Source: Chthoniobacteraceae bacterium
GTDB taxonomy: Bacteria; Verrucomicrobiota; Verrucomicrobiia; Chthoniobacterales; Chthoniobacteraceae
DNA: 64,000 nucleotides
Assembly (NCBI GenBank): GCA_028293625.1
Contig: JAQGOL010000027.1
Coordinates: forward strand, 1-64,000
Direction: 5' to 3'
This document shows positions 1 through 64,000 of the stretch, in pieces. Both the position numbers and the translations under genes were made by a program. Position 1 is the first letter of the stretch. Each line of letters begins with the position of its first letter. The notes under the pieces are model-generated. The model had not been told where the DNA came from. It ran no database searches and worked only from the letters and a program-made list of their open reading frames with translations.

Positions 1-178
1 GCGCCAGACGTTCGTGATATTGCGCCTGAAGAAGAGTGAGTTGCTCTCCATGCTGCGCATCCGACTCCGCAAGTCTTTCAAGATAACCGAGCGCCGCTTG
101 GTTCGCAGCCACTCGTGCAACGTGTTCTTCGCAATCGGCTTTGCCGTCGCCTTCCACATTGAGAGCGACCCCAAGAAA
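1..178 (-). pseudogene. Fragment of CPA1-type Na+/H+ antiporter, C-terminal cytoplasmic part
   Basis: Reading the minus strand inward from about 178, one frame stays open to the window edge. It encodes a helical stretch with the spacing typical of the cytoplasmic tail of bacterial CPA1 Na+/H+ antiporters: an LGV segment, an acidic linker, then HVARVAANQAALGYLERLAE and LLQAQYHERLA. The membrane domain that should precede it is absent. The similarity begins at the edge of the repeat array (188-313), and an in-frame TAA lies inside that array. A GTG start just inside the fragment (near 157) is possible, but the protein would lack the whole transporter. I infer a gene truncated at its 5' end by the repeat array. 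The 3' end lies outside the window. The family assignment rests on a short stretch. Confidence 0.45.
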
Positions 179-187
179 AGGACGCCA

Positions 188-313
188 AGGACAGACACTT
201 TATCTAGGAAAGGACGCCAAGGGACAGACACTTTATCCAGGGACCAGGGACGGGACTAGAGGGACAGACACTTTCTCGGAAAAAGCGACTACAGGGACAG
301 ACACTTTCTCGGA
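188..313 (-). repeat. Left array of GGGACAGACACTTT repeats (4 copies)
   Basis: Four copies of GGGACAGACACTTT start near 188 (first base changed), 221, 261 and 294, spaced 33, 40 and 33 bp. The first two continue as ATC, the last two as CTCGGA. Two copies share the spacer GGACGCCAAG. The same unit, reverse-complemented, makes the larger array at 4855-5213, so the arrays face each other across the Kelch-protein gene. No transposase lies next to this array. Such short, scattered units suggest REP-like elements moved in trans, which is inference. Confidence 0.85.
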
Positions 314-792
314 AAAGCGGAATTCGAGGCTCCTTCGAATTCAATCCTTCGTTGCCTTGCCATCCGGTGAACCATTCCCGAATGGATCGATCCGCCAGCT
401 CAGAGCGATTGCTGGTTGTTTAAAATTGTTGACTAACCCCTTTGCTCTGCGCTTTGCTCCGCGCCCCTTTGCTCCGCGCGCTGCAACTAAGAGAGACCAT
501 GATGAAGCCGGAGAAGGGAAAATCAGGAATTATTGCGGGCGGCTCGATTACCATTTTGTTTCCGGCTTCGATCGATCCACCGGACCAACCTCCACCACTG
601 CTATTTTCCCTGAAAACCACGCCAATACCTTGTCGGAGCCTTCTCCTCACGCAGCCCGAACTTTCCTCGAATGCAGACGCAGCCGCCGTTGGACCCTATG
701 GAGTGCGAGAGCCTGCCGCCGTTTTATCAGCGCTTGTAAGTAGCCGCTGGAGCGTTCCCAGTTCCTCCGAGCTGCGGCGGGCGCTGACAGTG
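314..792. other. Non-coding stretch between left repeat array and Kelch gene
   Basis: No recognisable gene was found. The frame of the downstream Kelch protein stays open back to a TTG at 442 and contains an ATG pair at 499, preceded by AGAGAG. The encoded residues are low-complexity and unlike any domain I know. This is probably leader sequence, although it could be an unusually long N-terminal extension. It also holds the small TTTGCTCYGCGC tandem repeat listed separately. Confidence 0.5.
441..479 (+). repeat. TTTGCTCCGCGC short tandem repeat, 3 copies
   Basis: TTTGCTCTGCGC at 441, TTTGCTCCGCGC at 453 and again at 468. The first two are head to tail and the third follows after three bases. 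The repeat lies in the leader upstream of the Kelch gene. Function unknown. Confidence 0.7.
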
Positions 793-3700
793 ATGCTGGC
801 TGGATGGCTCATGATCAGCGGGGCATTTGGGCAGGCGTTTCTGACCACCGGCAGCCTGTCGGGTCCACGCTTCGGGCACACCTCCGGGCTGCTGGCCGAT
901 GGGCGGGTTCTGATTGCCGGCGGGGGTCTGGGCTCCAACGCTCTTGCTACCGCGGAACTCTATAACCCGGCCACCGGTCGGTGGGCTCCCACCGGCAGTA
1001 TGCATTTCCCCCGCTACGGTCCGCGCTCGGTGGTGCTTTCGGATGGCAGGGTGCTCGTAGTGGAGGGATCTGTGAGCCCGCAAACAAGCGCCCCGCAGCA
1101 CAGCGCGGAGCTCTACGACCCGGCTACCGGCACTTGGGCGGATACCGGCACGCAAACCATGACCGACTGCCACACGCTCACTCTCCTCCCCGATGGGAAG
1201 GTGCTCTTGATCGCGAACGGTCCGACGGCCGAGCTCTACGATGCAGCCACTGGAACATGGCGGCTTACCGGGCCGATGGTCAGCCGGCGCACTTCCGCCC
1301 AGGCGGCGCTACTGCCCAGCGGAAAGGTCCTCATTTACGAGGGCCAATACCCCGGCCTGACCATCAATAGCGAGCTTTACGATCCCACAACCAAGACGTT
1401 TGCCGCGACAGGCAGCTTTTACACAGAACGCTCGCTTGATGCCTCCACCATCCTGGCCAATGGCGAGGTGCTGATCGCCGGCGGCCAGGGGCCATACTCG
1501 GGCGGAATTGCCCCTTACCTAAACAGCGTGGAGATCTACAACCCTACAACCGGGGCCTGGAGGAACGTTGCCAGCCTCCTCCAGCCCCGGAATCGGGGTT
1601 CCGCAAGTTTGCTCGCCGATGGCAGGGTGCTAATCCATGGGGGGACCGCCGTGGTCAACGGTATCGGGATATATCTGCCCGGTGCGGAGCTCTACGATCC
1701 GCTGGCAAATACCTGGACGGTCGCCGGACCTATGCTGAATCCACGAGATATCAGCAGCACGACGCGCCTGGCCGACGGCCGGGTATTGATCGCCGGTGGC
1801 AGTGGGAACGACGGCGCCCTCTCGAGCGCCGAACTCTTCGACCCCGCAGCCCCAAGAATCTCGGCGGTGACAATCGCTTCCAACCACCCGGGCGCGCCTG
1901 CGCTGGGTTGGATAGGCGATGTGGTAACGTTGAGCTTTACCGCCACCCAGTCGATCGCCCCGCCCACGGTGACACTTCTCGGCCAAACCGTGACTGCCAC
2001 GAAGGGGACGGGCGAAACCTGGACGGCCTCGGCGACGGTGACGAGCGCAACCCCCGGCGGCCCGGTAGCATTGTCCATCGCTTATCAGACCGCCTCAGGA
2101 GCGGTGGCAGCGCCGGTGAGGGAGACCACGGATGGCAGTGCGGTGACCATCGATAAAACGACGATTCCACCGACGACGACCCCGAGTAACGGGGTGTTCT
2201 CCACGTCGATGTCGGTGACTTTTGACCTGCCCGAGATACCGCTCGCGGGCAGTGTGAAGCTGCTCTTCAGGACTTACAATAACTGGACGCCGGTGAGCAC
2301 CCTGACCTTGGCCACGGTGCAGGAAGTGGCGGGCAATCGCACGCTCACCTTCGACCCCGGCAACCCCACGGCGAACCCGCAAATTGCGAGTGGCGCGCCG
2401 ATCCCCGATGGCGAATACAACATCCTGATTTCCTATCAGGACGCGGCGGGCAATCCGGCCGCATCGGTGATGGTCTCCTACTTGCGCATCGACACGGTGC
2501 CGCCGGTCATTATGGGTGCGAGGATGACTCCCCCGTGGGCGCGGCCGGGGGCGACGGTGTCGGTCGTGCTGACAATCAACGAGACAGGCATCCGGGCCGT
2601 ATCGGGGACGATCGCAGGGCAGCCGATATCGACTCTTCTGGGGCCGCCGGTGGTGGTCCGGGTGACTTTGCCGGGGAATGTGCCCGAAGGGCCGTTGAGC
2701 TTCTCGGTGGCGGTAACAGATGCGGCGGGAAACGTGAGCGCCACTGTGACCACGGCGCAGGATGGGGTTTATACGACGGTGGACCGCATCGCGCCGGTGC
2801 TGACCGTGCCGGGAGCGATCACTGCCGAGGCGACGACCGCAAGCGGCGCGATCGTGACCTACCAGGGAACGGCGACCGACGATCTCGACCCGGTTCCGCT
2901 GGTGAATTCGAGCCCGTCAAGCGGCAGCAGGCTTCATCTCGGTACGACGAAGGTGCAGATGACCGCGACTGATCATGCGGGGAACCAAATCACGGGCACC
3001 TTCACCGTAACGGTGGTGGATACGACGAAGCCGGCGGCGAATGTGCCGGCGGGCATCATGGTGGTGGCGGGGCCGACGGGCGAGGCGGTCCTCGGCGATC
3101 TCACAGGGCGGCTGGCTCGCGCAGATTTAGTGACGCCGGCGGCCAAGCTATTGGTGGCACAATCGCCGCCCGCTGGGACGGTCCTGCCGCTGGGGGCTCA
3201 CACCGTGTCGTTCACGGTAACTGATGCGGCCGGAAATTTTACGACGGTCCAGACTATGGTGACGGTGAGTTTTGCCGTCGCGCCGTCGGGGGCGGCGACG
3301 GTGGCGGCGATCACGGGCAGACCGGCGCCGGCCACTCCGGGGCTGCCGGAGGATGCGTTGCTGGCGACGTTTGGCACGCCGGCGTTGAGTGATTTTCGTC
3401 ATATAACGGCGCGAGTGGGGATGCTTTCCGGAAAGAAAAAAATCGCGGGGATCTATCTGGTGGATGGGGGAGACACAGCATCGTTGCCGGCGTTCCAAGG
3501 CGGTCCGGTGCCCGATGCGATGGGGGTGGCGTTGCCGGCAGTGACGTTCAAGAGTTTTCTCGATCCGGTAACCGCGCCGGCCGGGGCGATTGCATTCACA
3601 GCGACGCTCGCGGGGGCGAAGGCGACCATGGATGATGGCGTTTGGACGGATGCATTCGGACCGCTGGCACTGGTCTTGCGCGAAGGCGAGGACGTGCCGG

Positions 3701-4800
3701 GCCTGCCCGCCGGCACACGCCTGAAGTCGGTAACGAGCCTTTCCCTGCAAGATGGCAGCCTCGTGGCCTTGGTGAAGCTGGCCGCAGCGAAGGGACTCGT
3801 AAGCGCGGGCAGGGACGACGTGGCCCTGGTGGAACTGAGTGACGTGGGCACGGGAATCCTTCTTCTGCGCACGGGTGCGGACTTGGGTGGGTCCACGATC
3901 AAGACGATCGCCACCCTGGCGCCGGCACTCGGTTCGCCCGGCCAAGGCCGCTGGTACGGGCCGAGCGCGGTCCTGGCCAAGGTAACGCTTGCGAGCACGG
4001 AAGTCCGGCTGGTGAAAGTCTCGCCCCAGGGCACGCTGACAGCGCTGCTTTCCACCGCCGGCTCGGCAAATGCGGTAGACGCAAATGCGCGATGGAAGGG
4101 ATTTGGTGTACCGGCGATGAGTGGCGACGGGACCAAGTTCGTCGTGGCCGCGGCGCTCACCCAGAAACTCGCCGGCGTGACGAGCAGAGACAACACTGCG
4201 CTGCTCTTCAAGCCGGCTAAGACGGCGTGGGCCGCCTTCGCCCGCGAGGGGGCATTGGCGCCGATCGCTTCGTCAAACGATGGCCCACGCTACGCGGCAT
4301 TTTTTGACCCTGTCGTCAATGAAGCCGGGCAGGTTGCCTTCCTCGCTACGCTGCAAGGCGCGGGGGTGAAGGCGAATAACAAGTCGGGACTCTTCTGCGG
4401 TGAACCCAATTATCTGCGACTCGCCGCCCGGCTTGGCGATTCCGCGCCGGACGCGGACGGCACCCCGACCGCGGCGGTATGGAGCAAATTCATCACCCAC
4501 GCCCTGTCTGGCGGTCCTGGCGGCGGCATCATCTTCCTTGCCGAAACCACGGGTGGCGGACTGGCCGCGAAATACAACCTTGCCCTCTATGCAGCTGACT
4601 CCACGGGCAAAGTGCGCCGCCTCCTCCGCACCGGCGAAGCACTCGTCCCCGGGGGCCCACTTCTGACGGATCTCGAACTGCTCGCCGCCACTCCGGGTGC
4701 CTACGGCAGCGCCCGTAGCTACAACACAACCGCCTCCCTCGCTGTCTTTGCCGCCTTCGCCAACAAGTCCCAAGCACTCCTCCGCGTCGACATCCCGTAG
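793..4800 (+). CDS. Large secreted protein: seven Kelch repeats, HYR domains, DUF7453-like C-terminus
   Basis: Predicted exported protein of about 1,335 residues. The chosen ATG gives a hydrophobic leader ending ISGAFGQA. In-frame starts at 499 (ATG) or 442 (TTG) are possible, and Arg-Arg just upstream of the chosen start could belong to a longer signal peptide. About the first 350 residues hold seven Kelch-type repeats (pattern LLADGRVLIAGG ... AELYDPATGTW), enough for one seven-bladed beta-propeller. The middle carries Ig-like and HYR-type modules (DRIAPVLTVPGAI, ATDHAGNQITGTF, VTDAAGNFTT), often adhesive. The last 500 residues contain repeats of the type LREGEDVPGLPAGT and FDPVVNEAGQVAFLA, seen in DUF7453 proteins. 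No sortase or PEP-CTERM anchor is visible at the C-terminus. Ligand and role are unknown. The gene sits alone between two inverted repeat arrays. Confidence 0.8.
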   Translation: MLAGWLMISGAFGQAFLTTGSLSGPRFGHTSGLLADGRVLIAGGGLGSNALATAELYNPATGRWAPTGSMHFPRYGPRSVVLSDGRVLVVEGSVSPQTSAPQHSAELYDPATGTWADTGTQTMTDCHTLTLLPDGKVLLIANGPTAELYDAATGTWRLTGPMVSRRTSAQAALLPSGKVLIYEGQYPGLTINSELYDPTTKTFAATGSFYTERSLDASTILANGEVLIAGGQGPYSGGIAPYLNSVEIYNPTTGAWRNVASLLQPRNRGSASLLADGRVLIHGGTAVVNGIGIYLPGAELYDPLANTWTVAGPMLNPRDISSTTRLADGRVLIAGGSGNDGALSSAELFDPAAPRISAVTIASNHPGAPALGWIGDVVTLSFTATQSIAPPTVTLLGQTVTATKGTGETWTASATVTSATPGGPVALSIAYQTASGAVAAPVRETTDGSAVTIDKTTIPPTTTPSNGVFSTSMSVTFDLPEIPLAGSVKLLFRTYNNWTPVSTLTLATVQEVAGNRTLTFDPGNPTANPQIASGAPIPDGEYNILISYQDAAGNPAASVMVSYLRIDTVPPVIMGARMTPPWARPGATVSVVLTINETGIRAVSGTIAGQPISTLLGPPVVVRVTLPGNVPEGPLSFSVAVTDAAGNVSATVTTAQDGVYTTVDRIAPVLTVPGAITAEATTASGAIVTYQGTATDDLDPVPLVNSSPSSGSRLHLGTTKVQMTATDHAGNQITGTFTVTVVDTTKPAANVPAGIMVVAGPTGEAVLGDLTGRLARADLVTPAAKLLVAQSPPAGTVLPLGAHTVSFTVTDAAGNFTTVQTMVTVSFAVAPSGAATVAAITGRPAPATPGLPEDALLATFGTPALSDFRHITARVGMLSGKKKIAGIYLVDGGDTASLPAFQGGPVPDAMGVALPAVTFKSFLDPVTAPAGAIAFTATLAGAKATMDDGVWTDAFGPLALVLREGEDVPGLPAGTRLKSVTSLSLQDGSLVALVKLAAAKGLVSAGRDDVALVELSDVGTGILLLRTGADLGGSTIKTIATLAPALGSPGQGRWYGPSAVLAKVTLASTEVRLVKVSPQGTLTALLSTAGSANAVDANARWKGFGVPAMSGDGTKFVVAAALTQKLAGVTSRDNTALLFKPAKTAWAAFAREGALAPIASSNDGPRYAAFFDPVVNEAGQVAFLATLQGAGVKANNKSGLFCGEPNYLRLAARLGDSAPDADGTPTAAVWSKFITHALSGGPGGGIIFLAETTGGGLAAKYNLALYAADSTGKVRRLLRTGEALVPGGPLLTDLELLAATPGAYGSARSYNTTASLAVFAAFANKSQALLRVDIP

Positions 4801-4854
4801 CGGTGACCGCACCGTAAGCGCCAATGAAGGGGTCAGGGTCAACGCTTCTTTTCC

Positions 4855-5213
4855 AAGAAAGGGTCTGTCCCTGGGATCCCCCTGGGATCCGCTCCCCTGC
4901 TGGGATCCGCTCCTTTGGAGTGCTTTCCGAGAAAGTGTCTGTCCCTGGTGCTTTCTTTTGGAGTGCTTTCCGAGAAAGTGTCTGTCCCTTGCTTTCTTTT
5001 GGAGTGCTTTCCGAGAAAGTGTCTGTCCCTTGCTTTCCCGCTCTGGGATCCGCTCCTGCCGAGAAAGTGTCTGTCCCTTGTGCCTGGGGATCGAGAAAGT
5101 GTCTGTCCCTTGCTTTCCCGCTGGGATCGAGAAAGTGTCTGTCCCTGGTGCTTTCCGAGAAAGTGTCTGTCCCTTGCTTTCCCGCTGGGATCCGCCGAGA
5201 AAGTGTCTGTCCC
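4855..5213 (+). repeat. Right array of GAGAAAGTGTCTGTCCC repeats (8 exact copies plus 1 degenerate)
   Basis: Exact 17-bp copies begin at 4929, 4972, 5013, 5061, 5093, 5129, 5157 and 5197, with intervals of 28 to 48 bp. A degenerate copy (AAGAAAGGGTCTGTCCC) lies at about 4855. The spacers are built from recurring pieces such as TGGGATCCGCTCC, GGAGTGCTTTCC and TTGCTTTCCCGC, so the array grew by duplication of whole units. All copies point the same way, opposite to the left array. The region is open in several frames, but the resulting peptides are only translated repeats. Confidence 0.9.
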
Positions 5214-5260
5214 TTGTCCCTCTTCCACACGCCGCAATCCCCATCGTAGAACCCACCATC

Positions 5261-5800
5261 ATGAAATCCAATTACCTTCTGGCATTTCTTATTGCTCCTT
5301 TGTTCCTTTGCTTTGACTCCGCGACCGCACAAACTGGCACCAAAGAGCCCCCAGAATTAGCGGCTCTCCAAGCACGTTACGAAACCGACATGGCCGCTGC
5401 CCTTCAGCCCGTGCAGAATCGCTTCATATCAGGGCTTCAGAATCTGCTTAAGACCTACACACAGCGCGGCGATCTTCCGTCCGCAATCGCAGTGCAAGCC
5501 CAACTCGACAATCTGACAAACGCGTTAGGCAAGCCAATACCAGTTGGTTCGCCTCAATCGAGGCTCGCCGGAACATCTTGGGACAACCCTGGTGGCTCAC
5601 GTCTCGAGTTTCTTCCCAGCGGACACTTTCGCGAAGTTTACCCCCAGAAAACTTGGAAGGGAACTTGGAAGGCCATCTCGGCCACCGAGGCAGATGCTGT
5701 CGTAGCCGGTGTCGATAGCACTTTTCACTATAAGCTCAACAACGACACCAAGACTGTATCCCGCCCTGATTCGAAATCTATATGGAAGCTCGTGAAATGA
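5261..5800 (+). CDS. Small secreted protein with helical LQARY/GDL repeat-like region
   Basis: Codes for 179 residues with a clear signal peptide (hydrophobic core LLAFLIAPLFLCF, cleavage near ATA-QTG). The next roughly 85 residues are predicted helical and match a pattern common in secreted planctomycete and verrucomicrobial proteins: ELAALQARYETDM, then YTQRGDLPSAIAVQAQLDNL. The C-terminal half (SRLAGTSWDN ... GHFREVYPQKTWKGTWK) resembles a small beta-rich module in which a W..GG..L.F...G.F pattern recurs. The start is fixed by the signal peptide, and no Shine-Dalgarno is evident. It begins 47 bases after the last repeat unit. I cannot assign a function. Confidence 0.75.
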   Translation: MKSNYLLAFLIAPLFLCFDSATAQTGTKEPPELAALQARYETDMAAALQPVQNRFISGLQNLLKTYTQRGDLPSAIAVQAQLDNLTNALGKPIPVGSPQSRLAGTSWDNPGGSRLEFLPSGHFREVYPQKTWKGTWKAISATEADAVVAGVDSTFHYKLNNDTKTVSRPDSKSIWKLVK

Positions 5801-6151
5801 GGCCTAATCTAATGCCAAGTAGGTCGCCACGAATATAGGCGGCAAGTTCGCTAATAGGCACTGCGGAGACTTACTCGACTGTTGGACGAAGCCTTCGGAC
5901 AAACTCCATTTATTTCTATGGGGAAGAGAAGTCCCGCGGCCTGGCTTTGATTTGATCCGTTCGAGTTTCGTTGCGCTTGCTTCCTGCGAAGATTGATCGG
6001 CTTTGGCAATTGGAAAGCGTCAAACCGCTAATTGGCATCCAGCCTGTTACTCGAAGAAGGCTGGGGTTTGCCATCGCGAGTCTTTAAAGGCGGCCGCGCC
6101 GTTGCACTCAATTTCACTGATTACCAAAACACCCGCCAGGATGGTTATTTC
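5801..6151. other. Intergenic stretch left of IS66, possible gene remnant near its end
   Basis: No complete gene seen. From about 6032 a plus-strand frame (GWGLPSRVFKGGRAVALNF) reads without a stop up to the left end of the IS66 element, so it may be the remnant of a gene interrupted by the insertion. No matching continuation is convincing on the far side of the element. The remainder shows no promoter, RNA or repeat that I can support. Confidence 0.4.
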
Positions 6152-6287
6152 GTAAGCCGCTGGCGATCCACATCTACTCCGTGTCTGAGCAGGATGGCAG
6201 TATGGAGCGATGTGTAGACAACGGTTTTCTCATGCAGGCAAGGTGCGCCTCCGGATGTGCGCGGCTGCAGCGGCAGGCGCTTTATGG

Positions 6288-7845
6288 CTACGCGGCTTGA
6301 TTGCGCGCGCGAAGCCACGCCAATGGCGTCAACTCGGCGATGCGGTTGATGCTCCAGCCTCCCAGCCGTGGCAGAACCTCCTCAAGGTATTCCCGCGCGT
6401 TTACTTTGAGCCGCTTGCAGGTTTCAAGGATCGAGAGGATCGCGGCGATCTTCGGTCCGGCTTCTTCGCTGCCGACGTGGATCCAGTTCTTGCGGCCGAG
6501 TGCCACCGTACGCATCGTGTTTTCGGCCAGATTATTGTCTATCTCCACCTGGCCATGCCGGGACTGGCATATCGCTCCAGTCGTTCCCATTGTCCAAGTG
6601 CATAGGTGCATGCCTTGCCCAATGCGTTTTTGGGCAGCGTTGCATCGCGTGCTTCAAGCACCATCGCCTTGAGTTCGGCAAGGATCGGAACGCTTTTTTC
6701 AAGGCGCAAGCTTTCACGTTCCTGATAGCTTAGATTGGCTTCACGGGCCCAACCTTCCACCTCATAGAGCTTGCCGATCTTCTCAATGATGGCGACGCTA
6801 CGCACGTCGCCAGGAGCCAGTTTGGAAGCATCAAAAAACTTGCGACGGGCATGGGCCATGCATCCAAAATAGACGATGTTGGCGCCTATCTTGTCGTAGG
6901 CGCTGTAGCCGTCGCATTGAAGTCTGCCATCGTAACCGGCAAGGAAGATTTTGGGTCCTTCGCGTTCGCGGCCCATGCGAAAGTTGTAAACAACCGGGCC
7001 CTCGGGCCGGCTGTATACCCAGAAGTAAGCCTGATGATCCTTGCCCTTGGTGCGTTTGCTTTGCACCGGGACCGTGGTCTCATCGACCTGGATGTAGCCG
7101 CTCGCAAGCAGCTCCGAGCGCATCGCCCCGCACAGCGGCATAAGCAGCGCTCCGGCTGCGAGCACTGAACTACTCAAGGTAGCCTGACTGACTGCGACTC
7201 CCGCTTCGCGTTCTATCGTCACCGACTGCCGATACAATGGCCGGTGCTGGAGATATTTCTTTGTGATCACGTCGATCACCATCGAGTCCGAAAGGATCCC
7301 CTTTTCAATAATAGCGGCAGGCACTGGCGCCACGCTCACTCCCATCTCCTCGCACCGCGCGCAGGCGAGCTTTTCGCGTTTGGTTACTTCAACAAAGAAC
7401 TCGATCGGCTTGATCGATAGCCGCTCACTTACTTCATAGCCGATCACTTTGCGGCGCTCCCCGCACTGAGTGCAATGGCATTGGTGCGGCGGACAGGAGA
7501 CGATGCGTTCCTCCCGTGGCAGATGCGCCGGCAATGGAACACGAACCGGCTTTTGCTTCGGCTTGGAGGGTTCTGCAGGGGAAGGTGGCTGCACCGCCTT
7601 TTTCTTCTCATCGCGAGCCGCTTCGCTCTCTACTTCAGGCGGCGCCACTCCCGGCTCAAGTTCCAATAGCGCGAGTTGGCCGTCACTGAGCCGCTCAGCA
7701 CTCGGTCCATACCTTTGATTAAAAGCAGTCGCAGCTTCTCGCTTAAAAGGGCGTTTCGCTTTTCCAACACTTCGATCCGGGCAAACGCCTGAGCCACCTT
7801 CGCGCGAAGGTGCTCAGGGATTTGTTCTAAAAAATCGGCGTCCAA
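6288..7845 (-). pseudogene. tnpC: IS66 transposase TnpC, two frameshifts
   Basis: Read across three frames this is a nearly full-length IS66 DDE transposase. It starts at a TTG (DADFLEQIPEHLRAKVAQAF) with a leucine-zipper-like N-terminal helix, then a zinc-finger region (CPPHQCHCTQCGERR and CARCEE) and the catalytic core (YIQVDETTVPV, LQCDGYSAYD). The conserved end is EIDNNLAENTMRTVALGRKNW followed by the TnpC C-terminal domain. The first frameshift lies near 7711-7716, where LLIK should continue into YGPSAERLSDGQ; one base is missing. The second is near 6555-6570, between LERYAS and HGQVEIDNN. Both are consistent with single-base deletions. IS66 is not known to use programmed frameshifting in tnpC, so I call it a pseudogene. 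Sequencing error is the alternative. Confidence 0.85.
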
Positions 7846-7914
7846 AGTGAGGGCGCAAAGAGAAGCGCAAACGCTGCCTGCTGATCAACATGAGAAGCTT
7901 CGAGAGCGCCACTT

Positions 7915-8271
7915 TCATTCGTTCTTTCGGAACCATTTCCTTTCCTTTGTGCCTTTCAAATCAATGCCCCCAAGCAACATCGCAAGCTCGGCTGCCGAGA
8001 GGCGCACCTTGCCTTGAGCAGGTTCATCCGGCACGGGCCATTTGAAGCGGCCGCGTTCGAGTCGTTTTCCGCAAATCCAAAGACCCGTACCATCAAAGTA
8101 GAGGATCTTGAGCCGGGTGCGCTGCCGGTTGGCAAAGACAAAGAGATGACCCGAGAGCGGATCTTCCTCAAGCTGGATTTTTACCAGTCCGTAAAGTCCG
8201 TCATAACCTTTGCGCATGTCGGTGACTCCGCAGGCCAGGAAGACCCGGGTCGCAGCTCCCAGGGAGATCAT
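7915..8271 (-). CDS. tnpB: IS66 accessory protein TnpB
   Basis: Codes for about 118 residues with the whole TnpB (Orf2) signature: VFLACGVTDMRKGYDGLYGLV near the N-terminus, then LFVFANRQRTRLKILYFDGTG and WICGKRLERGRF. TnpB is required for IS66 transposition, but its biochemical activity is unsettled. The ATG at 8271 overlaps the tnpA stop as ATGA, which fixes the start and implies translational coupling. The frame is intact, unlike tnpC downstream. Confidence 0.92.
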   Translation of the reverse strand: MISLGAATRVFLACGVTDMRKGYDGLYGLVKIQLEEDPLSGHLFVFANRQRTRLKILYFDGTGLWICGKRLERGRFKWPVPDEPAQGKVRLSAAELAMLLGGIDLKGTKERKWFRKNE

Positions 8272-8636
8272 CGTCTGGCTAAAGAAGAAATGAGTTCCAG
8301 CAAACTGGCTACTTCCCGTGTGCAAAAGCCGCTCGGGATTTCCAGCTCCATGGCGCCTGCGATACTGAGCCGGTAAAAATTGCGCCGCCTTTGGTCACTA
8401 TCCGATGGAAGCAGTTCGTCCTTCTGCTCAACTTCAATAAAACAACCCGCCTGTGCGGAGGACGCCGTGGCGGCTCTCGTCCGTGCTTTTTTTAGATGCC
8501 GGGTCAGCGTGGCCAGGCAGATGCCCTCCTTTTTCACAAACTCAGCTTGGGTCAGTTGGCTTTGTTCGTAGCGATTGAGCATCTGCTCGATCTCCGTGCC
8601 AGTCCGCCGGCGGCTGCGTTGAATGTCATTACTCAT
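8268..8636 (-). CDS. tnpA: IS66 protein TnpA (Orf1)
   Basis: Codes for 122 residues. The N-terminal half (GTEIEQMLNRYEQSQLTQAE followed by FVKKEGICLATLTRHLKKAR) is a helix-turn-helix of the kind that opens IS66 elements and binds the element ends. The C-terminal half ends in LEIPSGFCTREVASLLELI, matching the usual TnpA tail. The start lies 58 bp inside the right inverted repeat. The frame is intact and overlaps tnpB by four bases. Confidence 0.88.
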   Translation of the reverse strand: MSNDIQRSRRRTGTEIEQMLNRYEQSQLTQAEFVKKEGICLATLTRHLKKARTRAATASSAQAGCFIEVEQKDELLPSDSDQRRRNFYRLSIAGAMELEIPSGFCTREVASLLELISSLARR

Positions 8637-8812
8637 CCACCCAAAATGCCCGCGCCTCCGCCGACCCGGTAGATGTGCTTGCCCAGAGTCTTAGTTTGGT
8701 TCTTGGAACCAAATCCCGGGTGTGCCGGCATGGGCGGTTGATTGTCTTTTGGCTTTGTTGGAAACGCACTCCGCGCTTCCTCTTGCTGCATTCATCCCTC
8801 ATTCTCCGCGGC

Positions 8813-9172
8813 GTGAAAAAACCGAACCGCCCCCGTTTGCATTTCAGGCTGCATGGTCTCCTCCTGCTTGGCCTTCTGTTTGTCGGATGTGCTCATCATG
8901 AGCCGGAACTGACACAGCCTTCGCAAGTGGCTTGTTACGGGAGTGAACGCCTTTCCCACACCGTTTATCAGGGCTCGGATAGGGAATATCATTATTTTGC
9001 CTGGACCCATCATCTGAAACGCGGGAACTGGAAGATCCCCCGGTACGCACTCGAGTTGCCCGGTGAATTCCCGCTCGGGAAAGGGGAATCGTTCGTCAAA
9101 CATGACGCCGACGCGAATCTGGTCCTGTTCGGATTTAAACCGGCGCGCGAAAAAAAGACGAAGGCGCACTGA
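8813..9172 (+). CDS. Small predicted lipoprotein
   Basis: Codes for 119 residues from a GTG start. The N-terminus is a classic lipoprotein signal: basic KKPNRPRLHFR, a hydrophobic stretch LLLLGLLFVG, then the lipobox cysteine in VGCAHH. An ATG further upstream (8675) lies inside the IS66 terminal repeat and would add 46 unlikely residues, so I prefer the GTG. The mature part has no recognised domain. It contains SERLSHTVYQGSDREYHYF and a basic C-terminus. It begins 118 bp after the insertion sequence, so its native promoter may have been displaced. Confidence 0.6.
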   Translation: MKKPNRPRLHFRLHGLLLLGLLFVGCAHHEPELTQPSQVACYGSERLSHTVYQGSDREYHYFAWTHHLKRGNWKIPRYALELPGEFPLGKGESFVKHDADANLVLFGFKPAREKKTKAH

Positions 9173-9256
9173 GCGATCAGGCGGGCTCGCTGCCAATTAC
9201 ATTTTGGCCTCCCGATTGGACTTTACCCGATACGCCCGTCGTGAATCCTCCGCGTC

Positions 9257-10000
9257 ATGAATTGGACATGGATCAGCGACCCGCAAATCTGGATTAGTCT
9301 CGTTACTTTAACGGTGCTCGAGATCGTTCTCGGCATCGACAACATCATTTTCATCTCGATCCTCTCGGGCAAGCTGCCGGCCAACCAGCAAGGCAAGGCG
9401 CGCAGCCTCGGGCTGATGCTCGCATTGGTAACCCGGATCCTGCTGCTCTGCTCGATCTTCTGGCTCACCAAACTGACGGCTGATCTGTTTGCCGTCTTTG
9501 GCCACGGATTCTCCGGCAAAGATCTCGTGATGCTTTCGGGCGGACTTTTCCTCCTCTTCAAAAGCGTGCATGAGATCCATGGCAGCCTGGAAGGGGAAGA
9601 TCACGAGAGCTCGGCGAAAGTGCCCGGCGCATTTACGGCCGTCATTCTCCAGATCGTGGTGGTCGACATTGTGTTCTCGCTCGACTCGGTCATTACCGCG
9701 GTCGGCTTGGTGCAGAATATCGGCGTCATGATTGCCGCGGTGATCCTGGCGATGATGGTGATGCTGGCGGCCTCGGGAGCCATCGCCGGGTTCGTCAACC
9801 GGCATCCGACCATCAAGATGCTTGCGCTCAGTTTCCTGATCCTGGTGGGCGTGATGCTGGTGGCGGACGGCTTTGGCCATCACGTCGAGAAAGGCTACAT
9901 CTACTTTGCGATGGCCTTCTCGTTCATCGTCGAGCTGCTGAATATCAAGGTGCGCTCAAAACGGAAAGTGGTTCCCGTCGACCTGCGCTCCAGCTATTAA
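9257..10000 (+). CDS. TerC/YgdQ-family integral membrane protein
   Basis: Codes for 247 residues with about seven transmembrane segments. The family signature appears twice, as expected: TVLEIVLGIDNIIFISIL in the first membrane segment and VVDIVFSLDSVITAVGLV in the fifth, with the membrane-embedded acidic residues characteristic of TerC-like proteins. Members are linked to tellurite resistance and to manganese or other metal export during protein secretion. Which metal this one handles cannot be read from sequence. It converges on the next gene, with the two stop codons sharing a TTAA. Confidence 0.9.
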   Translation: MNWTWISDPQIWISLVTLTVLEIVLGIDNIIFISILSGKLPANQQGKARSLGLMLALVTRILLLCSIFWLTKLTADLFAVFGHGFSGKDLVMLSGGLFLLFKSVHEIHGSLEGEDHESSAKVPGAFTAVILQIVVVDIVFSLDSVITAVGLVQNIGVMIAAVILAMMVMLAASGAIAGFVNRHPTIKMLALSFLILVGVMLVADGFGHHVEKGYIYFAMAFSFIVELLNIKVRSKRKVVPVDLRSSY

Positions 10001-11211
10001 AGCGCTTGGCTGCGCATCTGTTCAATCAGAACGCGTGCGCACGCTTCTGAGAAGATCGGCGCATTGATTTCGCAATCGATTTCCAGGAGCGTCACGTCGT
10101 CGCGCAGCCCGTCCCGAAGCGCATCGAAGAGCGCCTCATCGGCCACGGGATCGTGAAAGAGCTGGCCCGGGGCGCTGATGATACTGAGCGCCTTGCGCGG
10201 GATCAACACGGTGACCGGTCCCGTGGATGCATTGACCTTTTTGGCAAGGATTGCGCCCAGCTGCGCGGCTTCTTCCGGGGAAGTCCGCATCAGGGTGACC
10301 TGCGGGTTGTGATGGTAAAAGGTGCGGCCGTTGAATTTGGCCGGCACAGTCTCGGGCGCATGGAAGTTAACCATGTCGAGGCAGCCGGGGGCGACCACGG
10401 TCGGGATGCCGCCTTTGGCCGCGGCGTCCATGCGTTCCGGACCGGCCCCGAGGACGCCACCGACGAGTTCATCGGCCCATTCAGTCGTGGTGAGATCAAG
10501 CACGCCGGCGACAAGGCCGCTTTCAATCAGCGATTCCATGGTGCGTCCGCCGGTGCCGGTCGCGTGAAAGACGAGCACTTCATACCCGGCATCTTCGAGC
10601 ACGGATTTGGCGTGCTGAATGCATTCGGTCGTGTTGCCGAACATGCTGGCCACGACGATCGGTTTGTCTTCCACCTGCGTGGGCGGTTCGGCTTCAACCA
10701 TGCCGCAGATCGCGCCGGCGGCCCGTGTGAGGATTTGCCGGGAAATCCGGTTGAGGCCGGCGACATCGACGATGCTCGGCATCATGAGGATGTCTTTGAC
10801 GCCGACATACTGGGCGGTGTTGCCGCTGGCCAGGGTCGAGACCATCAGCTTTGGGAATCCGAGCGGCAGCGCGCGCATCCCGGCCGTGCCAATCGCCGTG
10901 CCGCCGCCGCCGCCCAGCGAGATGACACCGTCGATTTTTCCTTCCGCGAGCAGTTTTGAAAGAATGACGGGAGCCGCCTTGGACATGGCGGCCACGGCTT
11001 CACCACGGTCGTTTCGGGCGACGAGCGCGGCGAGATCGATGCCCGCCACCTGGGCGACTTCCTCGCGGGTGATATCGGGTTGGACCCGGGGCGGGGCGCC
11101 GGTGCCGACGTCAATGAGGAGGGTTTTGTGTCCGCGTTTGCGGATTTGTTCACCGACAAAATCGTGTTCGTCGCCTTTGGTATCGAGTGTGCCGAGCAGT
11201 GCGATGGTCAT
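9997..11211 (-). CDS. Tm-1-like/UPF0261 family protein
   Basis: Codes for 404 residues, full length for UPF0261, the family of the ATP-binding domain of tomato Tm-1 resistance protein. The N-terminus IALLGTLDTKGDEHDFVGEQ is diagnostic. The glycine-rich ISLGGGGGTAIGTAGM matches the family nucleotide-binding loop. The C-terminal half carries VLVFHATGTGGRTMESLIE and ends with a variable helix. Bacterial members have no firmly established reaction. The gene overlaps the convergent terC-like gene at the stop codons and has no codirectional partner. Confidence 0.9.
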   Translation of the reverse strand: MTIALLGTLDTKGDEHDFVGEQIRKRGHKTLLIDVGTGAPPRVQPDITREEVAQVAGIDLAALVARNDRGEAVAAMSKAAPVILSKLLAEGKIDGVISLGGGGGTAIGTAGMRALPLGFPKLMVSTLASGNTAQYVGVKDILMMPSIVDVAGLNRISRQILTRAAGAICGMVEAEPPTQVEDKPIVVASMFGNTTECIQHAKSVLEDAGYEVLVFHATGTGGRTMESLIESGLVAGVLDLTTTEWADELVGGVLGAGPERMDAAAKGGIPTVVAPGCLDMVNFHAPETVPAKFNGRTFYHHNPQVTLMRTSPEEAAQLGAILAKKVNASTGPVTVLIPRKALSIISAPGQLFHDPVADEALFDALRDGLRDDVTLLEIDCEINAPIFSEACARVLIEQMRSQAL

Positions 11212-11401
11212 GGGAGAGATAAGGGGCGCCTATGCTGCATGCCGGTGAAGGCTTGGCAATGCCAACCTCTCCAAGTGTGGATTTCCCGGAGGCAGCCGTG
11301 GAATTGCGATAGGCAATCCGCCACACATTCGGCTGGCTTTTTAACCAATGCGCTTCCTTTGAATCTTTGCGCCGCATCGAGTCCGGCTATTGAGTATTTT
11401 A

Positions 11402-14116
11402 ATGTCTCTTGAAATTGCGATCTCGCCAGCCGGCCGTCTTTATCTGGAGCCGGCAAATCAGGAAGCGCCCGTCCTCGATCCAAAATGGGCGGGACTGATG
11501 GGAGCCGCCTTTGCATCCTCCTCGGCCGCCGGACTTTTGCTTCTGGCATGCGAGGCGTTTGCCGTGCCGTTGCCCGCTACCCTGGAATACTGGCGCGATT
11601 TTGCCAGGCTCTACCTGCAAACCCTTTGCCAAAGCGCGGCAGGCGGCGGGGAGCAAAAAGAAGCGGCGGCGCCGATGGTGCCGGCACCGCCTTTTGAGGA
11701 GCTGGCCGGTTTGGCGATGGAAGCGCCTCCGATGCGCGGCGGCGAGTTTCTGCGTGCTGAACTTCTGGGCAGGTTATGGGAGGAACTTGGCCGGTTGATC
11801 GTCCAGGAGACCGAAGGGATCGGGCTCGATCAATGGCTTAAAAAAAGGAGCCCGCATTTTCATAGCGTTGGCCGGGTGACATTTCATCTTGCGGAAAACA
11901 AGCGCGACCCGGAACGGCCTTTCGCGTTTCTTGCCACTTATACGGATCAGATTACCTCGCAGGGCCAGCCCAAGCCGCTGCCATTGGGTCGAGCGCTGGT
12001 CACTTACGCCGGCGCGCAGAACCAGGCGATGCTGACCAGCCTGCTCGCGCCGATCCAACGCGCGGCGGAAAAAAGCCCGCTGGTGCGCGAGCTCCTTGAG
12101 TCCCGCCAGATCTTCAATGCGATGGCGTGGCGCCCCCAGGAAGCGCACCGATTCCTGCGCGGAATTCCGGCGTTTGAGGAGAGCGGCCTCCTTGTCCGGG
12201 TGCCTGACTGGTGGAAATCGGGGCGTCCGCCGCGGCCGCAGGTCAAGGTGCGGATCGGAGAGAAGCGCAAAAGCTCATTGGGCCTGGACGCGATCATGGA
12301 TTTTTCAGTCGGCGTGGCGCTCGACGGGGAGGAGCTAAGCGAGAAGGAGTGGGATCAGATCATGGCTTCGCAAGGCAATCTCGTGCTTTTAAAAGGCAAA
12401 TGGGTCGAGATCGATCGGGACCGGCTTAAGCAGGTGCTTGATCAATGGAAGCGCGTCGAAAAGCAGGGTGGCGAAGTCTCTTTTTTGGAAGGGATGCGGA
12501 TGCTTTCGGGTCTTGGCAACGGGGCCGCCGACGACGCGCTGGCTGACCCGGAGGCGCGGGAATGGTCGGACGTGGTCGCGGGCGATTGGCTGCGCGACAC
12601 GCTAGCGGCGATGCGCGATCCAGCCGTGATAAAGGGGTTTGATCCGGGGCGCGATCTGAAGGCTGAACTGCGCGGCTATCAGCAGGCCGGTGTCCATTGG
12701 CTCTGGTTCATGACGCGGCTTGGACTTGGCGCGTGTCTGGCTGACGACATGGGCCTTGGAAAAACGATCCAAACCATCGCGCTTCTCCTTCAACTAAAAC
12801 GGGAGGCAGCAGGCAACGCGGTGCCTCCTTCGCTCCTGGTTGCGCCGGCTTCTCTTTTGGCGAATTGGAAGAATGAGCTCACCCGGTTTGCACCCACGCT
12901 CTCGATCTTTTTTGTGCATCCCTCGGAGACGTCTGCGCAGGCACTGACGGCTGCCGCCGCCAATCCCGCCCGCGCGTTTGCCGGACTCGACCTGGTAGTC
13001 ACAACCTACGGCGTCCTTGGCCGGTTTGAATGGATGCGCCAGCAGCCGTGGCGGATCGCCGTGATTGATGAAGCGCAGGCAATCAAAAACCCGGGCGCCC
13101 GCCAGACGCGCGCGGTCAAGGAGCTTCGTGCCCAGGCACGCATCGCGCTCACCGGGACGCCGGTGGAAAACCGCCTCGGCGATCTCTGGTCGCTCTTCGA
13201 TTTTATCTGTCCCGGATTGCTCGGGACGGCGCCCCAATTTTCCCGCACCATCAAGCTGCTTACCGACGATCATGGCCGTCATTTTGCCCCGTTGCGAACC
13301 CTGACCGCGCCTTATCTGCTGCGCCGCTTAAAAACCGATCGCAGCATCATCGCGGATCTGCCCGATAAAACGGAGCTGACGGCATGGTGCTCTTTAACCA
13401 AAGCGCAGGCGGCCCATTACGAGCAGGCGTTGAGTGAACTGAGCGAGCGTTTGGAGGCCTCGGAGGGCGTGCAGCGGAGGGGTGTCATTCTTGCATTCCT
13501 GGTCCGCTTCAAGCAGATCTGCAATCATCCGGCCCATTGGCTTGGGACCGGCGACTTTGACCCCGCTGCCAGCGGCAAGTTCGCCCGGTTAAAAGAGCTG
13601 GCGGAGGAAATCGGGGCGCGTCAGGAAAAGATGCTCGTATTCACCCAGTTCAAAGAGATAACCGAGCCGCTTTCCGCGTATCTCGAAGGGATTCTTGGAC
13701 GTCCCGGCCTGATTCTTCATGGAGGGACGCCGGTGAAAGAGCGGCAGAAGCTGGTCGCACGTTTTCAGCAGGATGACGGCCCGCCTTTTTTTATCCTTTC
13801 GCTGAAGGCAGGTGGCACCGGGCTCAACCTGACGGCGGCCTCGCATGTGGTCCATTTTGACCGGTGGTGGAACCCGGCCGTGGAGAATCAGGCGACGGAC
13901 CGGGCGTTTCGGATCGGGCAGAAGCGCAATGTCCTGGTGCATAAGTTTGTCTGCCGCGGCACGATCGAGGAACGGATCAATGAAATGATCGAGGAGAAAA
14001 AAGCGCTGGCCAGCGATGCCGTGGAAGACGGTGGCGAACAGAAACTGGCCGAGCTGCCCGATGACGAATTGCTGCGGTTTGTGGCGCTCGACATCAAGAG
14101 CGCCGTCCAGGAATAA
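11402..14116 (+). CDS. SNF2-family DNA-dependent ATPase/helicase
   Basis: Codes for 904 residues. The N-terminal roughly 400 residues correspond to the bacterial SNF2 helicase-associated region. RecA-like domain 1 has Walker A DDMGLGKTIQT (about residue 447), motif II VIDEAQAIKN (about 553) and LTGTPVENRLGDLW. RecA-like domain 2 has LSLKAGGTGLNLTAASHVVH and motif VI QATDRAFRIGQKR, ending FVCRGTIEERINEM. This is a Swi2/Snf2 dsDNA translocase rather than a strand-separating helicase; bacterial relatives such as RapA and HepA remodel nucleoprotein. An in-frame TTG at 11390 is an alternative start. The gene stands alone on its strand and converges on the small membrane-protein gene two bases away. 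Confidence 0.92.
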   Translation: MSLEIAISPAGRLYLEPANQEAPVLDPKWAGLMGAAFASSSAAGLLLLACEAFAVPLPATLEYWRDFARLYLQTLCQSAAGGGEQKEAAAPMVPAPPFEELAGLAMEAPPMRGGEFLRAELLGRLWEELGRLIVQETEGIGLDQWLKKRSPHFHSVGRVTFHLAENKRDPERPFAFLATYTDQITSQGQPKPLPLGRALVTYAGAQNQAMLTSLLAPIQRAAEKSPLVRELLESRQIFNAMAWRPQEAHRFLRGIPAFEESGLLVRVPDWWKSGRPPRPQVKVRIGEKRKSSLGLDAIMDFSVGVALDGEELSEKEWDQIMASQGNLVLLKGKWVEIDRDRLKQVLDQWKRVEKQGGEVSFLEGMRMLSGLGNGAADDALADPEAREWSDVVAGDWLRDTLAAMRDPAVIKGFDPGRDLKAELRGYQQAGVHWLWFMTRLGLGACLADDMGLGKTIQTIALLLQLKREAAGNAVPPSLLVAPASLLANWKNELTRFAPTLSIFFVHPSETSAQALTAAAANPARAFAGLDLVVTTYGVLGRFEWMRQQPWRIAVIDEAQAIKNPGARQTRAVKELRAQARIALTGTPVENRLGDLWSLFDFICPGLLGTAPQFSRTIKLLTDDHGRHFAPLRTLTAPYLLRRLKTDRSIIADLPDKTELTAWCSLTKAQAAHYEQALSELSERLEASEGVQRRGVILAFLVRFKQICNHPAHWLGTGDFDPAASGKFARLKELAEEIGARQEKMLVFTQFKEITEPLSAYLEGILGRPGLILHGGTPVKERQKLVARFQQDDGPPFFILSLKAGGTGLNLTAASHVVHFDRWWNPAVENQATDRAFRIGQKRNVLVHKFVCRGTIEERINEMIEEKKALASDAVEDGGEQKLAELPDDELLRFVALDIKSAVQE

Positions 14117-14118
14117 CC

Positions 14119-14517
14119 TTATTGGAAGAGGACCAGCTGCGCGGGCTCACCCTTCGGCTGGATCAGTGCGATTCGTTTGTCGGGAAAGCAGCGCGCCAGG
14201 TCCGCGTTGCTGATGCGCTCCACGGGCGCCGAGGATTCCGTATAGAGCCGACTTGTGATTGAAGCGGTAGTCGAAATCCGGGCCGTGACATTCGTTTGGG
14301 TGCGGATTGTCTCCACATGCGTGTTGGGGATTTCCACGCGCGCGATGGGTCCTGAAATGAGCCGTGGGGCTGGCGGGCGGATTATTTGAAACGCCAACGC
14401 GATCACGGCGAGTGCCGCTGTTGCACCGGCAACCCGGAGCGTTCGCCGGCGGATGCGGCGGCCGCGGGCGGCATCGAGAACGGCAGCCAGGGAGGTGGCA
14501 TAAAGATTGTTGTCCAT
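14119..14517 (-). CDS. Small single-pass membrane protein, candidate anti-sigma partner
   Basis: Codes for 132 residues. A short basic cytoplasmic N-terminus (LDAARGRRIRRRTLR) leads into one membrane helix (VAGATAALAVIALAFQII), then an 80-residue extracytoplasmic tail with many Thr and Ser residues. The gene starts 9 bp after the ECF sigma factor stop on the same strand, the usual place for an anti-sigma factor. It lacks the zinc-binding HxxxCxxC motif, and its cytoplasmic part, about 35 residues, is shorter than usual. The anti-sigma role is inferred from position and topology only. Confidence 0.55.
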   Translation of the reverse strand: MDNNLYATSLAAVLDAARGRRIRRRTLRVAGATAALAVIALAFQIIRPPAPRLISGPIARVEIPNTHVETIRTQTNVTARISTTASITSRLYTESSAPVERISNADLARCFPDKRIALIQPKGEPAQLVLFQ

Positions 14518-14526
14518 TGCTTGTTG

Positions 14527-15111
14527 TCAGATCTCATTCCGTGCTGCCCGGGTCAGCCAGGCGCGCAGCCGGAGGCGGATCCGTGCAAGGCGGGATTCGA
14601 TCGCTTTTGGCGTCGTTCGCCGGGCTTGGGCGATTTGACGGATTGGTTGGTTTGCGAGGTAACACGCTTCAATCAGCGCGCGCTCAGAAGGGGTCAGGCG
14701 TGCCAGGCCCGCGGAGAGATGTTCATCAAACGAGGCTGCCTGTCGCGGCTGTTCATTGATCAGGCTTTCCTCGGTGACGACCTGCAAGAGCGCCGCATAA
14801 CGCGAGCGGCGTCTGGCCAGATCGATGAGGCAGCCACGGGCAATTTGCGCGAGCCATCCCCACATGACGCCTTCTGTTTCGAAGCGGCGCACGTGCCGCA
14901 CGCATTTAACATAAGCAATCTGGATCGCTTCCCGGGCGGCCTCTTCGTTGCCGTGCGCCGCGATCAGCAAATACCGCAAGAGCCGATCAAAGGTGCGGGC
15001 GTGAAACTCTCTCCACGCCGCTTCTTCGCCCGCTACGAGCCGCGCCGATAGGTTTGCCGTGTCATCATTGCAAACCTCGGCTGGTGATTGCTTACAGGCG
15101 AGTGCGGGCAT
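14527..15111 (-). CDS. ECF-type RNA polymerase sigma factor
   Basis: Codes for 194 residues, normal for an extracytoplasmic-function sigma factor. Region 2 lies at about residues 35-105 (AAREAIQIAYVKCVRHV, WGWLAQIARGCLIDLARRR). Region 4 (about 130-185) has LTPSERALIEACYLANQ and the helix-turn-helix IRQIAQARRTTPKAIESRL. Region 3 is absent, as in all ECF factors. It would redirect RNA polymerase to a dedicated promoter set. It is flanked by the STN-domain gene (39 bp upstream) and the small membrane protein (9 bp downstream), suggesting one transcript and envelope-signal control. Confidence 0.9.
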   Translation of the reverse strand: MPALACKQSPAEVCNDDTANLSARLVAGEEAAWREFHARTFDRLLRYLLIAAHGNEEAAREAIQIAYVKCVRHVRRFETEGVMWGWLAQIARGCLIDLARRRSRYAALLQVVTEESLINEQPRQAASFDEHLSAGLARLTPSERALIEACYLANQPIRQIAQARRTTPKAIESRLARIRLRLRAWLTRAARNEI

Positions 15112-15150
15112 GGATCCGGGAGAAAATCCGAGGCATTCGCGACGAAGAAA

Positions 15151-16302
15151 TCAGCGTTGGAGAAGCGGCCGGGTCGAACCCGGCAGTGACGGTGTCGGCG
15201 GCCGCAATCCGGAGGGCGCCGGCAAACCGACACGAGGCGGAGTGCCCGGCCGCTCAGGAACGCTGATCCGCGCTCCGCCTCCACCGCTTTGAAAACCGCC
15301 GGCCGTGCCCGTGGCATCCAGGACAATGGCGTGTTCGCGTTTTTCCAGATCAAACCCGCCAAGCTTTGCCACGTATTCAAGCGCTTCAATGACGGGCACC
15401 TCATAAAGGGAAAGGGTGACGCTCCGTTCACCGTCGCCATTTACGACAATGTTGATGCCTTTCTTCTCGGGATCGAGTTCTACCGCCCGCTTTCGAATAA
15501 AAGTCACGGCCTCGCTCACGCTTGCAAGGCTGAGATCCAACTGAGGAAGGATGATCTCATTGGCTTTGCGGGTGTTTTTAAAGTTATCAGTTCGGGGAAG
15601 CTGAAGCATCTGTGACAGCCCTGCGAGAACCTGAGTGATCAGATCAAGTTGCTGGACAGTGCCGGAGCAGATCAGGAGTTTTGTTTCCTCATGGAATTTC
15701 AGGGTCGGCGGCGGGTTTTTCGCCACATCGGTTCCCGTTTGCAGATTGCATCCCGATTGAATGGCCGTGGTGATGTCGTCCACGGTAAAATGGCCAAGGA
15801 ATTGGGCGATCGGGAAATATTGGACGGAAGGCGCTTCCTTTGCGGAGGGTTCAGAGCTGAGTGCCTGGAAGATCCAGAGTGCATCGGGCGAATCGAGTGG
15901 CTCCTGGCTGAAAAAGCGGATGCCGGCAGTTTGCCTCGGCGTCTGTCCGCTGCCTCCGAATCCGATGGGTGCCGACTGCGGGGAAGCGCTTTCGCTTGCG
16001 CTGGTGATTGCCCGAAAGAGGGAGCCGACCGTGACACCGCTGACTTCCACCGCCGGAATCTGAGCGGATTCGGCGTCTTTTGGAATGATGATGTTCACCG
16101 GCTTGCCCGTCGCTTTTGTCACCGCACCGATAAAGGCGCGCACGGTGCCGCCCGGAAAGACCAAATCAAAGCGCGGTTCACTCGATGGCTCAGGAGTCAG
16201 CAAGAGTGGCGCATTTTTGCCGGATGGAACGGACGGCGGTGTATCAAGTGCGAATCCCGAATTAAGCACCATGCAGGACGCGAAGAGGATGATTGCTTTC
16301 AT
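15151..16302 (-). CDS. Secreted STN/secretin N-domain-like protein
   Basis: Codes for 383 residues. The chosen ATG gives a clean signal peptide (KAIILFASCMVLNSGFA). Two segments resemble the secretin/TonB short N-terminal (STN) fold: FDLVFPGGTVRAFIGAVTKA with VEVSGVTVGSLFRAI, and later LDLSLASVSEAVTFIRKRAV, INIVVN and VTLSLYEVPVIEALEYVA. This double arrangement recurs in Verrucomicrobiota proteins annotated as type II/III secretion-like. The secretin pore domain is missing, and the C-terminus is a Pro/Gly-rich tail. It is probably periplasmic. Its place directly upstream of an ECF sigma factor recalls STN-based surface signalling (FecA/FecR/FecI), but there is no TonB-dependent barrel here, so the sensing role is inference. 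Confidence 0.75.
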   Translation of the reverse strand: MKAIILFASCMVLNSGFALDTPPSVPSGKNAPLLLTPEPSSEPRFDLVFPGGTVRAFIGAVTKATGKPVNIIIPKDAESAQIPAVEVSGVTVGSLFRAITSASESASPQSAPIGFGGSGQTPRQTAGIRFFSQEPLDSPDALWIFQALSSEPSAKEAPSVQYFPIAQFLGHFTVDDITTAIQSGCNLQTGTDVAKNPPPTLKFHEETKLLICSGTVQQLDLITQVLAGLSQMLQLPRTDNFKNTRKANEIILPQLDLSLASVSEAVTFIRKRAVELDPEKKGINIVVNGDGERSVTLSLYEVPVIEALEYVAKLGGFDLEKREHAIVLDATGTAGGFQSGGGGARISVPERPGTPPRVGLPAPSGLRPPTPSLPGSTRPLLQR

Positions 16303-16391
16303 ACATTGAACGACGACGCCCGCGGCTTTAACCCTCGCGGAAAATTGGGATGCGTCTCTTTTTTTTGACGCTCCGGCACGAGCAGCCCTTT

Positions 16392-17243
16392 TTAATCCCG
16401 GTCGTGTTTGTGAATCCAATGCCACTTTCGGCAACCGGGACAACGCTCATAACGAGATGGCCCGAAGTTCAAGCCAAAGAGCGGCGCGTCATACCCTTGA
16501 TTGCATCCCGGACAGCGGCTCCGGCCAAAGAGCAGGCGTCCCAATGCAAATTGGCCAAAAGCGAAGTAAGCAAGCAGGCTTGCGGCTGCCAGGCAATAAC
16601 CGAACAGCCAAAGCTGTACTATGACCATCCAAAAGGTCCGGCCCAGACCACCGGCATTCTGTGCCATCAGCTGCAGGGGAAGGTTGCCTAGCCAGTGCAA
16701 CGTCATCGCTCCCGCGATGCCCCATAAAAATCGCCGTCGCCACTGCCAGAGCGCCACTGAAATAAACGCGCTATGGAAAATGCAGGTCATAAGCCGTTCC
16801 ACTGCATACCCGCCAAACTGGTAGAATGGGAGTCCCTCCATCGCTTTCATCTGGGCAACGCGCCCGGCAACAAACCACATTTCACCGATGGCGAAGCCAA
16901 GGCCGATCGCCAGGGCATAACGCGCGAAGTTAGCCGGACGAATGTCGGCGCGGATCATTGGCAGAAGAAGGGGAACCAGCTTCATCGGCTCCTCCGTCAG
17001 CGGCGCATAGAGCGAGGTGAGCCATTGGTAAGTAATGGAGGAAGAACTAAGTTGTCCCACCAGCCAGTGATCAAGTGGAATTCTAATCCAATAAAATGCC
17101 AGAGGTTGAAGGGGCACGACCAGCAAGGCAGCCAGCGAGAGAAGCTGGTGATTGGCAGGGAGTTGAAGCTTATAAATCAGCGACCCAAAGATCGCCACCG
17201 CGGCGAGCGTGGTGAAAAAAGCGGCCAGATAGATTCCGCTCAT
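16392..17243 (-). CDS. PrsW-like glutamic intramembrane protease with zinc-ribbon tail
   Basis: Codes for about 283 residues with some seven membrane segments. Three conserved motifs of the PrsW/CAAX-type glutamic protease fold are visible: LYAPLTEEPMKL (EExxK, residues about 84-88), GLGFAIGEMW, and CIFHSAFISV plus AMTLHWLGN, supplying the membrane histidines. In Bacillus subtilis PrsW cuts an anti-sigma factor at site 1. The C-terminal 45 residues are soluble and carry two CPGC knuckles (about 244 and 268), a zinc-ribbon-like addition not typical of PrsW. A TTG two codons upstream is an alternative start. It lies 89 bp upstream of the STN-protein gene on the same strand. Confidence 0.75.
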   Translation of the reverse strand: MSGIYLAAFFTTLAAVAIFGSLIYKLQLPANHQLLSLAALLVVPLQPLAFYWIRIPLDHWLVGQLSSSSITYQWLTSLYAPLTEEPMKLVPLLLPMIRADIRPANFARYALAIGLGFAIGEMWFVAGRVAQMKAMEGLPFYQFGGYAVERLMTCIFHSAFISVALWQWRRRFLWGIAGAMTLHWLGNLPLQLMAQNAGGLGRTFWMVIVQLWLFGYCLAAASLLAYFAFGQFALGRLLFGRSRCPGCNQGYDAPLFGLNFGPSRYERCPGCRKWHWIHKHDRD

Positions 17244-17356
17244 AAACAAGGAAGCTTCATGGCGGCTTCCAAAAGAAAGCGGTCTCTTTGGTGACCGGGG
17301 CGCATCGTGCCGCGGAGGCTAGCGGGGAAGGAGCCGCAAGCCAAGAGATCCCGGCG

Positions 17357-17390
17357 CAAAAATCCCGAAGCAATTGGAATTGCTTCGGGA
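17357..17390 (-). terminator. Rho-independent terminator of the esterase gene
   Basis: A near-perfect inverted repeat TCCCGAAGCAATT/AATTGCTTCGGGA spans 17363-17390. On the minus strand it is followed by GGGATTTTTG and lies just after the esterase stop. The plus strand also has a T-run (CTTTTTCTTC) after the stem, so it may act in both directions. Confidence 0.8.
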
Positions 17391-17414
17391 CTTTTTCTTC
17401 TTACACCAATTTGA

Positions 17415-18473
17415 CTATTCGGAAAACTCCGGGCCTGAGAATGCCGCCTTGAGATTGGTGGCGGCAAAATCAACGGCTTCCCTGGCCTTGTCGACAACTG
17501 CGCCCATTCCAAAGAACTCGTGAGTGACTCCTTCGTAGGTTCGATGGTCGACTTTGACTCCGGCATCGGTAAGCGCCTTGGCAAGTTTATCGCCATCCGA
17601 GCGCAGCGGATCAATCTGCGCATTGATGATGGTGGTTGGCGGGAGCCCTTTCAATGCGTCTCCGGCGAGCGCGATGGAGAGCCCGGGGTTCTTCGCATCC
17701 TCAGGCTTGGAAAGAGTCTCTTTGGCAAACCATTCCATCATCGCTTTGTTCAGTGGTTTGGCCTCCGCATTTTCCTTGTAGGAAGGTGTGTCGAAATCGG
17801 TGAGATCGGTCACCGGATAAATCAACACCACGTGGGCCGGCAACTGCATGCCTTTATCTTTTGCCATAAGGCCGACTGCCGCCGCCAGGTTGCCTCCGGC
17901 ACTTTCTCCCACCACGGCGATGCGTTTGGAGTCTCCTTTCCAGCGGCCGGCATTATCAAAGAGCCATTGATAGGCGCCAAATACGTCCTCGTGCGCAGCC
18001 GGAAACTTGTATTCGGGGGCGAGCCGGTAATCGACAGAGAAAACAACAGCGCCGGTGGCAGTGCATAGCGCACGCGGGGAAGCGTCGTATGCCTCGATAT
18101 CGCCAATTACCCAGCCGCCGCCATGGACGTAAAGGATGACCGGAAACGGACCGTCCCCTTTTGGCCGATAAACGCGCGCATCAAGGGAATGATCCGTCAG
18201 TTTTATCTTAATATCGTCAACGTCCCCAACGAATTCAGGGCCTTTTGTGCCCTGATCTTTCATCAGTTTCTTCACCGCGTCCGCGGGAACGGGTTGTTTG
18301 CGCGCCTGCTCGGGTGAAAGTGTCTCGATCGGTTTTCCTCCAAATGAAGTCAGCTCATCCAGGACGGCTTTCATTTGCGGATCGGGCGGAGCGCCGGTTT
18401 GCGCCCAGGCCGTGGTGCTGAAGGTAATGGCACAAGTAGCGCTGGTAATCCACGCTATCAGGTTCTGTTTCAT
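17415..18473 (-). CDS. Secreted alpha/beta hydrolase (HSL-type esterase/lipase)
   Basis: Codes for 352 residues. The signal peptide ends TTAWAQTG, and a GAGGA Shine-Dalgarno lies about 7 bases before the ATG, so this start is better than the longer open frame extending upstream. The hormone-sensitive-lipase oxyanion motif HGGGW (residues 117-121), nucleophile motif GESAGG (Ser191), acidic residue in IDPLRSD (Asp288) and catalytic His in VTHEFFG (His318) form a complete triad. It should hydrolyse acyl or aryl esters in the periplasm or outside the cell; the substrate is unknown. A hairpin terminator follows. The gene is divergent from the small secreted protein, with a 250-bp shared upstream region. 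Confidence 0.9.
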   Translation of the reverse strand: MKQNLIAWITSATCAITFSTTAWAQTGAPPDPQMKAVLDELTSFGGKPIETLSPEQARKQPVPADAVKKLMKDQGTKGPEFVGDVDDIKIKLTDHSLDARVYRPKGDGPFPVILYVHGGGWVIGDIEAYDASPRALCTATGAVVFSVDYRLAPEYKFPAAHEDVFGAYQWLFDNAGRWKGDSKRIAVVGESAGGNLAAAVGLMAKDKGMQLPAHVVLIYPVTDLTDFDTPSYKENAEAKPLNKAMMEWFAKETLSKPEDAKNPGLSIALAGDALKGLPPTTIINAQIDPLRSDGDKLAKALTDAGVKVDHRTYEGVTHEFFGMGAVVDKAREAVDFAATNLKAAFSGPEFSE

Positions 18474-18723
18474 AGACGTATCCTCAATCAAAATGGAGAC
18501 CTTTCCCATGGCGGACCCGCCATTGAACCGCCTCCGTGTTCCACTGGCGGAGATTTGTTTCGCTCGTGTGATGCGACTGCCCGCTTCAAAAACAATTCGG
18601 AAGCGGTTCTCCAACCGGCCGGAACGATGCACTTGAAGATCGCTGGAATGAAAACTCTTTTCACCGCCGGCATAGCGCCATGCTTGCGCGCCATCGCGAT
18701 ACCTTGGCAACATTCCGCAATCT

Positions 18724-19035
18724 ATGAACAAGCGTCTTTTTCTTACCCTCGTCTCCACCATCAGCTTTGCCACTTCATCGCTGCTTGCCGAGACGCCAAA
18801 TAGCTATCAGGTCACCGGCCCCATTCTTGAACTTACCGACACCAAGATCGTGGTGCAGAAAGGGAAGGAAAAGTGGGAGCTGGCGCGGGGCGCCGATACC
18901 AAGGTAACCGGAGAACTCAAAGTAGGCGCCAAGGTGACCATCGAATACTCCATGACCGCCAAGACCATCGAGGTTAAGCCGGACAAGGCCGATAAGGCCA
19001 AGCCTGCCGAAGCCAAGCCCGAAAAGGCGAAGTAA
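18724..19035 (+). CDS. Small secreted protein with Lys/Ala/Pro-rich tail
   Basis: Codes for 103 residues. The signal peptide (KRLFLTLVSTISFATSSLLA, cleavage before ETP) is followed by a small beta-rich segment in which VTGPILELTDTKIVVQKGK and VGAKVTIEYSM resemble the single-strand-binding-like fold of DUF5666-type proteins. The last 25 residues are a repetitive charged tail (KPDKADKAKPAEAKPEKAK). No function is known. It converges on the DUF1501 gene, 14 bp away. Confidence 0.75.
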   Translation: MNKRLFLTLVSTISFATSSLLAETPNSYQVTGPILELTDTKIVVQKGKEKWELARGADTKVTGELKVGAKVTIEYSMTAKTIEVKPDKADKAKPAEAKPEKAK

Positions 19036-19049
19036 CCGGCTTCGCTCTT

Positions 19050-20531
19050 CTAAGAAAAGAGCGTGGTGACGGGCTTTGCCTTGACCAGTTCGCGTGGCTG
19101 GTTGAGATGATTAAACACGATCGTTTCCGGATCAATGCCGCACGCGTGATAGATGGTGGCCAGGAGTTCCGTCGGGTGAACGGGATCTTCCGAAGGACTT
19201 GAACCCGTCTTGTCTGAGGCACCATGCACATAGCCGCGTTTGATCCCGGCTCCCGCGATGCAGGCGGTATAGCAGTAAGGCCAATGATCCCTTCCATCGG
19301 AGCTATTTACGTTGCCGCTTGTGCTTAAACCTTTCTCCGGGCTGCGTCCGAATTCGCCGAGCGCGACGACGAGTGTTTCATCCAACAGCCCGCGTGAATC
19401 CAGATCGTCAAGAAGCGCGGCAAGGCCGGAGTCGAGCATCGGGCCGCTCTGATTTTTCATGCGATCGGTTAGCCCGGCATGGTGATCCCAGGAATGGTTG
19501 TCGGAGTTGGCGACCTTGGGCCAGATGACTTCCACAACGCGCGTGCCCGCTTCCACTAGACGGCGCGCCAGGAGCAGGCTTTGGCCGAAAGTATTCATAC
19601 CGTAACGTTCCCGCATCTGATCAGTCTCGCGATCGATGGCAAATGCGTCGCGTGCTTTTCCACTGACAATCAGGTTGAGGGCCCGATCGTAGTATTCATT
19701 GAGGTTGTATTGGGCGACCGCCTTGTCGATCTCAGGCATCGTGGCGTTCATGGCGTCACGCAAACGCGCCCTCCGCTCCAAGCGCATCGAAAAGACGTCG
19801 GGCCGCAATTTCAGGTCGTCGACCTGGATGCGGTTCATCTTGGTCATATCGAGATCGTCGCCATCAGGAAAAAGGGTATACGGATCGAATCCTTTTCCAA
19901 GGAAACCCGCAGTACCGCCTTTACCGATCACATTGGATTCCTGCAAAGGGCGGGGGAGCATGACAAACGGCAGCATCGGCTCGGTAGGCGGCTTAAGCCG
20001 GATGATGTTGGAGCCGAAGTTAGGATAGTCCTTGCCGTTGGGCGGTTCCAGCTGTCCGGAAGGCGAGACCTTGTCGGTCGTATAACCGGTCATGATCTGA
20101 TAAATGGCCGCCGTATGATTAAAGAGCCCGTTCGGGGTATAACTCATCGCCCGGAGCATGGTCATCTTATCGTTTACCTTCGCAAGCTTCGGCAGGATCT
20201 CGGTGAAGTTGATTCCCGGGATCTTGGTCTTAATCGCGTTGAACGGGCTCCGCATCTTGTCGGGCATGTTCTCCTTGGGATCCCATAAATCGAGGTGGCT
20301 GGGCCCGCCTTGCAGGTAAACCAGAATGACACTCTTGGCCTTGTTCCATCCCGGGCCCTTGCCGGCTGCATCCTTTAATCGGGCCTCCGCGGCGCGCGCT
20401 TTTAAAGAGAATACGGAGCCGAGCGTGAGCCCGAGAATCGCGGAGCCGCCCACGCGCAGCAGGTCGCGCCTGGTGATGCCAAGGTGTGAATCGCAAAGGT
20501 CGCGACCGGGTTGTCCTGGAATACGGATCAT
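19050..20531 (-). CDS. DUF1501 (planctomycete/verrucomicrobial sulfatase-like) protein
   Basis: Codes for 493 residues. The N-terminus carries a twin-arginine signal ([22 protein letters not shown]), so it is probably exported folded through Tat. The body matches DUF1501, related to the alkaline phosphatase/sulfatase fold: [43 protein letters not shown] and [10 protein letters not shown]. Substrate unknown. It is the last gene of a three-gene minus-strand operon with the DUF1549/1553 and cytochrome/WD40 genes, an arrangement abundant in Planctomycetes and Verrucomicrobiota. Confidence 0.92.
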
Positions 20532-20567
20532 AAGAGTTGAGGGGTAAGGATGAGCTTCGAGAAGCGG

Positions 20568-23500
20568 CTAGCGGTTGAAAAGAAACGCCGGGGTATTGAT
20601 GAGGGCCCACGTAAGGTCCTGGGTGCCGGTAAGTCGTTTATTGGCGAGCTGCCCTTTGCTTTGCTGCGCGTCGATTCGAAGCTGGACAAGCTTGGCGTCG
20701 AACCTGATGGGGGTCTCGGCGGTTACAATCGCGGCGCGCCGTTGAGTAATGCCCGGGTCTATCGGCAAAGGCAGCGCGCTTTTATCCAGGGCCAAACGCC
20801 GTTTGCGAAGTTCAGGATCGTTCTCGTTCCAATAGGCGGCAATGGCTGCGGTCTGCTCCGGAGTGCGGAGCTGCGGGGCGACTTTAAATGCCTCCGCAAC
20901 CGGCTCAGGAAGTCCGATGTTCAGCGGCGTGGCGGATGTGGTTGCCCAGATTCGGAATTTCGCGATGGAAAATCCCTCGGGACGCGGCTGGTTGAGCTCA
21001 AAGCGAAGACGCACGCCTTTTTCTGAATCGCCAATGGGTTTGGCTAAAGAAAACGCTGCGTAATGCGGAATGCCGAACTGGTTGCTAAGCGCCCAGCCGT
21101 TGTTCCCGTCGCCTTTTTTTCCGTCGATGGCTTTCTTCACTTCAAAACTTGCTTGGCTAAAGTCGGCGATCGCATCGGCAAAAGCCACGTCAGCGACGCC
21201 CGCGTCGCCGCCAGCGGCGCTTACTTTTAGCCCGATCTCACCGAGCACAAAGTTCCCATCGCTAAAGCGGCCGGGTCCGTTTGCGGCTTCATCCGCACTG
21301 GGAAGAACCTCCAGGAGAAATCCGGTAATGCCGGCCACTTTGGTATCGAACTTAATAACGTAGTCCGTGGTGCTTGGACGCGCCCCGCCAGCTTTGATCA
21401 CTCCGTTAGGTAGCTTTTGCAGGTCAATGCCGCCCGAGGCACGGAACTCCGCCGGATCAAGCTGCCGCCAGCCGGTCCATGTGCGCGCGGCGGGCAAAGT
21501 TGCTTCAAAGAGAGCCTGAGATTTGGCAAGTTCGGCCGCTTCATAATCCTTGATGGCTTTCGCGGCGGCTTCGCCCGTGGCGACTCGTTTGGCTTCCGCT
21601 TCAACGAGTTTCGGCGCGATCTCAGCTTCGTATCTGCCAAGTTCGTTCTTGGCGGCGTCGATCGCGGCCAGGCGATCGGCTTCCGCTTTGGCAATGGCGG
21701 GGGCTTGCTCCTGCTCCTTGGCTTCCCATGTCGCCAGGAGCGAAGAATTGTCCGCATCCATCACTCCCCACGAGTCGAGCACTTTGACAATCTCCGTCTC
21801 GGTGGCGGGCCGGTTAAGCACGCGAAGAAAAAGTTCGTTCACGAGCTTCTTGTCGTCGGGTTGATCGGCGACAAGTTTGGCCAGCGCGTTCTGCGGATCG
21901 CCAATCGCGTCGGCCACGGCGGGGCCGCTTAAAAGCGCCATGATGCTGCCGAGCCGGATTTCACTGCTGCGTTCGCATTCACACGCGCTTTCACGAGGAG
22001 GACGTCCAAGGCTGGAGAGAAAACCGCTTGGCAGATCAATGGCGGAATCGGGCAGTTGCGATGCCCTCATTCCAGCCACCATTCCCGGAAAATGCGGGAC
22101 GGAACCGGTGACCTTCAATACGGCATCGTAAAGTGACTCGGCGGGAAGCCGTCTGGCTGTGGCGTGTGAAAAGTTCGTCTTATCATCCTCATTCCAGCGA
22201 TTGCTATCCAATGTAAGCTGATAGGTCCGCGACTTCGCTATCAAACGCATGACATGCCGCACATCGAATCCGTGTCCGACGAACTCCTGCGTTAGATAGG
22301 CGAGCAGCTCCGGGTTGGTTGCCGGATTGCCCGCGCGAATATCGTCAAGCGGCTCGATGATTCCGACTCCGAGCAAATAGCCCCAGATGCGGTTGACATA
22401 GCTCATCGCGAAGTAGCGGTTGTCAGCCGAAGTCATCCACGCGGCGAGTTGTTCGCGCCGTGTCGGGTTCTCTTTGCCAACCTCGGTGGGAGCAGTAAAT
22501 GGAAACTCCGGGGCGGCAATCTTGTTGGTGCGCAAATGGGTAACCTCGCCGGTTGGCAGGTCGCGCACAATCTCCCACAGCGGCCGGTTTTTCTCCACGG
22601 CAGTCCCTTTGATCTCCTGCTTGCCGCTGGCCGGATCGCCGTCGAGCTGGACCTGGGCGAAGAAGGCGGCCATGTGGTAATAGTTATCCTGCGTCCACCG
22701 TTCAAAGGGATGATCGTGGCACTTGTTGCAGTTAAACCGGGTGGCCAGAAAAAGATGGGTGGTGTTCTCCATCGTCTCAGTTGGATCGCGCAGGATTTTG
22801 AAGTAGGAGGCCGCGGGGTTCTCCTTGTTCGAGCCGGTCGCCGTGAGGATCTTGCGCACGAACTGATCGTAAGGCGTGTTGAGTTCAAGTTCCTTGCGAA
22901 TCCATTCCCTGAACGAGCGTGCGCCTTCGCCGCCGAGGAACTTGGAATTGACCTGAAGCATGTCGGCCCATTTGTTGGCCCAATGCTCCACGTAATCGGG
23001 GCTGCCCACGAGCTTATCAATGAGTTCCTCGCGTTTCACGCGTTGCTCGCGAGGGTCCGCTGTAAACGCGCGCACCTCATCCGCGCTCGGCGGCAGGCCA
23101 ATCAAATCGAGTTGCACACGGCGAATGAAGTCCGCGTCGTTGCAAACCTCGGATGGCGCTATCCGCATCCGTTTCCATTTGGCGGCAACCAGCTCATCGA
23201 TGCGGTTGAAGGCGGGCGGTTCCTGCCATTCAAAACCGGTCCGGTCTCCCATGACAGTGAGCGTGGTTGCGGCATAAGCTCCTTCGAATCGGGCCAGCAC
23301 AGGGGATTCGCCGCGCCGCAAAGTTTTAATCAAGCCTCCGCCATCGGTAGTTGAAACATCGCTGTTGCCGCTTTCAATAAAAGCTTCGGCCGTCACATCG
23401 CGGGTCTCGCCGTTGGTATAGGTCGCAACCGCGCGCATCTGCTGGCGTCCGCCGAGCTGCTGAACAACCGGATCGCGCGGGAAAAGTTCAATTTTGGCCA

Positions 23501-24242
23501 CGCGCGGCGCCTCCAGATTGAGCTGCGCGCCTTCACTGATCCATGCCCTCAGAATTTCGTAATATTTCTCACCAAGCTTCGTCCGCTGGCCGCCTTCATG
23601 CGGGACGCCGGCCGTCGCTTTTAACAACATCAGGCTTTCATCCGGCTCGGCCACATTGAGCCGGCGCGCCGCGAGATCGTCCTTGAGCGAACGCACATCA
23701 AAGATCGGATCGTATCCGCGCAGAGATAGCTTGAAGCCGAACTTGCCATCCTTGGCGCCGTGGCAGGTGCCGGCGTTGCAGCCGAGCTTGGTCATCACCG
23801 GATTGACGTCACGGATAAAATCGACCGCCTTGCTTTCCGTGAAACCAGCGATGGCAATTGGCACCGTGGCCGTCTGTCCGGCGATGGTTATTTTAAGAGC
23901 GCCCTCGCCGTTTTTGCGCGGCTGCACCTGGCCAAATGGGGAAGCGTGGACAAGGCCATCGACCGATTCGATTTTTGCCAGGCGGGTGACATCGATCGAG
24001 TCGCCGCCCGCGAGCCGGGCCGTGATGAGAAGCTGGGCGTAATCGTGTTTGCCATGCAGCTTTAGTTCAGCCGGCAATACTTCAAGCCCGAGAATGGCAA
24101 CGTCTTTTGGAAGGGCTTCGGTGACATCGGCAGCGGCAACGGGCGCCATGGTGACGGCGTTGGCCAGGAGTTGTGGCGCCGTCAGCGCTGCCAGTGTGAC
24201 GAACAAGGTGGCGATTCCCGCGTGTTTGATCTGGAAACTCAT
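20568..24242 (-). CDS. DUF1549/DUF1553 haem-binding-type protein with Ig-like domain
   Basis: Codes for 1,224 residues with an N-terminal signal sequence (HAGIATLFVTLAALTAPQLLANA). A cytochrome-like motif CNAGTCH (spacing CX4CH) comes first, then an Ig-like segment (KIELFPRDPVVQQLGGRQ ... TYTNGETRDVT). DUF1549 follows, with FNCNKCHDHPFERWTQDNYY (CXXCH). Then come DUF1553 (NRIWGYLLGVGIIEPLDDIR, DVRHVMRLIAKSRTYQLT) and a coiled-coil/galactose-binding-like tail. Proteins of this type are periplasmic and of unproven function; a redox or polysaccharide role is often suggested. The start overlaps the upstream gene's stop as ATGA, so the two are translationally coupled. Confidence 0.9.
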   Translation of the reverse strand: MSFQIKHAGIATLFVTLAALTAPQLLANAVTMAPVAAADVTEALPKDVAILGLEVLPAELKLHGKHDYAQLLITARLAGGDSIDVTRLAKIESVDGLVHASPFGQVQPRKNGEGALKITIAGQTATVPIAIAGFTESKAVDFIRDVNPVMTKLGCNAGTCHGAKDGKFGFKLSLRGYDPIFDVRSLKDDLAARRLNVAEPDESLMLLKATAGVPHEGGQRTKLGEKYYEILRAWISEGAQLNLEAPRVAKIELFPRDPVVQQLGGRQQMRAVATYTNGETRDVTAEAFIESGNSDVSTTDGGGLIKTLRRGESPVLARFEGAYAATTLTVMGDRTGFEWQEPPAFNRIDELVAAKWKRMRIAPSEVCNDADFIRRVQLDLIGLPPSADEVRAFTADPREQRVKREELIDKLVGSPDYVEHWANKWADMLQVNSKFLGGEGARSFREWIRKELELNTPYDQFVRKILTATGSNKENPAASYFKILRDPTETMENTTHLFLATRFNCNKCHDHPFERWTQDNYYHMAAFFAQVQLDGDPASGKQEIKGTAVEKNRPLWEIVRDLPTGEVTHLRTNKIAAPEFPFTAPTEVGKENPTRREQLAAWMTSADNRYFAMSYVNRIWGYLLGVGIIEPLDDIRAGNPATNPELLAYLTQEFVGHGFDVRHVMRLIAKSRTYQLTLDSNRWNEDDKTNFSHATARRLPAESLYDAVLKVTGSVPHFPGMVAGMRASQLPDSAIDLPSGFLSSLGRPPRESACECERSSEIRLGSIMALLSGPAVADAIGDPQNALAKLVADQPDDKKLVNELFLRVLNRPATETEIVKVLDSWGVMDADNSSLLATWEAKEQEQAPAIAKAEADRLAAIDAAKNELGRYEAEIAPKLVEAEAKRVATGEAAAKAIKDYEAAELAKSQALFEATLPAARTWTGWRQLDPAEFRASGGIDLQKLPNGVIKAGGARPSTTDYVIKFDTKVAGITGFLLEVLPSADEAANGPGRFSDGNFVLGEIGLKVSAAGGDAGVADVAFADAIADFSQASFEVKKAIDGKKGDGNNGWALSNQFGIPHYAAFSLAKPIGDSEKGVRLRFELNQPRPEGFSIAKFRIWATTSATPLNIGLPEPVAEAFKVAPQLRTPEQTAAIAAYWNENDPELRKRRLALDKSALPLPIDPGITQRRAAIVTAETPIRFDAKLVQLRIDAQQSKGQLANKRLTGTQDLTWALINTPAFLFNR

Positions 24243-25762
24243 GGGGTAGGGAGGGATTCTGCGAGGCCGGGCGTGCCAATGGGCACGGGGATGAATTCTT
24301 TTACGATCGTGCCGCTCACGATATCGATCAGCCGCACTTTGCCGTCTTCGCCCGATGCGGCCAGCGTCTTGCCATCGGCACTAAAGGCGAGTGCGTAGAT
24401 TCCGGAATCGAAAGGAATGGAATGAAGAAGTTGGACTCCGGCGTTAAGATACTTCTCCAACTCCACGCTGTCGTTGCCAGTCAGCGCTTTCACATCGCGG
24501 GTAAGCAGCTTCTCGATTTCCGGCGGCAGCTTGTCGTCGTAATCGGCTGTGCAGATATTGATGTGGCCTTTTCCATCCAGGCTGCTGCCGGCTGCCATCC
24601 GGGTCCCGTCCGGACTGTAGCCGACGCTGTAGATACGGCCTTCCATTGCCGGGAACTGCCGGATGTGGGTGGCGTCATCGCCAATCTTCCGGGCTGTGGT
24701 ACGGAAAACACGATACGCCTGCGGCACGCCATCCGCGCCGCCGATGAGGATCTCATCGCGTTTGGGGTGGCGCGCCACGGCGTGGATGCCGCCCCTCAAC
24801 GCGCCGGGCGTGATGGAGGTGATATTGTCGACGAACCGTTGCGAGGCAAATTCGGTCAGCTTGGCACTCATATCGCGGCTGACTGAAATGACGTGGTCGC
24901 CTTTGAAGGAAAAAACCGTGTCGAGCACCCAATCGCTATGGGTCGAAAGTTGGAGCACCTGCTGGCCGGTCGCCGCGTCGATTGCGCGCACCGTTTTATC
25001 CGAACAACCGAATGCCACCGTCTTGCTGTCAGGCGACCAGCTCACGCCATAGACCGTGTCGAATGTCACCGGCACCGACATCGCCAATTTGCGTTTGGCC
25101 ACGTCCCAGATCTGGACTTCGCCCATCCGCGCTGGTTGCCCGCCGGCGGCCGCCAGCCACTTGCCATCGGGTGAAAATCGCGCGGACTCGATGCGCTGGG
25201 AAAGGCCGACCAGCCGGCCGGCAAGTCCTGAGCCATCGGTCTTGTGAAGGAGCACCTCCTGAAAACCGGTCACGGCCAGGAGCTGGCCATCCGGTGAAAA
25301 ATCGAGCGACGTGACAGTCGCGGGCCGTGTGTAAACGGGCGGATGTTCATTATCAAAACGTTGCCTGGCATTGGCCGGGGTATCGTCCGTTGCGCCCTCG
25401 ACAATCCAGCGCCGGATCAGCTGAATGTCCGCTGATGGAAGAGGCGGCTTTTTTTTCGGCATTTCCGGCTCGCCATTGGCCGGCGTGATCTGACTCACGA
25501 GGAGGCTATGGTCGGGATCCGTGGCGATGATCGCTTTTTCGCCTTTGATCGCGCTCTCGCCACCCTCGACGAGCTTTTTAAAATCGGTCATGACATAACC
25601 GCCCTGCGCCTTCGCGGGCTGATGGCATCCCTGGCACTGGGCCTGAAACAGAGGCCGGATTTCCTTATAATAGCTAACCGGCTTTATTTGGGGCTCATCA
25701 GCGCGAGCCAGGGCTGTCAAAGCGCAGGCGCTTGCGAGGATGAGATTGGGGGGGACACGCAT
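24239..25762 (-). CDS. Planctomycete-type c-cytochrome plus WD40 propeller protein
   Basis: Codes for 507 residues. After a signal peptide the haem motif CQGCH (residues 43-47) sits in the planctomycete cytochrome C context IRPLFQAQCQGCHQPAKAQG, ending in ELMPKKK-like and IQLIRRWIVEGA helices. The rest is a WD40-type propeller: TSLDFSPDGQLLAVTGFQ, ARFSPDGKWLAAAGG, VSWSPDSKTVAFGCSDKTV, VGYSPDGTRMAAGSS, LAFSADGKTLAASGEDG. It is predicted to be a periplasmic electron carrier or scaffold that works with the two downstream proteins. It is the first gene of the operon. Confidence 0.9.
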   Translation of the reverse strand: MRVPPNLILASACALTALARADEPQIKPVSYYKEIRPLFQAQCQGCHQPAKAQGGYVMTDFKKLVEGGESAIKGEKAIIATDPDHSLLVSQITPANGEPEMPKKKPPLPSADIQLIRRWIVEGATDDTPANARQRFDNEHPPVYTRPATVTSLDFSPDGQLLAVTGFQEVLLHKTDGSGLAGRLVGLSQRIESARFSPDGKWLAAAGGQPARMGEVQIWDVAKRKLAMSVPVTFDTVYGVSWSPDSKTVAFGCSDKTVRAIDAATGQQVLQLSTHSDWVLDTVFSFKGDHVISVSRDMSAKLTEFASQRFVDNITSITPGALRGGIHAVARHPKRDEILIGGADGVPQAYRVFRTTARKIGDDATHIRQFPAMEGRIYSVGYSPDGTRMAAGSSLDGKGHINICTADYDDKLPPEIEKLLTRDVKALTGNDSVELEKYLNAGVQLLHSIPFDSGIYALAFSADGKTLAASGEDGKVRLIDIVSGTIVKEFIPVPIGTPGLAESLPTP

Positions 25763-25887
25763 CGATCAATCAAGACGTTCGGCGTAAAAACCTTAGCAAT
25801 CCATTTTACGAATGCGCTCCCCGTGTTCACAAAACCACAGCTGAGGCCGGCCTCGATCCCACTCCGGACTTACAAATTCCCGCGGTC

Positions 25888-27279
25888 TTAATCGAGCGAG
25901 GGGAACTGGATCCGCGCGATTTTCTCGGCCATATCGTGCCGCGCGGCGAACGCGATCTCGATGGTCGCAACCCGGCTCTGACGGGCGTAAAAGGTGGTCA
26001 CGGGCCCGACTGCGCGTCCGTCGATAAAAGCGCAAAGCGGGCGTTTGTCGCCGCCGACCGAGCGAAGCACCACGGTTGCTTCCGAAGCGAGCAGCGCGCT
26101 TTTCCATCCCGGGGGAGTCATGACGTTGGAACCGACCAGGATCCAGCCGGGCGTATCGGCAAGCAACGGGGCGACGCCCATCGAGCGCGCATAAGCGGTG
26201 GAGCCGCCCGCGGTGCAGACTAAAGCGCCGTCGGCGACCAGCTTTCTGATCCGGATCTGGTCGTTGACGGAGACTTCAATCCACGCCGACTGGCTCGAGC
26301 TTCTTTCTATCCACGCATCATTAAAGGCGAGCGCATTCTGGCGAATCCCATCCGCGGTTTCCACTTCCACATACAGCATTGGCATCTGCCGTACGATGAG
26401 CTCAAGCTTGGGCAAATCATGCGCGAGGAGCGCTTCGGGTTCGTTGAGCAAAAATCCGAGATGGCCCTGGTTGACGCCCAGAAAGGGAACCCTGCGCCGC
26501 CAATGTTTGCGAATGGCATGAAGCATTGTCCCGTCGCCGCCGAGCACCAGGATGCAGGTGGGATTGTCCGCGTCCTCCCAATGGCTGTAAGTCCTGGCCA
26601 GACTGACCGCGCGTGGATTGCGTTCATCGGCTACGATTAAAAGTTGCGGATGCTCCGTCTTCCAGCGCGCTCGCCGAGCCGGAATACGCCCCCGATAGAG
26701 GCCGTAGCGCTCGATGTAAGCCGCAACGCCTTCGGTGACGAGATCGGTATAGGGAGTCCGTTTAAAGATCTTTTCCCGAATCTCGGCGCTCGAACCTGAA
26801 CTACACTGGCCAAGTTCAATCAAGGTGTGATTGGGTGGCAGGTCGGCCGTGTTAACCTTGTAACCGTGCCGGGTCACGACACAGAAGTTAAGGCTGGTCC
26901 ACATCTCGGTGCCGCGCTCCCAATCCTGGGCAATGACCGATTCACCGTCGCAGTTTCCCTCGCTTGGATCGCAGCCAAGCACGTGCCACAAATCGCCCAG
27001 GTGGCCGTAGCGTGCTTCAAGCTGATCGTTTGTCGTAAAGCTCGCGAGTTCCAAATCGGAGAGATCGACTTCGACTTTTGGCAGTCCCTTGAATGCGGTA
27101 TCCGTCAGCGCCGCCCGATGCCACGGGTCAACGTCGTTGCTGGTCAGGATGTCAGGACGCAGCCCGCACGGGAGCACGATTATCTTGTCAAAATGGGGGA
27201 TCAGCGCCTCCGCGACGAGCCGGTGATGAGTGCTGGGCGGATTAAAACTTCCACCATAAATCGCGATTTTGGGACGCAT
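25888..27279 (-). CDS. Predicted NadD-NadK fusion: nicotinate-mononucleotide adenylyltransferase plus NAD kinase
   Basis: Codes for 463 residues. Residues 1-200 are a nucleotidyltransferase of the NadD type: IAIYGGSFNPPSTHHRLVAE gives the GGSFxP...HH nucleotide-binding motif, and SSGSSAEIREKI the C-terminal SSTxIR-like motif. Residues 210-463 are an NAD kinase: ILVLGGDGTMLHAIRKH (GGDGT at 247-251), FLGVNQGHLGFLL, ADGALVCTAGGSTAYARSMG and NVMTPP. The protein should therefore make the NAD dinucleotide and phosphorylate NAD to NADP. No stop or frameshift interrupts the join. NadD and NadK are normally separate, so the fusion is notable. The gene is divergent from infA. Confidence 0.85.
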   Translation of the reverse strand: MRPKIAIYGGSFNPPSTHHRLVAEALIPHFDKIIVLPCGLRPDILTSNDVDPWHRAALTDTAFKGLPKVEVDLSDLELASFTTNDQLEARYGHLGDLWHVLGCDPSEGNCDGESVIAQDWERGTEMWTSLNFCVVTRHGYKVNTADLPPNHTLIELGQCSSGSSAEIREKIFKRTPYTDLVTEGVAAYIERYGLYRGRIPARRARWKTEHPQLLIVADERNPRAVSLARTYSHWEDADNPTCILVLGGDGTMLHAIRKHWRRRVPFLGVNQGHLGFLLNEPEALLAHDLPKLELIVRQMPMLYVEVETADGIRQNALAFNDAWIERSSSQSAWIEVSVNDQIRIRKLVADGALVCTAGGSTAYARSMGVAPLLADTPGWILVGSNVMTPPGWKSALLASEATVVLRSVGGDKRPLCAFIDGRAVGPVTTFYARQSRVATIEIAFAARHDMAEKIARIQFPSLD

Positions 27280-27577
27280 GCCGCGAAATCATACCGCCGC
27301 TCTCAAGCCCGTCCATTCCATTCGGGATTGCACAAATTGCCATGATACCAAGGGTTAACGAAAACGCCGGGCTGCCGGGGCAACAAAGAATTCGCCGATT
27401 CTTAAGCCGGTGCCATCTTCGATAGAAGCGGCGAAAATCCGGCGTTGGAAGCGAGGCCGGATGAAGAAATATTGCCAGGCTGGTGAACTGTCCGGCAATT
27501 TGGCTTTTAAATGTGGCTGAATAACTCACACTGCCAATGGCCAATAGATGCCGCAGCAGCAAGTTAACTTAAAATCC

Positions 27578-27796
27578 ATGGCAGCAGAACAACCAATCGA
27601 GACCGAAGGAAAAATAATTAGCGTTTTAGCAGGAACGATGTTTCGCGTTGAATTAGCCAACAAACACTTAGTCCTGGCTCATATTTCCGGCAGGATGCGC
27701 AAACGTTTTATTCGGCTCACCACCGGTGATCGGGTAAAATTAGAAATGTCCCCATACGATCTCGACAAAGCACGGATCGTTTATCGGCTTGGGTAA
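27578..27796 (+). CDS. infA: Translation initiation factor IF-1
   Basis: Codes for 72 residues. The whole protein is the S1-like OB fold of IF-1: [40 protein letters not shown] and [20 protein letters not shown]. It binds the 30S A-site with IF-2 and IF-3. An in-frame ATG ten codons upstream (27548) would add a non-conserved leader, so I use the second ATG; neither has a Shine-Dalgarno. The coding stretch is clearly more A/T-rich (AAAATAATTAGC, GTTTTAGCAGG) than neighbouring genes. Confidence 0.93.
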
Positions 27797-27889
27797 GCCG
27801 GATCTTCCGAAGCTTTAAACGCCGTCGTTTAAGCTTTAAGGAAAAAAGATTCGAAATCTCCCAAGGGGAAGCGTGGGAGTTTCACGATT

Positions 27890-27909
27890 GGCCTCACTCG
27901 AGGCCTTTT
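27890..27909 (+). terminator. Possible weak terminator after infA
   Basis: GGCCT (27890-27894) can pair with AGGCC (27901-27905), followed by TTTTG. The 5-bp stem and short T-run make this a weak candidate. A second imperfect inverted repeat (AAGCTTTAAACG/CGTTTAAGCTTT) lies closer to the stop, without a T-run. Confidence 0.35.
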
Positions 27910-28030
27910 GAGCGGCGTTCCGGACGGGGTCCAATTCAACGCAGCTCGGAAAAAAGCGATTGCAAGCGCAGCCGCATTTTCGCGCATCAATTTCGTACAC
28001 CATTACTCCGGTGAAGCGGTGTCGTACATA

Positions 28031-28064
28031 AAAAAAACCGCGCCCCGTTTCCGAGGCGCGGTTT
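28031..28064 (-). terminator. Strong rho-independent terminator of the glutaredoxin gene
   Basis: AAACCGCGCC at 28035-28044 pairs perfectly with GGCGCGGTTT at 28055-28064. On the minus strand the stem runs into seven T residues (28037-28031) and lies 14 bp beyond the glutaredoxin stop. Confidence 0.9.
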
Positions 28065-28078
28065 GTTGAGTTTTTAAC

Positions 28079-28429
28079 TTAGGCCTTGAACTTCAGCGTC
28101 TCACCGCGGGCCATGGCAGCGTGTTCGGCATCGCTGCAGGCTGCGTTGAGCGGGACGTTGGTGGTCTTGTCGGAGTTGCCAACGAGACCTTCCTGCAAGA
28201 GGTAACGCTCCAGCTCTTCGCCGCTGATGTCAGCGACCATGACGCCGTTGACTTCCACGCACGGGCTCAGCGGCTGTCCGCTTTTTTGTTCCATCTCCCA
28301 GCGGAACGCCGGGTTGATGATGATATCCTTCTCCGTGTAGGGAAGGTCATACTTTTTAAGCACGGCGCGAACGCCGCCACTCCAGCCGCACTGGGTTTTA
28401 AGATAAGCTGTGATCGTAGGTTTTTCCAT
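28079..28429 (-). CDS. Glutaredoxin-family protein, CGWS active site
   Basis: Codes for 116 residues with the glutaredoxin thioredoxin-like fold. The active-site loop is TQCGWSGG (Cys14-Gly-Trp-Ser17), a CxxS monothiol-type site. The family cis-Pro loop is replaced by QPLSPCVEVNGVMVAD, which contains another cysteine. The C-terminal 25 residues (NVPLNAACSDAEHAAMARGE) extend beyond the usual domain and contain one more cysteine. It may handle glutathione-type disulfides or iron-sulfur clusters, but this is not certain. It follows rpsA on the same strand after a hairpin and ends at a strong terminator. Confidence 0.8.
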   Translation of the reverse strand: MEKPTITAYLKTQCGWSGGVRAVLKKYDLPYTEKDIIINPAFRWEMEQKSGQPLSPCVEVNGVMVADISGEELERYLLQEGLVGNSDKTTNVPLNAACSDAEHAAMARGETLKFKA

Positions 28430-28446
28430 AATTTGGAGAAAGGAAT

Positions 28447-28491
28447 GAATTAGTGGACGGCGGGATGATTCATCCGTTCGCCCACTAATTC
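28447..28491 (-). terminator. Long hairpin between rpsA and glutaredoxin gene
   Basis: GAATTAGTGG (28447-28456) pairs with CCACTAATTC (28482-28491), with further pairing inside (GGATG/CATCC). It lies 18 bp beyond the rpsA stop. The following minus-strand bases (ATTCCTTTC) are only a weak T-run, so it may end or attenuate rpsA transcription or stabilise its 3' end. Confidence 0.5.
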
Positions 28492-28508
28492 AATAGGCCT
28501 GTTACTGG

Positions 28509-30188
28509 TTACTTGCGGCGATCGCCAGGGCGATACTCTTCGGCGGCGGCAGCGAAGGCCTGCTCGAGGCCGACCATATCTTCGCCGGGCTTGAGGGTGT
28601 CGAACGCAGCGGCTTCGCGCTTGATCTCTTCTTCGCTGTAGTTGGCGGCCTTGACCGATAGACCGATGCGGCGCTCGGTCTTGTCGACCTTGATAACGCG
28701 CGCTTCGATTTCCTGGCCGGGCTTGAGGACATCCTTGACCTTGGTGATGTGGCTCTCGCTGATCTGCGAGATGTGCACCAGACCGTCGATGTCGCCTTCC
28801 AACGCGATGAACGCGCCGAAAGTGGCAATCTTGCTGACCTTGCCTTTGACCAGGTCGCCGATCTTGTACTTCTGATCGATGTCCTTCCAGGGATCGCCTT
28901 CGAGTTGCTTGATACCAAGGCTGATGCGCTGGTTCTGCTTGTCGATGTCGATAACGACCGCTTCCATCTCGTCGCCCTTCTTGAGCAACTCGCTTGGGTG
29001 ATTGATCTTGCGCGTCCACGACATGTCGGAGACGTGGATCATGCCGTCGATGCCTTCTTCGAGTTCCACGAACGCACCGTAGGCGGTCATGTTGCGCACG
29101 ATACCCTTGACCTGTTTGCCGATCTGGTAGCGATGCTCGATCTCGTCCCAAGGATTGGGTTCCAGCTGGCGGATGCCGAGGCTGATCTTCTGCTCTTCCT
29201 TGTTAACTCCGAGCACGATCGCTTCAAGTTCCTGTCCAACGGTAAGCACGTCGCTCGGACGGGCAATCCGCTTGGTCCAGGAGAGTTCGGAAACGTGGAT
29301 AAGGCCTTCGACGCCTTCTTCGATTTCCACGAACGCACCGTAAGGAACGAGGTTTGTGACCTTGCCCTTGACCTTGGAGCCGACCGGGAAACGGTTCTCG
29401 GTTTGATCCCAGGGATTTTTCTGGGTCTGCTTGAGGCCGAGCGAGACGCGCTCTTTTTCCTTGTTGATGTCGAGCACGACCACTTCGATCTCCTGGCCGA
29501 CCTTGAGCAGTTCGCTCGGGTGGCCGAGACGGCCCCAGGTCATGTCGGTGATGTGCAGCAGGCCGTCCATCCCGTCGAGGTCGATGAACGCACCGAAATC
29601 GGTGAGGTTCTTGACGGTTCCAACCACGTTGGAGCCGATCTTGATGGTTTCGAGGAAAAGCTGGCGTTTCTGGGTGCGCTCCTGCTCGATGATTTCGCGC
29701 CGGCTGAGCACCACGTTTTTGCGGTCGTCGTTGATCTTGACGATTTTGAAATCGTAAGTATTGCCGACAAACTGCTGAAGATCGCGGGGAGGAACGATGT
29801 CAATTTGCGAGCCGGGAAGGAACGCTTCGACACCAATGTTGACCGTGAGTCCGCCTTTGACGACGGCTTTGACTTTGCCTTTGATGAGTCCGTCGCCCTG
29901 GAAGACCTTCACAATCTTCTCCCAATTCTGTTTATAAGCGGCCTTCTCTTTGGAGAGAATAACCATGCCTTCGTCGTTTTCGAGGCGGCAAAGAAGCACT
30001 TCAACTTCATCGCCGACCTGGAGATCGTCGATGTCGTCAAATTCGCTGGCGGAGATGACACCTTCGCTTTTGTAACCGATGTCGACGAGCACTTCGCGGT
30101 GGCGCAATTCGAGGATGCGGCCTTTAACGATGCTTCCTTCTTTAAAATCGCGCATCGACTTCGCGATCAGGTCCTTCATTTCAATCAT
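28509..30188 (-). CDS. rpsA: 30S ribosomal protein S1
   Basis: Codes for 559 residues with six consecutive S1 RNA-binding domains. The first two (IVKGRILELRHREVLVDIGY; LIKGKVKAVVKGGLTVNIGV) are the ribosome-docking type. Domains 3-6 share the pattern G.V..(L/M)...GAF..L......L.H.S, for example VKGKVTNLVPYGAFVEIEEG and VKGIVRNMTAYGAFVELEEG. S1 binds mRNA leaders and brings them to the 30S subunit, which matters here because few genes have obvious Shine-Dalgarno motifs. The start ATGATTGAA is used; an internal ATG three codons on is an alternative. Confidence 0.95.
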   Translation of the reverse strand: MIEMKDLIAKSMRDFKEGSIVKGRILELRHREVLVDIGYKSEGVISASEFDDIDDLQVGDEVEVLLCRLENDEGMVILSKEKAAYKQNWEKIVKVFQGDGLIKGKVKAVVKGGLTVNIGVEAFLPGSQIDIVPPRDLQQFVGNTYDFKIVKINDDRKNVVLSRREIIEQERTQKRQLFLETIKIGSNVVGTVKNLTDFGAFIDLDGMDGLLHITDMTWGRLGHPSELLKVGQEIEVVVLDINKEKERVSLGLKQTQKNPWDQTENRFPVGSKVKGKVTNLVPYGAFVEIEEGVEGLIHVSELSWTKRIARPSDVLTVGQELEAIVLGVNKEEQKISLGIRQLEPNPWDEIEHRYQIGKQVKGIVRNMTAYGAFVELEEGIDGMIHVSDMSWTRKINHPSELLKKGDEMEAVVIDIDKQNQRISLGIKQLEGDPWKDIDQKYKIGDLVKGKVSKIATFGAFIALEGDIDGLVHISQISESHITKVKDVLKPGQEIEARVIKVDKTERRIGLSVKAANYSEEEIKREAAAFDTLKPGEDMVGLEQAFAAAAEEYRPGDRRK

Positions 30189-30352
30189 GATAAACTTTCT
30201 GTCTGCCCTCAGGTTCCGGTTGTTCTTTCATTTCCCGGGAGGCTTCATGAGCTTCCAATTACGGGAGGAAAAGTGTGCGAAAATAAGGGGTTATCCTACA
30301 ATTGCAAGCCACGTCTGATAATTTATAAAATCAATCCGCTTCTTACCCGCGT

Positions 30353-31147
30353 TTACCGCCGTAACAGGCCGCCAAGATGGCTTAAAAGGCAGACGCCATT
30401 GAGGATTAAAAAGACGGTGGCCATTTTCCATGAGGTTCGCCGGGTGCCAATCGCGACGGTCTGCTCGCGCATGCACCAGGCAAAAAGCATCGTTGCAACC
30501 AGCCACGTCCCATAATTCTGCAAAATGGGCGTCGTGCCCGGCGTACGGGGATCGGGTCCAAGCCAGAACCACCAGGAACGCAGTCTTGATGCCACCGCTT
30601 CGAGATTAAAGGCGGTGCAGGCCGCCAGCACGCCACTGGCCGCCGCGATAATGTTATGACCGGCGCGCGGCAGGAGGCGTAGAGCAACTTCCCGGGAGCT
30701 GAACACCACGGCGACCCAGAGGAGCGGCACGGCAAAGGGGACAGATCTGAGCTGGCCGCCGAGCCGGGAGGTGAAATGGATTTTCCCCATTGGCCATCCT
30801 TTGGTTGAGCTCAGCCAGGCGATAAAGAGGGAGCCGCCAAAGACCATTAGCGACCAGCGACGCGCTTCATTCAGTGCACGGCCATGCACCATGGCGGTAT
30901 AAACATTGACGGCGGCCAGAGTCATCCACGCCGGATCGAGCGCCTGAATGAATCCCTGCAGCCCGGCGCGCAAGCCTGGATTGGAGATCCACTGCCTGAG
31001 TTCGTAGTCGCCGATATTAAGCATCCAAACCGCGGCGACCAGGACGCTCCAAAGCACGAATAAAATCCAGAGACTTGCGGCAAGCGGCTCAAGCGCTTGT
31101 GCAAGCAGGGAAGGGGAGTGATACGGCTGACGGTGAACCGTTTTCAA
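30353..31147 (-). CDS. DUF422/CruF-like carotenoid biosynthesis membrane protein
   Basis: Codes for about 264 residues with six to seven membrane segments. It matches the carotenoid-biosynthesis DUF422 pattern: STKGWPMGKIHFTSRLGGQL, SVPFAVPLLWVAVVF, and a C-terminal WWFWLGPDPRTPG with QNYGTWLVATMLFAW. CruF-type members hydrate carotenoid ends; others are uncharacterised. The longest open frame starts at an ATG at 31189, but that ATG lies inside the upstream gene's terminator hairpin. I therefore prefer the in-frame TTG at 31147, though the true start could be later still. No other carotenoid gene is nearby. Confidence 0.65.
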   Translation of the reverse strand: MKTVHRQPYHSPSLLAQALEPLAASLWILFVLWSVLVAAVWMLNIGDYELRQWISNPGLRAGLQGFIQALDPAWMTLAAVNVYTAMVHGRALNEARRWSLMVFGGSLFIAWLSSTKGWPMGKIHFTSRLGGQLRSVPFAVPLLWVAVVFSSREVALRLLPRAGHNIIAAASGVLAACTAFNLEAVASRLRSWWFWLGPDPRTPGTTPILQNYGTWLVATMLFAWCMREQTVAIGTRRTSWKMATVFLILNGVCLLSHLGGLLRR

Positions 31148-31153
31148 ATGCCT

Positions 31154-31200
31154 GGAAAAAAAGCGGGACGCCAATGCCGCACTTGGCAAAGGCGTCCCGC
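31154..31200 (-). terminator. Strong terminator of the desaturase gene
   Basis: GCGGGACGCC at 31163-31172 pairs with GGCGTCCCGC at 31191-31200, with an inner TGCC/GGCA pairing. On the minus strand the stem runs straight into seven T residues. It lies 72 bp beyond the fatty acid desaturase stop and overlaps the longest possible reading frame of the next gene. Confidence 0.92.
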
Positions 31201-31271
31201 GTGTGAGTTTTCGGTCTCTTAATTTTTACCCGTTCAAGCAACCTGGCCGAGCGGATTAAGAGGGGACTTGC

Positions 31272-32366
31272 TTAGGCGAGGTCCTCGACCCCGTGGAGCT
31301 GAAGGGTGCTGAGGGCGAGTCGGATTTCTTTGCTCAGTTCCGCGAGCATGTCGCGCGTGATTTCAATCTGTTCAGCCTTGTGCTTGGCCCATGCCTGCGC
31401 GGTGGCTTGCAGACGCTCGTAGGCGCCTGTGATGTAAGCGCGTGCGGACTCCGGTAAGCCGGGCGACTCCAGTTTCACGGCGATCCGGCGCTGCGCTTCA
31501 GCGAGTTCGGAAAGGAGGATTTTATCGGAAGGCACACGGCGCAGTTTGTCGGCAAGCCCGAGTTTTGAGAGCGTCCAGATGATCCATTTGGTGGGATCGA
31601 ACTGCCACGGTTTCACGCCGTTACGGTAATCATGCTGAAACTCGTGATGATAGTTATGGTAACCTTCGCCAAAGGTGAAGATCGCCATCAGCCAGGAATC
31701 CCGGGCACTGCAGGTGGAGGAATAAGGGCGGTTGCCAAGATAATGGCAGAGCGAGTTGATGCAGAAAGTGCAGTGTTGCAGGAAAACAACGCGGGCAACG
31801 CCGGCGATCAGGAATGAACCAAGAGCGGAAACCCATCCACCCCACGCGTAACCGGCAATAGCAGGAAGGATAAAGGCCACCGTGACACCGATGAAATGGA
31901 TGTGGCGGTGTTGGAACATCACCATGCTGTCTTTTTTAAGATCCGGCACGTTATCAAACGGAGGCGACGGCTTGAGCTTAAAGAGCAGCCAGCCAATGTG
32001 CGCATGGAAGAGCCCCTTGTTGATGTCATACGGGTCTTCGTCGTGATCAACGAACTTGTGATGGGTACGATGCTCGCAGCACCAGAGCAAAGCGGAATTC
32101 TCAAAGGCGCCTGCCCCAAAAAGAAGAACGAAAAATTGGACAGCTTTGTGCGCCTGGAAAGAGAGGTGGGAGTAAAGGCGATGGTAGCCGAGAGTGATCG
32201 AGAAACCGCACGCGCAGAACATCACGAAAAAGAGGGCGACCTGGAACCAATCAAGGCCGAATTTCCAGATGTAAAGCGGGACCGCGGTCAGCGATAAGAC
32301 CAGGGTGCCGATGAGAAAAGAGCTTGTGATCCAGTTAACTTTGTCGAAGGGAATGCGTCGAAACAT
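31272..32366 (-). CDS. Acyl-CoA/lipid delta-9-type fatty acid desaturase
   Basis: Codes for 364 residues. Four hydrophobic segments alternate with the three histidine clusters that bind the di-iron centre: GYHRLYSHLSF, EHRTHHKFVDHDEDPYD and EGYHNYHHEFQHDYRNG. The last is in the form typical of stearoyl-CoA desaturase-like enzymes. It should insert a double bond into saturated acyl chains at the membrane, using oxygen. The C-terminal 90 residues form a helical extension (LSELAEAQRRIAVKLES) beyond the core. The gene is divergent from the DEAD-box-type helicase gene, and a strong terminator follows. Confidence 0.92.
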   Translation of the reverse strand: MFRRIPFDKVNWITSSFLIGTLVLSLTAVPLYIWKFGLDWFQVALFFVMFCACGFSITLGYHRLYSHLSFQAHKAVQFFVLLFGAGAFENSALLWCCEHRTHHKFVDHDEDPYDINKGLFHAHIGWLLFKLKPSPPFDNVPDLKKDSMVMFQHRHIHFIGVTVAFILPAIAGYAWGGWVSALGSFLIAGVARVVFLQHCTFCINSLCHYLGNRPYSSTCSARDSWLMAIFTFGEGYHNYHHEFQHDYRNGVKPWQFDPTKWIIWTLSKLGLADKLRRVPSDKILLSELAEAQRRIAVKLESPGLPESARAYITGAYERLQATAQAWAKHKAEQIEITRDMLAELSKEIRLALSTLQLHGVEDLA

Positions 32367-32511
32367 AATTAGGGAAGAAAAACGGCTAAGCGGAATGCCT
32401 GATACCGGCCATCGAGGGAAAAACAGCGGCGGACATATAACGGAAGGAAAGTGGAACGCAAGGTCAAAAGTCTTATTGTGCCTGCCGCCTCTGAGCCCCT
32501 AGGTTGCTCTT

Positions 32512-33732
32512 ATGTCATTTCAGGATTTTGGGTTTATCGACGCTGTCGCACGGGGCGTGCAATCGATGGGCTACGTTGACCCCACCCCCATTCAGCTGCG
32601 CGCCATCCCCGCCATCCTCGCCGGCAAGGACGTGATGGGCAGCGCTCAAACCGGCACGGGAAAGACAGCGGCGTTTGCCCTGCCTATTTTGACCTTGCTA
32701 AAAGAACATGGCGCCTGCCGCTGCCTGATCCTGGAGCCGACCCGCGAACTGGCTGCCCAGGTGGAGACAGCTTTTCGCGATTATGCCCGTTACATGGATA
32801 TCAAGATCACGCTTATCCAGGGCGGCGTCGGTTTTGGCCAGCAGCGCGGCGATTTACAGAGCGGCGTCGATATCATTGTGGCGACTCCGGGCCGTTTGCT
32901 TGATCTGATGGAGCAAGGGGACGTTTCGCTCAGCGAAATCCAGTTCCTCGTGCTCGATGAGGTCGATCGCATGCTCGACATGGGTTTTCTCCCCCAGGTG
33001 CGGCGGATCGTGGAAAAGTGCCCAAAAAAGCGCCAGACCATGTTTTTCTCGGCCACGTTGCCTCCGGAAATCGCAACGATGACCAAGTGGGTGCTTACCG
33101 AGCCGGAGGTGATTGAAATTGGCGGTCAGCGGATGCCGGCGGAAACGATCACCCACGCGCTCTATCCGGTCGCCAAGGATCAGAAGTTTGATCTGTTGAT
33201 CGCGCTTCTGGAGCGGACGAAATTTGAGAGCTGCATCATTTTTACGAGCACGAAGGTTTACGCGGACAAAATCGCCCATCAGCTTCGCGATTTAAAACAC
33301 GCGGTGGTGGCGATCCATTCCAACCGCACACAGCGGGAGCGGGTCGAGGCGCTCGAGGGATTTAAGTCGGGCAAATATGAAGTGCTGGTCGCCACCGATA
33401 TCGCCGCGCGCGGACTCGACATCGCCGGAGTCAGTCACGTGATCAATTACGACGTGCCATCGCATCCCGAGGATTACGTGCATCGGATCGGCCGAACCGG
33501 ACGCGCCCAGCAGGTGGGCGATGCGTTCACGCTTTTTACCGCCGAAGAGCTCGATGACGTGCGTTCGATCGAGCGATTTATCGGCGCCAGCATTCCGCGG
33601 CTAAAGCTCGAGAACTTCGAGTACACTTACACGGCCGTCTTTAACGAAGATAAAGTGGCCCCTGGCGGAGTTGGCAAAGGGGTGCGCACCTTGCGCGGCT
33701 ACTCTTTCGGCAGCGCCCGGCGCAAGCGATAG
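32512..33732 (+). CDS. DEAD-box-type ATP-dependent RNA helicase with DEVD box
   Basis: Codes for 406 residues, an RhlE-like core without long extensions. Motifs in order: Q motif GYVDPTPIQLRAIPAI, Walker A AQTGTGKT (about residues 45-52), PTRELAAQ, TPGRLLDL, motif II VLDEVDRMLD (about 147-156), SAT in FFSATLPPE, ATDIAARGLDI and HRIGRTGRA. Motif II reads DEVD rather than DEAD; the Asp-Glu and final Asp needed for Mg-ATP hydrolysis remain. It probably unwinds short RNA duplexes in ribosome assembly or mRNA decay. The tail is short and basic (GSARRKR). Confidence 0.93.
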   Translation: MSFQDFGFIDAVARGVQSMGYVDPTPIQLRAIPAILAGKDVMGSAQTGTGKTAAFALPILTLLKEHGACRCLILEPTRELAAQVETAFRDYARYMDIKITLIQGGVGFGQQRGDLQSGVDIIVATPGRLLDLMEQGDVSLSEIQFLVLDEVDRMLDMGFLPQVRRIVEKCPKKRQTMFFSATLPPEIATMTKWVLTEPEVIEIGGQRMPAETITHALYPVAKDQKFDLLIALLERTKFESCIIFTSTKVYADKIAHQLRDLKHAVVAIHSNRTQRERVEALEGFKSGKYEVLVATDIAARGLDIAGVSHVINYDVPSHPEDYVHRIGRTGRAQQVGDAFTLFTAEELDDVRSIERFIGASIPRLKLENFEYTYTAVFNEDKVAPGGVGKGVRTLRGYSFGSARRKR

Positions 33733-33846
33733 AGAGCTGGCCCGGCGAGGCCGAAAGGTGCGCGTTGTTTTCCACCCCCTGGATTCGCCACCGGTAATGA
33801 CTCCGATGCTGTGTCTGGATGACCATCCTATGTGCCTGCGAAATCA

Positions 33847-34767
33847 ATGATAGTCGCGACGATCTGTAATGTCCTTTCCATCGTTTTGGCCGGCGTGTGC
33901 TGCCTGGAAGCGGTGGAACTACGCGCTGCGCCGATTCCAACCGTTGCCGACATTTTCTATGGCCCGACTCCGCATCAGGTCATGGATCTTTATCTGCCGT
34001 CCGAGGGCGTCGGACCGTATCCTGTTTTTGTGTTCTTTGGAGGGATTTGGCAACCGAGCCGGAATGTGCCTGATCTGAGGCGTTTTCTCCCGCAAAAGAT
34101 CGCCGTGATCAGCATGGGAACGCGCACGTTGACCGATGCCACGCAGGAAAAGGTGAATCCGCCAATCTCGTTTGTGATAAACGATGCCTGCCGGGCCGTG
34201 CAGTTTGTGCGGCTTAATGCCGCGAAATGGAATCTCGACCCGCAACACATCGCCGTGGGAGGCAGTTCGCAAGGTTCGCTTCCCGCACTTTATGTCGGTT
34301 GCGCCGGCGACCGCGCGGATCCCACGGCAAACGACCCGGTTGAGCGGATCTCGACGAAAGTGACATGCGTGGGAGCCCATCGCAGCCAGCCGAGCATCGA
34401 TCCCAAACGGATGCGGGAATGGGTGCCCGGAGTGAAATGGGGCGAGCCGGCGTTTGGCTGCAGTTTTGAGGAGTCACTCGCGCGGTGGGAGGAACTCCGG
34501 CCAATCATCGAAAGATGGTCGCCCGAGGCGCTCTTAACCAAAAGAAGCGCGCCAATCTATTTTGAATACGACTGGGGTCTCATTCAGCCGGAAAATGTCG
34601 ATGAAATGGACTACAAGGTTCATTCGCCGGCCTGGGCGCTTGGTTTCCAGCAACTCGCGCAGAAAGCCGGCGCGGTCTGCCACGTGCAGTTCCCTGGTCA
34701 CCTAGTCGACCGCTACAAGGATGTCTGGGATTTTGTGATTCAGCAATTAAACGCACCAACCCCGTAA
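33847..34767 (+). CDS. Secreted alpha/beta hydrolase-like protein
   Basis: Codes for 306 residues. The ATG gives a signal peptide (IVATICNVLSIVLAGVCCLEA); an in-frame GTG five codons upstream is possible. The start of the fold resembles the BD-FAE/esterase group: HQVMDLYLPSEGVGPYPVFVFFGG. The nucleophile elbow is AVGGSSQGSLPALY (GxSxG). The expected Asp could be in YFEYDWGL, and a His lies in FPGHLVDRYKD near the C-terminus, so a triad is plausible but not certain. It is probably an exported esterase or peptidase-like enzyme of unknown substrate. It sits between the helicase and acs, with no obvious partner. Confidence 0.7.
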   Translation: MIVATICNVLSIVLAGVCCLEAVELRAAPIPTVADIFYGPTPHQVMDLYLPSEGVGPYPVFVFFGGIWQPSRNVPDLRRFLPQKIAVISMGTRTLTDATQEKVNPPISFVINDACRAVQFVRLNAAKWNLDPQHIAVGGSSQGSLPALYVGCAGDRADPTANDPVERISTKVTCVGAHRSQPSIDPKRMREWVPGVKWGEPAFGCSFEESLARWEELRPIIERWSPEALLTKRSAPIYFEYDWGLIQPENVDEMDYKVHSPAWALGFQQLAQKAGAVCHVQFPGHLVDRYKDVWDFVIQQLNAPTP

Positions 34768-35019
34768 GCCGGCGCTGGCGGGAGTGGGGGGCCCGCGACG
34801 CTGATTGGGAGGCCTGGCTAGAAGGCGATTGCCGCGACGCCGGAGTGATTTTATCGCTGCGAAAATAAAGAAATTCCGTTTTGCCGCCGGACGGGCCAAT
34901 GTTTATTTTCCCCTCTCCACCCACGGGCTGGCGACTAATGCGGCCGGGGAATAAGTTTGGTTGTCCCCGGATTGAAGGGCTGCTAGCAACCTGTGAGCCT
35001 AATAATTTCATCATTCCCC

Positions 35020-36969
35020 ATGAGCACCGCGATCGAGTCCAATTTGAAAGAAAAGCGCGTTTTTAAACCGACAAAAGAATTCAGCAAAGCCGCTCGGATT
35101 CAAAGTCTGGCGCAGTATCGCGAGATGTGGGAGGAATCAATTGAGCGGCCCGATAAATTTTGGGGAAGGGAAGCGAGTGAACTGACATGGCAAACCAAAT
35201 GGAGCAAGGTGCTCGATTGGAAAGAGCCGTATGCGCAGTGGTTCGTGGGCGGCAAACTCAATGTCTCCGAGAACTGCCTTGATCGGCACCTTCTTACGGC
35301 GCGCAAAAACAAAGCGGCCATCATCTGGGAAGGCGAACCGGGCGAAAAGCGTGTGCTCACTTATCAGCAGTTGCATCGGGAAGTTTGCCGGTTTGCCAAC
35401 GTGCTCAAGCGCAACAAGATCAAAAAAGGCGACCGCGTCCTCATTTACATGCCGATGATTCCTGAGGCTGCCGTGGCGATGCTTGCCTGCGCCCGGATCG
35501 GCGCGACGCATTCGGTCGTTTTCGGGGGATTCAGCGCCGACTCGATTCGGGATCGGATCACCGATTCCAAGGCGGTAATGGTGATCACGACCGATGGCGG
35601 CTATCGGCGCGGATCGATTGTGCCGTTGAAAAAAAATGTCGATGACGCGCTCCGGGATGACCCTCAAAGTATTAAAAAGGTGATTGTTTTCCGGCGCGCT
35701 GGCAACGATGTCCATATCGAGGAGGGACGCGATGTCTGGTGGCATCGCGAGATGGATTACGTCAACGCGGTCTGCCCGGCGGAACCCCTTGATAGCGAGC
35801 ATCCGCTCTTCATTCTTTACACGAGCGGTTCGACAGGAAAACCGAAAGGGATTCTGCATACGACCGGCGGCTATCTGCTGCAGGCTTACGCGACTTCAAA
35901 ATACGTTTTCGATTTGCGCGACGAAGACGTTTACTGGTGCACGGCCGACATTGGCTGGGTGACCGGTCATAGTTATGTGGTCTACGGGCCGCTGGCTTGC
36001 GGCGCCACTTCGCTCATGTATGAAGGCGCCCCGAATTGGCCGGAAAATGATCGGTTCTGGCGGATCATCGAGGAATACGCCGTCACCGTTTTTTATACCG
36101 CGCCGACCGCGATCCGGGCGTTTATCCGGTGGGGCGACCAGTGGATCAAAAAGCATGATCTCTCCAGTCTGCGGCTTCTTGGAAGTGTGGGCGAACCGAT
36201 CAGTCCCGACGCATGGATGTGGTATCACAATGTGATTGGTGGCGGACGCTGCCCGATTGTTGATACTTGGTGGCAGACCGAGACGGGCGCGATCATGATC
36301 ACGACCCTGCCCGGGGCGATCCCGGCCAAACCCGGTTCAGCCGGGCTGCCGTTTTTTGGCGTCGATGCGGTCATTGTCGATGATGACGGCAAGGAAGTCG
36401 GCCCGAACGTCGGCGGCAAAGTGGTGATCCGAAAACCGTGGCCCTCGATGCTGCGTTCGATTTACGGCGATAAACCGCGTTACAAAAAGACGTATTGGAG
36501 CGAGGTCAAAGGCGCCTATTTTGCAGGCGACGGCGCGCATCGGGACAAGGACGGCTATTTTCTGATCGCGGGCCGGATCGACGATGTGCTCAACGTGGCG
36601 GGGCATCGGCTCGGGACAAGTGAGATTGAAGGGGCGCTCGGGAGCCATCCGGCGGTGGCGGAAGCGGCGGTGGTGGGCCGGCCCGATGAACTCAAGGGAC
36701 AGGGAGTGGTGGCGTTTGTGGTTTTAAAAGGCGGGATTGCCGTTGAGCCGCATTTGCGCGAAGAATTGAGACAGCATGTCGGCCAGGTCATCGGCCCGAT
36801 TGCAAAACCCGATGACATTCGTTTTGCGGAGGGGCTTCCCAAAACCCGCAGCGGAAAAATCATGCGCAGGCTTTTAAAAGAGATCGCCGGCGGCAAGGCG
36901 ATCACGGGGGACACGACGACCCTCGAGGATCTGTCGATTATCGCGAAACTCAGTTCCAATTCGGATTAA
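35020..36969 (+). CDS. acs: Acetyl-CoA synthetase
   Basis: Codes for 649 residues, standard length for AMP-forming Acs. Diagnostic stretches: [14 protein letters not shown], the AMP-binding P-loop [20 protein letters not shown] (about residues 265-284), [23 protein letters not shown], hinge [15 protein letters not shown] and the C-terminal [11 protein letters not shown], whose Lys (about 612) is the residue acetylated for control in Acs homologues. It converts acetate, ATP and CoA to acetyl-CoA. The ATG is used; an upstream GTG (34993) lacks conserved residues. Confidence 0.95.
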
Positions 36970-37971
36970 GTGGATTACCTCACGCCAGGCTTCCGGGCAT
37001 TGATCCGGAAATTTGGCCGGCAAATGACCCGGCTGCGAATTGCTGCCGAGCACCGCAAGCTTTCCAAGGCTGAGACGGAGCTCGGGCTTCTTGGCTGGCA
37101 GCAAGTCGATTTCGACAGGGAGACCCAGCGCGACGTCGATAAAATCCAGAATTATGAGCGTGAACAGTCGCGTTTAACCAATGAAGGCGCCGCCTTTGGC
37201 CGCTGCCTGCGCGAGCTGCTGGAAAAGCGCGACCTCAAGCGGCGGCAATTTACCGAGGCGCGCCGTCAGCTCATCGCGGAGCGGCGGGCGTTGATTGAGC
37301 CGATCGCGCGGATTCAGAAGCAGCTGGTTGTTTATCGCAAGCAGGAGCCGCAGTATGAGCGCCGTATTCCCGAGCTCGATCGTGAATTGCGCGAGGTGCA
37401 ACGGCTTTACACCAGCCTGCTTTCCACCGACCGGCATACGGCCCAGACCCGGGACGAACTGGTTCATTTGCGCGAACGCACCGTCTCCATTCCCAACGAA
37501 AAAGCCGATCTGCGCACCCAGCACATGCGCACTGCCAGCGAGATCAAAACCTTGGAAGGCCAGCTGCTCAAGCTCAACGAGCGCTCGGCTGAACTCGATG
37601 TTGCCGGACGCGAACTCGAAGCGGCGTATCTGGTGGAGGACAGGGATCTGGCCAACGAAATCCGGGTTCAGGAGCGTGGAAAAGCGCGTTTGGAAAAAGA
37701 GATCGACGCGCTGGAAGGCGCCAAGGCAAACCCATATCAGCAGATCGGCCGTGTGCTTGCCGACAACGGGCTTGCGCCGATGAATCAACCGCACGCGCTC
37801 GACAAAGTGCGGCGTTTCCGGCTGAGCATCGAGCATTTGGAAAGCAAGATTGCGTTGTCGCTGGAGGTCTGTTCCCACGATGACCCGGAACTTCTGCGAA
37901 TCTCCTACTCGCTCTGGGCCGGCATGATTGTCGTTTTGATCGCCGTCGCCTTGATCTTCAGCGTCTGGTGA
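36970..37971 (+). CDS. Coiled-coil protein with C-terminal membrane anchor
   Basis: Codes for 333 residues from a GTG that immediately follows the acs stop (TAA-GTG); an in-frame ATG at 37024 is an alternative. Almost the whole chain is predicted coiled coil (LRELLEKRDLKRRQFTEAR, RELREVQRLYTSLLS, LEGQLLKLNERSAEL). The last 25 residues form one transmembrane helix (LWAGMIVVLIAVALIFSV), so it should be tail-anchored with the coil in the cytoplasm. It is probably co-transcribed with acs and the next gene. I do not recognise the family and cannot give a function. Confidence 0.7.
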   Translation: MDYLTPGFRALIRKFGRQMTRLRIAAEHRKLSKAETELGLLGWQQVDFDRETQRDVDKIQNYEREQSRLTNEGAAFGRCLRELLEKRDLKRRQFTEARRQLIAERRALIEPIARIQKQLVVYRKQEPQYERRIPELDRELREVQRLYTSLLSTDRHTAQTRDELVHLRERTVSIPNEKADLRTQHMRTASEIKTLEGQLLKLNERSAELDVAGRELEAAYLVEDRDLANEIRVQERGKARLEKEIDALEGAKANPYQQIGRVLADNGLAPMNQPHALDKVRRFRLSIEHLESKIALSLEVCSHDDPELLRISYSLWAGMIVVLIAVALIFSVW

Positions 37972-38015
37972 GAGGCTTGCACGCTTCCACGCTTGCACCG
38001 ATAAAGGGCTCGATC

Positions 38016-38429
38016 ATGAATCCTTCCCCGACATTTGCTGGCAGACACGCTTTCCGCCTCGCCGTGGCACTCCTTGCCGGCCTGGCCTGTGTCGCGGCTT
38101 TCAGCGCCGTTTCCCGCTCCAATGTCGCTGCCCTGGAGCAATTTGAAGAAACCACCGCCTTTGGCGACACCCATTATTTCGTCGCCCCGGCCGATTCCCA
38201 CGCCGCCGTGGTCAATCTCGATGGCATGCCGCTTTTTTTAGCCGGTGACGAGAAGTTGGAAAGGCGCGATACAAGGATGGCGCGGCTCGGCCGGGATGAA
38301 GCGACGGGGCTGGCTATTTACACGCCTCGCGAGGCAACGGATGGAAAGGAAAAGGTCAAGGGCAAACCCGGTTGGTTTCTTAAGCTTGGCCCGGACGAAT
38401 ACCTCAGGCTGCGTCCGGGTAAAGGGTAA
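38016..38429 (+). CDS. Small exported or membrane-anchored hypothetical protein
   Basis: Codes for 137 residues. The ATG is preceded by AAAGGG at suitable spacing. A hydrophobic N-terminus (FRLAVALLAGLACVAAFSAV) acts as a signal or anchor. The mature part contains FGDTHYFVAPADSHAAVVNL, LARQ-free basic segments and WFLKLGPDEYLRLRPG, with no recognised domain. It follows the coiled-coil gene by 44 bp, so acs, the coiled-coil protein and this gene may share a transcript. Its stop directly abuts the convergent rodA stop. Confidence 0.65.
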   Translation: MNPSPTFAGRHAFRLAVALLAGLACVAAFSAVSRSNVAALEQFEETTAFGDTHYFVAPADSHAAVVNLDGMPLFLAGDEKLERRDTRMARLGRDEATGLAIYTPREATDGKEKVKGKPGWFLKLGPDEYLRLRPGKG

Positions 38430-39545
38430 TTATTCGGGCAGCATTTTTCGGTGAACCCAGACGCTGTTCACCAAGCCGAATGCAAACATATTCATCAGAA
38501 CGAAAGTTCCGCCGTAACTGATCAATGGTAATGGCAGCCCAGTAATTGGCATTAGTGCTACCGTCATGCCTATGTTCTGATAAACGTGGAAAAATATCTG
38601 TGCTGTAAATCCGATCGTAATCAGCAGCCCGAACTCGTCGGCGGCATGGTAGGCCGTGAAGAGGCAGCAGAGCAGCAGGAGCGCAAAGCCGCTCAGCAAC
38701 ATCATGCCGCCTACAAAACCCCACTGCTCGGCGATGGCTGAAAAGATGTAGTCGGTATGCACGGTTGTGCCGGGCAGAAACCCTTGTTCGACCTGCGTAT
38801 TTGGCGCTTTAAATCCTTTGCCGGAGAGCCCGCCGGAACCGACCGCGATGAGCGACTGGTTGATGGCCCACGAAGTCCCTTGCTTATCTTTGGTCGGATC
38901 AATAAACGACATGATCCGGTCGTGTTGATACGGCTTGAGGACGAAATTAATCGCCAGCGGCAGCGCGCAAAGTCCAATCAGGATGATGGAAATAAGATAG
39001 CGCTTCGGGATGCCGCCCAGGAAAAGCATCGCCATCACCGAGGGAATCCAAACCAGGGTCATTCCAAAATCGGGTTGTTTTAAAATGAGCGCCATCGGGC
39101 CGCCGACAATGGCCGCCACCAGGCAGAGCTTAATAAAGGGATGCAGTTTTCGGAACTGGCTCAAAAAGAGCGCCACGACGATCACCCCGGCGATGAGGCA
39201 GAGCTGGGAAGGCTGGAACGTGCCGATTCCCGGCAATCTCAGCCAGCATTTGGCGCCGCCATGCTCTTCGCCCATGCCGGTGTAGGTGAGAATGACCAGG
39301 ACGATGCTCACCAAGTAGAGCGGGAGCGCCACCCACTTGATCCAGCGGTAGTTCATGAGGCTGGTCACCAGAAACACCACCACTCCGAGTCCGACCCAGA
39401 TGGCCTGTTTGTGCCAGTATTCGTCTTTTTTAATGGAGAAAAATGTCGCGCTATAGACGGCGATAATTCCAAAGATGGCCAGCGCCAGCATCGTGGCAAA
39501 GAGCACCCAGTTCATGCCGAGGAGTTTTCGAAGAAAAGGAGTCAT
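38430..39545 (-). CDS. rodA: SEDS-family peptidoglycan glycosyltransferase RodA
   Basis: Codes for 371 residues with about ten membrane helices. Signature stretches: WVLFATMLALAIFGIIAVYSA, KCWLRLPGIGTFQPSQ, LKQPDFGMTLVWIPS, GSGGLSGKGF with the partner loop FLPGTTVHTDYIFSAIAEQW, and PITGLPLPLISYGGT. RodA polymerises lipid II for lateral wall growth with a class B penicillin-binding protein. No mreBCD or PBP2 gene lies in the window, unlike many bacteria. The closest gene on the same strand is the ABC ATPase, 80 bp upstream. Confidence 0.94.
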   Translation of the reverse strand: MTPFLRKLLGMNWVLFATMLALAIFGIIAVYSATFFSIKKDEYWHKQAIWVGLGVVVFLVTSLMNYRWIKWVALPLYLVSIVLVILTYTGMGEEHGGAKCWLRLPGIGTFQPSQLCLIAGVIVVALFLSQFRKLHPFIKLCLVAAIVGGPMALILKQPDFGMTLVWIPSVMAMLFLGGIPKRYLISIILIGLCALPLAINFVLKPYQHDRIMSFIDPTKDKQGTSWAINQSLIAVGSGGLSGKGFKAPNTQVEQGFLPGTTVHTDYIFSAIAEQWGFVGGMMLLSGFALLLLCCLFTAYHAADEFGLLITIGFTAQIFFHVYQNIGMTVALMPITGLPLPLISYGGTFVLMNMFAFGLVNSVWVHRKMLPE

Positions 39546-39625
39546 GGATCAAATGGCGAAGTTCGAGATGGCAACGGCGAGCCGGTCGTGGCAGGCGAAT
39601 GCTGTTTGCCGCAGGCGCGATGGCT

Positions 39626-40414
39626 TCACGCAAACGCCGGCACGGCCGCAAGCAGCCGCTTTGTGTATTCGTGCTGCGGGTTTTCGTAGATCGCCGCCGC
39701 GGGAGCGGATTCGACGATTTTTCCCCGGTACATCACCAGAACGTGATCGCTGATGTGTTCGACCACCGCAAGATCGTGCGCGATGAAAAGGTAGGTGAGC
39801 CCGAGTTCGGCCTGCAGGTCCTGCAAAAGGTTGACGATCTGGGCCTGTACACTCACATCGAGGGCGCTGACCGGCTCGTCGCAAACGATAAACTTCGGCT
39901 TCACCGCCAGCGCCCTCGCGATTCCGATCCGCTGCCGCTGGCCGCCGCTGAATTCGTGCGGGTACCGCTGCATCATTTCGGGCTTGAGACCGACCTGGCG
40001 CAGCAACTCCGAGACCCGCTCCATGCGCTCGGCGCGGTTCATTTTGGGAAAATGAATTTCGAGCGCCTCACTCACGATCTGCCAGATCGGGTGCCGCGGA
40101 TTAAGGGAACCAAAAGGATCCTGGAAAATCATCTGCATCTCGCGCCGGAAGGGGCGAAACGTGTTTTCGCTCATCGGCAGCAGGTCGTGCCCATCAAAAA
40201 GAACCTGGCCGCCGGTGGCGGGCGTTAATTTAAGAAGCGTCCTGCCAATGGTCGATTTGCCGCTGCCACTTTCCCCGACGAGTCCGACCGTGGTGCCCGC
40301 CTCCACCGTGAAACTGACGTCGTCGACCGCTTTGATGTCGTCGGTATGCCGGCGCAGAATGCCGCTTCTTAAGGGGAACCAAGTACGGAGATTGCGGACT
40401 TCAAGGAGTGGCAC
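39626..40414 (-). CDS. Oligopeptide/dipeptide ABC transporter ATP-binding subunit
   Basis: Codes for 262 residues of the DppF/OppF type. Walker [11 protein letters not shown]-loop [12 protein letters not shown] (the FGSLNPR form is typical of DppF), signature SGGQRQR, Walker [18 protein letters not shown]-loop FIAHDLAVV and a C-terminal [13 protein letters not shown] tail that fits the oligo_HPY region. It would power peptide import with a second ATPase, two permeases and a binding protein, none of which is in the window. It is therefore an orphan here, or the distal gene of a cluster whose upstream gene is thiG. Confidence 0.9.
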
Positions 40415-40460
40415 GCCGCAGATTTACGACCGAGTTGCCCAAGTTTCCAACTCCATCAGG

Positions 40461-40492
40461 AAAAAAATGCGGTCTCCCTGGGAAGAGGCCGC
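40461..40492 (-). terminator. Terminator of thiG
   Basis: GCGGTCTC (40469-40476) pairs, with one G-T wobble, with GAGGCCGC (40485-40492). On the minus strand the stem is followed by seven T residues (40467-40461). It lies 30 bp beyond the thiG stop, so thiG and the downstream ABC ATPase gene are probably separate transcripts. Confidence 0.85.
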
Positions 40493-40522
40493 TTTTCTCA
40501 TGCGGCGGGAATTCGATTTTCG

Positions 40523-41317
40523 CTACGATTTGCGCAAAAAACCGGTCAGCGGGCTTGTAGCCGAGGCGGTTCCGAGCCGTTCGGCCAAGCCGATCTCGTA
40601 CGCTTCACGGCCGGCTTCGACCGCTTTTTTAAAAGCGGCTCCCATTCTTGCCGGATCCGAGGCGATGGCGATGGCGGTATTGACGAGCACCGCGGCGGCG
40701 CCCATCTCCATCGCTTCCGCCGCCTGGCTGGGAGCTCCGATGCCCGCGTCGACGATCACGGGCACGGTCGCTTGCTCCAAAATAATCTCGATCTGGGCGC
40801 GTGTCTCAATCCCGCGATTGCTGCCAATGGGCGAGCCGAGCGGCATGACCGTTGCCGTGCCGACATCCTGTAGCCGTTTGGCAAGGACCGGGTCGGCGTT
40901 GATGTAGGGAAGAACGATAAAACCTTCCTTTACCAGAATCTCGGCCGCCTTGAGCGTCTCGATCGGATCCGGCAACAGATAACGCGGATCGGGGTGGATC
41001 TCGAGTTTGATCCAATCTGAAATCCCGGCCGCGCGCGCCAGCCGGGCAAACCGGACAGCTTCCTCCGCGTTGATCGCGCCGCTTGTGTTGGGCAGGAGCA
41101 GATATTTTTTCGGGTCGATAAAATCGAGGATATCGGCAAAAGCATCGCCTTTGCCGGAAAGGTCCGCGCGTCGCAGCGCCACGGTAACGATTTGAGTGCC
41201 ACTCGATTCAAGCGCTGCCGCCATGGCCGAGTTGGACGGGAATTTCCCGGTTCCAAGGAGCAATCGGGACGAAAATTCGCGACCGGCAATGATAAGCGGC
41301 TGAGTAAGACTAGGCAT
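40523..41317 (-). CDS. thiG: Thiazole synthase ThiG
   Basis: Codes for 264 residues, a TIM barrel with the full ThiG pattern: [37 protein letters not shown], the Schiff-base lysine in [16 protein letters not shown] (Lys104), [34 protein letters not shown] and AVLVNTAIA. It condenses deoxyxylulose phosphate, dehydroglycine and ThiS thiocarboxylate into the thiazole of thiamin. ThiS, ThiF and ThiH are not nearby, and I see no thiamin riboswitch upstream. It is divergent from yqgE. Confidence 0.95.
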
Positions 41318-41431
41318 GGAACGGCCACGCTATGAAGCCGGAGGGCAGGATGCAAGAGGCGGAGCGGCATCCTTTCTCAACAAGCAGCAACTCCGGCTTG
41401 AGAAATGGCCGCGGTTTTTTAATCTTACCAC

Positions 41432-41992
41432 GTGCTTGAATTCGGATCTCCATCTGTCGGTCTCGCCGGGTCGGTTCTGGTTGCGCATCCCAACTTGCTT
41501 GACCCCAATTTTCGCAAGTCGGTTCTCTTCATCTCGAGTGACGACTCGGAAGAGGGCGCGTTCGGGCTGGTACTCAATCGGCCAGCCGATCGGACCGTCG
41601 CCGACGTCCTTGCCACCCATTCCCTTGGGCCGCTTTTGCGCCTGCCGGTTTACCTCGGCGGCCCTGTGGAGGCGAATCAGCTCATTTTTTCTGCGTTTAT
41701 CTGGCACCCGGAAACCGAGCGCATCGAGTGCCGGCATCATCTCGATCTGGAGCATGCCCAGGAGTATGTGAATGCCGAGTATACCGTGGTGCGCGCGTTT
41801 ATCGGTTACTCCGGCTGGAGCAAAGGCCAGCTGGAAAGCGAGCTTGCGCAAAAAGCGTGGCTGGTGGGAAAGCCGGGGCGCGAAGTCCTCGATGAGCGGC
41901 GTTCCAAAACGCTTTGGCGCGAGTTGCTCAGCGGGTTTGGGCCGTGGTTCCGCCTTTTGGCCGAAGCGCCGGACGATCTGACTGCGAGTTAA
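41432..41992 (+). CDS. YqgE/AlgH family protein
   Basis: Codes for 186 residues, normal for UPF0301/YqgE. The hallmark N-terminal segment LVAHPNLLDPNFRKSVLFIS is followed by GAFGLVLNRPADRTVADVL, VYLGGPVEANQLIF and, near the end, FIGYSGWSKGQLESELAQKAW. The biochemical role is unsettled; the family is named after an alginate regulator. The start is a GTG, since no ATG precedes the conserved residues. It is followed after 4 bp by alanine dehydrogenase and is likely co-transcribed with it. Confidence 0.92.
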   Translation: MLEFGSPSVGLAGSVLVAHPNLLDPNFRKSVLFISSDDSEEGAFGLVLNRPADRTVADVLATHSLGPLLRLPVYLGGPVEANQLIFSAFIWHPETERIECRHHLDLEHAQEYVNAEYTVVRAFIGYSGWSKGQLESELAQKAWLVGKPGREVLDERRSKTLWRELLSGFGPWFRLLAEAPDDLTAS

Positions 41993-41996
41993 TTTT

Positions 41997-43106
41997 ATGA
42001 TTATTGGCGTTCCCCAGGAAATCAAACAGCAGGAGAGCCGCGTCGCGCTTTTACCAGGGGGGGCTTATCAACTGTCCAAAAGAGGCCATATCGTCCTGGT
42101 GCAGGCCGGGGCGGGCGTCGGTTCGGGTTATTCCGACGAAGACTACAAAATCGCCGGCGCCGAGATCGTCTCGACTGCGGTTGAAGTTTTTGCCCGGGCC
42201 GGGATGATTATCAAAGTCAAGGAGCCGCTTCCAGGCGAGTACCCGCTCCTGAGACCGGGTCAGATTCTTTTTACCTATCTTCATCTGGCCGCAAACCGGG
42301 CATTGACCGAGGCGCTGCAAAACTCGGAAGTGACAGCGATTGCCTACGAGACGGTGGAAGTGAATCGCCGGTTGCCGCTGCTTGAACCGATGAGCGAGAT
42401 CGCCGGGCGCATGTCGATCATCGTGGGCGGTTATTTCCTGGCCAAACATTGCGGCGGCACCGGCGTATTGCTTGGCGGTGTGCCGGGCGTGTTGCCTGGC
42501 CGGGTCGTGGTGATCGGGGGCGGCACTTCGGGAGTGAACGCGGCACGCATGGCGACCGGCCTTGGGGCCGACACGACGATCATGGAGGTCGACATTGAGC
42601 GGATGCGTTTTTTAGACATCACGATGCATGGAGCCCATACGCTCTACTCCAGCACGGCGCATCTTTTGGATCTTTTGCCAACAGTCGATCTCTTGATCGG
42701 CGCCGTCCTGGTGCCGGGCGCCAAAGCGCCCAAGTTGATCAGCCGCGAGATGTTGCAAATAATGAAGCCCGGCAGTGTGCTTGTTGATATTGCGATCGAT
42801 CAGGGCGGATGCGCTGAAACGTCCCGGCCGACCACCCACAATATGCCCACCTATATCGAGGAAGGGATCACCCATTATTGCGTGGCCAATATGCCGGCTG
42901 CTTTCGCCCGAACCGCCACCCAGGCGCTCACGAACGCCACCTACCGTTATATTGAAATAATTGCCGATCACGGGATACCGGGCGCTTTCAAACGTGATCC
43001 GAATCTACTCTCGGGCCTTAATTTAATGAATGGCCAGATCACGTATCGCGGTGTGGCCGAGGCGCACGGCCTGGAGTTTCATCCTGCGGCGGAGCACGCC
43101 GGGTAA
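41997..43106 (+). CDS. ald: Alanine dehydrogenase
   Basis: Codes for 369 residues, typical for Ald. Seen: IIGVPQEIKQQESRVALLPG at the N-terminus, KVKEPLPGEYPLLRPGQILF (with the substrate Lys), FTYLHLAANRALTEAL, MSEIAGRMS, the NAD-binding turn VVVIGGGTSGVNAARMA, DIAIDQGGCAETSRPTTH and YCVANMPAAFARTATQAL. It reversibly converts L-alanine and NAD to pyruvate, ammonia and NADH. It starts 4 bp after yqgE and converges on the NUDIX gene. Confidence 0.95.
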   Translation: MIIGVPQEIKQQESRVALLPGGAYQLSKRGHIVLVQAGAGVGSGYSDEDYKIAGAEIVSTAVEVFARAGMIIKVKEPLPGEYPLLRPGQILFTYLHLAANRALTEALQNSEVTAIAYETVEVNRRLPLLEPMSEIAGRMSIIVGGYFLAKHCGGTGVLLGGVPGVLPGRVVVIGGGTSGVNAARMATGLGADTTIMEVDIERMRFLDITMHGAHTLYSSTAHLLDLLPTVDLLIGAVLVPGAKAPKLISREMLQIMKPGSVLVDIAIDQGGCAETSRPTTHNMPTYIEEGITHYCVANMPAAFARTATQALTNATYRYIEIIADHGIPGAFKRDPNLLSGLNLMNGQITYRGVAEAHGLEFHPAAEHAG

Positions 43107-43109
43107 GGT

Positions 43110-43580
43110 TCAGCGGATCTGCAAGTCTTTGCTAAGCATCGTTTCGCCATCGAAAACAAAAAGCCCGACAAACGATTTGCCTTCCAGCAAAAGCGGGAGC
43201 CAATGCCGGTCATCCTCCCACATCTGATCATACGGAAGCGCGTCGACATCTGCCCAGAACGGCGTCGCTTCGTCGGTCTCGATCGGTTCGCCGATCAAGT
43301 CGTTTCCCAGAAAGACCGTGCAGAAGAGGCTGTATCCGTCGGTGAATTGAAAGGAGAGTTCGCCGCGCGGCTCGATTCCCAGCGGGGTTACTCCGACTTC
43401 CTCGCGCGCCTCGCGAATCGCTGAGTCGTATGCGCTTTCGCCGGGCTCCAGCTTTCCTCCGGGCGCGTTAACTTTGCCCGCACCGAGTCCGCGCTTTTTG
43501 TGGATCAGCAATAGCTGATTGTCCTTTAAGATGAAGCAGAGGTTGGCTCGCTCGCGCGGCTCCCAAGTCGACCAGTCCAT
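43110..43580 (-). CDS. NUDIX hydrolase, 8-oxo-dGTP diphosphatase-like (MTH1 type)
   Basis: Codes for 156 residues from the ATG before DWSTWEPRERANLCFIL; the frame extends upstream but without conserved sequence. The NUDIX box GGKLEPGESAYDSAIREA REEVGV (split here by a space) fits GX5EX7REUXEEXGU completely. The preceding HKKRGLGAGKVNAPGGK matches the NUDT1/MTH1 substrate loop, and WADVDALPYDQMWEDDRHW in the C-terminus supports that group. It would cleave oxidised purine nucleoside triphosphates. It is divergent from the DUF423 gene by 97 bp. Confidence 0.9.
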   Translation of the reverse strand: MDWSTWEPRERANLCFILKDNQLLLIHKKRGLGAGKVNAPGGKLEPGESAYDSAIREAREEVGVTPLGIEPRGELSFQFTDGYSLFCTVFLGNDLIGEPIETDEATPFWADVDALPYDQMWEDDRHWLPLLLEGKSFVGLFVFDGETMLSKDLQIR

Positions 43581-43660
43581 GAATCGCGCACCGTAGAGGA
43601 GCGATGCCGCCGCGGCCAATCTCTTTTTGAAATCCCGGTTTCCACAACGGCGCGGCCCCG

Positions 43661-43676
43661 GATAAGTGTCCGTCCC
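43661..43676 (+). repeat. Possible solo, diverged copy of the GTGTCTGTCCC repeat
   Basis: GATAAGTGTCCGTCCC resembles the array unit GATAAAGTGTCTGTCCC with one deletion and one change. It ends one base before the ATG of the DUF423 gene. A chance match cannot be excluded from one copy. Confidence 0.3.
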
Positions 43677-43677
43677 C

Positions 43678-44034
43678 ATGAACTCTTTCACTGCTTTCCG
43701 TTTGTCGGCCGGACTCGGTTTCCTTGCCGTGGCGCTTGGAGCATTTGGCGCGCATAACTTCCAGGCGGTTCTTCTGCAAAACAACGCGTTGGAGATCTGG
43801 AAGACGGCGGCGCTTTACCATCTGGTCCACGCCGCGGTGCTGCTTTTTATTGCTTCCCGCGAGCCGCTGCAAATTTGGGCATGGCGCCTGATGTTTGGCG
43901 GCGTGCTGATTTTCAGCGGCAGCCTTTACATATTGGCTTTAAGCAACGTGCGCTGGCTCGGTGCAATCACGCCGCTGGGCGGGCTCGGCTTGCTGGCCGG
44001 CTGGCTTTTGCTGGCCATCAAGACGCGTCCGTAA
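43678..44034 (+). CDS. DUF423 family membrane protein
   Basis: Codes for 118 residues with four membrane helices, normal for DUF423. Diagnostic: FLAVALGAFGAHNFQAVLLQ, IWKTAALYHLVHAAVLLFIA, MFGGVLIFSGSLYILAL and ITPLGGLGLLAGWLLLA. Function is unknown in any organism to my knowledge. The ATG is used; an in-frame GTG four codons upstream is possible. It converges on gcvP, 9 bp away. Confidence 0.88.
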   Translation: MNSFTAFRLSAGLGFLAVALGAFGAHNFQAVLLQNNALEIWKTAALYHLVHAAVLLFIASREPLQIWAWRLMFGGVLIFSGSLYILALSNVRWLGAITPLGGLGLLAGWLLLAIKTRP

Positions 44035-44043
44035 CGGATCGGG

Positions 44044-46908
44044 TCAGCTCAGTGGGACACAGGCGCAGAACAGATTGCGGTCGCCGTAGACGTTGTCGAT
44101 CCGGCCCACCGACGGCCAGAACTTGTGCTCAGTCAGCCACGGCGCGGGATACGCCGCGGTCTCCCTCGAATACGGCCGGTTCCATTCCTCCACCGTCACG
44201 GCCTGCGCGGTATGCGGGGCATTTTTGAGCGGATTATTGAGTTTGTCCATAAGGCCGGTTTCAACCGCCGTGATCTCGGTGTGAATGGAAATCATCGCTT
44301 CGCAAAAACGATCGAGTTCATCCTTTGACTCGCTTTCGGTCGGTTCAACCATGAGCGTGCCGACCACCGGCCAGCTGAGTGTTGGCGCATGAAAACCGTA
44401 GTCCATAAGCCGCTTGGCAACATCCTCGGCAGTCGTCATCTTGAATCCGCGCAGGTCAAGAATGCATTCATGGGCGACAAATCCGCTGCGTCCTTTGAAT
44501 AACACAGGGAAAAACGGGTCGAGCCGGGTGGCAATGTAATTGGCATTGAGGATCGCGAGGCGCGATGCCTCGGTCAGGCCTTCGCCACCCATCATCCGGA
44601 TATACATCCACGGAATGGTTAAAATACTCGCACTTCCCATCGGCGCCGCGCTGATGGCCCCCACGCGCTTCTCATCGCCGCTGCCACGTTTGGATAAAAA
44701 CGGCACCAAATGCGCCGCGACACCGATCGGTCCCATGCCGGGGCCGCCGCCGCCGTGCGGGATGCAGAACGTTTTATGCAGGTTCAGGTGACAGACATCG
44801 GCGCCGATCCTGCCGGGAGCGGTAAGGCCGACCTGCGCATTCATATTGGCGCCGTCCATGTAGACCTGGCCGCCATGGGCATGAATGAGCTCGCAAATCT
44901 CCACGATGGTCTCTTCAAAAACACCGTGCGTGCTCGGATAAGTCACCATCAGGGCGGCGAGCTGATCTTTGTATTGCTCAACTTTTCCAGTGAGATCCGC
45001 CAGATCGATGTCTCCATCAGCAAGACAGCTCACGGTCACCACCTTCATCCCGGCCATCACCGCGCTGGCAGGGTTTGTGCCGTGGGCCGAGGTCGGAATC
45101 AGACAAACATCGCGATTTCCTTCACCGCACGACCGGTGATACTGGCGGATAACGAGCAGCCCGGCATATTCCCCCTGTGAACCGGCGTTTGGTTCAAGGG
45201 AAACCCCGGCGAATCCGGTGATTTCCGCCAGCCAGCCTTCAAGCTGGGTGCAAAGAGTCGCATAGCCTTCCGCCTGATTAGCCGGGGCGAACGGATGCAG
45301 CTTTCCAAATTCGGGCCACGTAACAGGAAGCATCTCACTGGTCGCATTGAGCTTCATCGTGCATGAGCCCAGCGGAATCATGGAGGTGGTTAACGAAAGA
45401 TCCTTCGCTTCCAGCCGCCGGATGTAGCGGAGCATCTCATGCTCGGTGTGGTAGCGGTTGAAGACCGGGTGCGTCAGAAACTTTGAAGTGCGTGCCAATG
45501 CGCCAAATCCCGTGTCGGCCTGGGAGGCGAGTGTTTCCGGACTGAACCCGGGATTTGCGCCGCCGTGGAAAACAGAAAGCAGTGGCTCGATCGAGTCGGT
45601 TGTTTCATCGAGGGAAATGAGCAGCGAACCCGTTCCAAAAGGGCGCAGATTGATCCCGGCCTCGCAAGCGGCGTAAAGGATCTCATCGCGCCGCGTCGTC
45701 TCAACGCGGATCGTGTCAAAAAACGGACCTGTCTGGGCCACCTGAAAGCCGAGCTGACGCAGACCGGCTGCAAGCATCGCTGTGAAAAGGTGCACCCGCT
45801 CTGCGATCCGTTTTAACCCGTCCGGTCCATGGTAAACCGCATACATGGAAGCCATGACCGCCAGGAGCACCTGGGCGGTGCAAATGTTGCTGGTGGCTTT
45901 GTCGCGGCGGATATGCTGTTCACGGGTCTGCAGCGAAAGCCGGTAAGCCGGTTTGCCATGCACATCCTTTGAAACACCCACCAGCCGGCCAGGCATGATT
46001 CGCTTCAAGGTGTCGCGGACTGCCATGTACGCCGCATGCGGTCCGCCGCATCCCAGCGGCACACCAAAGCGCTGGGTCGATCCGATGGCGATGTCGGCCC
46101 CGAATTCGCCCGGCGGCTTGAGCAAAGTCAACGCAAGGATATCCGCGGCCACGATCACGAGCGCACCGGCTTCATGGGCTTTCGCACTGAATTCCGCGTA
46201 ATCGCGAGCCACGCCCGTCGTATCGGGATATTGCAGAAGGACAGCGAAGACTTTCTCGCTAAAATCAAAGGCGCTTTCCTCGGCCACGATCACCTTGATT
46301 CCCAACGCTTCCGCGCGGGTCCGGATTACTTCAATGGTTTGCGGATGACAGCCGCTGGAGACAAAAATCGCATCGGAATCGGCCTGCTTGCTCACCTGCT
46401 GCGCCATGTGCATCGCTTCAGCGGCCGCGGTCGCTTCATCGAGCAGCGACGCGTTGGCGATATCGAGCCCGGTCAGGTCGACCACCATTTGCTGGAAATT
46501 AATGAGCGCCTCCATGCGCCCCTGGGAAATCTCGGCCTGATAAGGCGTGTAAGCAGTGTACCAGCCTGGATTCTCCAGGATATTCCGCTGGATCACCGGC
46601 GGGGTGATGCAGTCGTTATAACCCTGTCCGATGTAGTTCTTAAAAACTTTGTTTTTCAGGGCGATGGCGCGCAGCTCGGCCAGCGTCTCATGTTCGCCGC
46701 AGCCTGTCGGCAAATGTAACGGCGCAGCCAGCCGGATTTTGGAAGGAACCGTCGCGGCGATCAACGCTTCGAGCGTCGGCCGGCCAACCGTGGCAAGCAT
46801 TTGCGCGACTTCATCGTCCGCAGAACCCAGGTGGCGGCGGACAAACGTATCGTTGGGAACTAGAAGTGAAGCGGACGCAGCCAACGGCGTCGCGATAATG
46901 TCGTGCAT
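44044..46908 (-). CDS. gcvP: Glycine dehydrogenase (decarboxylating), P protein
   Basis: Codes for 954 residues, the long single-chain form with two homologous halves. N-terminal half: [36 protein letters not shown] and the related [15 protein letters not shown]-terminal half: [20 protein letters not shown]-type substrate region, [13 protein letters not shown], and the PLP site [20 protein letters not shown] with Lys712. It decarboxylates glycine and passes the aminomethyl group to GcvH. It is the last gene of gcvT-gcvH-gcvP, 108 bp after gcvH. Confidence 0.96.
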
Positions 46909-47016
46909 CGCGAGAGGCTAAAAACGCGCCGGTTCAAATCAAGCGCATTCCTCTCTCTTAGACGCTTTATCGTCCGGCACCGCGAAAAATTTCCGGATCG
47001 GCCCGCTTCCGAGCCG

Positions 47017-47397
47017 TTATCCGCCGATTTCCTGGCCGTATTGCGCCGGAGTCAGCAGCGCGTCGATCTCCTCACGTGCCTTTACTTGAATCCGGAAAAT
47101 CCAGCCTTCGCCAAAAGGGGCGGTATTGATCAGCGCGGGATCAGACGTCAGCGCCGCGTTGACTTCAGTGATCGTGCCTGAAACCGGCGTGTAGATGTCG
47201 CTGGCGGCCTTGACCGACTCGACCACGCAGACTTGCTGGCCGGCTTTGACCTGCGCGCCGATTTCCGGCAACTCGACATAAACCACATCGGTCAGCTCAT
47301 TCTGGGCGTGGTCGGTGATTCCCACGGTGCCGGTTTCGCCATCGGGGCGAATCCATTCATGGGATTTGGCGTAGAAAAGGTCTTCAGGGACGTTCAT
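47017..47397 (-). CDS. gcvH: Glycine cleavage system H protein
   Basis: Codes for 126 residues. The lipoyl domain is complete: SHEWIRPDGETGTVGITDHA, LPEIGAQVKAGQQVCVVESV, with the lipoyl-lysine Lys63 in ESVKAASDIYTPVSG, ending in GWIFRIQVK. It carries the aminomethyl group between GcvP, GcvT and lipoamide dehydrogenase. It starts 11 bp after gcvT, so the two are co-transcribed. The C-terminal helix LTPAQYGQEIGG is slightly shorter than usual. Confidence 0.95.
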   Translation of the reverse strand: MNVPEDLFYAKSHEWIRPDGETGTVGITDHAQNELTDVVYVELPEIGAQVKAGQQVCVVESVKAASDIYTPVSGTITEVNAALTSDPALINTAPFGEGWIFRIQVKAREEIDALLTPAQYGQEIGG

Positions 47398-47408
47398 GTA
47401 GATTGGAT

Positions 47409-48524
47409 TTAAGCTGAGCCGCCGTTGGTGCGCAAAAGCGGTTTCTTTTCGATCACGGCCGGAAAACGTTTTCCGCGGATCTCGATTTCGATTTCTTCAC
47501 CAATGCGTGCGAATTCGGTGGGAATGTAGGCCATTCCAATCCCGATATTGAGTGAAGGGGAAAGGGTGCCGCTGGTGCTCTCGGTAATCTGCACGCCGTT
47601 TTTATAAACCGGGTAGTGCGAGCGGGGCGGCGGCGATTTGCCTGTCATTTTAAACGGAACCAGCCGGCGCTTGACTCCCTGCTCACGCTGCTCGGTCAGT
47701 TTGGCGCGTCCGATGAACTCCGGCTTTTGCAAGTCGACAAAAATGGAAAGTCCCGCTTCCAACGGGGTGGTATCGGAGGAAAGATCGGAGCCGTTGAGCG
47801 GGTAACAGACTTCCAGGCGGAGCGTGTCACGGGCGCCAAGGCCGCACGGTTTGATCCCAAATTGTTCGCCTCTGCTCAGGATGTCCTGCCACGATTTGAC
47901 GGCGCGATCCGACGGGCAAAAGACTTCAAACCCGTCCTCGCCGGTGTAGCCGGTGCGGGCAATGTAATAAGTCGCCTCATCGATCGTGACCGTGAGGATC
48001 TCGTTGCGGGCCGGCCGCGAAAAGCGCCCATCAAAAAACGCATCGAAAAGCTGAGCCGATTTCGGGCCTTGAACCGCGATGCCGGCCACCGAGTCGCTTT
48101 CATTCACAAACTCAACGTCAGGCCCGAGGTGCCCCTGCATCCAGGCAAAGTCCTCTTCGATTTTGGCCGCGTTAACCACCAGCATGTATCGGGACTCTTC
48201 GATCCGATAAACGATGAGATCGTCGATGACGCCGCCCTGTTCGGTAAGCAGGAAAGTGTATTGGCATTCGCCCACATCGAGCCGCTCCACGTTGTTGGTG
48301 AGCAACAGGTTCAACCACGCCCGCGCCCCGGGGCCGGAGGCAAAAAACTGGCCCATGTGCGAGATATCGAACACGCCGAGGTCGGTTCTCACCGCCCGAT
48401 GCTCATCGAGAATACCCGTGTATTGGACCGGCATCGACCAGCCACCAAAATCGACCATTTTCGCTCCCAGACGAACGTGTTCATCGTGGAGCGCTGTTTG
48501 TTTTAGCAAAGGTTCTTCGGGCAC
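47409..48524 (-). CDS. gcvT: Glycine cleavage system T protein (aminomethyltransferase)
   Basis: Codes for 371 residues. Typical segments: TALHDEHVRLGAKMVDFGGW, MPVQYTGILDEHRAVRTDLG, VFDISHMGQFFASG, the nucleotide-like GVIDDLIVYR, YTGEDGFEVFCP, CGLGARDTLRLEVCYPLNG and SGTLSPSLNIGIGMAYI. It moves the one-carbon unit to tetrahydrofolate, releasing ammonia. It is the first gene of the operon; I see no glycine riboswitch in the 69 bp before it. Confidence 0.95.
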   Translation of the reverse strand: MPEEPLLKQTALHDEHVRLGAKMVDFGGWSMPVQYTGILDEHRAVRTDLGVFDISHMGQFFASGPGARAWLNLLLTNNVERLDVGECQYTFLLTEQGGVIDDLIVYRIEESRYMLVVNAAKIEEDFAWMQGHLGPDVEFVNESDSVAGIAVQGPKSAQLFDAFFDGRFSRPARNEILTVTIDEATYYIARTGYTGEDGFEVFCPSDRAVKSWQDILSRGEQFGIKPCGLGARDTLRLEVCYPLNGSDLSSDTTPLEAGLSIFVDLQKPEFIGRAKLTEQREQGVKRRLVPFKMTGKSPPPRSHYPVYKNGVQITESTSGTLSPSLNIGIGMAYIPTEFARIGEEIEIEIRGKRFPAVIEKKPLLRTNGGSA

Positions 48525-48593
48525 AGGGCAGGCAGGGTAGGCGGGCGGCGGAAAGTGAAAAGTGAAAAAAGCAGCGTGGCCAGCCGATCGGCT

Positions 48594-49499
48594 TCAGTTT
48601 TTCTTCGCGGAAAGATATCCCCATCCCATGCCGGCCACCAATCCCACGGTATGAGCGCCGTTGGCAACGTTGCCAATGAGTTCCTTTAAAAGGCCGCTAT
48701 ACCCAAGTAACAACCACACAATCAACAACGTCACCGTGTTTTTGTTGAGCTCCCAACCGGCCGTGCGATCGAATTTTCCCCGGATCCAAAGAAAACCAAA
48801 GAGTCCGTAATCGACGCCCGAAAGGCCGCCAAAAACGGGCCCGTGCCAAAGAACCTGGCCGATATTGGAGCTGACCGCGATGGCAAGGAAGAGCCAGATC
48901 AAATAACGCGGCCCGAAGCGGCGCTCAATAAATGAGCCCAAGTCGTAGAGCATCATCGCGTTAAAGAGCAGATGAGGGATATTAAAATGGATGAAGGCCG
49001 GGGTGACGAGCCGCCAGAGCTGTCCCGCGCGGATTTCCGCAAACGATCCGGCAAGATCTCCCATGTGCAGGAGCCCGGGGTCGGAAAACAGCAGCCCCCG
49101 CATCGAGCGGATGTCCGAGCCGAACTGCGTGTAAATGGCGACCGCGACTGCAATGACAATCAGCGCGATCGGCACCAGCGGCGTCGCGTTAAAATGGCGT
49201 TCGTACCCGACCCGTGCCGAGTCGGCGACAGTCGAACGCGTCGTGGAGTCCGCCTGTTTCGCCCGTTCCCTCTGTTCTTCCGCCAGCGATTCGGCCTTCG
49301 CAAACTCCGCCGCTGCCGGGTTGGCCCGGAACCGCTTTAATAACTCGGCGGCCGGAGCAATCTGCTCCTCTTCGATGACCCAAACCGAATATTGGCCGCC
49401 CTCCTCGCTCTCGATCTGGTTCTCGATTCCTTTGGCGTAAAGTGTGGAGCTGAAACGGGAGGCGGATTTCTCCGACTCAAGATTGCCAATCGTGCGCAT
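48594..49499 (-). CDS. Rhomboid intramembrane serine protease
   Basis: Codes for 301 residues. A 100-residue cytoplasmic N-terminal domain (STLYAKGIENQIESEEGGQY, VWVIEEEQIAPAAELLKRF) resembles the small domain before GlpG-type rhomboids. Six membrane helices follow. The catalytic dyad is Ser227 in FGGLSGVDYG and His283 in NGAHTVGLVAG, and the L1 loop is represented by QLWRLVTPAFIHFNIPHLLFN. It should cut membrane substrates near their lumenal face; the targets are unknown. It ends 69 bp before gcvT on the same strand. Confidence 0.92.
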   Translation of the reverse strand: MRTIGNLESEKSASRFSSTLYAKGIENQIESEEGGQYSVWVIEEEQIAPAAELLKRFRANPAAAEFAKAESLAEEQRERAKQADSTTRSTVADSARVGYERHFNATPLVPIALIVIAVAVAIYTQFGSDIRSMRGLLFSDPGLLHMGDLAGSFAEIRAGQLWRLVTPAFIHFNIPHLLFNAMMLYDLGSFIERRFGPRYLIWLFLAIAVSSNIGQVLWHGPVFGGLSGVDYGLFGFLWIRGKFDRTAGWELNKNTVTLLIVWLLLGYSGLLKELIGNVANGAHTVGLVAGMGWGYLSAKKN

Positions 49500-49604
49500 C
49501 CCTTTGTGATAGGGCGCGCCTGCCGGGGCGGCAAGCGGGGATGCAGGCGCGGCGCTGTCAGCCTAAGCTGATCAACGCGTGTCCTGCTCCCATGCCAGGG
49601 TCGA

Positions 49605-52600
49605 TTATGCCTCATCCGAGGCGTTGAGCACCTCGGTGAGGGTCGCGAGATTTCCGCTGAGCGAGTCCCAGGTTTTCTCCAGCGACTGGGAATCGTACGG
49701 CAGCCACATCCCGAGCGTGGTCGAATAAAGGGCGGCGCTGACTGGCATGCCGAGCATTGCGCTGACTGCTTTCCAATAAGCAGCCAGCTGCGGCTCGTAT
49801 TGGGCCTGAAGCTGCGCTGCATTGGACGGGGCAACACGATTGGTTTTCCAATCGAGGATCAGCCAGCGCTGCGCGCCGGGATCGAACACCGCCAAATCGA
49901 TGATCCCTTCGAGGCATTCGCCTTCGCTCATCGCCCACAGAAACGGCATCTCCACATGCACGATCAGATCGGGCCGGGTAATCCACTTCGCGAGCTCGGT
50001 TTCGCCTGCCATTTGTTTGCGCAGTAAAATCCACTCAGTCTGGGAACGCTCCGGGTCGGGGGAATCGACCACCATTTTTTCAAAGGCCTGATCCCACGCC
50101 GCGGCGCTGGCGTCCCACGGCAGCGATTCGACGAACCCATGCCACCATGTTCCATACCGGGTCCCCGCATTTTCGCGTCCGGCCTGGAAGGGACGCGGCT
50201 CGACCAGCCGCGAGGGATCGGTTTCCGCGGAGATCACCGTGTGGGCGAGGGCGCTCGGATTGCGTTTTACAAACTGTGCGGCGTTTGCGCGCGCGGCCTC
50301 TTCGAATCCATCGAAATAGAGCGGGAGTGTTTCCACCGATTGCTCCCGTGCCCGGCGTTCACTCTCCTCCGTTTGATGCCTGGTGGTTAGCGCGCAGTGC
50401 AAGGCGGCGGCACAGATCCGGTCGAAAGCAGCCGCATTCATTCCACCGCTTTCCGCCCGCAACGACGACGTCTGCGCGCTCTTGTGCACTCCGGTTTTTC
50501 CGCCGAAAAGAGCGTGATCGTGCGCGACAACCAATGTGTGCTTGGAGCGGGTCAGCGCCACATAAAGCAACCGCTCCATCTCCTGCGCCTGCTGGGCCGC
50601 TACCGCGTTTTTTGTTTCTTCATCAATAAATTCGCGCCCCAGTGCCACCACCGTTTTGCCCGTGCGCGGATGCCGGATCAACCGTGGAAAACCGCGGCTC
50701 GGGTTGTGGATCTTGCGGGAGAGAAACGGCACGATGACCGCTTCCCATTCCGAGCCCTTTGCTTTTTGACAAGTAATGAGCTGGATCGCCTCGCGCACAG
50801 TCGTCCGCACTTCCCTTACCACGCCGAATTCATCGCGCAAACCGTTGGCGAAATCCGCGAGTGTAAGTTCCTCGGCCTCGGCGGTCGCCGCCAGGGTGAT
50901 CAGCGCGGTCAGTTCATCTTCCACGCCTTCGAATTCCTCTCCTGGAAGGGAAAGAAGCCGCGCCCGGAGCTCGACCGCCTCGACGATCCGGATGATGGCG
51001 CCGTAAAGCGGCAATGCCCGGGTTTCCTCGCGTAATCCGGCAAGAAACGTCAGCGTCTTTTCAACCGGCCCATTGCCGTTGGGAGTCGGTTCCGCGATCT
51101 GGAATTTATCGCCGTTGCCTTGGGAAAAGAGCGCCATGTCGTGATCCGAGAGCCCGAAGATTTCGCGCAATACTCCCACGATCTGGTAGCCGTGGCGCGG
51201 TTCGGCCATGATCACCAAAAGCGCCGTCAGCCATGCATAGCCCGGACTGTCGCCTTTGAGATCCCGTTCGCTTTGAATTTGAACCTCAAAGCCCTCCATC
51301 CTCAACGCGTCCCGCAATGGACGAAACCACGCCTTGCGCGGGCAAAGAATCGCCACTTCGCGCCAGCTTCGGGCCCGGAGCTTTTCGAGTCCCTGGGCGC
51401 GGATCCAGCGGGCGAGCTGATTTGCCTCAATCCGGGCGCGTTCCTCCTCGCTTCGAGTTTCTCCTTCAGTCCCCGGATCGAGCTCAAAACGCACGGTCTG
51501 GCCCGGAAGCGCCTGGGGCCGCGGGTTAAGTTGCACAAAGCGCACCTGGCCCGCGCTGGCATTGAGGATTTCCGCGAAGGTCTCGTTCACGAAATCAATC
51601 TGCTGCTGGTCGAGACGAAATGTGACGGAGAGCTCCAGCGTCGCGCCCGCCCCGGTGCGCATGAGCGTTTCATGCACCCTGCGGTAATGGGCCAGATCCG
51701 CGCGCTCGCCAAAGATGGACTGCTGAAAATCGCCCACCATGCAGAAGTGTCCGGGCCGGGGCGGCTGCAATTCCGTATCCAGCCACGCGCCGGTCGCTTC
51801 CGGGGGACGGGTCAGCTCCAGCAGCATCGTGAACTGCTCCGGGTCGGTATCCTGCGCCTCATCAAGAATGACCCGATACCCTTTTTCCCGGATCCGCTTG
51901 GCCGCTTCGGGATGGCGCAAAAGTTCGCCTGCCAGGGAAACCTGATCGTTGTAGGTAAGCACGCCTTTCTCCAGCCGGAACTCCCGATACGCACGTTCGA
52001 TTTCCGCGGCCACTCTGAGTGATGTGCCTCTTAGCCATTCCCGCAGCGGCTCAAACGCGGCATTCCACACCTCGACAAATTCCTTTGCTTTTGAACCGCA
52101 AACCGGCACCGCAATAAAATCATCAGTTTCACGCCAGACCCTTTCCCATTCCCTGAGTTCCTGTTGAATCCGGACGATGTTTTTCGCAGCGGTCCCTTTT
52201 CCGGCGAAGCCGAGCAATTCAGTGAAATCGAGTGGTGGGAGCGGCGTGGCGATACCGGATTTTTCTTCCGCCAGCGCGGCGACCGCGCCTCCCCGGCGTC
52301 CAAGCTCCATGAGGCGGCGGATTGGGACAAGCCTGAGTAAAAGACGGCGTTGATCGGCGGGAAGATCCGCGGCGAGGCGCGTTTGCCGTTGGACAAATTC
52401 ATTCCAGAGCGCGTCGTCATCGGTAAGCAGCTCAAATTTGCCCGGCAATCCAAGGTGATGCCCATGATGGCGCAAAAGCTTGACGCAAAAGCTGTGGATC
52501 GTGCCGAAAAACGCGCGGTTAAATGCCCCCAGCACCTCCAGTTTCACTCCCTCCTCAAGCAGCTTTTGCCGGGCGCGTTGTTGCATTTCGTCGGCGGCGC

Positions 52601-52826
52601 GATTGGTAAACGTCACCACCACAAGTGAGGGAAGCCATTCCAGCGCCCGCCGGCTCGTTGCCAGGCTGATGAGCCGGTCAGTGATCGCACGGGTTTTGCC
52701 CGAACCCGCAGAGGCGACCACCGAGAAGTTTTTCTCAAGCTCGGTAATGAACCGTTCGCGTTGAGGCTGGTCGATTGGGGTGTGATCCAAAAGCGGCACC
52801 TCGTCGCGTGGGATGGTTTTGCTCAT
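49605..52826 (-). CDS. AddA-like UvrD-type helicase/nuclease
   Basis: Codes for 1,073 residues. Superfamily 1A helicase motifs: Walker A VVASAGSGKT (about 36-45), VVVTFTNRAADEMQ, GTIHSFCVKLLRHHG, motif II VILDEAQDTDPEQF, GDFQQSIFGERADL, QKAKGSEWEAVIVPF and LYVALTRSKHTLVVAHD. The C-terminal 250 residues form a RecB-like PD-(D/E)XK nuclease: LEGIIDLAVFD and WLILDWKTNR. With its partner it would process double-strand breaks for RecA. The ATG chosen overlaps the upstream gene's stop as ATGA; a longer start 17 codons upstream is unlikely. Confidence 0.92.
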   Translation of the reverse strand: MSKTIPRDEVPLLDHTPIDQPQRERFITELEKNFSVVASAGSGKTRAITDRLISLATSRRALEWLPSLVVVTFTNRAADEMQQRARQKLLEEGVKLEVLGAFNRAFFGTIHSFCVKLLRHHGHHLGLPGKFELLTDDDALWNEFVQRQTRLAADLPADQRRLLLRLVPIRRLMELGRRGGAVAALAEEKSGIATPLPPLDFTELLGFAGKGTAAKNIVRIQQELREWERVWRETDDFIAVPVCGSKAKEFVEVWNAAFEPLREWLRGTSLRVAAEIERAYREFRLEKGVLTYNDQVSLAGELLRHPEAAKRIREKGYRVILDEAQDTDPEQFTMLLELTRPPEATGAWLDTELQPPRPGHFCMVGDFQQSIFGERADLAHYRRVHETLMRTGAGATLELSVTFRLDQQQIDFVNETFAEILNASAGQVRFVQLNPRPQALPGQTVRFELDPGTEGETRSEEERARIEANQLARWIRAQGLEKLRARSWREVAILCPRKAWFRPLRDALRMEGFEVQIQSERDLKGDSPGYAWLTALLVIMAEPRHGYQIVGVLREIFGLSDHDMALFSQGNGDKFQIAEPTPNGNGPVEKTLTFLAGLREETRALPLYGAIIRIVEAVELRARLLSLPGEEFEGVEDELTALITLAATAEAEELTLADFANGLRDEFGVVREVRTTVREAIQLITCQKAKGSEWEAVIVPFLSRKIHNPSRGFPRLIRHPRTGKTVVALGREFIDEETKNAVAAQQAQEMERLLYVALTRSKHTLVVAHDHALFGGKTGVHKSAQTSSLRAESGGMNAAAFDRICAAALHCALTTRHQTEESERRAREQSVETLPLYFDGFEEAARANAAQFVKRNPSALAHTVISAETDPSRLVEPRPFQAGRENAGTRYGTWWHGFVESLPWDASAAAWDQAFEKMVVDSPDPERSQTEWILLRKQMAGETELAKWITRPDLIVHVEMPFLWAMSEGECLEGIIDLAVFDPGAQRWLILDWKTNRVAPSNAAQLQAQYEPQLAAYWKAVSAMLGMPVSAALYSTTLGMWLPYDSQSLEKTWDSLSGNLATLTEVLNASDEA

Positions 52827-55800
52827 TCGAAGTCGTCCTCGCTTGCGTCGTTGAATTCCGGGTGGCTGATGCGCCATTTTTCTTCAAGCAACACCGGGTC
52901 AATCGGCAGGGTGGCAAGGGGATAGGCGTTTCCAAAGGAGAACTCATCACGCAACGCGCCGTGCATGCCGAATACGCCGGTTTCCTGCATTCGATGCAAG
53001 CCAAGCCAGAGTCGTTGCTGGGCGTTAATGTCGTCCAGGGTAAGCTGTGGGGAATCGAGCGTCAGATCCGGGGTCAACACGCTGATTCCAAGCGATTCGG
53101 CGCCGAGTTGCCGCAACGCGAGCGCATAGAGGGCAAGTTGGAGGCTCTCGCCGCCCGCGAACTTTTTCGCCAGCTTGGCCGCGCGATCCTCGGGAAATTT
53201 ACCGCTCGGATTGAGCGATTTTTTGTTCCCGGTCTTGTAATCGACAATCCACGGGGCAGCTGGCAACTCAGTGGCGCGCCGCGGTGCGCCGGCGCTTAAA
53301 ATCAGGTCAATGCGGCCGTGGATATGCAGGGTCTTGCCTTCCTCCAGCTCCACTTCCACCGGGGGCACGTTCCATTCGGTCGCCATCCAGGCGCACGCTT
53401 CTGCGTTCCCGAGCCGGCGCGCAAGCGAGCCGGCGATCGCCACTGCCTGGCGCCATCCCGAGAACCACCAGTCAGGCGTGTCGCCGCGTCCGATCGCCGC
53501 CAGCCATGCCGCGACGGTTTGCCGGAACGCTTCGGCATGCCACCGGGTCCGGCTCGCGATCTCCGCCGGTGTCGGCATTTCCACAAAGGTGTTCTTGTGC
53601 GGGGCGGCCGAGACGGCTCCCAGCCAGCGGTGGACCCATTGGCCGGTCGCCAGACTCCAGCCGTCGCCTTCATTCCCGTCGTCGCGCGGTTCGACGCCCA
53701 GAAGATGATGCATCCAGACGCTGGCCGGCGAAGTCAGCGCCCGCTCCCATCTCGTGGCGGAGAGTTTGATCGGCCGCGCCAGTCTTTCCCTCAATGCAAA
53801 CTCGTATTCCCCAAACGGTTCGCCCACCGCACGGCGCGCATCGAAGGCGATCCGTGTCTGGCCCACCGATTTGGAAAGACGCGGTGGCGGCGGCGTTTCC
53901 ATCTGCCCGCTTTCCTGCCAGCGCACGGTTTCCTGCTGCAACGCATTCATCGCCGCCAGGGAGACCGCTTTTCCCCGGGCGCAAAAATAAAGCCGGGTGA
54001 AAAAGTCGCTCGGGTTTAACGCGCGCGCGGGTTGCGCTTCCTCGCTTAAACTGGCGCTCGCCGCGATTCCCACCGTCACCGATTCGAGCGTGTTGAGAAA
54101 TTGCCGTAGCGTGAGGTCGCGTTTCTGGACCGGCCCAAGGCAAAGCGCTTTTCCCGGTTTCACCGTCCAATGCCCTTCGCCCTGCCGTCCCTGGCGGACG
54201 ATGCTTTCATTTAAAACACGGATCCGGCGGTTGAGCGTGTCGATTTCTTCCTCCCCGATATAGCCACTATCGTCAAATGGTTGCGGCCAGCCGCCTTCAT
54301 TGAGCCCTGCCAAAATGAGATGCGACCACGGCTGCGTCTCAGCCTGGGTATAGGGAAGCAGATGAACGCGGCTGTAAGGATGATTGCCGGTCGGATCGCG
54401 TTCGGCCCGCATCGAAACGAGCACCTGGCCAACCCATCGCAGATAAGCGCGCCGGGAAATCGGATGATCAATCTTTTGCGCCCATCCGGACGAAAGCCTG
54501 TTTAATTCCGAGTCGCGTTCCATCCAGTTGAACAACGCGAAAATGGCGCTCGTTTGGGTAAGGAATTCGGGGAATGTGGCGAGCTCAGGCAGAAACGGGA
54601 GGGCGCGCAGGCCATCGGCGATTGCGCGCGCGGTTTCGCGGACTGAATCGCTCGCAAGCACTTCAATGAGCAACCGCAGGTCGTCGATGAGAACCTCGTT
54701 GAAAGCCTGCCGCAGCCCGCCTTCAATCCGGCTCAGGCTCAGCCCGCCAAAGAGCGCCTCGCAAGGATGCAACCGCAGGAACCGCATCAGGATGTCGATC
54801 CTCGGATTATCCTGCACGGCAAGCCACGCCGGCCACGCCGCCTCCTCAAACGGACCAGGGGCAAAGTGCGCCAGCCCATCGTTGTGCGGCACCCCGTGTT
54901 CAGCGAGCAGCGCGGCCACCGATCGGGCTAGCGCGCCGCCCGCCGGCAACAGGATTCCCAGGCGGGTGCACGTCCCTTCGGAGAGATACTGCATCGTTTT
55001 GGTCACGATGGCGCCGGCTTGGTCCCGCGTGTTCCGGCCCACCAGAAACTCAATGCCTGTCACCGGATTTTTCCGGCGTTGCTCAATGTCGCCCGGCGAC
55101 TCAGGCAGGCGAAGCGCGTCGGCGAAGGAGCCCGGCTCGGGATCATCCATGGCAACGGGGTCCGCCGCGCCGAAGGTTTCCTCCCACGTGCCGATCCAGG
55201 TCGAATCGAGCTCTTCGGCTTCCGGCCGCGGATCGAGCAGGCTCACAGTCGCTTCCTCCGCGAGGAAAACAACGGCCGAAAGCAGCGGCCAGACCGGCCA
55301 GTTCGCCCCGCTGAATCCCGCGATGAAAACATTGGCGAAAAGAGGCGTCTGACTTTTGGCGCGCCGATGCAATTCGCGATCGACGTCGTGCATGAGTTGA
55401 AATTCGCAGCGCTCCAGGAGCCGCTTGAATTCCCTCACGATCGGCCGCAGCGCTTCAGGCCCGGCGTCGATGAAGTCCCATCCGCCCGCGCTGAGCTGGT
55501 CAACGGCGTGGAGCAGGTGATCGGGCGCGCCGGCCACGGCCCGGGCTGCGGCGAGTGATGCTTCGTCCTCCGTGCCCGCTTCCAGAATCGCTTCGGCGGC
55601 AACCGCCAGAAGCAACTGGAGATGCTCGCGCAAAGGGATCCGCTGCCGGAGCGCCATCCGCTTGATGAGATCCTCGCGCAACTCGGAGGGCGTCATGAAT
55701 TGCACTCCAAGCCCGTGCAATCCCTCTTCAAGCAGACGCGTTTTGAAAAGGTATGCGTCGCTGCGAAACGGCACGATCACCAGCGTTGGTTTGCGCTGGC

Positions 55801-55894
55801 GCCAGGCCGTCTCCGACGCTCGTTGTTGCCACGGCACAAACACGCTCTCCCATGAAGAAGCAAAAGTCGCCGCACTGTGAAGATGAACGCTCAT
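52823..55894 (-). CDS. AddB-like PD-(D/E)XK nuclease subunit
   Basis: Codes for 1,023 residues. The N-terminal part has an inactivated helicase fold (PTLVIVPFRSDAYLFKTRLL, QFMTPSELREDLIKRMALR, RLGILLPAGGALARSVAALL). LILAGLNEGGWPQP is the AddB/RecC-like motif. The C-terminus has the nuclease core HIHGRIDLILSAG and PWIVDYKTGNKK, ending in SLQLALYALALRQLG. No cysteine cluster typical of Firmicutes AddB iron-sulfur sites is obvious. It is translationally coupled to the AddA-like helicase, making a two-nuclease AddAB-type complex likely. Confidence 0.88.
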   Translation of the reverse strand: MSVHLHSAATFASSWESVFVPWQQRASETAWRQRKPTLVIVPFRSDAYLFKTRLLEEGLHGLGVQFMTPSELREDLIKRMALRQRIPLREHLQLLLAVAAEAILEAGTEDEASLAAARAVAGAPDHLLHAVDQLSAGGWDFIDAGPEALRPIVREFKRLLERCEFQLMHDVDRELHRRAKSQTPLFANVFIAGFSGANWPVWPLLSAVVFLAEEATVSLLDPRPEAEELDSTWIGTWEETFGAADPVAMDDPEPGSFADALRLPESPGDIEQRRKNPVTGIEFLVGRNTRDQAGAIVTKTMQYLSEGTCTRLGILLPAGGALARSVAALLAEHGVPHNDGLAHFAPGPFEEAAWPAWLAVQDNPRIDILMRFLRLHPCEALFGGLSLSRIEGGLRQAFNEVLIDDLRLLIEVLASDSVRETARAIADGLRALPFLPELATFPEFLTQTSAIFALFNWMERDSELNRLSSGWAQKIDHPISRRAYLRWVGQVLVSMRAERDPTGNHPYSRVHLLPYTQAETQPWSHLILAGLNEGGWPQPFDDSGYIGEEEIDTLNRRIRVLNESIVRQGRQGEGHWTVKPGKALCLGPVQKRDLTLRQFLNTLESVTVGIAASASLSEEAQPARALNPSDFFTRLYFCARGKAVSLAAMNALQQETVRWQESGQMETPPPPRLSKSVGQTRIAFDARRAVGEPFGEYEFALRERLARPIKLSATRWERALTSPASVWMHHLLGVEPRDDGNEGDGWSLATGQWVHRWLGAVSAAPHKNTFVEMPTPAEIASRTRWHAEAFRQTVAAWLAAIGRGDTPDWWFSGWRQAVAIAGSLARRLGNAEACAWMATEWNVPPVEVELEEGKTLHIHGRIDLILSAGAPRRATELPAAPWIVDYKTGNKKSLNPSGKFPEDRAAKLAKKFAGGESLQLALYALALRQLGAESLGISVLTPDLTLDSPQLTLDDINAQQRLWLGLHRMQETGVFGMHGALRDEFSFGNAYPLATLPIDPVLLEEKWRISHPEFNDASEDDFE

Positions 55895-56023
55895 GGGGAT
55901 TACAAGGGTGGTGCCGCGGATTGGAGAGCTTGCCGCGACGCGAGTGGAACAAAACTGAAAATCGAAGGAAAGAAAAGCGGGCAGAGTTGATCATTAAGAA
56001 GTGAGGAATACACTCACCCCCTG

Positions 56024-56923
56024 ATGAACCTGACTGCCTGCCGACTTGCCTCCCTCCTTCTCGCTGCGGCCGTTTTGGCCGGGTGCGGAAAAAAGAAGGC
56101 CGCCAATTCTGAAAAACCCGAGGCCGCCCCGGTCGCGCAATCCGTTGCAGGCGCCGCGCCGGCCGAGCCCCATCCAAAAGGGACCGACCTCAGTGTCGCG
56201 CCGCCGGAGTCGCTCAGTTCGCAGGAGCTCTCGGATGGCACCCCGTCGGCCACGGGAATCTCCCAGGATGCGGCCACGGCCGGGGTGCCGGACAAACTTC
56301 TGGTCAATGATCAGGCTTACGACGCGTGGTTTAAAAAACATCACCTCGATCTTAATGATCCCAAGATGCTCGACAGAGATACCGATGGCGACGGCGCCAC
56401 CAATCGCGAGGAGTTCGTGGCGGACACCGATCCGCGCGATCCCAAGTCGCGTCCCGGCATTCACAAAGTTATCCGCCTCAAGGAATACAGCGAGGTGCGG
56501 GTCCCGCTGATTTTGGAATCGGTGGCTGGGCGCACCGCGAAAATCAAGCGCACCGACGAAGGCGGCGATTCCAAATTCGACTCGGTCACCGTGGGCCAGA
56601 GCGTGGGCGGAATGAGGGTTGAAAAAATCCTTGTCCGTCACGAGACGGATAAAAACGGCCAGGCTGTCGACCTTTCCCGGGTCGATTTGGAGGACCCTGC
56701 CACGAAGGCAAAAGTGGTTCTGGTAAAAGATATGCCGGCCCGGAGCGCCGCCTCGTATGCCGTGCTGACCGCGGGAAGCGGGGTCACGATGAAGGTTCAT
56801 CAGGGCGACGTTTTTAATTGGCCCGCTCAAAACGGCACTGCCTATCAGGTTATTGATCTGCGGGCCGACCAAGTGGTCATTCAGGAGGTCGAGACTCAAC
56901 GGGTCTGGACCATCCCTAAGTAA
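56024..56923 (+). CDS. Lipoprotein with Ca-binding loop, Amuc_1099-like
   Basis: Codes for 299 residues. A lipoprotein signal ends in VLAGC (Cys21), followed by an Ala/Pro-rich linker. A calcium-loop module DRDTDGDGATNREEFVADTD (about residues 120-139) leads into PRDPKSRPGIHKVIRLKEYS. The rest is beta-rich (VPLILESVAGRTAKIKRTDE). This order resembles the Amuc_1099 pilus-associated proteins of Verrucomicrobiota, but the partner genes (Amuc_1098/1100/1101-like secretin and PilM) are not in this window. That assignment is moderate. It is divergent from the AddB-like gene and followed after 83 bp by lysyl-tRNA synthetase. Confidence 0.7.
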   Translation: MNLTACRLASLLLAAAVLAGCGKKKAANSEKPEAAPVAQSVAGAAPAEPHPKGTDLSVAPPESLSSQELSDGTPSATGISQDAATAGVPDKLLVNDQAYDAWFKKHHLDLNDPKMLDRDTDGDGATNREEFVADTDPRDPKSRPGIHKVIRLKEYSEVRVPLILESVAGRTAKIKRTDEGGDSKFDSVTVGQSVGGMRVEKILVRHETDKNGQAVDLSRVDLEDPATKAKVVLVKDMPARSAASYAVLTAGSGVTMKVHQGDVFNWPAQNGTAYQVIDLRADQVVIQEVETQRVWTIPK

Positions 56924-57006
56924 GTACCCGGATTAATGGATTGATGGATGGCGCGATTCGTGGAGAGTGCGCGCTCCGTTTTTCCTAACCCTTTTATTTT
57001 TGTACG

Positions 57007-58803
57007 ATGTTTTGGACCGAAGATGTTGCCGCCAAGTGTTCCGGCCCTCAGATCATCAATGACTCGAAAACGCCCTCGGGCCGGGTCCATGTCGGCGCAA
57101 TGCGCGGCGTGCTGATCCACGACGCCATTTTTCGCACCCTTAAAGAGAAGGGGATTGAGGCCCGCTACTTCTTCGGAGTCGATGATTACGATCCGCTCGA
57201 CGAAATCCCCGCCGGCAAGGGCGCTCACTTTGAGCAATACCTCGGGCAACCGCTTTGCAATGTGCCACCGCCGGACAACTCAACGGCCAGCGACATGGCC
57301 GAGCATTATATCCAGGAGTTCTTTGAGGTGTTCGCCGAGCTCGGCGTCACGGTTGAGAAATACCGGATGCGTGACCTTTACCGGTCCGGAAAGTTCAACG
57401 AAGCCATCGACGCGATCCTCAAATCCGCGCCGATCGTGCGCCGGATTTACAAGGAAGTCAGCAATTCCGATCGGCCTGAAACCTGGTTTCCTTTCCAGAC
57501 GATCTGCGAACAGTGCGGCCGGATCGGCACGACTGAAGTCTTCGCATACGATGGCAAGGAAGTGAGCTATCGCTGCCGGCCCGACATGGTGAAGTGGGCG
57601 CGCGGTTGCGGGCATGAAGGGAAGGTTTCGCCTTTTGATGGACGCGGCAAGCTGCCGTGGAAGCTCGAATGGGTCGCCAAATGGATCTCGTTCCCGGTTG
57701 GCATCGAAGGCGCAGGCAAGGATCATTCGACCCGGGGCGGTTCCCGCGATGTCTCCGCCGCGTGCCTCAAGGCGATTTTTGGCAAGGAACCGCCGGTCAA
57801 TGTTCCTTACGAATTTTTCCTCGTTGGCGGCGCAAAAATGAGCTCTTCCCGCGGTGTCGGTGCGAGCGCGCGCGACATGGCCAATCTTTTGCCACCCGAG
57901 GTGCTCCGCTTTTTGATGATCCGCACCAAGCCGAATTCGCCTGTCAATTTTGACGTGCATGAGGAAGGCATCATCAAGTTGTTTAACGAGTTTGACCGTT
58001 ATCAATTGCGCGCCACAACCGGTTTGGCCAATGCGGATGAAGCATTCGTTTACCGGCTCGCGGAACTGACTCCCGAAGGCCCCTATTACACCGCCAATTT
58101 CCAGCTCGTCACCGCGCTCGTGCAGATGCCGCATCTCGACGTGGTGGAACAAGTGGAAAAACGCAAAGGCTCGGCGTTGACCGCCATTGAACGGCGTCAT
58201 CTCGATCAGCGTATCGCCTCGGCCAAAATCTGGGTGGAAAACTACGCGAGCGAAGAGGAAAAGACGCGGCTGCAGGACACGCTGCCCGCTCGCGCCGAAT
58301 CGCTCTCCCAGGTCCAACGCGCTTTCCTTCAAAAAATGGCGGCGGTCCTTCCCGAAACCACCTGGGAAGATGACGCCTTGCAATCGAAGATCTTTGAAGT
58401 GGCCCGCATGACCCCGATCGATCAGCCGCTTGCTTTCAAAGCAATCTATCGGGTGCTGCTCGATCGCGAAGCAGGCCCGAAAGCCGGCAACCTGTTGGCC
58501 TTCCTTGACCCGGTTTTTGTGACTGCGCGTTTTAAAGAACTGCTCGTTGATACGCTCGGCTTCTGGAAGGAATCGGCTTCCACCGAAGAACAGCTCAGGG
58601 AATGGCTCGCCAAGCAAGGGGACAAAATCGAATCCCGCTCCTGGACTACGCAAGGCGAGGGGAGTGTCGCGGCATTTGAAATCACTTACACGATGAAAGA
58701 CGGCAAGCGGCAGTTGAAGCGCCTGCTGGTTGAAGGCCAGCCCGTTGACTTCGATGCCGTCCTGGCCCGCTTGCAGCCGCCTGCCTCCGGGTTGATCGCG
58801 TAG
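57007..58803 (+). CDS. lysS: Class I lysyl-tRNA synthetase
   Basis: Codes for 598 residues. The class I signatures are clear: the HIGH-equivalent TPSGRVHVG near residue 22, and KMSSS in VGGAKMSSSRGVG near 277. TICEQCGRIGTTEVF and RCRPDMVKWARGCGHEGKV carry the cysteine pairs of archaeal-type LysRS1, and VNVPYEFFLVGG precedes the catalytic loop. Most bacteria use the unrelated class II enzyme. It charges tRNA-Lys in the cytoplasm. The start is the ATG after a T-rich leader. No second lysyl-tRNA synthetase is present in the window. Confidence 0.95.
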   Translation: MFWTEDVAAKCSGPQIINDSKTPSGRVHVGAMRGVLIHDAIFRTLKEKGIEARYFFGVDDYDPLDEIPAGKGAHFEQYLGQPLCNVPPPDNSTASDMAEHYIQEFFEVFAELGVTVEKYRMRDLYRSGKFNEAIDAILKSAPIVRRIYKEVSNSDRPETWFPFQTICEQCGRIGTTEVFAYDGKEVSYRCRPDMVKWARGCGHEGKVSPFDGRGKLPWKLEWVAKWISFPVGIEGAGKDHSTRGGSRDVSAACLKAIFGKEPPVNVPYEFFLVGGAKMSSSRGVGASARDMANLLPPEVLRFLMIRTKPNSPVNFDVHEEGIIKLFNEFDRYQLRATTGLANADEAFVYRLAELTPEGPYYTANFQLVTALVQMPHLDVVEQVEKRKGSALTAIERRHLDQRIASAKIWVENYASEEEKTRLQDTLPARAESLSQVQRAFLQKMAAVLPETTWEDDALQSKIFEVARMTPIDQPLAFKAIYRVLLDREAGPKAGNLLAFLDPVFVTARFKELLVDTLGFWKESASTEEQLREWLAKQGDKIESRSWTTQGEGSVAAFEITYTMKDGKRQLKRLLVEGQPVDFDAVLARLQPPASGLIA

Positions 58804-58819
58804 CGGTTCGTCCGCCGGT

Positions 58820-59053
58820 TCAGTTCCTGCGAGAGAACCTTCGCTGGAGACTGCCGCAATACCAGCGTGTGAAAAATAGAAGGATCGGAACCATCACCGC
58901 TCCAAACCAGAGGCGCGCCTCGGGACGCCACGGCTTGAGTTGTATCACGTTGTAGTCCGGGTAAAGAAAATCGGACACCGCGAAGCGGCAGGTAAAAAAC
59001 AGCAGCGTCCCGGTGACGAGTGCAACCAGGAGGACGTGAGTAGAGAGTTTCAT
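58820..59053 (-). CDS. Small two-helix membrane protein
   Basis: Codes for 77 residues from the ATG before KLSTHVLLVALVTGTLLFF, which gives a membrane helix right away; a frame extending upstream encodes no hydrophobic leader. A second helix lies at LWFGAVMVPILLFFTRWYCG. Between them is a short loop with YPDYNVIQLKPWRPEAR. It resembles no domain I know. It converges on lysS and is divergent from the outer-membrane barrel gene. Confidence 0.6.
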   Translation of the reverse strand: MKLSTHVLLVALVTGTLLFFTCRFAVSDFLYPDYNVIQLKPWRPEARLWFGAVMVPILLFFTRWYCGSLQRRFSRRN

Positions 59054-59191
59054 TAAACGGGGTTGGCAACATTCACAGCCATCATAAGCAAGCCAAACTC
59101 GATCAACCGCAAGCTGGCTAAACCAAACCGTTATAAACGGCTTGATCCCTCTGTTGTCCTTCAATTTTCCGTCAACCCAACCACAAAATTT

Positions 59192-60166
59192 ATGCGACCC
59201 GTCAGCTCGATAGCCGTTTCTTCACCCGCCTCCTCACGTTTCATCCTACCTCGGCGGCGGCTCCGGCACGCCCTCCGCGCAATGATGCTCCCGGCCGTGA
59301 CGATGCTATCGGCAGCGGTCCATGGCGCTTCACCGGCGGAAGCCGGGGACGCGGCGTCCGGAAAAGCGGCGGCGCCGGTGGACAAGTGGCAATACAACCT
59401 TTTTAATCCCGTGCCGCACGCGTCGATGCGCGAGATGAGCACCGACCGGCCGGACCAGACCGAATCGCCCTACACCGTCGATGCCGGGCATTTCCAGGTG
59501 GAAATGGATATTGCCAAAGGCACGTTTGACATTGACCGCTCCAATGGCGGCAAGGTGCGGAGCCGGACCATCAACTTCGGGTCGGTCAATCTGAAGGCCG
59601 GCCTGCTGAATAATGTGGATATCCAGTTCGTCATCGATCCATATGGGAATTCACGGGTGGAGGACCGAATTGCCCGCACGGTGGAAAAGGCGTCGGGCTT
59701 TGGCGACGTGGAGTCCCGGCTGAAAATCAACCTCTGGGGCAACGATGGAGGCAGGACGGCGCTGGCGATCATGCCGTTTGTAAAATGGCCGCTCCCGGAG
59801 TCGGGCCTGCGCAACGGCAAAACCGAGGGCGGCGTCATCATCCCGCTGGCCATTGAGTTGCCATACGGCTGGAGCACAGCCCTGATGACCGAGTTCGATT
59901 TTGTCCGCAATGATGAAAACGGTTACGACGCCGAGTTCGTCAACTCGATCACCTTCAGCCACAATATCGCGGGCAAACTCGGCGGTTATTTTGAGTTCTT
60001 CAGCGTGACAGGCAGCGCCCCGGGCTTCGACTGGCAAGGACAGCTGGACGTGGGCTTTACTTACGCGGTCAACGACAACGCAGTGCTCGATTTGGGCTGC
60101 AATTTCGGCGTCACCAAGGCCGCTCCGGATTTCAACCCATTTGTCGGTTTCTCCATCCGCTTCTAA
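59192..60166 (+). CDS. Outer-membrane beta-barrel, phenol-degradation MetA-like transporter family
   Basis: Codes for 324 residues. The ATG gives a long signal peptide with a basic start (FILPRRRLRHALRAMMLPAV) and cleavage near VHGASPAE. The mature protein matches the transporter family named after the phenol meta-pathway MetA protein: STDRPDQTESPYTVDAGHFQ, DIQFVIDPYGNSRVE, GFGDVESRLKINLWG and, at the end, NPFVGFSIRF. The final Phe is the usual outer-membrane targeting signal. The barrel probably passes small hydrophobic molecules, but the substrate is unknown. It stands alone, 189 bp before the MFS gene. Confidence 0.85.
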   Translation: MRPVSSIAVSSPASSRFILPRRRLRHALRAMMLPAVTMLSAAVHGASPAEAGDAASGKAAAPVDKWQYNLFNPVPHASMREMSTDRPDQTESPYTVDAGHFQVEMDIAKGTFDIDRSNGGKVRSRTINFGSVNLKAGLLNNVDIQFVIDPYGNSRVEDRIARTVEKASGFGDVESRLKINLWGNDGGRTALAIMPFVKWPLPESGLRNGKTEGGVIIPLAIELPYGWSTALMTEFDFVRNDENGYDAEFVNSITFSHNIAGKLGGYFEFFSVTGSAPGFDWQGQLDVGFTYAVNDNAVLDLGCNFGVTKAAPDFNPFVGFSIRF

Positions 60167-60355
60167 AGCACTGCTTCGCGGGCATGTCAGCAGACCTGCG
60201 GCAAATATTCCAAGCTTGGCATATTCACGGATTCGCTCTTTAACCTCTCTTTCCAAACACCCGCACTGCCGTGTCCGCTCCTTTAATGAATGCCAATTTC
60301 GCGTGAAGTAATCCATGCCGCGCACGGGATGGTGAATCCATTTTTCCGCTGATCC

Positions 60356-61606
60356 ATGCCTGTTTCTTCCTCAACCGCCGCACCTACGGCGAACACTCCG
60401 GGACAAAGCGGCGCCGGCGAGCGGATCGCCTGGATTCAAGTGACGCTTGCCGCTGTCCTGATGGTTGCGACACTGCCGGGTCGGACGCAAGGACTGGGGC
60501 TTCTCACCGAACCGCTGCTGCGCGATCTGCAACTGGACCGGGTGGTGTATGCCGGCATCAATCTTTGGGCGACCTTGCTCGGTTCGGCGTTTTGTCTGCC
60601 GGCGGGCTGGCTTTTGGACCGGTTCGGCCTGCGCTGGACCAGCACGGCCCTCGTTTTATTGCTCGGCGCAGTCGTATGGGCCATGAGCGGCCAGGCCGGC
60701 ACTGTTGCCGTGCTTTTCCTGCTCGTGCTGCTGACCCGGGCGCTCGGACAGAGCGCACTCTCCGTCGCAAGCATCACCGCGGTCGGCAAGAACACTGGCC
60801 GGCGTGTCGGAATGGCGATGGGCGTCTACTCGGTTTTGCTCAGCGTATTGTTTGCGGCCGCCTTTGTCGTGGTGGGCGGCGTCGTGAGCAGCCGTGGTTG
60901 GCGGGCCGCATGGGCCGGAGTCGCGCTCGCTTTGATTCTTGGCGTTGCGCCGCTCGTCGCGCTCTTTTTGCGGAACTCCCCCAAGCCGGCAGATGCCGCA
61001 TCCGTGAACACCGGCGGTCTTTCGCTCCTGGAGGCGTTGCGGACACCGGCGTTCTGGATCTTTGGCGGGGCCATCGCGCTGTTTGGCCTCGTCTCCTCCG
61101 GGCTGGGCCTTTTTAACGAAGCGGTGCTCGCCGAGCGCGGATTTGATCAAAAGACGTATCACGCGTTTCTTGCGGTCACGACGCTCGTCGCGTTGATCGG
61201 CCAATTCCTTTGTGGCTGGTGCAGCCAGCGCTGGCCGATGCAACGCCTGTTGGGTGCCGCCATGTTTCTTTACGCCGCGGGTCTCGGCGCCCTGCCATGG
61301 TTACACACGCTCCCGCAGCTCTGGACGTTTGCGGCGATTTTCGGAATTTCGGGAGGAATGATCACCGTCATCTTCTTCGCGGTCTGGAGCCACGTTTTTG
61401 GGCACGCCCAACTGGGCCGGATCCAGGGCGCGGCGCAAATGCTCACCGTTTTTGCCTCCGCAGCCGGACCTCTTTGTTTTGCCAAATGCCACGAGCGATT
61501 TGATTCCTACTCGCCGCTCCTGCTTACGCTTGCGCCGCTGGTCCTGATCATTGGTCTTGTTGCCTGGCGGATGAGGTTGCGGCCTTTCATTGCAGAACCC
61601 GCGTGA
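60356..61606 (+). CDS. Major facilitator superfamily transporter
   Basis: Codes for 416 residues with twelve predicted membrane helices. The MFS loop 2-3 signature is LPAGWLLDRFGLRW, repeated in variant form in the second half (LIGQFLCGWCSQRWPMQRLL). The N-terminal 20 residues are a soluble Ser/Thr/Pro-rich leader. Substrate and direction cannot be deduced; the closest look is to organic-anion or drug-type permeases. It is followed after 40 bp by a membrane protein, with which it may be co-transcribed. Confidence 0.88.
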   Translation: MPVSSSTAAPTANTPGQSGAGERIAWIQVTLAAVLMVATLPGRTQGLGLLTEPLLRDLQLDRVVYAGINLWATLLGSAFCLPAGWLLDRFGLRWTSTALVLLLGAVVWAMSGQAGTVAVLFLLVLLTRALGQSALSVASITAVGKNTGRRVGMAMGVYSVLLSVLFAAAFVVVGGVVSSRGWRAAWAGVALALILGVAPLVALFLRNSPKPADAASVNTGGLSLLEALRTPAFWIFGGAIALFGLVSSGLGLFNEAVLAERGFDQKTYHAFLAVTTLVALIGQFLCGWCSQRWPMQRLLGAAMFLYAAGLGALPWLHTLPQLWTFAAIFGISGGMITVIFFAVWSHVFGHAQLGRIQGAAQMLTVFASAAGPLCFAKCHERFDSYSPLLLTLAPLVLIIGLVAWRMRLRPFIAEPA

Positions 61607-61646
61607 TTCGCAAATCAATGTTCGTCGCCAAATCCCTCCTAATCTC

Positions 61647-62345
61647 ATGAGTTTATTTCAACTTGATCCGGCCGCCATTGCCGAGCGTGTCCGCGCTGCA
61701 AAGGCTCCCGTGAATGTGCCCTCACTTGCCGCCTCGCTCTGGCGCGGGGTGATCGGGTTTACCATCGTCAGCGTGGCTGGATTTGCCCCGTGGGCATTAT
61801 TCGGGCGCTGGTTTTACCAGAGGATCGGGGAAGCCGGTCTTTATTCGGTATGCGCTTTTATGTTTATTGGGTTGAGCGGCCTGCTGCTGCATCGGCTGAT
61901 TATTGGGCCCGGTTCGCTTATACGCTTCTACAAGCTCTTCAGCATTGCATTTGCCAGTTATTCAATTGCCTGGATTGTCGGCTGGATGATGCTGCACGGG
62001 CATCCCGGCAGTCTCGCCGGGCTGTTTGCAGGCACCGCATTGATGGGCTGGATCCTGGCGACCGCGTTTGAAGCGCGCGGGAGCGTCTTAAAAGTTATCG
62101 CTGCGCTCTTTGTTCTGAACTCCCTCGGATACTTTCTTGGTGGTTGGATTGAAGGCTGCCTTATCCCGATGAAAGAGTGCTCGATCATGGGCATTCCACT
62201 CGCCAGACCAGCGCAGGTCATGGTGGCCAAACTTCAGTGGGGAATTTGTTATGGCATCGGTTTGGGAGCGGGCCTGGGGCTTGCCTTCCATCTATGCCAG
62301 GAACCGGCGCGGAAGCTGCTCGCTGTGAAATCCAAGGACCGCTGA
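61647..62345 (+). CDS. Multi-pass membrane protein of unknown function
   Basis: Codes for 232 residues with about six membrane helices (VIGFTIVSVAGFAPWALFG, YSVCAFMFIGLSGLLLHRLI, YKLFSIAFASYSIAWIVGWM, LAGLFAGTALMGWILATA, VIAALFVLNSLGYFLGGWIE and GICYGIGLGAGLGLAFHLCQ). The ATG before SLFQLDPAAIAER is chosen. An upstream in-frame ATG at 61590 overlaps the MFS gene and adds a non-conserved leader. I do not recognise a family. Confidence 0.65.
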   Translation: MSLFQLDPAAIAERVRAAKAPVNVPSLAASLWRGVIGFTIVSVAGFAPWALFGRWFYQRIGEAGLYSVCAFMFIGLSGLLLHRLIIGPGSLIRFYKLFSIAFASYSIAWIVGWMMLHGHPGSLAGLFAGTALMGWILATAFEARGSVLKVIAALFVLNSLGYFLGGWIEGCLIPMKECSIMGIPLARPAQVMVAKLQWGICYGIGLGAGLGLAFHLCQEPARKLLAVKSKDR

Positions 62346-62458
62346 ACCGCGATGGAATTCGAATGCTGGCCGAGCTCCATTGATGGGCCGGACGGCCGTG
62401 CGAAATTTCACATTACCTCACGGAAAGCGTGACTGCCGCCCGCATCCTATCTTTTTCC

Positions 62459-63052
62459 ATGAACACCCACGAAAAACTCCGCAGGATCAAACCACGCCTT
62501 CTAAATCTTCTCCTGCCTCTGGCTTTTGCGATCAGCGGACAGGCGGCGGATAAGCCGCTTGAGTTCTCTGATCTCACTGGAAAAGCTTACACCCCGCTTC
62601 TTGCCGGGGAGAAGAAGGCGGTGGTTCTCGTCTTCGTATCGCCCTTTTGCCCAACCTCAAATGCGTTCGCCTCCGAGATCAATCGCATTGCCGCTGATTA
62701 CGCCGGGCAGATTGGATTTTATCTGATTGAAGCGGATGCAGGCATCACGCCGACAGACGTGAAAAAACATGTGGAAACAATGGAGATCAAAGCGCCTGTG
62801 CTGCTTGATCCCGAACAGCGCCTGGTGAAACTGACCAATGCGAAGATCACGCCCGAAGCTGTAGTGCTTGCGAGCAATGGCGAGACGCTTTACCAAGGCC
62901 GCATCAACGATCTTTACGCGAGCCAGACCAAAAAGCTCAAGGAACCGAAGACCCACGATCTGCGAGCGGCCCTCGACGCCATCGTGGCAGGAAAACCCGT
63001 GGCCAACCCGACTACGAAAGCCATCGGCTGCGCGATTTCGGCATTGCAGTAA
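62459..63052 (+). CDS. Secreted redoxin/thioredoxin-like protein
   Basis: Codes for 197 residues. The ATG gives a signal peptide (basic RRIKPRLL, hydrophobic LNLLLPLAFAISG, cleavage near AA-DKP). The thioredoxin-like core has VLVFVSPFCPTSNAFASEIN, the place of the redox site in the planctomycete/verrucomicrobial redoxin group. There is only one cysteine in that loop (CPTS), a second in KAIGCAISAL near the C-terminus. RLVKLTNAKITPEAVVLASN contains the usual cis-Pro region. It is probably a periplasmic redox or copper-handling protein; the partner is unknown. Confidence 0.75.
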   Translation: MNTHEKLRRIKPRLLNLLLPLAFAISGQAADKPLEFSDLTGKAYTPLLAGEKKAVVLVFVSPFCPTSNAFASEINRIAADYAGQIGFYLIEADAGITPTDVKKHVETMEIKAPVLLDPEQRLVKLTNAKITPEAVVLASNGETLYQGRINDLYASQTKKLKEPKTHDLRAALDAIVAGKPVANPTTKAIGCAISALQ

Positions 63053-63068
63053 TCCCGGTATTCTTCAG

Positions 63069-63093
63069 GTCGATCTGGCGGCGCCAGGTCGAC
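63069..63093. other. Hairpin in the intergenic region after the redoxin gene
   Basis: GTCGATCTGG (63069-63078) pairs with CCAGGTCGAC (63084-63093), with one G-T wobble and a 5-base loop, 16 bp after the redoxin stop. There is no T-run on either strand, so calling it a terminator would be speculative. Confidence 0.4.
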
Positions 63094-63200
63094 GATGCCG
63101 GGCACCTATCGGGCAGCGGGGCGGCGGCAAAATGACGGCAACTTAAGCAAAAAAGAATTAGGGGATGGGTGAATAGAACATTGGCGTGCGCACTCCAAAT

Positions 63201-63773
63201 TCAGACACTTAGCGATCCGCGGAACGCCCGGCCGCTATAGTAAGATTGCGCGCCGTTGTGATACACAAAGACGCGGCCAAAACGGCGATCGCCAAAGATG
63301 GCGCCGCCAAGCTTTCTAATATCAGCGGGCGTTTTGAGCCAGCTCGACGTCTTTGTATCGAAAGCTCCAAGTTTCTGCAGCTCCTGATATTGTTCTTCCG
63401 TCAAAACCTCGATGCCCATGGCTGCTGCCATTTCCATCGCGCTATTTTTCGGTTTGTGTTCTTTCCTGGAATCGAGCGCTTCACGGTCATAGCAAAGACT
63501 TGCGCGGCCTTTAGGACTTTCCGCCGAACAATCAAAAAAGAGATATCCTCCCGTCTTTTTATCGTGAGCAACAACATCAGGCTCACCGCCGGTTTTTTCC
63601 ATTTCATTGAGTGACCAGAGCTTCTCCGTATTAGCTTCGAGCTTCGCCTGCACGTCGACCCATTTGAGACCTTGGTGGCGGTTCAGATTTGTCTCGAAGC
63701 GGGCTTTCAGTTCTCTGAGCAGTTCTTCACGTTCTTTTGGTGATAGTTCCATTTGGGTTTCAACGCCTTTCAT
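63201..63773 (-). CDS. DUF4256 domain protein
   Basis: Codes for about 190 residues, matching DUF4256: LLRELKARFETNLNRHQGL, WSLNEMEKTGGEPDVVAHD, YLFFDCSAESPKGRASLCYD, MAAAMGIEVLTEEQYQELQK, FDTKTSSWLKTP and the end GGAIFGDRRFGRVFVYHNGA. Function unknown. The ATG before KGVETQMELSPKE is used; the inner ATG of MELSPKE is equally plausible. The gene faces the redoxin gene, and its upstream side holds the 22-bp tandem repeats. Confidence 0.85.
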   Translation of the reverse strand: MKGVETQMELSPKEREELLRELKARFETNLNRHQGLKWVDVQAKLEANTEKLWSLNEMEKTGGEPDVVAHDKKTGGYLFFDCSAESPKGRASLCYDREALDSRKEHKPKNSAMEMAAAMGIEVLTEEQYQELQKLGAFDTKTSSWLKTPADIRKLGGAIFGDRRFGRVFVYHNGAQSYYSGRAFRGSLSV

Positions 63774-63862
63774 AGAGATTTTCTTTTTATTGCGGTGTCG
63801 TGTGAAAAGCGGGAGCAGCAGAAACAAGGGCGCGATAGAAACAGGTAAATAGTGGTGTCCTC

Positions 63863-63922
63863 ATGGATAGGTAGTATGCCTCCAATGGATAGGTAGTATA
63901 CCTTCAATGGATAGGTAAATTG
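63863..63922. repeat. 22-bp tandem repeat, about three copies of ATGGATAGGTA
   Basis: ATGGATAGGTAGTAT at 63863 and 63885, and ATGGATAGGTAAATT at 63907, are spaced exactly 22 bp. The core AGGTAAAT also occurs at 63843, 26 bp before the first repeat core (63869). Two helical turns of DNA per unit would place protein sites on one face, as in operators or iterons. It lies 90 bp upstream of the DUF4256 start and about 70 bp before an ATG at 63987. Function is inferred only. Confidence 0.75.
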
Positions 63923-63986
63923 TGGGCCGGACTTGAAGGATCCGAGCGGGTGATGTGAAAGTGTCGGAATGGATATTACAAGCGCA

Positions 63987-64000
63987 TGAAAATTGTGGCG
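63987..64000 (+). CDS. Possible start of a gene running out of the window
   Basis: ATGAAAATTGTGGCG at the very edge begins MKIVA, a plausible N-terminus, but too little is present to judge. The 22-bp repeats lie about 70 bp upstream and could be its control region. Confidence 0.2.

Follow-up and report, generated by a model that had tools for sequence, protein, structure and literature searches.

A single polypeptide that joins a NadD-type (NaMN adenylyltransferase) domain to an NAD kinase domain combines known enzymes in a new domain architecture. As judged from genome sequences, no NadD and no NAD kinase other than this fusion is recognisable in a clade of Verrucomicrobiales, and the interest of the architecture derives from this clade. 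Two essential, normally separate enzymes have apparently been replaced there by one fused protein. The copy described here is encoded in a 64,000-nucleotide stretch of DNA from a Chthoniobacteraceae bacterium (hereafter, the window). In our preferred reading, which we consider probable, the protein carries out two non-consecutive NAD(P) steps as a fused enzyme; it is the sole copy in one clade and, in the window, an extra copy whose NadD half appears partly worn.

Domains and active-site motifs of the fusion protein

The features of the fusion gene are summarized in Table 1. GC contents at the three codon positions (0.63/0.46/0.69) follow a coding-type pattern, and an open frame as long as this one occurred in none of 1000 base shuffles. 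The genes that adjoin the fusion (window positions 20568-25762) encode PSCyt1/WD40 and DUF1549-DUF1553 proteins, which are typical of Planctomycetota and Verrucomicrobiota.

The window protein is a divergent member of both the NadD and NAD kinase families, and both halves score below the equivalog cut-offs. The NCBIfam NadD model TIGR00482 matched residues 7-195 over the full model length with 61.1 bits (curated cut-off, 112.45 bits), and the NAD kinase model NF003406 matched residues 224-459 with 143 bits (cut-off, 211). A copy from a genome that has only the fusion gave 65.9 bits with TIGR00482, also over the full model length and below the cut-off. In Pfam, the protein passed NAD_kinase (PF01513; 38 vs 25.5 bits) and fell narrowly under the cut-off of CTP_transf_like (19.7 vs 21).

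AlphaFold2 modelled the whole chain confidently (pLDDT 87, pTM 0.89) and the NadD half by itself with a pLDDT of 90. In structure comparisons, the top rows for the NadD half were all NadD/NMNAT, the closest being B. anthracis NadD (Z 20.5, rmsd 2.4, 179 aligned). For the kinase half, the best structural neighbour was P. aeruginosa NAD kinase (Z 26.7, rmsd 2.8, 253 aligned). The linker between the two domains is short. The original prediction had described a complete NadD and a complete NAD kinase on one chain. Both domains and their folds were indeed present, but the NadD half of the window copy is altered, because it departs at otherwise near-invariant sites (G16S, P40L, K44I and G109N).

Table 1. 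Positions of the fusion gene, its domains and its motifs in the window
Feature	Position	Strand	Basis
NadD-NAD kinase fusion ORF, 463 aa	25888..27279	minus	ATG to TAA, domain matches, family conservation
NadD-type (NaMN adenylyltransferase) domain, residues 4-197	26689..27270	minus	NCBIfam and model fold
NAD kinase domain, residues 205-461	25897..26667	minus	NCBIfam and model fold
ATP-binding motif, residues 9-19, GGSFNPPSTHH	27223..27255	minus	family alignment
Substrate loop, residues 37-44, PCGLRPDI	27148..27171	minus	family PCGPRPDK; aligned to E. coli PNNVPPHR
NAD kinase GGDG motif, residues 247-250	26530..26541	minus	invariant in family alignment
NAD kinase GSTAY motif, residues 359-363	26191..26205	minus	all alignment rows but one

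The ATP-binding motif reads GGSFNPPGxHH in the family, whereas the canonical motif is GG[ST]FDPxHxGH. The first His of T/HxGH is replaced by Gly in the family (GxHH) and by Ser in the window copy (SxHH). The second His (His19) is invariant across the family and is present in the window copy, as is Asp104, the equivalent of E. coli D109. In the substrate loop, E. coli H45 and R46 (PPHR) align with D43 and K44 of the family (RPDK). E. coli NadD needs His19, Arg46 and Asp109 (H19A, 0.62%; D109A, 0.038%; R46A, the most affected; PMC1249556). Lys44 is present in all 39 copies from fusion-only genomes. It is Gln in one congener and in one copy from a genome that lacks only the separate kinase, both genomes having a separate nadD, and it is Ile in the window copy. 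Because the conserved Lys44, which aligns with E. coli Arg46, is lost to Ile, NadD activity of the window copy is doubtful. Its kinase half looks intact; among the aligned copies, the only variant of the GSTAY motif is GSASY in the Sumerlaeota copy. Since the first His/Thr of HxGH is absent and D43 replaces the pyridine-stacking His, the NadD half may take NaMN, NMN or another substrate.

We counted departures at 58 N-half and 96 C-half sites that are invariant in the fusion-only genomes. The window copy departs at 6 of the 58 N-half sites, and a congener that has Lys44 departs at only 3. In Myxococcota copies, departures were found at 23-24 of 58 N-half sites vs 10-11 of 96 C-half sites, and a separate nadD is present in these genomes. 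These counts point to decay of the NadD half where a separate nadD covers for it. The window copy, which is far from the Myxococcota state, may be heading in the same direction.

Distribution of the fusion and of the separate genes

A scan of GTDB genomes detected 47 relatives of the fusion in several phyla, mostly full length and about 44-68% identical. The family of ~460-aa fusions is found in Verrucomicrobiota, Acidobacteriota, Planctomycetota, Myxococcota, Sumerlaeota and Pseudomonadota (the phylum survey used a strict E-value, and few candidates were scored per genome), and residues in both halves are strongly conserved across it. The domain search and database survey that had been proposed for this protein thus showed the architecture in 47 loci of other genomes. 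Because it recurs in dozens of independent genomes, a frameshift or an assembly artefact was ruled out.

The window's genome (6.83 Mb, 96% complete) contains a canonical separate nadD (contig C9, 195 aa; TIGR00482 157 bits, above the cut-off) and a canonical separate NAD kinase (contig C11, 308 aa). Therefore, the fusion is not the sole source in this genome; separate complete genes for both enzymes are what the original prediction had named as its refutation. The sole-source reading survives for the Verrucomicrobiales clade. Two other adenylyltransferase chains were observed in the window's genome. One joins an RfaE2-type heptose-phosphate adenylyltransferase to PurN (contig C37, L007:805-1890; TIGR02199 172 bits and TIGR00639 208 bits), and similar chains occur in fusion-only genomes (L066-L068). 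In the other (contig C39, L008:895-1974), a CoaD-like adenylyltransferase ends a 359-aa chain. Pfam matched nothing in the first ~200 residues of this chain.

The genomes with the fusion fall into three classes. In class A (10 genomes, including the window's), both separate genes are present; two congeners and MAGs of Akkermansiaceae, Acidobacteriota and Planctomycetota belong here. Class B consists of seven genomes (G038, G059, G060, G062, G065, G087 and G088) with a separate nadD and no separate NAD kinase. In class C, neither separate gene was found in 21 genomes tested with both PF01513 and TIGR00482; in 22 further fusion genomes, the kinase was tested by PF01513 and both genes by the family profile. 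With the family profile, only the best candidates of each genome were scored; with PF01513, TIGR00482 and PF01467, every candidate was. Thus, the genomes offer a natural series, from both separate genes kept, through loss of the kinase, to loss of both. The reverse pattern, in which the separate kinase is kept and the separate nadD is lost, was absent from all fusion genomes classified. Therefore, the kinase half looks like the function retained throughout the family, as far as gene content can tell.

We sampled 114 genomes of Verrucomicrobiales, the order of Prosthecobacter. None of the 32 genomes with a full-length fusion had another match among the candidates scored with the family profile, and nearly all genomes without a full-length fusion carry separate genes. 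Sister genera differ sharply: all three genomes of g12 have the fusion without a separate kinase, and all three genomes of g21 have a separate kinase without the fusion. In the gene tree, class C forms one supported clade plus one Sumerlaeota MAG. Therefore, the fusion-only state counts as about two events.

No conserved operon around the fusion was found across the family loci compared. Only in the Prosthecobacter-like subclade is a gene for a metallo-beta-lactamase-fold protein constantly located directly downstream (15 loci; for example, L052:7387-8256). One record titled Akkermansia muciniphila (L023) contains a Prosthecobacter-type fusion and neighbourhood, and its title is probably wrong. 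The fusion is split in genome G178, where contig C393 (L078), possibly a contaminant, carries a separate NAD kinase that looks alphaproteobacterial.

Two fusion-only genomes are single contigs (G138, 8,220,857 bp; G144, 7,957,748 bp). Therefore, the absence of the separate genes from them is unlikely to reflect missing sequence. In G138, the fusion is the only PF01513 match; a weak second match in G144 is a phosphofructokinase by inspection. Candidates for a hidden NAD kinase in fusion-only genomes were rejected, because the weak PF01513 matches inspected were phosphofructokinase or diacylglycerol-kinase-like. Likewise, the PF01467 matches inspected for a hidden NMN adenylyltransferase were CoaD, RfaE2-PurN and RibF. 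It is possible that a NadD of another fold, which these models do not recognise, serves the fusion-only genomes. NadE was found in nearly all class C genomes tested, with only weak matches in two MAGs (G070 and G090), and the G138 enzyme is glutamine-dependent by its nitrilase-like part. NadC was found in 23 of 23 genomes tested. The NadC match in G138 is in two pieces in different frames (contig C1, 5566093-5566601), which may reflect a frameshift or a sequencing error.

Because no separate nadD or NAD kinase was found in the fusion-only Verrucomicrobiales clade, we infer from the genomes that both halves must work there. Moreover, the retained NadC and NadE imply that NaMN is made and NaAD is needed. 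With no NadD candidate besides the fusion, its NadD half would have to make NaAD. This site would then have to function in vivo although the first His/Thr of HxGH is missing, which makes it a testable exception to the textbook motif. This distribution also matters for annotation: pipelines that expect nadD and nadK as separate genes could report both as absent, or assign only one function to the fusion.

Proposed role of the fused enzyme

We propose that the N-terminal half adenylylates NaMN to NaAD, that a separate NadE amidates NaAD to NAD, and that the C-terminal half phosphorylates NAD to NADP. One fusion protein would have displaced both separate genes in the Verrucomicrobiales clade, and several other lineages would have lost only the separate NAD kinase and kept the separate nadD. 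In Myxococcota, the NadD half probably decayed after such a kinase-only loss, the separate nadD being retained. In the window's genome, the fusion would be surplus to the separate genes, with an apparently intact kinase half and a NadD half that is probably weakened or inactive.

According to PMC3376133, NAD synthetase amidates deamido-NAD. Because NadE acts between the two halves, the deamido route does not run straight from one fused step to the other, and only with NMN as the substrate would direct channelling be likely. The benefit of the fusion may instead be fixed stoichiometry and, more speculatively, control of the NadD half by NADP(H) feedback. Judging by structure titles, NadD crystals with bound NADP exist. 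Therefore, feedback of the kinase product on the NadD half is a reasonable, if speculative, idea. A more specific version of this proposal holds that the fusion with the reorganised site (GxHH, D-K) is the only NaAD and NADP source of the clade and coordinates the two pools through NADP feedback or a complex with NadE. We put this version forward tentatively and regard it as doubtful.

Where both separate genes are present, the NadD half might instead be a non-catalytic sensor that controls the kinase half on binding NaAD, NADP or NMN. The four substitutions in the window copy, the canonical nadD in the same genome, the NADP-bound NadD crystals and the retention, rather than deletion, of the decayed NadD half in Myxococcota are consistent with this idea. 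However, the window copy retains the fold, His19 and Asp104, and its N half is not clearly faster-evolving than its C half (64-68% vs 70-71% identity to congeners). We consider a sensor unlikely, slightly more so than coordination of the pools.

The original prediction suggested that the product of NAD synthesis is channelled straight into NADP. For this, the NadD half would have to form NAD from NMN in one step, and the kinase half would have to phosphorylate this NAD without its release. Two domains on one chain with a short linker would suit such a transfer, and D43 in place of the pyridine-stacking His could mean a changed substrate preference. However, the fusion-only genomes retain NadC and NadE, and NadE needs NaAD, which must be amidated before the kinase can act. 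As the only NadD candidate, the fusion must at least make NaAD, which is two steps from NADP. Channelling is therefore disfavoured, and we hold it to be quite improbable. Least probable is another product, such as a phosphorylated deamido or other dinucleotide outside the ordinary NAD(P) supply: the active site unlike canonical NadD and the coexistence of the fusion with canonical genes in ten genomes would fit it, but no other source of NaAD or NADP, both of which are essential, is recognisable in the fusion-only genomes. Thus, the two-step fused enzyme is the reading that we prefer.

Comparison with known NAD enzymes and fusions

The NadD-NadK pair was not known to be well described. In agreement with this, our literature search found no description of the pair in the sources covered, most subscription journals and preprints being outside the coverage. 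NadR and NadM-Nudix are fusions that contain an NMN adenylyltransferase; their adenylyltransferase families and partners differ from those of the NadD-NAD kinase fusion.

Among longer chains, the two-domain NadD (PRK07152 / NF005519; 361-position model) resembles the fusion in its N-terminal NadD. Its second domain, which we take to be of the HD/YqeK type, is not an NAD kinase. The bifunctional NADP phosphatase/NAD kinase (NF010678) has NAD kinase as its C-terminal half, like the fusion. Its N-terminal partner is a phosphatase, whereas that of the fusion is NadD.

Compared with single enzymes, the kinase half shares the fold (Z 26.7), GGDG and DG...GSTAY with NAD kinase (PF01513/PF20143; closest model NF003406/PRK04761). 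Unlike that enzyme, the fusion has a NadD partner, FND for LNE and a score of 143 vs 211 bits. With bacterial NadD (TIGR00482; B. subtilis, B. anthracis and E. coli), the fusion shares the fold (Z about 20), the length, the GG.F.P....H motif with the second His, GxD and S..xIR. Unlike bacterial NadD, it has GxHH for HxGH, a D-K loop (D-I in the window) where NadD has H-R, extra residues inserted behind GxD, an NAD kinase partner and a score (61 bits) below the cut-off.
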